From positions 1 through 32,781 of the forward strand of contig CALFRN010000031.1 in the NCBI GenBank assembly GCA_937919085.1: DNA of 32,781 nt, given 5' to 3'. The notes under the pieces are model-generated. The model was not told where the DNA came from. It made no database searches and was given only the letters and a program-made list of their open reading frames with translations. Shown in pieces: positions 1 through 32,781 of the stretch (positions are counted from its first letter, which is position 1; the number at the start of each line of letters is the position of its first letter). Source of the DNA: an uncultured Reyranella sp. GTDB taxonomy: Bacteria; Pseudomonadota; Alphaproteobacteria; Reyranellales; Reyranellaceae. The translations under genes were made by a program, and so were the position numbers.

Positions 1-132
1 CCTTCGCAGCCTCGGTCTTTGCAGCTTCAGCCTTTTCAGCTTCGGCTTTCGCGGCCTCAGCCTTTGCGGCCTCAGCCTTCGCAGCCTCGGTCTTTGCAGC
101 TTCAGCCTTTTCAGCTTCGGCTTTCGCGGCTT
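1..132. repeat. 75-bp direct repeat made of 15-bp units, coding a Lys-Ala-Glu helix
   Basis: Bases 1-54 recur almost perfectly at 76-129, so the period is 75 bp. On the minus strand each period encodes 25 residues, made of five 5-residue units of the type AKAEA, EKAEA and AKTEA. The repeat reaches the left edge, so the true copy number is unknown. Such charged Ala-rich repeats form long single helices or coiled coils and are prone to copy-number change by slippage. Confidence 0.85.
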
Positions 133-1438
133 CAGCTTTCGACGGTGGCGGCAGTGGCGAGTTCGCCACCACGTCGCGCTCGGCGAGCGCTTCTTTCAGT
201 GCCGCGTACACCTCCTTGGTTGGTTCGCCGGTCTCGCGCGCGCCGATGCTGCGCTGGAAGGCGCGGATTGCCGCGCGGGTCACCGGGCCGATCACCCCAT
301 CGGGCTTGTCGCGTAGGTACTTGAGATCGACCAGCAATTTCTGGATGGCGCGAATCTGATCGTTGACGGCTTTGGGCCAATCCGGGGGATCGGTATCGCC
401 TGGTGACGGCGGCGAGGAGGGAGGCGGCGGTGCCGTGGCGGTCTCGGCTGCCGCCGGGTCTTTGGATGGCGGTTCGGGCGGGGACAGCGCTTCGACGATG
501 AGTTTGAACTCGCTTTGGCCGATTTTCTGGGCGCGCTCCAGCTCGGGCGGCGTCATTATTCTCTGAAGCGTCTCGGCGCGTTGGGCCGCGGTCTTCGCAA
601 GTGCCGATTCGGCCCCGCGGTTGGTCTGACGTTCGAATTCCGCGGCGATCGCGAACCACGCCAACGCCATTGCCGAATCCTTCGGTGCCGCGTCGCCGCG
701 TTCGTGGATATCGCCCAGCGTGAACATCGAAGCGGCCATGCCCTGGCGGGCCGCAGAGCGCAGAAGCTCAACGGCTTCCTTGCCGTCGCGAGCCGCGCCT
801 TTGCCGTCGCGCAGCAGCAGGGCGAGGTTATGCTTGGCCACCGGCAGGTTGGCGTCGACTGCCTTGCGGTACCATTCGATGGCGCGTGTTGAGTCGCGCT
901 CGACGACGAAACCGCGTTCATACATCACCGCAACATTGAACGCCGACTGCGCCGAGCCGAGCTGGGCCGCACGCAACAGCCAACCGGCCCCGGCTTGCTG
1001 GTCTTTGGTCACGCCGGCGCCCTGGATCAGGCGGCGCGCCAGATCCTCCATGGCAGGGATTTCGTTGGCATTGGCCTTGGCGCGAAGTTCGTCGATCGGC
1101 ATCGCTGCCCAATCGGCAGGCTTGGAGGGCTCGGAAGCCGACGGCGAGGCGGTCGGCGGGTCGGCCTTGTCGGTGGGTTCAGGCGGCGTGGACGGTTGCG
1201 CTGCGGCGATCGACGCTGCGGGCGTGGCCGCCGACCGCGGCGTTTCGACCGCGGCAGGCTTCGCTTTGTCCGCCGTGGCGACCTTGGGCAGCTCCGACGC
1301 AGGTGGCTTTGTCAGCCACGCGCCCGTCGCCGTGGCGGCAACCACCAGGATCGCAATCCCAGCCAGAAGGGCTGGTCGCTTCACCCGTGGCAGCAGCCCG
1401 GCTGCAAGCGGTCTGGGCTCGTTGAGCTTGCCGGTCAT
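1..1438 (-). CDS. Sel1-repeat, peptidoglycan-binding membrane protein with KAE-repeat tail (3' end outside window)
   Basis: This frame stays open from the ATG at 1438-1436 to the window edge, giving 479 residues without a stop. Residues about 20-43 are a single hydrophobic segment (inner-membrane anchor). A Pro/Ala/Ser-rich linker follows, then about four Sel1/TPR-like helical repeats (about 115-285, with units such as AIEWYRKAV and FTLGDIHERG). Residues about 350-416 form a PG_binding_1-like domain (IRAIQKLLVDLKYL, then PDGVIGPVTRAAIRAFQ). From about 432 the chain is a run of five-residue Lys-Ala-Glu units. The start overlaps the stop of the heme A synthase gene (ATGA, 1438-1435), so the two are probably translationally coupled. 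Most of the chain is predicted periplasmic; the role (envelope scaffold or cell-wall sensing) is inference. The C-terminus is not visible. Confidence 0.82.
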   Translation of the reverse strand, partial: MTGKLNEPRPLAAGLLPRVKRPALLAGIAILVVAATATGAWLTKPPASELPKVATADKAKPAAVETPRSAATPAASIAAAQPSTPPEPTDKADPPTASPSASEPSKPADWAAMPIDELRAKANANEIPAMEDLARRLIQGAGVTKDQQAGAGWLLRAAQLGSAQSAFNVAVMYERGFVVERDSTRAIEWYRKAVDANLPVAKHNLALLLRDGKGAARDGKEAVELLRSAARQGMAASMFTLGDIHERGDAAPKDSAMALAWFAIAAEFERQTNRGAESALAKTAAQRAETLQRIMTPPELERAQKIGQSEFKLIVEALSPPEPPSKDPAAAETATAPPPPSSPPSPGDTDPPDWPKAVNDQIRAIQKLLVDLKYLRDKPDGVIGPVTRAAIRAFQRSIGARETGEPTKEVYAALKEALAERDVVANSPLPPPSKAEAAKAEAEKAEAAKTEAAKAEAAKAEAAKAEAEKAEAAKTEAAK

Positions 1439-2502
1439 TCTCCAACCATAGCCGAGACCGGGCGTTGACGAGAAGGCATCGCGCGATTCCGCACCACGAT
1501 CAGGGTTGTCAACAACAGCACCGCCCCCACCTGGTGCAGCGTGGCGAGGCCAACATTGATTCCACTCAGAATCGTGGCGATTCCGAGGCCGAACTGCACG
1601 ACCGCCATCGCAGCGGCGGCCATCATCTCCGGGCGGCGTACCAGCCATGTCAGTGTCAGCACGCCAAGCACCAAGAGCTTGGCGAGCCAGCGATGCATGA
1701 ACTGGATCGTCGTGCCGTTCTCGAAGAGATTGATCCAGCCCGGGGAGAGGTCGAACAGACCGGGGGGAATCCAGTGGCCCGACATGGTCGGAAAGGTGTT
1801 GTGTGACACTCCGGCGCGCAGACCAGCCATCAGCGCCCCCCAGGTGAGCACGACGAACAGAAAGCCGATCAGGGCCGTCGCGGCGCGCCGGGTCCTGGCG
1901 TCATCTCGTCGCGCCGCCTGCGGCCCGAGTTCGAGGATCAGCCATACCGTGTAGGCATAGAGTGCAACCGCGAGCAGAAGATGGGCGGCGAGGCGGTAGT
2001 GGCTGACCGCGGGACGATCGACCAGGCCCGACGCGACCATCGCCCAGCCCAATGCGCCTTGCAGACCACCTAGCACCAGCAGCGCCAGCAGCCGGGGCTT
2101 GAGGTGCGGAGTCAGCCGGCCGCGCCACCAGAACCACGCGAGGGGCAATGCGAAGGCGATACCGATCAGCCGGCCCCACAGGCGGTGCACATACTCCAGC
2201 CAGAAGATTTCCCTGAATTCGGCGACGCTGAAGCCACGATTGATCAATCTTCCCTGCGGTGAGGAAAGATACTTCTGCAGCTCGGCCTGCCATGCTGCAT
2301 CGGAAAGCGGCGGCAGCCAGCCAGTGACCGGTTTCCATTCCACCATCGACAGGCCGGACTCGGTCAGACGCGTCAGCGCACCGATGGCGATCATGAAAAA
2401 TATCATGGCGGCAACGACGATCAGCCAGTTGCGCACGGAGGCGGGAGCGGGTTGCATGGATGTCGGACCATGCGCGAAGCGAGGGGCTCCGTCATCAGGC
2501 AT
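1435..2502 (-). CDS. ctaA: Heme A synthase (COX15/CtaA family)
   Basis: This integral membrane protein converts heme O to heme A for cytochrome c oxidase. The N-terminal segment matches COX15 closely: a first transmembrane helix followed by GALTRLTESGLSMVEWKP, then TGWLPPL. Further on are EYVHRLWGR with the conserved His, SHYRLAAHLL, and FMHRWLAKL and TLHQVGAV with the later heme-ligand histidines. About eight helices are visible. The open frame extends to 2604, but that would run into the divergent flavoprotein gene. I chose ATG 2502 (355 aa); ATG 2457 (340 aa) is nearly as good, and neither has a strong Shine-Dalgarno. The stop overlaps the start of the Sel1-repeat gene. No other cytochrome-oxidase genes are present. 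Confidence 0.93.
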   Translation of the reverse strand: MPDDGAPRFAHGPTSMQPAPASVRNWLIVVAAMIFFMIAIGALTRLTESGLSMVEWKPVTGWLPPLSDAAWQAELQKYLSSPQGRLINRGFSVAEFREIFWLEYVHRLWGRLIGIAFALPLAWFWWRGRLTPHLKPRLLALLVLGGLQGALGWAMVASGLVDRPAVSHYRLAAHLLLAVALYAYTVWLILELGPQAARRDDARTRRAATALIGFLFVVLTWGALMAGLRAGVSHNTFPTMSGHWIPPGLFDLSPGWINLFENGTTIQFMHRWLAKLLVLGVLTLTWLVRRPEMMAAAAMAVVQFGLGIATILSGINVGLATLHQVGAVLLLTTLIVVRNRAMPSRQRPVSAMVGE

Positions 2503-2597
2503 AAATGTCGCGAACGCCAAGCACGTGTTGCACTTCCCCGTCGCCCCCGTTAATCGGTTCGCATACGAACGAATTACCCCTCGCTTCATCTGGATAT

Positions 2598-5500
2598 ATG
2601 GCAATGAACGCGCCTCGGCTGGCCCCTTCGCTCACCCACGGGCTCAGCTTCAACGATCTTTATGACCGCAACGGCCTCGGCCGCCTCGACGCCGCATTCG
2701 TCGCCTGGCTGCAGGGTGTCGACGCCGGCCTTCATGCTCGGCTGATGGCAGCGCGGGCGACGCCGGACCAGCTCGCAGCCAAGGACGAATCGAATCTGCT
2801 GATCGAGATGGCGCGGCCGCTCGAGGATTTCGTCGGCGCCCTGTTCGGCGTGGCGACACCGGTGGCGAAGCTGCGCGGTCGGCATAGCCGACTGGCGCCG
2901 CTCTACGACTGCAAGCGCTTGTTCGTGCAGCGCTACGTCACGCGCGCCATCAAGCCCGATGCAGCAGCGGCGTTGGATGGCGACAGCGTCACGGCGGCGG
3001 TCGCGGCGTACGTCGACTTTGCGGCGCTGGCGGCCGGGAAGCTGGAGGATGGCGAGCTCGCGTTCGCCCTTGCTGTCCGTGAACTCGTCGGTGCGGAGTT
3101 CAAGGTCGAAACGCCGACCCCCGAGATCGAGGCTCTCACCCGCTACGCTGCCTGGGCGTTGTACAATCCCGATGGCAGGAAGCGTCACCGTGACGGTCCA
3201 CTGTTCAAGGTTCCGCACAAACTCGATCCCGAACATCTCGTGCCGATCGAGACGGAGATCGTCGACGGTGTCACGCGCATGAAACTGCCGAGGCCGCTGC
3301 TGCGTCATCGCGAGGGTTTTGCGCTGACCGACGACGGCTTTGACCTGGTCCACGCGCTCGACCACGCCAACTACTGCATCTGGTGCCACAACCAGGGCAA
3401 GGACAGCTGCTCGCGCGGTCTGAAGGACCGCAAGACCGGCGCCTTCCAGAAGTCGCCGTTCGGCGTGACCTTGGCAGGCTGCCCGCTCGAGGAAAAGATC
3501 TCGGAGATGAACCTGCTGAAGAGCGAGGGTTTCTCCATTGGCGCGCTGGCCATGGCGGTCGTCGACAATCCACTGGTCGCGGCCACCGGGCACCGCATCT
3601 GCAACGACTGCATGAAGGCCTGCATCTACCAGAAGCAGGAGCCGGTCGACATCCCGCAGATCGAGACCCGCACCTTGAAGGACGTGCTCGATCTGCCGTG
3701 GGGCTTCGAAATCTACTCGTTGCTGACGCGCTGGAACCCGCTCAACCTGCGCCGTCCGGTCCCACGGCCTGCGACCGGCCGTACCGTGCTGGTGGTGGGC
3801 CTCGGGCCGGCCGGCTTCAATCTTTCTCATCACCTGATGAACGACGGCCACACCGTGGTGGCCATCGACGGGCTCAAGATCGAGCCGCTGCCGCCGGAGC
3901 AGTCCGGCGTTCTGGCCGATGGCGCTCGCGTGCCGTTCACGGCTGTCCAGGATATCGCAAGCCTTCGCGAGGATCTTGGCGCCCGCGCGATGGCGGGTTT
4001 CGGCGGTGTTGCCGAGTACGGCATCACCGTGCGCTGGGACAAGAACTACCTGAAGATGGTTCGGTTGCTGCTGGAGCGCCGCGACCAGTTCTCGATGTTC
4101 GGCGGCGTGCGCTTTGGCGGCACGGTGACGGTCGAGAGCGCCTTCGCCATGGGCTTCGATCACGTGGCGCTTTGCGCCGGCGCCGGCAAGCCTACCGTCC
4201 TCGACCTGCCCAACGGGCTGGCGCGCGGCGTGCGCGCGGCATCGGACTTCCTGATGGCGCTGCAGCTCACGGGTGCCGCCAAGAAGGAGTCGATCGCCAA
4301 TCTGCAGATCCGCCTGCCTGTGATCGTGATCGGTGGCGGGCTGACCGGCATCGATACCGCCACTGAATCGCTCGCCTACTATCCGCTTCAGGTCGAGAAG
4401 TTTTTGGCGCGGCACGAGACGCTGGTCGCCGAGCGCGGCGAGGCGGCGGTGAGCGCTGCATGGAACGATGAGGAACGCGGAATCGCGGTGGAGTTCCTGG
4501 ATCATGCCCGGGCCATCCGTGCCGAACGCGACCGGGCGGCGCGTGAGGGCGGCCAACCCGACATCGCTGGGCTTGTGAACGGCTGGGGGGGTGTCTCGCT
4601 CGTCTATCGCCGCCGCCTGGTCGATTCGCCATCTTACACGCTGAACCACGAGGAAGTGTTCAAGGCGCTGGAGGAGGACATCCGCTTCGTCGAAGGCCTC
4701 TCGCCGGTCGCCGTCGAGGTCGATGCCAACGGCCATGCCTCTGCCTTGAAGGTCGCGGGCGAGCAGAGCGGCGCCAAGGTCGAAGCGACGCTGCCGGCGC
4801 GTACCATCCTGGTGGCGGCGGGCACGCAGCCCAACACGGTGCTGGCGCGGGAAGACGCGACGCACGCCTTCATCGACGGCAAGTATTTCCGCGCGCTCGA
4901 CGAGGAGGGCAACGTCGCCACGCCCGAGCGCGTCTGCAAGCCCGCCGATGTACGCGTGCTGATGTATCGCCACAACGACGGCCGCGGCATGTCGTTCTTC
5001 GGCGACCTGCATCCCTCGTTCGCGGGCAACGTCGTGAAGGCGATGGGTGGCGCCAAGCAGGGCTATCCAGTGCTGACCCGGACGATGGACAGGCTTGAGG
5101 CGCCGAAGCGGTCGCCCGAAGCGATCCTGGCCGAGGCCAACCGCGACTGGCGCGCGAAAGTCGTGCGCGTCGACCGACTGACGCCCACCATCGTCGAGGT
5201 CATCGTCGAGGCGCCGGCTGCCGCCCGCAACTTCGAGCCCGGCCAGTTCTACCGCCTGCAGAATTACGAGGCGCGCTCGAAGAACGTGGATGGCACGCTG
5301 CTCACCATGGAAGGCCTGGCGCTGACCGGGGCCTGGGTCGACAAGGACAAGGGCCTCCTGTCGCTGATCACGCTGGAGATGGGCGGTTCGTCCGACCTTT
5401 GCGTGCTGCTCGAGCCCGGCGAGCCGGTGATCGTGATGGGGCCGACTGGTGCGCCGACCGAGATCGAGCCGGGCGAGACCGTCGTGCTGGCCGGCGGTGG

Positions 5501-6119
5501 CCTGGGCAATGCCGTGCTGTTCTCGATTGGCCAGGCGTTCCGCAAGGCCGGCAGCAAGGTGCTCTACTTCGCGGGCTACAAGAAGGTGAGCGACCGCTAC
5601 AAGGTGGAAGAGATCGAGGCCGCGGCCGACGTCGTCGTCTGGAGCTGCGACGAGGCGCCGGGATTCTCAGTCGACCGGCCGCAGGACAAGGCGGTCGTCA
5701 CCAACATCGTGGAGGCGATGCGCCAGTACGCCTCGGGCGAGCTCGGCCCGCAGCCGATCCCTTTCAGCGAAGCCGACCGTATCGTGGCCATCGGCTCCGA
5801 CGGCATGATGAATGCCGTGCGTCTGGCGCGTCACGGCGTGCTGAAGCCCTACCTCAAGGCCCAGCATCGTGCGCTGGGATCGATCAATTCGCCCATGCAA
5901 TGCATGATGAAGGAGATCTGCGCCCAGTGCCTGCAGCTCCACAGGGATCCGGTGACAGGCAAGGAGACGGTCGTGTTCTCCTGCTTCAACCAGGACCAGG
6001 AACTCGACCGTGTCGACTTCGCCAGCCTGCGCCAGCGGCTGCGTCAGAACGGCGTGCAGGAGAAGATCGGCGCGCTCTGGATCGACCGGTCGCTCCGGAA
6101 GCTTGGCGCGCGCGGTTAG
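2598..6119 (+). CDS. Large iron-sulfur flavoprotein: GltD-like oxidoreductase joined to PyrK/FNR-like reductase
   Basis: The product is 1173 aa from ATG 2598; ATG 2604 is the alternative and GGA at 2592-2594 suits it better. Residues about 1-250 have no fold I recognise. A Cys-rich GltD-like part follows (Cys260, 263, 271, 295 in GCPLEEKI, and Cys335, 338, 342), as in Fe-S N-termini of glutamate synthase small subunits. An FAD-type GLGPAG (401-406) and a second dinucleotide site GGGLTG (579-584) follow. The C-terminal third looks like a ferredoxin-reductase/PyrK module: FEPGQFYRLQ, NAD-site GGGLG (966-970), and Cys1102, 1108, 1111 and 1129 as a likely 2Fe-2S ligand set. It probably moves electrons between NAD(P)H and an unknown partner in the cytosol. 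The substrate is unknown. It stands alone on its strand, and its stop overlaps the stop of the convergent MAPEG gene. Confidence 0.85.
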   Translation: MAMNAPRLAPSLTHGLSFNDLYDRNGLGRLDAAFVAWLQGVDAGLHARLMAARATPDQLAAKDESNLLIEMARPLEDFVGALFGVATPVAKLRGRHSRLAPLYDCKRLFVQRYVTRAIKPDAAAALDGDSVTAAVAAYVDFAALAAGKLEDGELAFALAVRELVGAEFKVETPTPEIEALTRYAAWALYNPDGRKRHRDGPLFKVPHKLDPEHLVPIETEIVDGVTRMKLPRPLLRHREGFALTDDGFDLVHALDHANYCIWCHNQGKDSCSRGLKDRKTGAFQKSPFGVTLAGCPLEEKISEMNLLKSEGFSIGALAMAVVDNPLVAATGHRICNDCMKACIYQKQEPVDIPQIETRTLKDVLDLPWGFEIYSLLTRWNPLNLRRPVPRPATGRTVLVVGLGPAGFNLSHHLMNDGHTVVAIDGLKIEPLPPEQSGVLADGARVPFTAVQDIASLREDLGARAMAGFGGVAEYGITVRWDKNYLKMVRLLLERRDQFSMFGGVRFGGTVTVESAFAMGFDHVALCAGAGKPTVLDLPNGLARGVRAASDFLMALQLTGAAKKESIANLQIRLPVIVIGGGLTGIDTATESLAYYPLQVEKFLARHETLVAERGEAAVSAAWNDEERGIAVEFLDHARAIRAERDRAAREGGQPDIAGLVNGWGGVSLVYRRRLVDSPSYTLNHEEVFKALEEDIRFVEGLSPVAVEVDANGHASALKVAGEQSGAKVEATLPARTILVAAGTQPNTVLAREDATHAFIDGKYFRALDEEGNVATPERVCKPADVRVLMYRHNDGRGMSFFGDLHPSFAGNVVKAMGGAKQGYPVLTRTMDRLEAPKRSPEAILAEANRDWRAKVVRVDRLTPTIVEVIVEAPAAARNFEPGQFYRLQNYEARSKNVDGTLLTMEGLALTGAWVDKDKGLLSLITLEMGGSSDLCVLLEPGEPVIVMGPTGAPTEIEPGETVVLAGGGLGNAVLFSIGQAFRKAGSKVLYFAGYKKVSDRYKVEEIEAAADVVVWSCDEAPGFSVDRPQDKAVVTNIVEAMRQYASGELGPQPIPFSEADRIVAIGSDGMMNAVRLARHGVLKPYLKAQHRALGSINSPMQCMMKEICAQCLQLHRDPVTGKETVVFSCFNQDQELDRVDFASLRQRLRQNGVQEKIGALWIDRSLRKLGARG

Positions 6120-6529
6120 GCGAAGACTTTCCGCGCCACGAGCACCAGCAGCGTGCCCGAGGCGACGACGATGGTCAGAAGCGTCAGGGTGATTCCGGCG
6201 GACCGGCCGGCGTTGATGTCGAGCGTGCTGGACAGACCGTAGGCGTGAGCGAGGCGGCTGATGATGAAGCCGGCGCCCAGGATGTGCACCAGCCAGCGTG
6301 GACCGCCGCAGATTTCGATCAGTGCCAGCAACACCAGCACCAGCGCCGCATACTCGGCGAAGTTTCCGAAGACGCGGGCCATTCGCCCCAACCGGTCGTC
6401 GCCGCCGTCGCCGATGCTTATGCGCGTCTGCATGCGCTGGCGGATCACCAGGCTCGCCAGCACCACGCACAGCAACCCGGTCAGGGCGGCGTAGAAGGCG
6501 GCGACAAAAGGCAGGGCAGGCGGTGCCAT
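6116..6529 (-). CDS. MAPEG-family membrane protein
   Basis: 137 aa with four predicted helices. MAPEG hallmarks are visible: a basic VIRQRMQTR segment after helix 1, then NFAEYAALVLVLLALIE in helix 2, then RLAHAYG. The family (membrane-associated proteins in eicosanoid and glutathione metabolism) contains glutathione-dependent transferases and many bacterial members of unknown substrate. The start has GGAG eight bases upstream (GGAGATTTCATC before ATG) and lies 11 bp after the methyltransferase stop, so it is probably the last gene of the MATE-methyltransferase-MAPEG group. Its TAA overlaps the TAG of the flavoprotein gene in the four bases 6116-6119. Confidence 0.88.
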   Translation of the reverse strand: MAPPALPFVAAFYAALTGLLCVVLASLVIRQRMQTRISIGDGGDDRLGRMARVFGNFAEYAALVLVLLALIEICGGPRWLVHILGAGFIISRLAHAYGLSSTLDINAGRSAGITLTLLTIVVASGTLLVLVARKVFA

Positions 6530-6540
6530 GATGAAATCTC

Positions 6541-7224
6541 CTACAGTGAGCGCACGAAGCGAAACAGCACCTTGTCCTGGCTGTAGTAACGGAGCTGGTC
6601 GACGATCTTTGGAAAGTAGTCGCTGCCCACCGTCACCGGCATGAAAGCGTCGAGTGCCAGCGGTTGCACCGAAACGGCGAAACCGGCCTCGGAGAAGATC
6701 GCGGCAACGCGATCGAGCGAATGGTCATAGACCGGGATCGACGAGGTCTCGGCAATCACCTTGCGCCAGCGCGGCCACACGGCACTGTCGGTATGGCAGC
6801 CCATGGCGGCGACATAGGCACCGCCGGGGCGAAGCGCGGCCTTGATGTCGGCGGCGTGGTCGGCGAGATCGGGCAGCAGGTAAAGCACTTCGTGGCTGAA
6901 GGCGAAATCGAAGGCACGACCGAGTTCGGCCGCGTGATCGGCCGCCTGGTATTCGATCGGCCGCTGACGTTTCAGCAACTGGGCGCGCGCCACCGATTCG
7001 CGGGCGATGTCGATGCCTACCCCCGCCTGGAATGGATGGCGATCGTACAGCATGCGCAGGAATCCGCCCTGGTTACAGCCATAGTCGAGTACCGTCGACT
7101 GGCTGAGATCGTCGAGGACGGAAACATCGATCATGCGTCGCCAGATCGGCGCATGCGCGGCGCCCATCGCTTCTTCTGCCGCCGGATTGCGGTTCCAGGT
7201 CGAGATCGTGCCGTTGCGCTGCAT
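6541..7224 (-). CDS. Class I SAM-dependent methyltransferase
   Basis: 227 aa. Motif I VLDYGCNQGG is at residues 45-54, followed by an acidic strand-2 end (GVGIDIA), AADHAAELG, then FDFAFSHEVLYLLPD and an LRPGGAYVAAM motif. This is the standard Rossmann methyltransferase order. The substrate cannot be read from sequence. The gene lies between a MATE transporter and a MAPEG protein on the same strand. Its GGGAGGG ribosome-binding site lies inside a perfect 11-bp hairpin (7225-7251) that abuts the ATG, so translation is probably coupled to termination on the MATE gene. Confidence 0.88.
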   Translation of the reverse strand: MQRNGTISTWNRNPAAEEAMGAAHAPIWRRMIDVSVLDDLSQSTVLDYGCNQGGFLRMLYDRHPFQAGVGIDIARESVARAQLLKRQRPIEYQAADHAAELGRAFDFAFSHEVLYLLPDLADHAADIKAALRPGGAYVAAMGCHTDSAVWPRWRKVIAETSSIPVYDHSLDRVAAIFSEAGFAVSVQPLALDAFMPVTVGSDYFPKIVDQLRYYSQDKVLFRFVRSL

Positions 7225-7251
7225 GCTTCCCTCCCGCGTGGGGAGGGAAGC
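7225..7251 (-). promoter_or_regulatory. Hairpin covering the methyltransferase Shine-Dalgarno
   Basis: Read on the minus strand, GCTTCCCTCCC, loop CACGC, then GGGAGGGAAGC, directly followed by the ATG at 7224. The stem is 11 perfect base pairs. The GGGAGGG ribosome-binding site forms its second arm and an anti-Shine-Dalgarno CCCTCCC the first. The hairpin starts at 7251, three bases after the tandem stops TGATAG of the MATE gene. No T-tract follows, so it is not an ordinary intrinsic terminator. Confidence 0.75.
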
Positions 7252-7254
7252 CTA

Positions 7255-8610
7255 TCATGTCCGGCCGCGCCAGGGATCGATCAGCAGCGGGCCGGCGATC
7301 AGCGTGCCAAAGGTGATCATGCCGACGGCGATAGCGACAAAGACTCCCTGTAGACCCCAGCCCAGAATCTCCACGGCGTACCAGCCGCCCAGTGTCGCGA
7401 CCAGCAGGCGGGCGATACCGGCCGCAAAAGGGGCCGTCATCCGGTTCGCTCCCTGGCTTGCAAACGACAGCGTCATGCCGACCCCGAACAAGCAATAGAA
7501 GGGCGCCACGCGGGTGACGTAGGCCACGGTTGCCGCGATCACGTCGGGGTCGCTGGTGAACAGTCGGGCCCAGCCTTCGGGCAGGAGCGCCACGACCCAA
7601 CCGAATGTGCCGATGCCGAGGCCCGCGACCAGACTGCCGATCCAGGCGGCTCGCACGGCGCGGCGCCAGTCATTGGCGCCGGCCGCGACGCCCACGATCG
7701 TGGTGAGGCCCGATCCAATTCCAAAGGCGAGCGGTACCAGCATGAACTCGAGGCGAACGCCGATGCCGTAACCTGCGAGGGCAGCGACGCCGAAGCCGCC
7801 CACAAGGCCGGTCACCAGCATGGCGGTCAGGTTGGCAGTGAAGGCGGAAAAGGAGGCGATGAGGCCAACCTTGAGAATGTCCCAGAACAGCCGGCCTTGC
7901 AGCGCGAGGCCTCCGAGGCCCGGCGTGAAGCCGAGCTTGCCGCACCACAGCGCTCGGGCCTGCAGGAGGGCGGAAACTGCCGATGTGACGAGCGAGGAGA
8001 GGGCGGGGCCGGCCATGCCGAGGCCCGGCCAGCCACCGATGCCAAGCGCCAACACGTAGGAGAGCGGCACCTGGGCCAGCGAGGACATCAGCATGTAGCG
8101 ACCGGGCGTGGCGGCATCGCCGCCGCCGCGCAGGAGGGCGGAGAGGAAGAAGTTGGCCCAGATCACGACCGCACCGGTGAACAGGATGTCGGAATAAGCG
8201 AGTGCGTGCTCGAGCGCGCGGCCGGTCCCGCCCAGCACACGGTAAAGCGCCGGCGCCACGGTCCAGGCCAGCAGCGTGAACAGCATCGAAAGCGCCGCGC
8301 CCAGAACCAGCGCATGCACCACCAGCGCCCGTGCGTCGTCGCGCCGGCCGGCGCCCAGAGTGCGGGCCATGGCAGCCGCCACGCCGCCGCCCATGCCGCC
8401 CGCGGCCATCATCGTCATCATCATCATGAGCGGAAAGACCAGCGCAAAGCCCGCCAGCGCCTCGGTGCCGAGCTTGCCGAAGATGAAGGTCTCGGCGATG
8501 GCGACGAAGGTTTGCGCGACCATCACGAGCGTGGTCGGCCCGGCGAGCTTGACTAGGCTCGATCCGATGGGCGCGGTCAGCAGCGGGTGGGCAAAGGCGG
8601 CTTGGGACAG
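7255..8610 (-). CDS. MATE-family multidrug/Na+ efflux transporter, probable CTG start
   Basis: 451 aa from 8610, with about 12 hydrophobic segments. The N-terminus from the CTG reads SLVKLAGPTTLVMVAQTFVA, then AETFIFGKLG, the normal beginning of MATE proteins; members export cationic drugs using Na+ or H+. The first usual start codon in frame is GTG 8526, which would cut off most of helix 1. No ATG, GTG or TTG lies upstream before the in-frame TAA. CTG at 8610-8608 has GGAG at 8621-8618 with a 7-base spacer, so I use it. The gene ends in tandem stops TGA TAG and is followed by methyltransferase and MAPEG genes. A perfect palindrome lies about 20 bp upstream. Confidence 0.85.
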   Translation of the reverse strand: MSQAAFAHPLLTAPIGSSLVKLAGPTTLVMVAQTFVAIAETFIFGKLGTEALAGFALVFPLMMMMTMMAAGGMGGGVAAAMARTLGAGRRDDARALVVHALVLGAALSMLFTLLAWTVAPALYRVLGGTGRALEHALAYSDILFTGAVVIWANFFLSALLRGGGDAATPGRYMLMSSLAQVPLSYVLALGIGGWPGLGMAGPALSSLVTSAVSALLQARALWCGKLGFTPGLGGLALQGRLFWDILKVGLIASFSAFTANLTAMLVTGLVGGFGVAALAGYGIGVRLEFMLVPLAFGIGSGLTTIVGVAAGANDWRRAVRAAWIGSLVAGLGIGTFGWVVALLPEGWARLFTSDPDVIAATVAYVTRVAPFYCLFGVGMTLSFASQGANRMTAPFAAGIARLLVATLGGWYAVEILGWGLQGVFVAIAVGMITFGTLIAGPLLIDPWRGRT

Positions 8611-8630
8611 GGTGGATCTCCAGCATTTAA

Positions 8631-8642
8631 GTGCATATGCAC
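8631..8642. promoter_or_regulatory. Perfect 12-bp palindrome GTGCATATGCAC
   Basis: The palindrome lies in the divergent gap between the MATE gene and the cupin gene, 21 bp from the proposed MATE start. Perfect dyads at this position are typical operators for dimeric repressors such as MarR or TetR. No regulator gene is adjacent, so the binding protein is unknown. Confidence 0.45.
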
Positions 8643-8703
8643 ATTACCAAGGTGGGCTGTCCTGTCACCTGACAAATCTCCGGGCGTCCATTAGCTTTCA
8701 CAC

Positions 8704-9000
8704 ATGACCGACAAGGAACGCCCCCTCGCCAAGCCATCCGTCCAGATCGACAATGACCGCGTCATCGTCACCGAATGGCGATTTCCGCCCGGCGGCCATA
8801 CCGGCTGGCACCGGCATGATCACGATTATGTCGTGGTTCCGGTAACGACCGGTGAACTACATATCTTCGACGGCAAGGCGACGGTGCCGGCGCCGTTGCG
8901 GGCAGGGGTATCCTATGCCCGCCTGACGGGCGTCGAGCATGACGTCATAAATCCCAACGATTTTGAGTTCGTTTTCGTGGAAATCGAGCTCAAATCCTGA
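8704..9000 (+). CDS. Small single-domain cupin protein
   Basis: 98 aa, a single beta-barrel cupin. The first motif region reads GGHTGWHRHDHD (His32, 36, 38, 40), followed by a Gly-rich turn (VTTGEL) and a later strand with EHDVINP containing another His. These residues suit one bound metal ion. The partner or substrate cannot be inferred; single-domain cupins act as isomerases, dioxygenases or sensors. It is transcribed away from the MATE gene and followed by 151 bp before the helicase gene. Confidence 0.8.
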   Translation: MTDKERPLAKPSVQIDNDRVIVTEWRFPPGGHTGWHRHDHDYVVVPVTTGELHIFDGKATVPAPLRAGVSYARLTGVEHDVINPNDFEFVFVEIELKS

Positions 9001-9151
9001 CCGGGCCGGATGGCCGCAGGCCTTCGGGCCGCATTGACTCGGGCCATTCGAGGCCCCATATCAGGGCCGCCAGCGGTCCGGCCCGATACACGAGCCTTAT
9101 GAGACCGCTCCAAAGTCCAGCGGGTAGAATGGACTAAACCACGGAAATTAA
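9001..9151. other. Intergenic gap with two weak GC hairpins
   Basis: This 151-bp gap separates the cupin and helicase genes. It contains GGCC-TTCG-GGCC (extendable with a bulged A) near 9019-9032 and GGGCC-ATTCGA-GGCCC near 9040-9057. Neither is followed by a T-run, so they are weak terminator candidates at best. The helicase ATG has CGGA about 7 bases upstream. No clear promoter is visible. Confidence 0.3.
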
Positions 9152-10687
9152 ATGAGTTTTGAGAGTTTGGGGCTGAGCGCCCCGGTGCTGCAGGCAGTCG
9201 CCGAAAAAGGCTACACCACGCCCACCCCGATCCAGGAAAAGGCCATTCCCATCGTTCTGATGGGACGCGACGTCCTCGGATGCGCCCAGACGGGCACCGG
9301 AAAGACCGCCGGTTTCGTCCTGCCGATGATCGATATTCTCTCGCAGGGCCGCGCCAAGGCGCGCATGCCGCGCTCGCTCATTCTGGAGCCGACGCGCGAA
9401 CTGGCCGCCCAGGTAGCCGAAAACTTCGAGACCTACGGCAAGCACAACAAGCTCAATATGGCACTGCTGATCGGCGGCGTCAGCTTCCCCGACCAGGAAC
9501 GCGCACTGGAGCGCGGTGTCGACGTGCTGATCGCCACCCCCGGCCGCCTGCTCGATCACTTCGAGCGTGGCGGCATTTTGCTGAATGACGTCAAGATCCT
9601 GGTGATCGACGAAGCCGACCGCATGCTCGACATGGGGTTCATTCCCGACGTCGAGCGCATCGTGTCGACGCTGCCGCCGCTGCGTCAGACCCTGTTCTTC
9701 TCGGCCACCATGCCGCCGGAGATCAAGCGGCTGGCCGACCGCTTCCTCAGCAACCCCAAGGAAGTCACCGTCTCGCCGCCGGCCTCGGCCAGCGCCAACA
9801 TCGTCCAGGGTCTGATCGTCGTACCCGAGGACGACAAGCGCGACGCGCTGCTGGCGCTCATCAAGAGCCAGGAAGTAAAGAACGCCATCGTGTTCTGCAA
9901 CCGCAAGCGCGACGTGGCTACCCTGCACACCACCTTGAAGAAGCACGGCCTCAATGCCGGTGCGCTGCATGGCGACATGAGTCAGCCCGCCCGTACGGAG
10001 ACGCTGGAGAAGTTCAAGGCCGGCGACATTCAGATTCTGGTGGCTTCGGACGTGGCCGCGCGCGGCCTCGACGTTCAGGACATGAGCCATGTCTTCAATT
10101 ACGACGTGCCGTTCTCGCCGGAAGATTACGTGCATCGCATCGGTCGCACCGGCCGCGCCGGCAAGACCGGACATTCGTTCACGCTTGCCGCACCGTTCGA
10201 AGGTGGCCTGATCGAGGCGATTGAGAAGCTGATCGGCACCTCCATCCCGCGTGTCGAGATCCCCGGACTCGAGACCGCAACGCTGGAAGCCGGCGACGGC
10301 CGTCGTCGTGGCCGCGGCGGTCGTGGCGGCCGCCCCGTTGGCCGCAGCGGCGGTGGTGCCGGCGACAAGCCGCGCGGCCCGCGCCGCGAGCCGCGCGAAC
10401 ATCGTGAACCACGCCCTGAGAAATTGGTGGAACCTCAGGCCGCGGCCGAAGCGCCCCGTGACGTTCCGCGCGAACCGCGGCCGGAACGCGCGCCCCGCGA
10501 GCGCCGTCCGGAACGTGTCCATGCGCCGCGTGATCATGCACCGCGTGATCATGCGCCCCGCGAGCAACGTGCCGAGCGCAACCAGGAGCGTCGCCCGGAA
10601 CAGCGGCGCGATCGCGACGACGGTGGGGCCGCTCCCAAGGGGCTCGGTGATCATGTGCCGGCTTTCCTCGCCCGGCCGTCGCGCTAG
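9152..10687 (+). CDS. rhlE: DEAD-box ATP-dependent RNA helicase, RhlE type, with Arg/Glu/Pro tail
   Basis: 511 aa. Q motif GYTTPTPIQ (20-28), Walker A AQTGTGKT (45-52), PTRELA (80-85), DEAD (153-156), SAT (184-186), and HRIGRTGR (328-335) give a complete helicase core. Residues from about 384 form a basic disordered tail: a Gly/Arg stretch (RRRGRGGRGGRP), then repeated Arg-Glu-Pro motifs and three copies of HAPRD/E (457-471). Such tails bind RNA. The protein unwinds RNA duplexes in ribosome assembly or RNA turnover. RhlE is chosen over other DEAD families on the core sequence, so the symbol is tentative. It is the first gene of a run with the RAM-domain protein 36 bp downstream. Confidence 0.93.
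   Translation: MSFESLGLSAPVLQAVAEKGYTTPTPIQEKAIPIVLMGRDVLGCAQTGTGKTAGFVLPMIDILSQGRAKARMPRSLILEPTRELAAQVAENFETYGKHNKLNMALLIGGVSFPDQERALERGVDVLIATPGRLLDHFERGGILLNDVKILVIDEADRMLDMGFIPDVERIVSTLPPLRQTLFFSATMPPEIKRLADRFLSNPKEVTVSPPASASANIVQGLIVVPEDDKRDALLALIKSQEVKNAIVFCNRKRDVATLHTTLKKHGLNAGALHGDMSQPARTETLEKFKAGDIQILVASDVAARGLDVQDMSHVFNYDVPFSPEDYVHRIGRTGRAGKTGHSFTLAAPFEGGLIEAIEKLIGTSIPRVEIPGLETATLEAGDGRRRGRGGRGGRPVGRSGGGAGDKPRGPRREPREHREPRPEKLVEPQAAAEAPRDVPREPRPERAPRERRPERVHAPRDHAPRDHAPREQRAERNQERRPEQRRDRDDGGAAPKGLGDHVPAFLARPSR
10520..10564 (+). repeat. Three tandem 15-bp units inside the helicase tail
   Basis: Three 15-bp units encode HAPRD, HAPRD and HAPRE (residues 457-471). They differ by a few bases. 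This is a short in-frame repeat in a low-complexity RNA-binding tail. Confidence 0.8.
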
Positions 10688-10723
10688 ACTGGCCGCTGCT
10701 TCAAAACCAGGGCGGCCGGAACC

Positions 10724-10963
10724 ATGCAGACCATTTTCGTCATGGTGAAGTGCGAACTCGGCAAGGCTTACGAGGTCGCCGACGACGCCGTCACCGTCGA
10801 GCAGGTGTCGGAGGTCTATTCGACCTCCGGCCAGTACGATCTGCTGATGAAGTGCTATCTCGACGACAAGACCGACATCGGCCATTTCGTGACCAGCCGG
10901 ATCCAGACGCTAGCCGGCGTGAAGGACACCTTCACTCTCATCACCTTCAAGGCGTTCTCCTGA
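10724..10963 (+). CDS. Stand-alone Lrp/AsnC-type ligand-binding (RAM) domain
   Basis: 79 aa. The chain matches the C-terminal effector domain of Lrp/AsnC regulators: VMVKCELGKAYEVADDA, then VSEVYSTSGQYDLLMKCYL, then HFVTSRIQTLAGVKDTFTLI. It has no helix-turn-helix. Such stand-alone RAM domains form ring-shaped oligomers and bind amino acids or partner Lrp proteins. GGAA lies just before the ATG. The gene sits between the helicase and the serine hydrolase; its TGA overlaps the proposed CTG start of the latter (CTGA, 10960-10963). Confidence 0.9.
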   Translation: MQTIFVMVKCELGKAYEVADDAVTVEQVSEVYSTSGQYDLLMKCYLDDKTDIGHFVTSRIQTLAGVKDTFTLITFKAFS

Positions 10964-12096
10964 CCACGTCCGTACCGCGCAGGCACCTCCCGCGCGGCGA
11001 GGATTTCCTGCTCCTGTCGCCGGCAATCCAGCCCTACGCCTATCGAATCGTCGACCAGCTGTTTGCCCATCGTGTGATCCACCGCGGGCCGAGCGTGCGC
11101 GAACTGCCGCGCGGCGAGGAGATCGCGCCGCGCTATGTGGTCGACGGCCGCGAGCACGATGTCGCGGCGTTCATGGACCGCAACGTGATCTCGGGCCTCC
11201 TGGTGATCCGCCGCGGCAAGGTGGTGCTGGAGCGGTATGGCCTCGGCTTGGGAGAGCACGACCGCTGGTCGACCATGTCCACGGTGAAATCGATGACGGC
11301 GATGCTGGTTGGTGCGGCGGTCCGCGACGGTGCCATCGCCTCGATCGACGATCCCTTGACGCACTACCTGCCGGCCTTGCGCGGTTCGGCCTATCAGGGG
11401 GTGACTTTGCGTCACGTCATGACCATGTCGTCCGGCGTGCGCTGGAACGAGGACTACATGGATCGAGAATCCGACGTGAACCGTTACAGCAAGTCGCTGG
11501 CCGACAAGGTGCCGGGCGGCGTGCTGCGGCTGATGGCGTCCCTGCCGCGTGCCCATCCGCCCGGCAGCACCTTCCTCTACAACTCCGGCGATACTTATCT
11601 GCTGGGCGCGGCCCTCACCCGGGCGATCGGCAAGCCGCTGGCCGGCTACATGTCGGAGAAGATCTGGCAGCCCGCCGGCATGGAATGCGACGCCTTCTAT
11701 ACACTCGAGAGCAAGGGCGGCCAGGAGATCGGCGGCAGCCGCGCCGGCATGGTTCTGCGTGACTTCGGCCGCTTCGGACTGTTCGTCCTGGGCGACGGCA
11801 TAGTCGACGGGACGCGTGTGCTGCCTGAAGGATGGGTCGAGGCGGCGGCGACGCCCGCCTTCGCGCTCGCCGCGCCGCCGGTCATCGACATCACGCACTA
11901 TGGTTACAGCTGGTGGCTGGGCAAGGGAGTGATGGCGGCACTGGGCCATGCCGGCCAGCGCATCGACATCTTCCGCGACGAGGACCTGGTCGTGGTGACG
12001 CTCGGCGCCTTCCCGCAGCCGCTCTACGCACCACCGGCCGACCACAACCGCCGCAACGAGGTGGTCGCCTTCACCAACGCGGTGCGGGCGACATGA
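10960..12096 (+). CDS. Beta-lactamase-fold serine hydrolase, probable CTG start
   Basis: 378 aa from CTG 10960. SxxK motif STVK has Ser107 and Lys110, and YNSG has Tyr207; these are the nucleophile, base and Tyr of class C/penicillin-binding-type serine hydrolases. The third motif region reads GHAGQ, in place of KTG. No signal peptide is seen, so it is probably cytosolic, acting on an ester or amide. The frame has no ATG between the RAM gene's end and residue 72. CTG 10960 overlaps the TGA of the RAM gene and has AAGG (10949-10952) 7 bases upstream. Alternatives are GTG 11074 or a start inside the RAM gene. Its end overlaps the next gene as ATGA (12093-12096). Confidence 0.82.
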   Translation: MTTSVPRRHLPRGEDFLLLSPAIQPYAYRIVDQLFAHRVIHRGPSVRELPRGEEIAPRYVVDGREHDVAAFMDRNVISGLLVIRRGKVVLERYGLGLGEHDRWSTMSTVKSMTAMLVGAAVRDGAIASIDDPLTHYLPALRGSAYQGVTLRHVMTMSSGVRWNEDYMDRESDVNRYSKSLADKVPGGVLRLMASLPRAHPPGSTFLYNSGDTYLLGAALTRAIGKPLAGYMSEKIWQPAGMECDAFYTLESKGGQEIGGSRAGMVLRDFGRFGLFVLGDGIVDGTRVLPEGWVEAAATPAFALAAPPVIDITHYGYSWWLGKGVMAALGHAGQRIDIFRDEDLVVVTLGAFPQPLYAPPADHNRRNEVVAFTNAVRAT

Positions 12097-12704
12097 GCGG
12101 CGGCCATGCGGTTCTCGCCATCTGGGTCGACATCGATCCGGCGGACGACAACCTGTTCGAACACTGGCACAGCCGCGAGCATGCCCAGGAGCGCGTCGGC
12201 TGTCCTGGCTGGTTGCGCGGCAGCCGCTTCAAGGGGGTCGAAAATCCCGACCGCTATCTTCTGCTCTATGACGCCGAGACGGCGGCCGCCTTCGAGAGCG
12301 ACGAGTACTACGCGCGGCTCGGCAGTCCCACCGAGATGAGCCGCGCCATCTTCCCGAAATTCCGCGACACTTGGCGCACCGTCTGCGCGGTCGAGCAGCG
12401 CTGGGGCGATGGCATCGGTGCAGCTGCGCTGACACTGCGCATGAAGGCCGAGAATACCGCGCCCTTCGAGGCGCTGGCGGCGCTGGAGACCGCGCGGGTC
12501 GATCTGCTGACGGGCCAAGTCAACATCGGCCAGGCCCATACCGCCGAAAAGGACCTTCGTGTCACGCCCGATCGCCAGATCGAGCGCGCGCTGGTTGCCT
12601 TCTTCTGGTCGGTCGAGGCCGCGCTGGCGGCGCGGGCGAGGCACGCGCCCGAGGGCGAGGTCTTCGCCCTCCGACACACCGTGTCGAAGGGCGATCTCGC
12701 CTGA
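12093..12704 (+). CDS. Conserved protein of unknown function, possible dimeric alpha/beta-barrel (DUF4286-like)
   Basis: 203 aa, starting at the ATGA overlap with the serine hydrolase gene. It appears to hold two related halves. The first (residues about 6-95) has WVDIDPADDNLFEHWHSREH, then GSRFKG and RYLLLYDAE; the second (about 108-200) has ALTLRMKAEN and a similar strand pattern. This resembles ferredoxin-like dimeric barrels of the DUF4286/EthD type. No catalytic residues can be assigned. Coupling to the hydrolase suggests a shared pathway. The stop lies 10 bp from the convergent amidohydrolase stop. Confidence 0.78.
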   Translation: MSGGHAVLAIWVDIDPADDNLFEHWHSREHAQERVGCPGWLRGSRFKGVENPDRYLLLYDAETAAAFESDEYYARLGSPTEMSRAIFPKFRDTWRTVCAVEQRWGDGIGAAALTLRMKAENTAPFEALAALETARVDLLTGQVNIGQAHTAEKDLRVTPDRQIERALVAFFWSVEAALAARARHAPEGEVFALRHTVSKGDLA

Positions 12705-12714
12705 CAGATCGGGG

Positions 12715-13857
12715 TTAGTTGATCAGCCCGTAGAATTTCCCGGCGTTGGTGCAGGTGATCATCTTGACCTGCTCGGCCGGAACTTCGGCGAACTGTTCCT
12801 TGATGTACTTGTCGGAGTGCGGCCACACGCCGTCGCCGTGCGGGTAGTCGGAACCCCACATCAGGCTTTCCGCGCCCATGTCGTCGATCAGCTTGGCACC
12901 GATGCGATCGAACTGGAACGTGGCCTTGCACTGGCGGCGCCAGTAATCCGACGGCTTCATCTTGAGGCCGAGGTCGGTGAAGCGGTCCTCCCACTCGAAG
13001 TCCATGCGGTCGAGCGCGTAGGGGATCCAGCCCGAACCGCTCTCGCCGAAGGCGATGCGGACGTTGGGGTAACGCTCCAGCACATTGGCACCGATGATGG
13101 CGGCCAGGATGTTCACCAGGTTCATCTGGAACCCCGAGACGATGGTGAAGAACACCGACCGGCCGACCCGGCCGGGATGCTTCTCGATGGTGTCGGGCGG
13201 CACCGCCGGGAAGGTGTGGAAGTGCAGCGGCAACTGCACCTCGTTCACCGCCTTCCACAACGGTTCCCACATCGGGTGCCACATTGGCTCCATGTCCCAC
13301 GAGCACGACAGCTCGAGGCCCTTGATGCCCATCTTGGCGACGCGATGGATTTCCTTCACCGCTGCATCGATGTCGCCATAGGGCAGGCAGGCGAGGCCGA
13401 TGTGGCGGTCGGGATAGTGGCTGCAGAAGTCCTTCAGCCAGTCGTTGTAGATCGTCAGCATCTGGTTGCCGGCTTCGCGGTCGTTGAGCCGGCTGGCGGC
13501 GCCCAGGATGCCGTAGATCACCTCGGCATCGACGCCGTCGCGGTCGAGATCCTTGATGCGCAGATGCGGATCGGAGATGCGGCGGATGTCCTTGGCGCCG
13601 TCGGCGTAGAGGCCGGTCTCGGCCATGATGTCGACGCGGTGATGCTTGCCGGGCACGAACTTCGATCCGGCCGGACCGACGCCGTTCTTGTAGCCGAACG
13701 AGGCGCCGTTCCTGGCCATCCACTTCGGACCGTCGTCGGTGTCGGTGACGAACGGCATGCGGTCCTTCATGTCGCGCGGCGCCATAGACGTGAACAGGTC
13801 GGGCGGCATCCAGGGCAGGTCGAGATGGCTGTCGGCCGAAATGCGCTTGTACTGCAT
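12715..13857 (-). CDS. Amidohydrolase (amidohydrolase-2, ACMSD-like)
   Basis: 380 aa from ATG 13857, which has AGGAG upstream; the open frame reaches 13917 but that adds no family-like sequence. The metal-binding DSH (Asp9, His11 in ISADSHLD) opens the protein. LPLHFHTFP and LMWGSDYPHGDGVWP near the end supply the later His and Asp of a TIM-barrel metal site. Family members decarboxylate or hydrolyse aromatic and cyclic acids with a bound Zn or Mn. The substrate is unknown. It is divergent from the GMC oxidoreductase gene (68 bp between starts), so the two may be co-regulated. Confidence 0.88.
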   Translation of the reverse strand: MQYKRISADSHLDLPWMPPDLFTSMAPRDMKDRMPFVTDTDDGPKWMARNGASFGYKNGVGPAGSKFVPGKHHRVDIMAETGLYADGAKDIRRISDPHLRIKDLDRDGVDAEVIYGILGAASRLNDREAGNQMLTIYNDWLKDFCSHYPDRHIGLACLPYGDIDAAVKEIHRVAKMGIKGLELSCSWDMEPMWHPMWEPLWKAVNEVQLPLHFHTFPAVPPDTIEKHPGRVGRSVFFTIVSGFQMNLVNILAAIIGANVLERYPNVRIAFGESGSGWIPYALDRMDFEWEDRFTDLGLKMKPSDYWRRQCKATFQFDRIGAKLIDDMGAESLMWGSDYPHGDGVWPHSDKYIKEQFAEVPAEQVKMITCTNAGKFYGLIN

Positions 13858-13925
13858 GGCGTCGCTCCTGATGATTTCTTTCGCTAAAGTATGCGCGTTG
13901 CGTCGCAGATTGGGCAAGGGCAGGA

Positions 13926-15533
13926 ATGGAAGAGTTCGACTACATCGTCGTGGGCGCCGGTTCCGCAGGGTGCGTGCTGGCCAACCGGCTGTCGGCCGAT
14001 CCCAAGACCCGCGTGCTGGTGCTGGAGGCGGGCGGCCGCGACAACTGGATCTGGTTCCACATTCCGGTCGGCTATCTCTTCGCCATGGGCAATCCGCGCG
14101 CCGACTGGATGTTCCAGACCGAGAAGGAGCCGGGCCTGAACGGCCGCGCGCTCAACTATCCGCGCGGCAAGGTGGTCGGCGGCTGTTCGGCCATCAACGG
14201 CATGATCTCGATGCGCGGCCAGGCGGCCGACTACGACCATTGGCGCCAGCTCGGTCTCAGCGGCTGGGGCTGGGACGACGTGCAGCCGGTCTTCAGGAAG
14301 CTCGACGGGCATTTCCTCGGCGACACCGAGCATCATGGCGGCAGCGGCGAGTGGCGCGTCGAGGAGATGCGGCTGAAGTGGGACGTGCTCGATGCCGTCA
14401 CCAGCGCCGCGACCGAGATGGGCATTCCGCGGACGGCTGACTTCAATACCGGCGACAACAACGGCGTCGGCTACTTCCATGTGAACCAGAAGCGTGGACT
14501 GCGCATGTCCACGGCCAAGGCTTTCCTGAAGCCGGTGCTCGCGCGCCCGAACCTCAAGCTCGAGACCGGCGTGCTGGTCGAGAAGGTGCTGTTCGAGGGC
14601 AAACGCGCAACCGGTGTGCGCTATCGCCAGAATGGCCAGATCGTCGAGGCCCGCGCCCGGGGCGAGGTGGTCCTGTCGGCGGGCGCCGTGGGTTCGCCGC
14701 AGATCCTGCACCTCTCCGGTGTCGGCCCGGCCGACTGGCTCGCCGATCACGGCATCGCCATCGTGCTCGACCGCCAGGGTGTCGGCCGCAATCTGCAGGA
14801 CCATCTGCAGCAGCGCGCCATCTTCAAGGTGCAGGGCGTCAAGACCTTGAACACGACCTACCATTCGCTGCTGGGCCGCGCGCTGATGGGTCTGCAATAC
14901 GCGCTGTTCCAGACCGGCCCGCTCACCATGGCGCCCTCCCAGCTCGGCATCTTCACCATGTCTTCGTCCGAGCACGAGCGCGCCAACATCGAGTTCCATG
15001 TCCAGCCGCTCTCCCTCGACAAGTTCGGCGAGCCGCTGCACCGCTTCCCCGCCATCACGGTGAGCGCCTGCAACCTGCGCCCGACCTCGCGCGGCACGAT
15101 CCAGCTCAGCTCGGCCGATCCCGCGGCCAAGCCGCTGATCGCCCCCAATTACCTGTCGACACCGGAGGACCGCCGTGTCGCGGCCGATGCCATCCGCGTC
15201 ACGCGCCGCCTGATGAAGCAGCCGGCGCTACAGCGCTTCCGGCCCGAGGAATACCTGCCGGGCCCCAATGTCGGCGACGACGAGGCCTCGCTGGCAAAAG
15301 CCGCGGGGGACATCGGCACCACCATCTTCCATCCGATCGGCACGGCCAAGATGGGCCTGCCGTCCGACCCAATGGCGGTGGTCGACGAGCGACTGCGCGT
15401 CTTCGGCCTGGAAGGCCTGCGCGTGGTCGATGCCTCGGTGATGCCCACCATCACCTCGGGCAACACCAACACGCCCACCATCATGATCGCCGACAAGGCG
15501 GCGGCGATGATGATCGAGGATGCGCGCCGCTAG
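13926..15533 (+). CDS. GMC-family FAD-dependent alcohol/choline-type dehydrogenase
   Basis: 535 aa. The ADP-binding GAGSAGCVLANRLS begins at residue 10, GMC signature 1 (PRGKVVGGCSAINGMI) follows, and signature 2 (GAVGSPQILHLSGVGP) lies mid-chain. The C-terminal catalytic region has HPIGTAKMG (His469) and GNTNTPTIMIADKAA (Asn515). The protein oxidises a primary alcohol with FAD, in the manner of BetA and related dehydrogenases. Exact substrate unknown. Its TAG overlaps the convergent MmsA stop in CTAG (15530-15533). Confidence 0.93.
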   Translation: MEEFDYIVVGAGSAGCVLANRLSADPKTRVLVLEAGGRDNWIWFHIPVGYLFAMGNPRADWMFQTEKEPGLNGRALNYPRGKVVGGCSAINGMISMRGQAADYDHWRQLGLSGWGWDDVQPVFRKLDGHFLGDTEHHGGSGEWRVEEMRLKWDVLDAVTSAATEMGIPRTADFNTGDNNGVGYFHVNQKRGLRMSTAKAFLKPVLARPNLKLETGVLVEKVLFEGKRATGVRYRQNGQIVEARARGEVVLSAGAVGSPQILHLSGVGPADWLADHGIAIVLDRQGVGRNLQDHLQQRAIFKVQGVKTLNTTYHSLLGRALMGLQYALFQTGPLTMAPSQLGIFTMSSSEHERANIEFHVQPLSLDKFGEPLHRFPAITVSACNLRPTSRGTIQLSSADPAAKPLIAPNYLSTPEDRRVAADAIRVTRRLMKQPALQRFRPEEYLPGPNVGDDEASLAKAAGDIGTTIFHPIGTAKMGLPSDPMAVVDERLRVFGLEGLRVVDASVMPTITSGNTNTPTIMIADKAAAMMIEDARR

Positions 15534-17026
15534 TTTCTGGCCTTGAAGGCGAACTCGGCGCCGGAGCGGATGCCGGTCGGCCAGCGCGCGGTGATGGTCT
15601 TCAGCTTGGTGTAGAAGCGCATGCCTTCCATGCCGTAAACGCCGTGGTCGCCGAAGATCGAGGCCTTCCAGCCGCCGAAGCTGTGATAGGCCACCGGAAC
15701 CGGGATCGGCACGTTGATGCCGACCATTCCGATCTGCACGCCGCTGGCGAAGGCCCGCGCGGCATCGCCGTCGCGGGTGAAGATCGCGGTGCCGTTGCCG
15801 TAGGCGTGGTCGTTCACCAGGCCGATCGCCTCGTCGAAGCCCTTGGCACGCACCACCGAGAGCACCGGACCGAAGATCTCGTCCTTGTAGATCGTCATGT
15901 CGGGCGTCACGTTGTCGAACAGGCAGCCGCCCAGGAAATTGCCCTTCTCGTAGCCCTGCAGCTTCAGCCCGCGGCCGTCGACCACGAGTTTGGCGCCTTC
16001 CTTCACGCCCTGGTCGACATAACCCACGACCTTGTCGCGATGCTGGCGCGTCACCAGCGGACCCATCTCCGACTGCGGATCGAGGCCCGGTCCGACTTTC
16101 AGCGCGGCAACCCGCGGCGCCAGCTTCGCCATCAGCCTGTCGCCGACGTCGCCCACGGCGACGGCGACCGAGATCGCCATGCAGCGCTCGCCGGCGGCGC
16201 CGTAGCCGGCGCCGATCAGCGCGTCGGTCGCCTGGTCGAGATCGGCGTCGGGCATGATCACCATGTGGTTCTTGGCGCCACACAGCGCCTGCACGCGCTT
16301 ATTCTGCTGCGTGCCGGTGTGATAGACGTACTGGCCGATCGCGGTCGAACCGACGAACGAGATCGCCGGCACGTCGGGGTGATGCAGCAGCGCATCGACC
16401 GCCACCTTGTCGCCGTTCAGCACCTGGAAGATGCCGGCAGGTGCGCCGGCCTCGGCAAACAGCTCGGCCAGCAGCATCGGCGCCGAGGGATCCTTCTCCG
16501 ACGGCTTAAGGATGAAGGCGTTGCCGCAGGCCACCGCCATGGCGCCCATCCAGCAAGGGATCATGATCGGGAAGTTGAACGGCGTGATGCCGGCCACCAC
16601 GCCCAGCGGCTGGCGGATCGACCAGGAGTCCATGTCGGAGGCGACCTGTTCGGTAAAGTCGCCTTTCATGTGATGGGCGATGCCGCAGGAGAATTCGATC
16701 ACCTCGAGCCCGCGGCCGACCTCGCCCTTGGCGTCGTCGAAGGTCTTGCCATGTTCGAGCGACATCAGCCGGGCGAGATCGTCGAGACGCTTCTCGACCA
16801 GGTTCTTGAGGTTGAACATCACGCGCTGGCGGCGAAGCGGGGGCGTCGCGGCCCAGGCGATCTGGGCCTTCTTCGCGAGCTGCACGGCGTCGTCGATCTC
16901 GGCCACCGAGGCGAAGGCCACCATCGCCGTCACTTCGCCGGTTGCCGGATTGGTGACGTCACCTGCGCGGCCGCTGGTCCCCGCCACAAGCTTGTTGCCG
17001 ATGTAGTGTCCGATCCTGGCGACCAT
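15530..17026 (-). CDS. mmsA: CoA-acylating methylmalonate-semialdehyde dehydrogenase
   Basis: 498 aa with a strong ribosome-binding site (GGAGG five bases before ATG 17026). The aldehyde dehydrogenase fold is complete: PFNFPIMIP, KPSEKDPSAP, SFVGSTAIGQYVY, and catalytic Cys282 in AAGERCMA. At the usual general-base Glu the sequence reads LCGAKNH, not ELGGK. This is typical of MMSDH enzymes, which release a CoA thioester. It converts methylmalonate semialdehyde to propionyl-CoA, or malonate semialdehyde to acetyl-CoA, in valine or inositol/beta-alanine breakdown. No other valine-pathway gene is adjacent. Upstream on the same strand is the terminase-like HTH gene. Confidence 0.95.
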   Translation of the reverse strand: MVARIGHYIGNKLVAGTSGRAGDVTNPATGEVTAMVAFASVAEIDDAVQLAKKAQIAWAATPPLRRQRVMFNLKNLVEKRLDDLARLMSLEHGKTFDDAKGEVGRGLEVIEFSCGIAHHMKGDFTEQVASDMDSWSIRQPLGVVAGITPFNFPIMIPCWMGAMAVACGNAFILKPSEKDPSAPMLLAELFAEAGAPAGIFQVLNGDKVAVDALLHHPDVPAISFVGSTAIGQYVYHTGTQQNKRVQALCGAKNHMVIMPDADLDQATDALIGAGYGAAGERCMAISVAVAVGDVGDRLMAKLAPRVAALKVGPGLDPQSEMGPLVTRQHRDKVVGYVDQGVKEGAKLVVDGRGLKLQGYEKGNFLGGCLFDNVTPDMTIYKDEIFGPVLSVVRAKGFDEAIGLVNDHAYGNGTAIFTRDGDAARAFASGVQIGMVGINVPIPVPVAYHSFGGWKASIFGDHGVYGMEGMRFYTKLKTITARWPTGIRSGAEFAFKARN

Positions 17027-17091
17027 GATTTCCTCCGCTTCCGCCGCGTTCTAGCACGGGAGCACGGGACATCGCGACATTGCGCCGGACG

Positions 17092-17631
17092 CTAGCGCGC
17101 GACGGCGGTGTCGCAGCCCGCGGGCTCGATGTCGTTGGCGGCGTTGGAGAATTCGTCTTCCGCCGGAGGTGTCACTTGTCGCGCGGAACGCGATATTTCG
17201 GAAACGCGGCGTTCGACTTCGGCTGCGACTCGCCCCTCGAAATCGCGTTCCGCGTCGCGCCGCTTTTCTTCGCGCGAGGCCGCGGCGTCGGCCTGCTTCA
17301 GGAGATGGAGATCGAGCGTGCGGTCGCGCTGTGTCTGGTCGCCGATCTTCCTGCCGCGATAGAACACAGGGCGTACCTCGACGCGGCCAGCGGCCAGCAC
17401 GACATTCTCAATCGCCTGCTGGCGGCGCGCTTCGACGATGTCGCGGCACTTCTGGTCGAAGACGGGATAGGCCTTGCGCCAGCGCTGAACGGTCCGGCGA
17501 TCAATGCCGGCGCGGGCGGCGGCCTCGATGGTGCTGCTGCAGGCGCGAAATGGGTGACAAACGCCGCCTGGCGGCGGCGCGGGGTCGACAGTCGTTCGGG
17601 CTTCCGGCAACAGGATAGGATATGTCAACAT
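17092..17631 (-). CDS. Helix-turn-helix protein resembling phage terminase small subunit
   Basis: 179 aa. Residues 34-53 (IEAAARAGIDRRTVQRWRKA) form a helix-turn-helix followed by PVFDQKCRDIVEARRQQAI. Then VEVRPVFYRGRKIG resembles the C-terminal part of terminase-small-subunit-like proteins that lie near phage packaging genes. The tail (from about 118) is a charged Glu/Arg coiled-coil stretch. The first 25 residues look atypical, so the true start may differ. No terminase large subunit, portal or integrase is nearby; it may be a phage relic or a domesticated regulator. Confidence 0.6.
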   Translation of the reverse strand: MLTYPILLPEARTTVDPAPPPGGVCHPFRACSSTIEAAARAGIDRRTVQRWRKAYPVFDQKCRDIVEARRQQAIENVVLAAGRVEVRPVFYRGRKIGDQTQRDRTLDLHLLKQADAAASREEKRRDAERDFEGRVAAEVERRVSEISRSARQVTPPAEDEFSNAANDIEPAGCDTAVAR

Positions 17632-17795
17632 ACCCTATTTAGAGGTCGTGTCCGGTGCAGGCTGGCATTTTGCCGGCATAGCGGGTCCGTCCCCAATCTG
17701 CCGGACATCGGTTGGGGCGCCGGCCGGGGCCGATGCGGCCGCCGGGTCCGCCGAACGGTCCTGCCCGCTGCAGCGCGGCGAGGACCTGAGCGAGA
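17632..17795. other. Intergenic gap, no gene supported
   Basis: This gap lies between the HTH gene and the end of the membrane-protein gene. It begins with an AT-rich stretch (CCCTATTTAG) near the HTH start, then GC-rich sequence. An overlapping minus-strand frame (17639-17929) is dominated by Arg/Gly/Pro and is not credible. No strong hairpin or promoter is seen. Confidence 0.4.
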
Positions 17796-19379
17796 CTAGG
17801 GCTTGGCCTTGGCGGCGGTCGGTGGGGCCGAAGTCCTCGATTGAACCGCGATCGAGCCGGCGCCACGCCCCCAGACGCGGCCACCGAGGTTGTATGGCCG
17901 CGGCCGCGGCAGCCGGATCGTCGCCACATCTTTCCTGTGCCTCACGACAATGACGCGGCTGTCCGGCTTGCTCCGCAACAGAAACAGCTGATCCGCCAGG
18001 TAGGTCAGATCGTCACCCAGAATGAAGTTCGGAAACCTGGCCAGTGGTGTGTCGTCGAAAGCCATCACGCGGCGGTCGGCCTGCGCCGCGGTGCGCATGG
18101 CCTCGAGGTAGGTCGTCCACCGTGCCGTGACGTAGATCTCGGATGGCAGGGCCGCGAGCAGCAATGCTACGGCGAAGAGCAGAACGCGCCGTGCCGCCCC
18201 CGGGGCTTCCAGTACCTGCAACGCCGCCGGCCTGGACCGGTGGCCGGATTTCGCAATCCACATGAACGCCACGATCGCCGCGATGACGAGGCCGCAAATG
18301 GTACGTGTGAAATAGTCTTCGCCAATGCGCGGCCGAACCGCAGGGAAAACCAACCCGAGCAGCGGCAACAGGGCGAGCACGACGAGCCACAGACCGGCCC
18401 AGCGGTAGGGACGGCTGCCCTCGAGAGCCTGGGGCTTGATCAGCGCCCAAACGGTAACGACCAGCACCGCGCCCAAGGCAACGACGAACTGGATATTCCG
18501 GCCGAAGCGCAGCACGCCGTGTGCCGTATCGTGGAGGCGTACTGGTACCACGAAGTTGACGATCGACTCGGCGGCCACCGCCGAGCCGGCGAGGAAAAGC
18601 GCTGCCCCCGTCAGATAGAGCAGATTGGCGATGGCCGGTCGGTCTGCCGGGCGCCACGCCGCCCAGAGAGTTGCCGCCACGGCCGATGCGCCGACGCAGA
18701 CCGGAGCCGTCGCGGCACCAAGAAAGGCAAGCCCGGCCGCGACGGCGGTCATCGCGCCGAGAAGCAACGCATGACGGGCGAGCGGCGGCGCCGTGGTTGT
18801 AGTCGCCGGTGAGGGCGGCTGACGAACTGCCCAGAAGATCACGCCGGCGAGCAGCGGGCCGAGATAGAGAAAGACTTCGTAGGTGCGCAGCGCGAGGACC
18901 GCCAGAATCACCAGGAGGATGCCATCGGCCAGACGCGGGCGGTCGGCGGTGAGCACCACGGCCGCAGCCGCGACCACGATGGCATAGGCGGTATTGTATT
19001 CGCCAATGGTGAAGTACCAGGTCGTCATGAAGACCAGCGCCACGGTGACGATCACCGTTGCCTGCAACACGGCATCGCCCTTCGTGCGGACCAGCGCCAG
19101 GATGTAGAGCGCCGCCGGCAGAAGGAAGGTCCCAAATGTTTGCAGCCGCGCCAGCCAGCGCAGGTCGTCGACGCCGAGGCGGAGCCCCAGGACGAGCGGA
19201 ACTTGGGTGACGATCATGGCGTAGTCGCGTGCCGGATAGAAGCGATAGAAGCCGGCGTTCTGCACGCTGTCGCCCAGGAATGCAGCACCGGCGTACAGTT
19301 CGATGCATTCCCAGCTGTTCCAGGCGACAAGACTCCAGATTGCGGCAATGGCCTTTCTGCCGACCAGGGTCGACGTCAT
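17796..19379 (-). CDS. Polytopic membrane protein of unknown function (glycosyltransferase-like layout)
   Basis: 527 aa with about ten to twelve hydrophobic segments. Between helix 1 and helix 2 is a long loop (ECIELYAGAAFLGD, then FYRFYPARDY), and the C-terminal about 110 residues are soluble (AMRTAAQADRRVMAFDDTP, FILGDDLTYLADQLFLL, VIVVRHRKD). This layout resembles GT-C-type lipid-linked sugar transferases, but I cannot find a clear catalytic Asp pair, so the function is unassigned. The start lies at the edge of a 17-bp tandem duplication. The next gene upstream is the 2OG-Fe(II) oxygenase, on the same strand 158 bp away. Confidence 0.75.
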   Translation of the reverse strand: MTSTLVGRKAIAAIWSLVAWNSWECIELYAGAAFLGDSVQNAGFYRFYPARDYAMIVTQVPLVLGLRLGVDDLRWLARLQTFGTFLLPAALYILALVRTKGDAVLQATVIVTVALVFMTTWYFTIGEYNTAYAIVVAAAAVVLTADRPRLADGILLVILAVLALRTYEVFLYLGPLLAGVIFWAVRQPPSPATTTTAPPLARHALLLGAMTAVAAGLAFLGAATAPVCVGASAVAATLWAAWRPADRPAIANLLYLTGAALFLAGSAVAAESIVNFVVPVRLHDTAHGVLRFGRNIQFVVALGAVLVVTVWALIKPQALEGSRPYRWAGLWLVVLALLPLLGLVFPAVRPRIGEDYFTRTICGLVIAAIVAFMWIAKSGHRSRPAALQVLEAPGAARRVLLFAVALLLAALPSEIYVTARWTTYLEAMRTAAQADRRVMAFDDTPLARFPNFILGDDLTYLADQLFLLRSKPDSRVIVVRHRKDVATIRLPRPRPYNLGGRVWGRGAGSIAVQSRTSAPPTAAKAKP

Positions 19380-19411
19380 CGTGCGGATTTCAACATCGTG
19401 CGGATTTCAAC
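19378..19411. repeat. Tandem 17-bp duplication at the membrane-protein start
   Basis: The unit ATCGTGCGGATTTCAAC occurs twice back to back (19378-19394 and 19395-19411). On the minus strand this places a second ATG at 19396 that opens a 6-codon frame ending at the TGA that overlaps the true ATG (CGATGA). It may be a recent slippage duplication or a short upstream frame affecting initiation. Confidence 0.75.
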
Positions 19412-19537
19412 TGAGCGGCCATTTCCAAGGGACCTGGTGGAATGCCGCGCATCCTACCATACCTGTGCGCCGTGTTTCGTCGCCCGCGCAGCTTGCGACC
19501 ATCACGCACCGCGGGCCATGGGCAAGGAAATCGGCGC

Positions 19538-20188
19538 TCAGACCGTGAGATTGAAGGCGATGGAAATGCGTTCGGCGTCGCCGAGGTAGGGGCGTACCTG
19601 GTGCAGCAGCCACGACGGGAACATCACCAGCCGGCCGGCCTTGGGCTGCACCCGCTCGGTGGCGCCGGCCGACAGGCCGCCGGCCATGGCGCAGCCGAGG
19701 TGTGGCGCGTTCATGGCGGGCAGCGGTCCACGCGGATCCATGAATTCGAGTTCGCCGCCCAGCGACTCATCGGCCGCGATGCCGCCATCGTCGACGTAGT
19801 AGACGGCGGACCAGTAGGCGCCGGGGTGCGAGTGGAATTCGTTGCCGTGGCCGCTGCGGTTGATGTTCGCCCACATGTTGGCACCCCAGGTCACGGCGAA
19901 GTAGCCGGGATAGGGGCCGCTGCCTACGTTGCCCTTGCGATCCACGGTAATGGTGTTGGCCAGGTTGCGGCCGATCGCCAGCAGCTTGATGGCCGCCACG
20001 CCGCCCCAACGGTCCATATCCCAGCTCGACTGCCAGCCGCCGAGGTTGGAATGCCGGGTACTGGGATGGGACTTCTCGCGTTGCTCGATCACCTGGCGCA
20101 GTTCGGCATTGAGGGCGCCGGCGTCCGGCACCTCGATGGTGACCAGCGGCGTTGAAAACAGCGGGACGATCTCGGGTGCGGCACTCAT
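19538..20188 (-). CDS. 2OG-Fe(II) oxygenase (TIGR02466-like)
   Basis: 216 aa. The double-stranded beta-helix core shows EFHSHPGAYWSAVYYVD (His119, His121 as metal-site candidates), GGELEFMDPR (Asp) and MFPSWLLHQVRPY (His196), followed by ERISIAFN with Arg207 for the 2-oxoglutarate carboxylate. It uses Fe(II), 2-oxoglutarate and O2 to hydroxylate an unknown substrate in the cytosol. It is divergent from the acyl carrier protein gene across a 304-bp gap. Confidence 0.85.
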   Translation of the reverse strand: MSAAPEIVPLFSTPLVTIEVPDAGALNAELRQVIEQREKSHPSTRHSNLGGWQSSWDMDRWGGVAAIKLLAIGRNLANTITVDRKGNVGSGPYPGYFAVTWGANMWANINRSGHGNEFHSHPGAYWSAVYYVDDGGIAADESLGGELEFMDPRGPLPAMNAPHLGCAMAGGLSAGATERVQPKAGRLVMFPSWLLHQVRPYLGDAERISIAFNLTV

Positions 20189-20492
20189 GCCTTCAACCTC
20201 GTCTCAACCGGACCGGTATGACCAAAAGGGAACAACGATTACGCAAAAACTACGCTACGCTTCACACGCGTGTGCCAGGGCTCGATACAGGCCGCCGGGA
20301 ATCCCCCGACGATCAGCGGCCCCAAAACACCGGGCCTGGGCGAAGAGATCGTGCTTCTTCGCATCGAGCGCTGTTGCAGTCGTCTACACGCAGAGGGTCG
20401 TACATAGCGACAAGCTTTGCAAACGCGAAAACTGTGGAACCATTCTCGACGGCGAGGGGTTTCCTGAACCGCCTCACAGACGGGAGAGCGAC
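20189..20492. other. 304-bp divergent intergenic region with a palindrome
   Basis: No gene is supported here. It is less GC-rich than the surroundings. It holds a perfect 12-bp palindrome CACACGCGTGTG (20263-20274), three TACGC copies (20240-20260), and TTGCAA (20417-20422), which could be a -35 element for the carrier-protein gene, though no good -10 follows at normal spacing. Promoters for both flanking genes must lie here, but I cannot place them with certainty. Confidence 0.45.
20263..20274. promoter_or_regulatory. Perfect 12-bp palindrome CACACGCGTGTG
   Basis: A fully symmetric 12-mer 75 bp upstream of the 2OG-Fe(II) oxygenase start and about 220 bp upstream of the carrier-protein start. 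It could be an operator for a dimeric regulator. No cognate regulator gene is adjacent. Confidence 0.35.
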
Positions 20493-20786
20493 ATGACCCA
20501 ACGACAGTCGACCGGTCTGGAATCTTCGGCTGCTATTTTCGGCCGGGTGCGCACGATCACCGCGACAGTCCTCGGCATCGCCGAGGAAAGGATTGTCGAG
20601 GGTGCGAATTTTGTCGCCGATCTCGGGGCCAGCAGCCTCGATATCGTGGAACTCATCATGGCGATCGAGGATGCGTTCGGCATTGAGATCCCCGACGGCG
20701 CCGCCGAGCGGATCGCCACGGTGGGAGATCTCGTGGTGTTCATCGGGAGCAAGGAGCCGGCGATCCGCGCTGCCGCGGACGCCTGA
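20493..20786 (+). CDS. Acyl carrier protein-like protein
   Basis: 97 aa from ATG 20493 with GGGAG upstream. The four-helix ACP pattern is clear: VLGIAEERIVEGANFVADLG, then GASSLDIVELIMAIEDAFGIEIP, then IATVGDLV. Ser48 in GASSLD is the likely phosphopantetheine site; the usual Asp before it is Ser. A 12-residue N-terminal extension and short C-terminal tail make it longer than fatty-acid AcpP, which suggests a specialised carrier. No synthase, ketosynthase or phosphopantetheinyl transferase is in the window. Convergent TauD-type dioxygenase ends 9 bp away; divergent is a 2OG-Fe(II) oxygenase. Confidence 0.9.
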   Translation: MTQRQSTGLESSAAIFGRVRTITATVLGIAEERIVEGANFVADLGASSLDIVELIMAIEDAFGIEIPDGAAERIATVGDLVVFIGSKEPAIRAAADA

Positions 20787-20795
20787 CCGCCGCGC

Positions 20796-21644
20796 CTAGA
20801 CCACAGCGTCGCCGGCGATCTGCGTGCGCTGCAGGCGGCGATGAAACGGGCCGGCGTCGTGGATGGCGAGATGCTTGGTGCAGCGGTTGTCCCAGAAGGC
20901 GATCGAGCCTGCCTCCCAGCGGAAACGGCAGGTGAATTCCGGCCGATGACCGTGGTCCATCAGGAAATCCAGCAGCGGCCGGCTCTCGCGTTCGGTCATG
21001 CCGTCGAAGCGGCAGGTGTAGGAGTGATTCACGAACAGACACTTGCGGTTGGTCTCGGGATGGGTGCGCACCACCGGATGGCTGCTCTCGGTCGCGCGCC
21101 AGTTGGCGTCTTCACGGATCTTGCTGGAGCGGCGGGCATTGAGGTTGTTGTGCGGGCCGGCCACCTTCATGTCGCTATGCACGGCCTTCAGGTCGGCCAG
21201 CATCGCCTTCATGCCGTCCGACAGGGTCTCCCAGGCGAGATACTGGTTGGCGAACAGCGTGTCGCCACCCCACGGCGGCACGTCGAGGGCATAGAGAATG
21301 GCGCCCATCGGCGGCTCGGGCATCATGGTGGTGTCGGAATGCCACTCCTCGCCGATGATGCGTTCGTCGCCGGGCTTGCGCACCACGCGCACGATCTCGG
21401 GGTCGCCCTCGCCGATGTCGAAATTGGGATGGATGAACAGCTTGCCGAAGCGTCGGGTGAAGTCCTTGTGGCTCGCGTCGTCGAGTCTCTGGCCACGGAA
21501 GAAGATGACCAGATGGTCCAGCAGCGCGCGGCGGATCTCGGCGATCGTGGCGTCGTCGAGCCCGGCCGCGATGTCGATGCCGCCGATCTCCGCGCCAAGG
21601 GCGCCGGCGATCGGCGAGACGGTTATGCGTTGGTAGTCAGCCAT
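20796..21644 (-). CDS. TauD/TfdA-family 2-oxoglutarate dioxygenase
   Basis: 282 aa, the usual length. The iron site is complete: His102 and Asp104 in EEWHSDTT and His258 in DNRCTKHL. Arg269 in the FHRRL segment is the likely 2-oxoglutarate anchor. The HxD means hydroxylase chemistry, not the HxG/A of carrier-protein halogenases. Family members oxidise taurine, alkylsulfates, phenoxyacetates or carnitine precursors; the substrate here is unknown. It follows the amidohydrolase gene on the same strand (67-bp gap). No clear Shine-Dalgarno is seen. Confidence 0.92.
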   Translation of the reverse strand: MADYQRITVSPIAGALGAEIGGIDIAAGLDDATIAEIRRALLDHLVIFFRGQRLDDASHKDFTRRFGKLFIHPNFDIGEGDPEIVRVVRKPGDERIIGEEWHSDTTMMPEPPMGAILYALDVPPWGGDTLFANQYLAWETLSDGMKAMLADLKAVHSDMKVAGPHNNLNARRSSKIREDANWRATESSHPVVRTHPETNRKCLFVNHSYTCRFDGMTERESRPLLDFLMDHGHRPEFTCRFRWEAGSIAFWDNRCTKHLAIHDAGPFHRRLQRTQIAGDAVV

Positions 21645-21711
21645 GACGGAAAGAGTAGGGTCAAGTCGGGCCCGCGCGCAACGGCGCGGCAGCTCCTTAA
21701 GCAGACCGTAT

Positions 21712-22983
21712 CTACGCTGCCACCACCTCGGGCAGGATCGGTGCCGCCGCGTCGTGGCGCCGGCCGGCGCGCAGGCAGAACAGGGGCGTCAGCATGCGGT
21801 CGGCGATCACCTCGGTGCCTTCGTTGTCTCCCAGCCGGAAGCGGCCACGGTCGTCGGCCAGCACCGAGACGTCGGCCACCGCGCCGGGCTTCAAAGTGCC
21901 GATCTCGTCCTTCAACCCGAGCATGGAAGCGGCGTTGGTCGTCACCATGGGCACGATCTGTTTCAGGGTGAGGCCGAGCGCCAGCAACTCGGTCATGGCG
22001 TAGCAGAGGCTGAAGCGGGCGGCGCCGGCGAAGGGATGTGCCTCCTCGGGATCGGGATGTGCGGCCGGCGTGCCGGGTGGCGGCGTCATGCGCGTATTGT
22101 AGCCGTGCATGTCGGCGCCCAGCGTGTCGGGCAGCACGCCGGCCGCGAGCGCCAGGCGTGCCATCTTGAAGGAGAAGTGGCTGCCGTGGCCGACGTCGAC
22201 TTTCAGGCCGCGCGCCAGCGCGGTGGCGACGACGGGATGGAGCTTGCCGTGCCTGTCGACGAAGCCGCCGGGATGGCGGGTGAAGGGATGGGCCAAGATA
22301 TCGCCCGGGCGCATCAGTTCGACCACGGCGGGCAGGATGCCGTCGGGGTCGACGCCGTTGCTGCCTTCCGGCAGGGCCCACATCTGGCCAAAGTGCATAT
22401 AGACCGGCAGGTCGGTTTCGCGGCCGATCTCGGCCGCCAGGCGCAGCACGTCGAGGCCCCAGCGCGTGATGCCGCCGACCTCGGCATGGACCTTTATGCC
22501 ACGCACCAGGTCGCGGTTGGCCCCGACCGTCTTCACCGTGGCGGCGACATCGACGCCGTGCGGCCCGTACAGGCCGGGATAGAAGTGCCCTTCGAGTCCG
22601 CCCACGACGTAGGCCGAGATGAACGAAAGCACACGGCTCTGCGCCGGTTCGGCGATGAACTTCCGAAAGCCCGGGAAGGTCATGCAGGAGGCGCCGCCCT
22701 GGTCGACGAGGGTGGTGACGCCGCTCTCGACGCCCACCATGTCTGCCGGCAGGCCGAAACGGCCGGAGACGTAGGTATAGATGTGGGCATGGGTGTCGAT
22801 CATACCCGGCAGCACGAGGCGGCCGCGCACGTCGACCGTCTCGCGCGCCGTGCCTGGCAGGTCCTTCTGTACCGCGGCGATGCGGCCATCCCTGATGGCG
22901 ACATCGGCGATGCCGTCGAGGCCAGTGGCCGGATCGACGACATGGCCGCCGCGCAGCAGGAAATCGTAGGGGTCAACGGTCAT
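21712..22983 (-). CDS. Metal-dependent amidohydrolase (deacetylase / dihydroorotase-like)
   Basis: 423 aa from ATG 22983. The HxH of the binuclear metal site is His65 and His67 in PGMIDTHAHIY. A candidate bridging Lys is in GIKVHAEVG, later His are in VYMHFGQ and ILAHPFT, and an Asp is in GADMHGYN. The order matches the amidohydrolase superfamily subgroup of EF_0837-type deacetylases. It hydrolyses an amide or cyclic amide; substrate unknown. No signal peptide. The frame is open further upstream, but that sequence is not family-like. The 82-residue unknown gene lies 40 bp upstream and the TauD gene 67 bp downstream, all on one strand. Confidence 0.88.
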   Translation of the reverse strand: MTVDPYDFLLRGGHVVDPATGLDGIADVAIRDGRIAAVQKDLPGTARETVDVRGRLVLPGMIDTHAHIYTYVSGRFGLPADMVGVESGVTTLVDQGGASCMTFPGFRKFIAEPAQSRVLSFISAYVVGGLEGHFYPGLYGPHGVDVAATVKTVGANRDLVRGIKVHAEVGGITRWGLDVLRLAAEIGRETDLPVYMHFGQMWALPEGSNGVDPDGILPAVVELMRPGDILAHPFTRHPGGFVDRHGKLHPVVATALARGLKVDVGHGSHFSFKMARLALAAGVLPDTLGADMHGYNTRMTPPPGTPAAHPDPEEAHPFAGAARFSLCYAMTELLALGLTLKQIVPMVTTNAASMLGLKDEIGTLKPGAVADVSVLADDRGRFRLGDNEGTEVIADRMLTPLFCLRAGRRHDAAAPILPEVVAA

Positions 22984-23023
22984 GGCACTACGTTCGCAAG
23001 CGTCATGCCAATGCCCCGCGCCG

Positions 23024-23272
23024 TCAGCGGCAGATGAAGGCCTTGAAGCTGATGATGTCGCACGGCGAGCCGGTGCGCTCGCAATGGGCAACGAACTCCT
23101 CGGGCGTGACCTTGACCATCTGGATGGTGTGCCGCCTGGCCCGCCACTCCGCGATCCGGGCGGTTTCCTTCAGATGCCAGTCGGCGTAGGACGCGGCGGG
23201 ATAGTGCTTCACCAGTTTCTGAAGCTTTTCATGGTCGGTCGCGGAGACCTGGGCAAAATACTGTACGGCCAT
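23024..23272 (-). CDS. Small protein of unknown function, 82 aa
   Basis: 82 aa starting at ATG 23272 with GAGGA nine bases upstream. It is hydrophilic, with Tyr/His/Trp-rich helices (ADWHLKETARIAEWRARRHT) and two Cys near the C-terminus (AHCERTGSPCD) plus a final Cys. I do not recognise the family. The spacing and strand place it at the head of the amidohydrolase-TauD group. The amino-acid make-up is typical of a real protein. Confidence 0.65.
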   Translation of the reverse strand: MAVQYFAQVSATDHEKLQKLVKHYPAASYADWHLKETARIAEWRARRHTIQMVKVTPEEFVAHCERTGSPCDIISFKAFICR

Positions 23273-23455
23273 GTAAGGGTATCCTCGTTGCTCGAGCCGC
23301 TTTTAGCCGGCTCCGCAGGTCTTCTGCAATGCGCTTTCCGGCCAGTTGTTGGGCCGGCGCGGGTTCACTTCTTGCAGTCGAACACGGCCTCGCCGCCCGG
23401 CCTGTCGCGGCGGGCGCGCCGTGGGCGGGTCAATCGTTTCATAGTAGCGTGCGCC

Positions 23456-24241
23456 ATGTTCCGTGTGGCGGCGATTCTCTTCCTGTTGTTTTGCGCTGGC
23501 GGCGCCTCGGCGCAGTCCGTGAGCTTTCCCGGCGTCGCGGTGGGCAGCGCGGCCGTGGGCCCCGAGGTGAAGGGCTGGATCTACAAGCCCGGCGGGCCGG
23601 GCCCGTTCGCGGCGATCATCCTCGCGCACTCCTGCGCCGGCACCGGTTCGCACACCGACGTCTGGGGCAAGTTGCTGGTGAGCTGGGGCTATCTCGTGCT
23701 GATGCCCGACTCGTTCGGGCCGCGCGGCACCAAGGCGGTGTGCACCACGCCCAATGTCGTGACGCCCAACATGCGGATTGCCGACATCGCCGGCGCGCTC
23801 GACTTTCTCTCCGCCCGGCCCGACGTGATCAAGGGCAAGATCGGCATCATCGGCCACAGCCATGGCGGTTCGACGGTGATCCGCTCGTCGCAAAGGATTT
23901 TCGGGCTCGCCAGTCGCGGTCTTGCCGGCGGCGTGGCCTACTATCCCGGCTGCAATCCGCAGTTCGACATCGGCGTCGACGTGCCGGTTCTGCTGCTGGC
24001 CGGAGACAAGGACGACTGGACGCTGGCCGATCGCTGCCGCCGGATGGTCTCGGGCCTGGCGCGGCCGGCCCTGGTCGACGCGGTGTTCTATCCCGACGCC
24101 TACCACAGCTTCGATTCCAAGGTGCGGGACCGCGAGGTCGCCGGCTCCGGCGGCAAGATGCACCACCTTGCCTACGATCCGATGGCGGCGCCCGACGCCG
24201 AGGCCCGGACGAAGGCGTTCTTCGCGAAGATCCTGCGCTAG
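23456..24241 (+). CDS. Secreted alpha/beta hydrolase (dienelactone hydrolase-like)
   Basis: 261 aa. The N-terminus is a signal peptide (MFRVAAILFLLFCAGGASA, cleavage before QS). The core has ILAHSCAGTG, then GIIGHSHGGST with nucleophile Ser (dienelactone hydrolases use Cys), LLLAGDKDDW with the acid Asp, and DAYHSFD with the His. It hydrolyses an ester, lactone or similar bond in the periplasm. Four further Cys could form disulfides. No Shine-Dalgarno is seen before ATG 23456. Its TAG overlaps the convergent ureohydrolase stop in CTAG (24238-24241). Confidence 0.9.
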   Translation: MFRVAAILFLLFCAGGASAQSVSFPGVAVGSAAVGPEVKGWIYKPGGPGPFAAIILAHSCAGTGSHTDVWGKLLVSWGYLVLMPDSFGPRGTKAVCTTPNVVTPNMRIADIAGALDFLSARPDVIKGKIGIIGHSHGGSTVIRSSQRIFGLASRGLAGGVAYYPGCNPQFDIGVDVPVLLLAGDKDDWTLADRCRRMVSGLARPALVDAVFYPDAYHSFDSKVRDREVAGSGGKMHHLAYDPMAAPDAEARTKAFFAKILR

Positions 24242-25176
24242 TCGGCCAAGCCCATCTGGCGGCTGAGCAGCACCAGCGTCTCGTAGATGACGTGGGCGCA
24301 GAGGTGGGCGGCCATGCCGTTCACGTCCTGCGGCGGGCTCACGGTGTTGACGTCGACCGCCACGATGTTGAGGTCGGTGAGACAGCGCAGGAGATCGATG
24401 CCCTCGCGCGCGCTGAGGCCGCCCCACGACGGCGTGCAGACGCCCGGCGCGCAGGAGGGATCGAACACGTCCATGTCGAAGCAGAGATAGACCGGCCGCT
24501 TGCCGACCCGGTCGCGGAACTCGGCCATGCGCTGGGCGAAGCCGCCGCGGATCAGCTCGTCGAGCGAAACGACCTTGTAGCCGAGGCTCATGGCGCGGGG
24601 CACCACGTCCTTGGCGTAGGTCGTGCTGCGGATGCCGACGTGCCAGGAGAATTCGGGATCGACCAGGCCCTCCTCGGCCACGTGCGTGAACTGGGTGGCT
24701 GAATTGTACTTTTCGTCCTCGCCGTAGGGGTAGGAATCGGTGTGCGAGTCGATGTGCAGTGCCGCCATCTTCGGATACTTGCGGCCGACCGCACGCGCGA
24801 CCGGCACGGTGACCGAGCCGTCGCCGCCGATGGTGATCGGCACCGCGCCCGCGGCCACGATGCGGTCGACCGCCTGTTCGGTGCGCTCGAAGGCGTCGAC
24901 GATCTTCGACGGCGTGAGCCGGACGTTGCCGCAATCGACCAGGCCCAGCGCCGCGACGGGATCGAAGTCGGCGTTGGTCGGGTTGAAGCGCCGCATCAGC
25001 GCGGACTGCTGGCGCACGGAGTCCGGTCCGCCGCGCGCGCCGATGCGCATGTTGGTGCCGCAGTCGAAGGGAATGCCGAGAATGGCGGCCTTGTTGGCGG
25101 GGCCTGGCCGGCCATAGGGTGCGCCCATGAAGGTGAGCGGCATGGTGAAGAGGTCTTCGTCGGCGAGACGGTCCAT
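24238..25176 (-). CDS. Ureohydrolase (agmatinase/arginase family) with altered active-site residues
   Basis: 312 aa. The arginase fold is clear: HIDSHTDSYP (Asp143, His145, Asp147), LCFDMDVFDPSCAPG (Asp234, Asp236) and PPQDVNG near the end. Two positions differ from the classical site. The metal-ligand His of GGDHS is Gly120 (GGDGSVT), and the substrate-contacting Glu of EVNP is Thr278 (NTVSP). The codon is GGC, so it is not a one-base reading error from a His codon. The enzyme may bind one metal, or act on another guanidino, amidino or formimino substrate. It is the last gene of the ABC-M20 group, starting 3 bp after the M20 stop, and overlaps the stop of the convergent hydrolase gene. Confidence 0.9.
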   Translation of the reverse strand: MDRLADEDLFTMPLTFMGAPYGRPGPANKAAILGIPFDCGTNMRIGARGGPDSVRQQSALMRRFNPTNADFDPVAALGLVDCGNVRLTPSKIVDAFERTEQAVDRIVAAGAVPITIGGDGSVTVPVARAVGRKYPKMAALHIDSHTDSYPYGEDEKYNSATQFTHVAEEGLVDPEFSWHVGIRSTTYAKDVVPRAMSLGYKVVSLDELIRGGFAQRMAEFRDRVGKRPVYLCFDMDVFDPSCAPGVCTPSWGGLSAREGIDLLRCLTDLNIVAVDVNTVSPPQDVNGMAAHLCAHVIYETLVLLSRQMGLAD

Positions 25177-25179
25177 CGA

Positions 25180-26436
25180 TCAGGGCTCCGCGGAAAGGAA
25201 ATCGTAGGCGACCAGGGTATGGATTTTGGCGACGGCCAACAATTCGTCGACGAGGACATGTTCGTCAGGTCCGCCCATGTTGAAAGGCGTCAGCCCCAGC
25301 ACGACGGTCGGTACCCCGTACAGGCGGTACCAGCGCGAATCCGAGCCGCCGACCCTCATGTTGACGGCGGGGGCCTCGCCCAGCACTTCGGCCGCCACCC
25401 GGGCCGTTCGGGTCACGATCTCGTGCTCCGGCGGGGTGAAGGAGGGCTCGAAGCGGCGGATGGCCTTCCAGCTCACGCCCTCGAGCGGCGCCAGCCACGC
25501 GTCGAGCTTCGCTGCCAGCACGTCGGTCGTGATGCCGACCGGCAGCCTGATGTCGGCGCGGGCAATGGCGTGCGTCGGCACCAGGTTGGGCGAGGCGCCG
25601 CCCTCGATGGTACCGATGTTCACGGTGACCCTGCCGAGCGTGTCGGCTTCGCCCGCACCCGACAGCGACTCGGAGATCGCTTTTGCCCGCGCGATCGCGG
25701 CGGTGACGACCGGAGGCGCCTGGAACGGTACGTCCTCCAGGTCCTTCAGGCGGTCGAGCGCGATGCGCAGCCGGTCGATGGCATTGGTGCCCTTGTGCAC
25801 GTGCGCCCCGTGCGCCGGCGCGCCGACGGCCTCGATCTCGACCCACATCAGGCCCTTTTCGCCGAAACGCACGACACGCGGCGAGCCCACGTCGCCGCAG
25901 ATGTTGGCGTCGCCCAGGGCATGCGGGACGTGCTCCAGCAGGTAGCCGGAGCCCAGCGAGCCCATGTTCTCCTCGTCGCCGGCCAGCGTCAGCACGATCT
26001 CGCCGTTCCACGCGTCGCGATGCTCGGCCAGCAGAGCGGCGGCGAGCAGGGAGCAGGCGATGCCGCCCTTCATATCGCAGACCCCGCGGCCGTAGAGCCT
26101 GCCGTCCCTGAGCACGCCACCCAGTGGAGGCACGGTCCAGGGCAGGTTCTCCAGGATGGGAAAGGTGTCGAGGTGGCCGTTGAAGATCAGGCGGCGGCCG
26201 GGCTTGCCGCTCTTGATGCGGGCGACCAGCGAGACCACGCGCGGCGCCGGTTCGATGCGTTCGACCTCGATGCCGGGCAGTTCGTGCAAGAGCGCCTCGG
26301 CCACGCCGGCGACTTTGAACGTGTCGCTCGGCGGGTTGGGCGAGGCGACGGCGACCAGCCGCCGCGTGACGTCGATCAGGCGGTCCAGCGAATCCTCGAC
26401 GCGGCGCGCCAGGTCGTTGCGGATTTTCGAAGACAT
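25180..26436 (-). CDS. M20-family metallopeptidase / deacylase (ArgE/DapE-like)
   Basis: 418 aa from ATG 26436, which shares a base with the permease stop (TGATG, 26438-26434). The two-metal site is visible: FNGHLDTF (His88, Asp90), GRGVCDMKGG (Asp121) and LAGDEENMGS (Glu155, Glu156). A dimerisation domain follows (about 190-310: KGLMWVEIEAVGAPAHGAH). Members remove acyl groups from amino acids or cut short peptides in the cytosol. Position between permease and ureohydrolase suggests it acts on the imported compound. Confidence 0.92.
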   Translation of the reverse strand: MSSKIRNDLARRVEDSLDRLIDVTRRLVAVASPNPPSDTFKVAGVAEALLHELPGIEVERIEPAPRVVSLVARIKSGKPGRRLIFNGHLDTFPILENLPWTVPPLGGVLRDGRLYGRGVCDMKGGIACSLLAAALLAEHRDAWNGEIVLTLAGDEENMGSLGSGYLLEHVPHALGDANICGDVGSPRVVRFGEKGLMWVEIEAVGAPAHGAHVHKGTNAIDRLRIALDRLKDLEDVPFQAPPVVTAAIARAKAISESLSGAGEADTLGRVTVNIGTIEGGASPNLVPTHAIARADIRLPVGITTDVLAAKLDAWLAPLEGVSWKAIRRFEPSFTPPEHEIVTRTARVAAEVLGEAPAVNMRVGGSDSRWYRLYGVPTVVLGLTPFNMGGPDEHVLVDELLAVAKIHTLVAYDFLSAEP

Positions 26437-27101
26437 CAGCGTGCCTGCAGCCGGCGTTCCCATAAGCGGATGGCCATGGCGAGCGGCCAGCAGATGAGGA
26501 AGTAGACCACGGCGATGAAAGTGAAGGTCTCGAGAGGCCGGAAGTTGCTGGCCGAGAGCTCCATGCCGCGGCGCGTGATCTCGCTCACCGAGATGACGGC
26601 GCCCAGCGAGGAGAACTTGATGAGCTGCACGAAGTTCGAGGCCAGCGGCGGCAGCGTCATGCGGATCGCCTGCGGCAGCACGATCCGACGAAACGACTGC
26701 AGAGGCGAAAGCCCGAGCACCTGTGCCGCCTCGACATGGCCCTTGGGCACGCTCTGGATTCCCGATCGGTAGACTTCGGAGATGAAAGCGGCCTGATAGA
26801 GCGCGAGCCCGATGATCAGCGCCACCAGCGCCTCGATGCGGATGCTGAAGACGATCGGCAGCACGTAGTAGACCCAGAGCAACTGCACCAGGATCGGTGT
26901 GTTGCGCACGACCTCGCCGATCGAGATGCCGATCCAGCGCAACACCCTGAAGCGCGACATGTCGAGGAGCGCGATGATCAGTCCTCCGATCATCGCCAGC
27001 ACGAGGGTCGCCGCCGAGACGACGAGCGTCATCTGCAGTCCGCCCATCAGGAAGTCGAAGCTGCCCCAGACCGTGTCCCAGCGGAATTGATACTTGAACA
27101 T
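26436..27101 (-). CDS. Amino-acid ABC transporter permease (His/Glu/Gln type)
   Basis: 221 aa with five predicted membrane helices. The EAA loop (VEAAQVLGLSPLQSFRRIVLP, Glu124) and RNTPILVQLLWVYY in the N-terminal half are typical of polar amino-acid permeases. Only one permease gene is present, so it probably forms a homodimer. It follows the binding-protein gene by 127 bp, a gap full of palindromes. The start has only a weak ribosome-binding site (GAG adjacent to ATG). Confidence 0.93.
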   Translation of the reverse strand: MFKYQFRWDTVWGSFDFLMGGLQMTLVVSAATLVLAMIGGLIIALLDMSRFRVLRWIGISIGEVVRNTPILVQLLWVYYVLPIVFSIRIEALVALIIGLALYQAAFISEVYRSGIQSVPKGHVEAAQVLGLSPLQSFRRIVLPQAIRMTLPPLASNFVQLIKFSSLGAVISVSEITRRGMELSASNFRPLETFTFIAVVYFLICWPLAMAIRLWERRLQAR

Positions 27102-27121
27102 CTCAGGTCACGCGTGTTGCC

Positions 27122-27215
27122 CACCCTTCGGGATGCGCTCCTGCGGAGCGCGCCTCCGGGTGAGGTGATGGGTTACGCACACCTCACCCTGAGGTGGCGG
27201 CTGGGCCGCCGTCTC
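27122..27215. repeat. REP-like cluster of palindromes between binding-protein and permease genes
   Basis: Several perfect inverted repeats are packed here. One is GCGCTCC-TGC-GGAGCGC (27135-27151), itself flanked by CACCC (27122-27126) and GGGTG (27158-27162). GGGTGAGGTG (27158-27167) pairs with CACCTCACCC (27180-27189), a 10-bp stem. CACCTCA-CCC-TGAGGTG spans 27180-27196. GGCGGC-TGG-GCCGCC spans 27196-27210. Some stems share arms and so are mutually exclusive. The make-up resembles palindromic intergenic elements of alphaproteobacteria. The array lies inside the operon just after the binding-protein gene, a position known for E. coli malE-malF. Confidence 0.7.
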
Positions 27216-27228
27216 GAGGGGGCACAGA

Positions 27229-28035
27229 TCATGGTGCCACGATCGGGTCGAGCTTGTGCTTCTTGGCATACTTCGCCAGCCGGCCGTCGAGCTTGATGGT
27301 ATCGACGAACAGGTTGACGTAGTTCAGCCAGATCTGGTCTCCCTGCGGCACGACATAGGCGTAGGGGGTGATGGCGAGCTTCTCGTCGGGCAGGAGGTAG
27401 ACCGCCCAGTCGAATTCGTCGGTCACTTTGATGGCGGTCGGGAAGTCGGTGATGATCACATCGACCCGGCCGGCCACCAGTTCGGCCTCGCGGGTGCCGG
27501 GCGGTGCCACCGACACGATCTCGGCGTTCTTCGCGTAGCCCTTCATAAAGGGTTCCATGTAGCTGCCGAGCGAGACGGCGGCCTTGACGCCCTTCTGGTC
27601 GACGTCCGACCACTTCTTGATCTTGCTGTCCTTGCGCGTGACGGCATAGAGGTTGGTCAGCAGGTAGGGCTTGGAGAAGGCGACCGCCTGCGCACGCTTC
27701 AACGTGGCGCCGACGCCAAACATGCCGATTTCGCATTTGCCGGCCTGCAGGTCGGCGATGAAGCTGCCGAAGCTCGACTCGACGATCTCGAGCTGGGCGC
27801 CGAGCTCCTTGGCGAATTCCTTGGCAAGGTCGGCATCGATGCCCTCGATCTCGCCGGTCTTGGGATTGCGGAACGAGATCGAATAATAGAGCGGGAACTG
27901 GCAGACCCGGACCTTCTTGTTCTTGGTCACGTCGTAGAGTCGCGACTGCGTCTGCTGGGCCTCGGCGGCCGTGACCGTCAACGCGCCGATCGTGCCCGCT
28001 GCCGCCAGCGTTGCCACTAACCTTGCAATTCTCAT
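27229..28035 (-). CDS. Periplasmic amino-acid binding protein (family 3)
   Basis: 268 aa. A signal peptide ends at about residue 26 (AEA before QQ). The mature part is a family-3 solute-binding protein: RVCQFPLYYSISFRNPKTGE, then GIDADLAKEFAKELGA, then FGSFIADLQAGKCEIGM and FSKPYLLTNLYAV. It captures a small amino-acid-like solute for the ABC system. The start (ATG 28035) has GGGAGA eight bases upstream. The ATPase gene lies 34 bp upstream. Confidence 0.94.
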   Translation of the reverse strand: MRIARLVATLAAAGTIGALTVTAAEAQQTQSRLYDVTKNKKVRVCQFPLYYSISFRNPKTGEIEGIDADLAKEFAKELGAQLEIVESSFGSFIADLQAGKCEIGMFGVGATLKRAQAVAFSKPYLLTNLYAVTRKDSKIKKWSDVDQKGVKAAVSLGSYMEPFMKGYAKNAEIVSVAPPGTREAELVAGRVDVIITDFPTAIKVTDEFDWAVYLLPDEKLAITPYAYVVPQGDQIWLNYVNLFVDTIKLDGRLAKYAKKHKLDPIVAP

Positions 28036-28069
28036 GATCTGTCTCCCTTGTTGACTTTCCCCGAAACGC

Positions 28070-28828
28070 TCACTCCTCGAACTGCTGCAGGAAGCGCTTG
28101 AGGCGCTCCGTCTTCGGCGCATCGAAGAACGCCGCGCCGGGCGCCTCCTCGACAATCTCGCCGCGATCCATGAACACGGTGCGCGTGCCGACGTGGCGCG
28201 CGAAGCCCATCTCGTGCGTGACGACCAGCATGGTCATGCCTTCCTGCGCGAGCTGACGCATGACGATCAGCACCTCGCGCCGCAGTTCGGGATCGAGCGC
28301 GCTGGTCGCCTCGTCGAACAGCAGGACCTTGGGCGACATGGCGAGCGCGCGGGCGATGGCCACTCGTTGCTGCTGGCCGCCCGACAGCCGCACCGGATAG
28401 GCGTCGCGCTTGTCCGACAGATCGACCTTGGCCAGCAGCGCCTCGGCCATGGCGACCGCCTGGTCGCGCCGCATCTTTTTCACTCGGAGCGGCGCCTCGA
28501 TCAGGTTCTCCAGCACCGACATGTGCGGCCACAGATTGAAGTGCTGGAACACCATGCCGATCTCGGAGCGCACTGCCCGCGCTGCCGACTTGATCTGTCG
28601 GTCAGGTTCGGCGGTCGAGATCGGCGTGCCTTCCATCAGGATGCGGCCCTCGCTTGGCAACTCCAGCAGGGCGAAGCAGCGCAGCAGGGTGGTCTTGCCG
28701 GAGCCGGATGGCCCCACGACGCAGACCACATCGCGCTCCATCACCGGCAGCGACACAAGCGTCAGCACCTGGTGGGTGCCGAACCGCTTGGTCACGGCAT
28801 CAGCCAGAATGATGGGGGTGCCACTCAT
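28070..28828 (-). CDS. Amino-acid ABC transporter ATP-binding protein (GlnQ type)
   Basis: 252 aa from ATG 28828. Walker A GPSGSGKTT is at 39-47, the signature LSGGQQQR begins at 148, and Walker B LLFDEATSALD at 169-179. A Q-loop (GMVFQHFNLWPH) and the H-loop (VVTHEMGFARHV) are present. It powers import by the linked permease and binding protein. First gene of the operon, divergent from the LysR gene. Confidence 0.94.
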   Translation of the reverse strand: MSGTPIILADAVTKRFGTHQVLTLVSLPVMERDVVCVVGPSGSGKTTLLRCFALLELPSEGRILMEGTPISTAEPDRQIKSAARAVRSEIGMVFQHFNLWPHMSVLENLIEAPLRVKKMRRDQAVAMAEALLAKVDLSDKRDAYPVRLSGGQQQRVAIARALAMSPKVLLFDEATSALDPELRREVLIVMRQLAQEGMTMLVVTHEMGFARHVGTRTVFMDRGEIVEEAPGAAFFDAPKTERLKRFLQQFEE

Positions 28829-28852
28829 GGGTTGATCGGCCTCATGCCAAAT

Positions 28853-28869
28853 CATAAGCAATACCTATG
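28853..28869. promoter_or_regulatory. Possible LysR operator CATA-N9-TATG
   Basis: The dyad CATA (28853-28856) and TATG (28866-28869), nine bases apart, contains the T-N11-A pattern of LysR-type boxes. It lies in the divergent gap, 25 bp from the ATPase start and about 93 bp from the LysR start, where such sites are usually found. A short motif; chance occurrence is possible. Confidence 0.35.
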
Positions 28870-28961
28870 CCTGAAAGATAAGGCGGCCGAATCGGCAGGG
28901 AATTTGCTAGAAATGAGGCTTGATGTTGCTGAAATAGCCAATAACGGATGTTTATAATCAT

Positions 28962-29840
28962 ATGGACGTCAAGCTCCTCGAAGCCTTTCGTGCCGTCGTC
29001 GACCATCGTTCGGTGACCGCCGCGGCCGCGGCCATCGGGGTGACCCAGCCTGCCGTCAGTACGCAGATCGCTCGTCTGGAAGGGGCGGTTGGCTTCTTGC
29101 TGTTCGAGCGCGCCGGGGGCCGGCTCAAGCCGACGCCCGAGGGTTTGCTGTTTTACGCCGAAGCAAGTCGCGTGCTGGGCGAGGTCGACCGCCTGGCGAC
29201 AGCCACGGCGCAGATCCGCGAAGGCCAGTCCGGGCGGCTGGTGATCGCCAGCCATCCGTCGGCAGCGATCTCGCTACTGCCCGACCTGGTGGCCGACTTC
29301 CTCGCCAGGCGGCCGGGCGTCTCGGTGCGGCTGATCTCGCGTCACTCCGATGTGGTGAGCCAGCTTCTGCCGAACGAGAGTTTCGACATCGGTATCGCCG
29401 AGCTGCCGATCGACGAGAGCCAGGTCAAGGTCGCGCGCTACGAGATGCGCTGCGTCGCCATCCTGCCGCCACATCATCCGTTGGAGGCGCACAGGGTCCT
29501 GACGCCCAGGCTGCTGTCTGACCATCCCATGGTGGCGCCGGCGCGGGCGCTGCAGATGCCGCCTCGCCTCATCGCCGCTTTCGCCGAAGCGGGCGCTCAG
29601 CTCAATGCCGTGGTCGAGGCAGAGTTCTTTGCCAGCCTCTGCGGCCTGGTTGCCGCCGGGACGGGTTGGTCGATGGTCGATCCGCTGTCGGCCGAGAGCT
29701 TCGCCCATCTCGGGTTGGTCGTGCGCCCGTTCGAGCCCGCCATTGCCTACGAAATCGGCGCCTTCCACCGTCGCGACCGCGAGCCCTCGGTGCTGGCGGT
29801 GGCGTTTCTGGAAATGCTCGACGCAAAACTCAAGAAGTGA
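28962..29840 (+). CDS. LysR-family transcriptional regulator
   Basis: 292 aa. Residues 1-60 are the winged helix-turn-helix (MDVKLLEAFRAVVDHRSVTA, then IGVTQPAVSTQIARLE). The effector domain follows (VIASHPSAAISLLPDLVADF, then FDIGIAELPID). It is divergent from the ABC operon and directly upstream of the M28 peptidase gene, so it probably controls both, with an imported compound as co-inducer. A TATAAT lies at 28953-28958, only three bases before the ATG. Confidence 0.94.
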   Translation: MDVKLLEAFRAVVDHRSVTAAAAAIGVTQPAVSTQIARLEGAVGFLLFERAGGRLKPTPEGLLFYAEASRVLGEVDRLATATAQIREGQSGRLVIASHPSAAISLLPDLVADFLARRPGVSVRLISRHSDVVSQLLPNESFDIGIAELPIDESQVKVARYEMRCVAILPPHHPLEAHRVLTPRLLSDHPMVAPARALQMPPRLIAAFAEAGAQLNAVVEAEFFASLCGLVAAGTGWSMVDPLSAESFAHLGLVVRPFEPAIAYEIGAFHRRDREPSVLAVAFLEMLDAKLKK

Positions 29841-29845
29841 ATGCC

Positions 29846-31132
29846 ATGCGCCTGGACCCGGATACCACCGCCCTGATCGCCACCGACCAGGAGCTGTGGC
29901 GCGACTTCAACGACATCTGCGATCGCGGCGGACGGCTGGCCGGCAGCGAGAGCGAAAAGCGAGCCTTCGCCCTGCTGCGCGAGCGGGTGCGGGCGGCGTC
30001 ACCGGCCAATAGCGGCCGGTCCATTCCCGTGCCCTATGGTGGCTGGCGTGCGACTCGCGCGGCGCTCGCGCTTGCCGAAGGTGGAACCGTGTCCTGCCAT
30101 CCGCTGGTGCGCACCATTGCCACAGCCGAGTGCGGCCTTACTGCCGAGGTGATCGATCTCGGCCGCGGTACGCCCGAGGAGTTCGACGCGCATGCCGCCG
30201 AGATCAAGGGCCGCATCGTTCTGGTGCGGCACGAGCTGATGTTCGCTGCCGGTACCATCCATCGCCGCCGCAAGTACGATATGGCGCGGACCCATGGCGC
30301 CGTGGGTTTCCTGATTGCGGGGCCGCTGGCCGGCCATGTCGTGGCGGGTTCGTCGGGGCGCGAGTCGGGCGACGGTATTCCGGCCCTTGGCATCTCGCCC
30401 GAAACTGCGGCGCGCCTGGCGCGACGCGCGGCGGGCTGGCCCACGGCAACGATGACGATCGAGACCGAAGAGGGGCCGGCCGAAACCGAGACCCTGGTCT
30501 ACGACTACCCCGGACAGAGCGACGAATGGGTCGTGCTCTCTGCCCATGTCGACGGTCACGACCTTGCTGAAAGCGCGATGGACAACGGCACCGGCCTTGC
30601 TGCCGTGCTGGCCGTCACGCGCGCGCTGGCGCCCCGGGCGGCGGGTTTCCGGCGCGGGTTGCGCGTGATGTTCTTCAGCGTCGAGGAATGGGCGCTCACA
30701 GGCTCGGCGCAGTATGTGAAGGCGCTGGGCGAGCCGGAGCGCGCCAAGATCGCGCTCAACGTCAATCTCGACTCGGTCGCCGGCAGCCCGCATCTGGCCG
30801 CGCTTTCCAGCGGCTACGGCGGCGTCGAGCCATTCCTGCTGGGCGTCGCCGAGGCGAATGGTCAAAACCTGCGCACCGTGCGGCCGCTGATGACCAATTC
30901 CGACCACGCCAACTTCGCCTTGGGCGGAATTCCGGCGATTCGCCTGGTGGCGGGCTTCGACGATCCGGCCGCGCATCTGCGCGTCGTGCTGACGCCCGCC
31001 GACACGCGGGACAAGGTGGCGCAATCCGAACTGCGACAGGCGACGCTGTTAACGGCGGCGCTGGTCGCCGCCGCCTGCAACGCCGATCCCGCCGAAGCAG
31101 CGACGTGGCGGATGAAGCAGGTACCTGCCTGA
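29846..31132 (+). CDS. M28-family aminopeptidase with PA-like insert
   Basis: 428 aa from ATG 29846, 5 bp after the LysR stop; GTG 29837 is an alternative. The two-zinc site is complete: His234 and Asp236 (SAHVDGHD), Asp246 (MDNGTG), Glu280-Glu281 (SVEEW), Asp309 (NLDSVAG) and His354 (NSDHANF). Residues about 115-205 look like a PA domain inserted before the catalytic part (IVLVRHELMFAAGTI, then GIPALGIS). No signal peptide, so probably cytosolic. It removes an N-terminal residue or an acyl group from a small peptide or conjugate. Coupled to LysR. Confidence 0.9.
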   Translation: MRLDPDTTALIATDQELWRDFNDICDRGGRLAGSESEKRAFALLRERVRAASPANSGRSIPVPYGGWRATRAALALAEGGTVSCHPLVRTIATAECGLTAEVIDLGRGTPEEFDAHAAEIKGRIVLVRHELMFAAGTIHRRRKYDMARTHGAVGFLIAGPLAGHVVAGSSGRESGDGIPALGISPETAARLARRAAGWPTATMTIETEEGPAETETLVYDYPGQSDEWVVLSAHVDGHDLAESAMDNGTGLAAVLAVTRALAPRAAGFRRGLRVMFFSVEEWALTGSAQYVKALGEPERAKIALNVNLDSVAGSPHLAALSSGYGGVEPFLLGVAEANGQNLRTVRPLMTNSDHANFALGGIPAIRLVAGFDDPAAHLRVVLTPADTRDKVAQSELRQATLLTAALVAAACNADPAEAATWRMKQVPA

Positions 31133-31185
31133 AGCCGCACGATCGGCCAGGGCGGCGGTGTCCGGCGGCATGATCGTCCATGCGT

Positions 31186-32700
31186 TCATGTGACGGTGCG
31201 ATCCGGCGCCTTCGTCTTGCCTGGTCGCGGACAAATCAGCGATATCGCGCCGGCAAGCGCAGTCAGGCAGCCGAGCAGCACGATGACATTGCGGCTGGCC
31301 GACACGAGGACAGGCGCGGCGACGTCGAGCGTGCTGCCGCTGTCGCCGCCGAGGCTGAGCGACAGCAAGGTCGAGGCGCTGGCGATGCCCGCGCTGATGC
31401 CGAGAAAGCGCATCACGTTCAGCACGCTTCCGGCCTGGCCGGTCTCCTCGGGAGGCGCGGTCGCCATGATGGCGCTGCTGTTGGGTGAGATGAACAGGCC
31501 CTGCCCGATGCCGATGACGGCTAGGGCTAAGGTCACCACCGGCAGGCTGCCGGCGGAACCGTCAAGAAAGACATAGAGGAGACCGAGCCCGGCGATGCAG
31601 ACCAGCATGCCAAACGAGGTCGGTGCCCGCGCGCCGAAGCGGTCGTAGAGCGCGCCGCCGACCGGCGCCAGCAGCCCCAGCATCACGGGAAGGATCGACA
31701 GCCGGAGCCCGGCCAACAGCGCGGAGTTGTCATAGACGCGCACCAGGGCAAAGGGGATGAGGAAGAAGACACCGAACAGGGCGGCGTAGGAGAGGAAGTT
31801 CGCCGCATTGCCGAGCAGAAAGGCGCCCTTGGCCAGAAGCTTCAGGTCGAGCAGCGGCGAAGCGGCGCGCCGCTCGGCGCGGACGAACAGGGTTACGCAG
31901 ACGATGCCGAGCAGCAGGCAGCCGATCAGCATCGGCGACGTCGGCCCCCAGGTGTGGCCCTGGTTGAGCACCGCCACGAACGCCGTGAGTGCCGGCGCGA
32001 TCAGGATCGCACCACGCCAGTCGAAGCGGCCGGTGTCGGGCAACGCCTTGGTCTGGGGAAGGATGAACCAGCCCAGGATCGCGCCCACCAGGCCGATCGG
32101 CACATTGACCCAGAAAGCCCAGTGCCAGCCCAGCGTATCGAGGATCAGGCCGCCGAGGGCCGGGCCGGCGCCGAGGCCGATCGCCTGGGCCGCCGATTGC
32201 AGGCCGAGTCCGCGCCCGCGCTCCTTCGAGCCGGTCGCCATGACGATGATGGCGATGCTGTTCGACGTGATCAAGGCGGCACCGATGGCCTGCAGGACCC
32301 GGAAGGCGATCAAAGTCGGCAGGTTCGGTGCGAAGCCGCAGAGGCCCGAGCCGAGGATGAAGAGGAGGAAGCCGGCGGTGTAGAGGAGCTTACGGCCGAC
32401 CATGTCGGCAAGCCGGCCGAAGATAGGCATGAACGATGCCATGGCCAGAAGATAGGCGACCGCGACCCAGCTCACGCTGCTCAAGCGCGCCCCGAATTCG
32501 ACTTCGAGTCGCGGTAGCAGCACCTGCGTCATGCTGGCATCGATCTGTCCCATGCACGAACCGATGCACACCGTTCCGACCACGAACCAGCGATACGAGG
32601 CGAGGCGGGCGATCGCCTGCGCCGGCGGCGGCTCGTGTCCCCCGAGTGCCGCCGCGCGAAGCGCCCTGAATGACAGGGGGCTGGGAGCTGGGTCGGTCAC
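31186..32700 (-). CDS. DHA2-type MFS drug exporter (EmrB/QacA-like)
   Basis: 504 aa with about 14 helices. Helix 1 carries Asp in GQIDASMTQVLLP, motif A is GRLADMVGRKLLY, and motif C is GLGAGPALGGLILD. Such proteins expel cationic or lipophilic compounds using the proton gradient. The start is GTG 32700 with GGGAGG six bases upstream. No EmrA-like membrane fusion gene is adjacent in view. The stop is 53 bp from the convergent M28 stop. Confidence 0.93.
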   Translation of the reverse strand: MTDPAPSPLSFRALRAAALGGHEPPPAQAIARLASYRWFVVGTVCIGSCMGQIDASMTQVLLPRLEVEFGARLSSVSWVAVAYLLAMASFMPIFGRLADMVGRKLLYTAGFLLFILGSGLCGFAPNLPTLIAFRVLQAIGAALITSNSIAIIVMATGSKERGRGLGLQSAAQAIGLGAGPALGGLILDTLGWHWAFWVNVPIGLVGAILGWFILPQTKALPDTGRFDWRGAILIAPALTAFVAVLNQGHTWGPTSPMLIGCLLLGIVCVTLFVRAERRAASPLLDLKLLAKGAFLLGNAANFLSYAALFGVFFLIPFALVRVYDNSALLAGLRLSILPVMLGLLAPVGGALYDRFGARAPTSFGMLVCIAGLGLLYVFLDGSAGSLPVVTLALAVIGIGQGLFISPNSSAIMATAPPEETGQAGSVLNVMRFLGISAGIASASTLLSLSLGGDSGSTLDVAAPVLVSASRNVIVLLGCLTALAGAISLICPRPGKTKAPDRTVT

Positions 32701-32727
32701 GGCGGGCCTCCCTCCTTCGGGCGTCGG

Positions 32728-32781
32728 CTAGAGCGGACGGCGCAGGAACTCGAGCAGCAGCCGGTTGACCTCGTTGGGCCG
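32728..32781 (-). CDS. C-terminal end of a gene, probably alpha/beta hydrolase (5' part outside window)
   Basis: The last 17 codons and stop (TAG at 32730-32728) are visible: RPNEVNRLLLEFLRRPL. This ending is common in alpha/beta-hydrolase proteins, where the catalytic His lies just before it. The match is short, so the family is a guess. It lies upstream of the MFS gene on the same strand, 27 bp away. Confidence 0.5.
   Translation of the reverse strand, partial: RPNEVNRLLLEFLRRPL

Follow-up and report, generated by a model that had tools for sequence, protein, structure and literature searches.

An arginase-family clade with a glycine, a threonine and no catalytic-loop histidine in a remodelled active site

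Results and Discussion

The arginase-family protein P0001 of an uncultured Reyranella sp. belongs to a clade whose active site has been remodelled, within a fold and a family that are already known. The His ligand of the first manganese, Mn(A), is glycine in every aligned member, the Glu that binds the guanidinium group is threonine, the catalytic-loop His is missing, and the five other metal ligands are invariant. P0001 is probably an active enzyme whose substrate is another nitrogen compound that the cell imports. A prior report of this clade was not found in open-licence PMC papers.

The gene and its active-site residues

P0001 is an uninterrupted reading frame in the window, that is, the whole stretch of DNA analysed, 32,781 nucleotides long. 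The features of the gene are as follows.

24238..25176, minus strand: GGDG-type arginase-family protein, 312 aa (PF00491, 251 bits)
24817..24819, minus strand: Gly120 codon (GGC) in place of the Mn(A) His (Gly in 53 of 53 family rows)
24343..24345, minus strand: Thr278 codon (ACC) in place of the guanidinium-binding Glu (Thr in 53 of 53 family rows)
24697..24702, minus strand: Ser159-Ala160 in place of the catalytic-loop His-Gly (His in 0 of 53 family rows and in 64 of 79 others)

Gly120 closes the string G117 G118 D119 G120, and Thr278 falls in D275 V276 N277 T278, at the Glu of the D-V-x-E-V-x-P motif. Both replacements were named in the original prediction; the residue numbers, the GGC codon of Gly120 and the alignments with guanidinopropionase, guanidinobutyrase, proclavaminate amidino hydrolase (PAH) and E. 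coli agmatinase, gap-free at both sites, agree with it. It also held that the other four ligands are kept: all those it named are retained, but they number five, namely Asp143, His145 and Asp147 (in D143 S144 H145 T146 D147) and Asp234 and Asp236 (in D234 M235 D236). The catalytic loop is an addition to that observation. Its 'HG', containing the proton shuttle His163 of E. coli agmatinase, is Ser159-Ala160 in P0001. The finding is real and clade-wide, and it reaches further than first noted. Thr248, by our own count the equivalent of E. coli agmatinase Thr244, is retained. The stop codon of the gene overlaps (24238–24241) the end of a convergent plus-strand ORF of the dienelactone hydrolase family that terminates at 24241.

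The roles of these positions are described for E. coli agmatinase. His126 binds the low-affinity manganese, His163 is the proton shuttle, Glu274 binds guanidine, and the high-affinity site consists of Asp149, His151, Asp230 and Asp232 (PMC8125230); Thr244 is the third proposed guanidinium contact (PMC8049259). The H126N mutant has 50% of the activity left and H151N has none (PMC7313459), while E274A is left with 1–2% and H163F with 3–5% (PMC8125230). Hence the loss of the Mn(A) His is tolerable, whereas guanidine hydrolysis should be disrupted once the Glu and the shuttle His are gone. In sequence, the clade has lost the His of the weak metal together with two guanidine-handling side chains, and has retained the tight metal site. 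Since H126N is active and natural non-His sequences exist, the loss of the Mn(A) His alone proves neither a single metal nor the lack of catalysis; the joint loss of the Glu and the proton-shuttle His is the stronger argument.

Conservation in the family

Gly120, Thr278, Asp143, His145, Asp147, Asp234 and Asp236 are invariant in all 53 aligned family rows, which reach down to about 43% identity. These comprise 25 rows of alignment A1, 24 of L106–L130, three plasmid rows and the second copy of L102; at least four genes are present twice (F_L072/L106, F_L088/L112, F_L094/L113, F_L102/L102), so that about 49 genes are distinct. They were aligned with 79 other arginase-family rows, a non-random sample of five phylum profile matches, the paralog from the same genome, 28 best-match loci, seven second genes within loci and 38 hand-picked rows (taken from 40 places, less the family gene L205 and the duplicate L194). 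Rows shorter than 180 aa and exact duplicates were dropped, and the fragments L097, L099, L100, L101 and L103 were left out.

The other rows differ sharply at all three positions. At position 120 they have His (74), Cys (2), Asn (2) or Asp (1), and at position 278 Glu (78) or Cys (1). The shuttle position, Ser in P0001 and Pro, Ala, Thr, Asn or Val in its family relatives, is His in 64 of the 79. Six of the other rows carry GGGH, a motif from which we take them to be formimidoylglutamases; they have Ser at the shuttle position and retain the Glu. Several positions are specific to the clade: Met235, Val246 and Thr278 occur in 53/53 family rows, Asn277 in 52/53 and His179 in 50/53, the last position being Gln in 67 of the 79 others.

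A homologue alignment of 66 distinct family rows, down to 44% identity, has Gly120 and Thr278 in 66/66 and His159 in 0/66; residue 160 is Ala, Ser or Gly, and residue 277 is Asn in 64 rows and Ala in two. (L089 was dropped here by the length filter but is included in A1.) A one-off change among homologues keeping the His and the Glu was looked for and did not occur, as 53 of 53 rows share the change. A one-off mutation or a sequencing error is ruled out by the pattern common to both family alignments.

Within the genus, 41 of 65 genomes have a match of at least 485 bits over at least 240 residues, and fragments are seen in two more (G029, G060). Profile searches, which are independent of the query motifs, gave matches in 24 of 385 genomes of the class (E 1e-85, the source genome included) and in seven of 398 genomes of the phylum (E 1e-80), limits that hid weaker matches. 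All 27 matches scoring at least 379 bits, the query gene included, are GGDG with Thr, and all five scoring 301 bits or less are GGDH with Glu; this gap marks the family boundary. The motif scan of an 84,980-species collection was built on the query motifs and favours look-alikes; it yielded 71 loci, assigned by record names to the Alphaproteobacteria, to the Burkholderiales or Betaproteobacteria, or to the Proteobacteria without further placement. A plasmid search gave 282 matching records, the best three at 45–63% identity and the remainder at about 39% or less among the 60 rows listed. Three annotated plasmid records name the family gene 'arginase family protein' only. Phyla beyond that of the window were covered by the motif scan and the plasmid search. 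Two metagenome-assembled records named Rhizobium sp. Q54 and Asaia bogorensis (L035, L042) carry genes 94–95% identical to that of the window; the record names are probably wrong.

The family is under purifying selection: dN/dS between P0001 and six relatives is 0.08–0.20 (six pairs). Together with stop-free aligned stretches in the listed loci, this rules out decay. The earlier argument that the gene is used and not decaying had been drawn from its operon partners; selection now speaks for it too, and the importer/M20 operon is often present.

Phylogeny and natural variants

In the tree of family and other arginase-family rows, the family forms one clade (SH-aLRT 100). Removing the columns of the active site and seven long, unstable rows leaves it as one clade (bootstrap 100, SH-aLRT 99, 200/200 bootstrap trees). 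The nearest relative in the sample is L131 (G755:C13:516126-517019), which has GGDH and the Glu but reads SAGTPF in the catalytic loop, that is, the shuttle His is lost. The L131 gene (also L233) adjoins ABC ATPase and permease genes and a cluster of PxpA (5-oxoprolinase-type), biotin carboxylase and aminotransferase genes. It is a possible intermediate, a single row being too little to say so.

The view that families normally keep all six ligands has exceptions: 74 of the 79 non-family rows have the Mn(A) His, and the other five have Cys, Asn or Asp at this position. In L219, L221, L223, L227 and L228, GGDC, GGDD or GGNN stands instead of GGDH and the Glu is retained; these are further natural changes of this ligand, separate from that of the clade. 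A further natural exception is the Trypanosoma cruzi formiminoglutamase, as the title of structure 4myn, 'N114H variant', implies a natural Asn at the Mn(A) His. L215 (G112:C10) has PF00491, GGDH, Cys for the Glu (DIVCMIP) and no His aligned at the shuttle position; it is a long-branch outlier outside the GGDG clade.

Fold and relation to known families

P0001 scores far above the cut-off of the arginase family PF00491 (251 bits vs 22), which is its sole Pfam match at E 0.001. The scores are below the cut-offs of both agmatinase profiles (TIGR01230, 157.1 vs 174.3; NF002564, 220.8 vs 302) and of formimidoylglutamase (TIGR01227, 105.3 vs 229.15). The AF2 model built on alignment A1 has pLDDT 86.5 and pTM 0.90, with residues 39–48 below 50; the loop after the first strand, to which these residues correspond, helps to cover the metals in agmatinase (PMC8125230). 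The model has the arginase alpha/beta fold, matching 1gq6 with Z 40.5 over 293 residues (rmsd 1.9), E. coli agmatinase with Z 38.1 and guanidinopropionase with Z 37.8, over nearly the whole chain.

The best solved relatives are guanidinopropionase and guanidinobutyrase (3nip, 3nio), PAH (1gq6) and agmatinase (7lol). They share with P0001 the fold (Z 40.5 to 31.8), 33–37% identity and five metal ligands. However, they have the Mn(A) His, the shuttle His and the Glu, where the GGDG clade has Gly, a non-His residue and Thr. Compared with functional binuclear ureohydrolases, with their two His and four Asp ligands, guanidinium-binding Glu and catalytic-loop His, P0001 has five of six ligands, Gly120 being the exception, and Thr278 and Ser159 at the other two positions. 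The T. cruzi formiminoglutamase (4mxr, 4myn) has the same fold as the model (Z 32) at 23% identity. Its Asn can bind metal, whereas the Gly of the clade has no side chain for it.

No clade-specific His, Asp or Cys adjoining Gly120 was seen in A1 as a replacement ligand; Asp119 is common to the canonical enzymes. His179, the clade-specific gain, lies on another strand of the model (178–182). The cysteines C39 and C247, which resemble a Cys pair of the T. cruzi formiminoglutamase, were set aside as paired cysteines, as no joint variation was visible by eye in A1.

By sequence, P0001 is not a member of the histone deacetylase (HDAC) and acetylpolyamine amidohydrolase families. Asp143, His145 and Asp236, invariant in the 53 rows, are presumably the counterparts of the HDAC Zn-site ligands. 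The HDACs and acetylpolyamine amidohydrolases typically lack Asp that the GGDG clade keeps. HDAC-type chains were absent among the 50 structure matches listed, and this does not weigh against the comparison. Of the two arginase metal sites, Mn(B) is conserved in these families, where it binds Zn, and they cut amides (PMC5454378).

The operon and its recurrence

The gene closes an apparent operon of ABC transporter and M20 deacylase genes, beyond which lie a divergent LysR gene and a gene for an M28 peptidase.

25180..26463, minus strand: M20 ArgE/DapE-type deacylase, operon partner (profile match)
26436..27101, minus strand: polar amino-acid ABC permease (profile match)
27229..28035, minus strand: periplasmic binding protein SBP_bac_3 (ORF listed from 28155; start inferred at an internal Met, signal-like N terminus)
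28070..28861, minus strand: amino-acid-type ABC ATPase (profile match)
28962..29840, plus strand: divergent LysR regulator (profile match)
29846..31132, plus strand: M28 peptidase with PA domain (start inferred; scanned from 29855)

The M28 peptidase, which by eye has no obvious signal peptide, is a frequent neighbour among the family loci. Elsewhere in the window (21712–23091, minus strand), an amidohydrolase above the NF006689 cut-off (410 vs 371 bits) adjoins a TauD-type dioxygenase (20796–21644).

Recurrence of the operon was counted in the 63 of 71 loci with at least 2 kb upstream (eight were left out), the count being confined to relatives of the M20, binding protein and permease encoded in the window. 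In 40 of the 63 loci, an M20 relative lies on the same strand no more than 2.5 kb away, and in 42 a relative of the binding protein or the permease lies no more than 6 kb away. Among the Reyranella loci with at least 91% identity, M20 is present in 27 of 31; among the 16 loci below 60% identity, M20 is found in 4 and the ABC genes in 4. The operon block is also seen in L069, L072 and L073. Tardiphaga and Bradyrhizobium (60%) carry it with M28 absent, and further copies occur on a Methylobacterium plasmid (63%) and in the Burkholderiales bin L087 (46%), where the contig begins at the ATPase. L064–L068 (86–89% identity) have neither M20 nor ABC genes. An alpha/beta hydrolase gene precedes the L065 copy, and amidohydrolase and aldehyde dehydrogenase genes follow the L068 copy. 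L063 and L099, of similar identity, carry the ABC/M20 operon. A partner gene conserved in all lineages was not found among relatives of these three genes in the 63 loci. Gly and Thr are fixed in one clade (53 of 53 rows), and the operon often goes with them, as M20 does in 40 of 63 loci.

The neighbourhoods of more distant members vary. In Bosea, a flavin reductase gene precedes the family gene, which faces genes of the creatininase family and for a polysaccharide deacetylase; an LLM-class oxidoreductase gene and an AtzE-family gene lie nearby. In Caballeronia NK8, the family gene is followed by genes for a binding protein, a permease and an ATPase, and genes for RidA, gamma-glutamyltransferase and an aminotransferase are near. 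An ADI/DDAH-type protein is encoded close to the family gene in L102, together with an isochorismatase, and in L143, together with a DUF1028 protein. The L149 gene has an N-formylglutamate amidohydrolase neighbour and L145 another M20; a PhyH dioxygenase gene is near L088 (opposite strand) and, by eye, L081. A canonical ureohydrolase is situated about 7–8 kb from the family gene in Bosea (L158, 15522–16589, an agmatinase gene about 7 kb away) and in L102 (199–1182). Unhelpful neighbours are a response regulator (L137), MlaD and EamA (L139), SDR genes (L145, L147), a tRNA-synthetase-like gene (L148), and a Rieske oxygenase and a hydroxyacid dehydrogenase (L154). Some of these contexts, such as L102, L143, L149 and the M20 of L145, fit the catabolism of nitrogen compounds; taken together, the contexts name no single substrate.

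Proposed function and alternatives

Among the outcomes allowed by the original prediction, a different substrate is the best reading, as the changes are clade-wide and often accompanied by the ABC importer/M20 operon. The residues, their fixation, the operon, the selection and the predicted fold lead us to propose a metal content, a reaction, a class of substrate and an order of steps. P0001 would be a catalytically active, metal-dependent hydrolase from a ureohydrolase clade that has taken on a new function. The high-affinity, Mn(B)-equivalent site (Asp143, His145, Asp234, Asp236) is retained, the Mn(A) His is gone, and so are two of the three side chains proposed to hold guanidinium (Glu, now Thr, and the shuttle His). 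The bond hydrolysed would be a neutral C-N bond, as in an amide, ureide, formyl group or lactam, of an amino-acid-like compound brought in by the ABC transporter, and the enzyme would act in series with the M20 deacylase.

Work on a neutral bond is the simplest account of the three lost residues, the invariant tight site and the equivalence of Mn(B) to the Zn site of HDACs. The replacements fixed throughout the clade (Met235, Val246, Thr278, Asn277, His179) are what selection for a new pocket would give. The amide- and ureide-type genes in Bosea, the ADI/DDAH and isochorismatase genes in L102 and the N-formylglutamate amidohydrolase gene in L149 are counted in favour of such a substrate. Since 23 of 63 loci have no relative of the window's M20 within 2.5 kb, among them 12 of the 16 below 60% identity, lineages may differ in the compound. 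Against the reading, Thr248, by our count the third proposed guanidinium contact, is retained. ADI/DDAH relatives act on guanidino compounds, and hence these neighbours could also argue for a guanidino pathway. On balance, we give about half of our confidence to a catabolic metallohydrolase that relies on the Mn(B) site to cut a neutral C-N bond, not that of a guanidine, in an imported compound resembling an amino acid. It is only tentatively suggested, as a rather doubtful extension, that a one-metal amide hydrolase was carved here from a two-metal ureohydrolase, repeating independently the step from arginase to deacetylase, and that this is an unnamed activity of the Alphaproteobacteria and Burkholderiales.

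An alternative is a two-metal enzyme acting on a guanidino or an amidino/formimino substrate, with three Asp and a water holding Mn(A) and other residues replacing the Glu and the shuttle His. In its favour, the T. cruzi enzyme has, by implication of the 4myn title, Asn at the Mn(A) His, the H126N agmatinase is half-active (PMC7313459), and Ser occupies the shuttle position in the six GGGH rows. Thr248 and the ADI/DDAH neighbours in L102 and L143 fit it as well. However, those same GGGH rows are among the 78 of 79 other rows that retain the Glu, and E274A and H163F have only the residual agmatinase activity cited above (PMC8125230). We consider a two-metal guanidino or formimino enzyme unlikely.

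The protein might also be inactive, serving as a regulator, a scaffold or, in the style of metformin hydrolase, the pseudo-subunit that joins a canonical ureohydrolase in a hetero-oligomer. The precedent is MetCb and MefH-beta, arginase-family proteins with a damaged metal site, and the clade has itself lost three catalytic or binding residues. Candidate partners exist: a second PF00491 gene is present in five of the six genomes examined from the genus, with GGDH and Glu in the four that were read (L002, L230–L232), and canonical ureohydrolase genes lie at the distance given above in Bosea and L102. But MetCb lost five and MefH-beta four of the six ligands, compared with one in the GGDG clade, where the other five are invariant in 53 rows. 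Moreover, MetCb and MefH-beta are encoded beside their catalytic subunit, whereas the operon of the window has no such neighbour; the only other PF00491 match of this genome (99.81% complete, 525 contigs) is on another contig, outside the operon. In G066 (91% complete), a P0001-type gene is the sole PF00491 match. An inactive protein seems quite unlikely.

Finally, a metal-dependent non-hydrolytic enzyme of the same pathway (e.g. an isomerase, dehydratase or lyase) could have arisen with the loss of both His residues, the clade-specific His179 and Asn277 serving a new chemistry, but this is improbable indeed, the cited passages offering no arginase-family precedent and the M20 and M28 neighbours being hydrolase families.

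Implications

If the reading of P0001 as a hydrolase of an imported non-guanidine compound is true, transfer of the name agmatinase to this family is wrong, and a catabolic pathway for a nitrogen compound opens to genetics. The clade and its GGDH sister row L131 would then make a natural test case for the change of a two-metal hydrolase into a different kind of protein.
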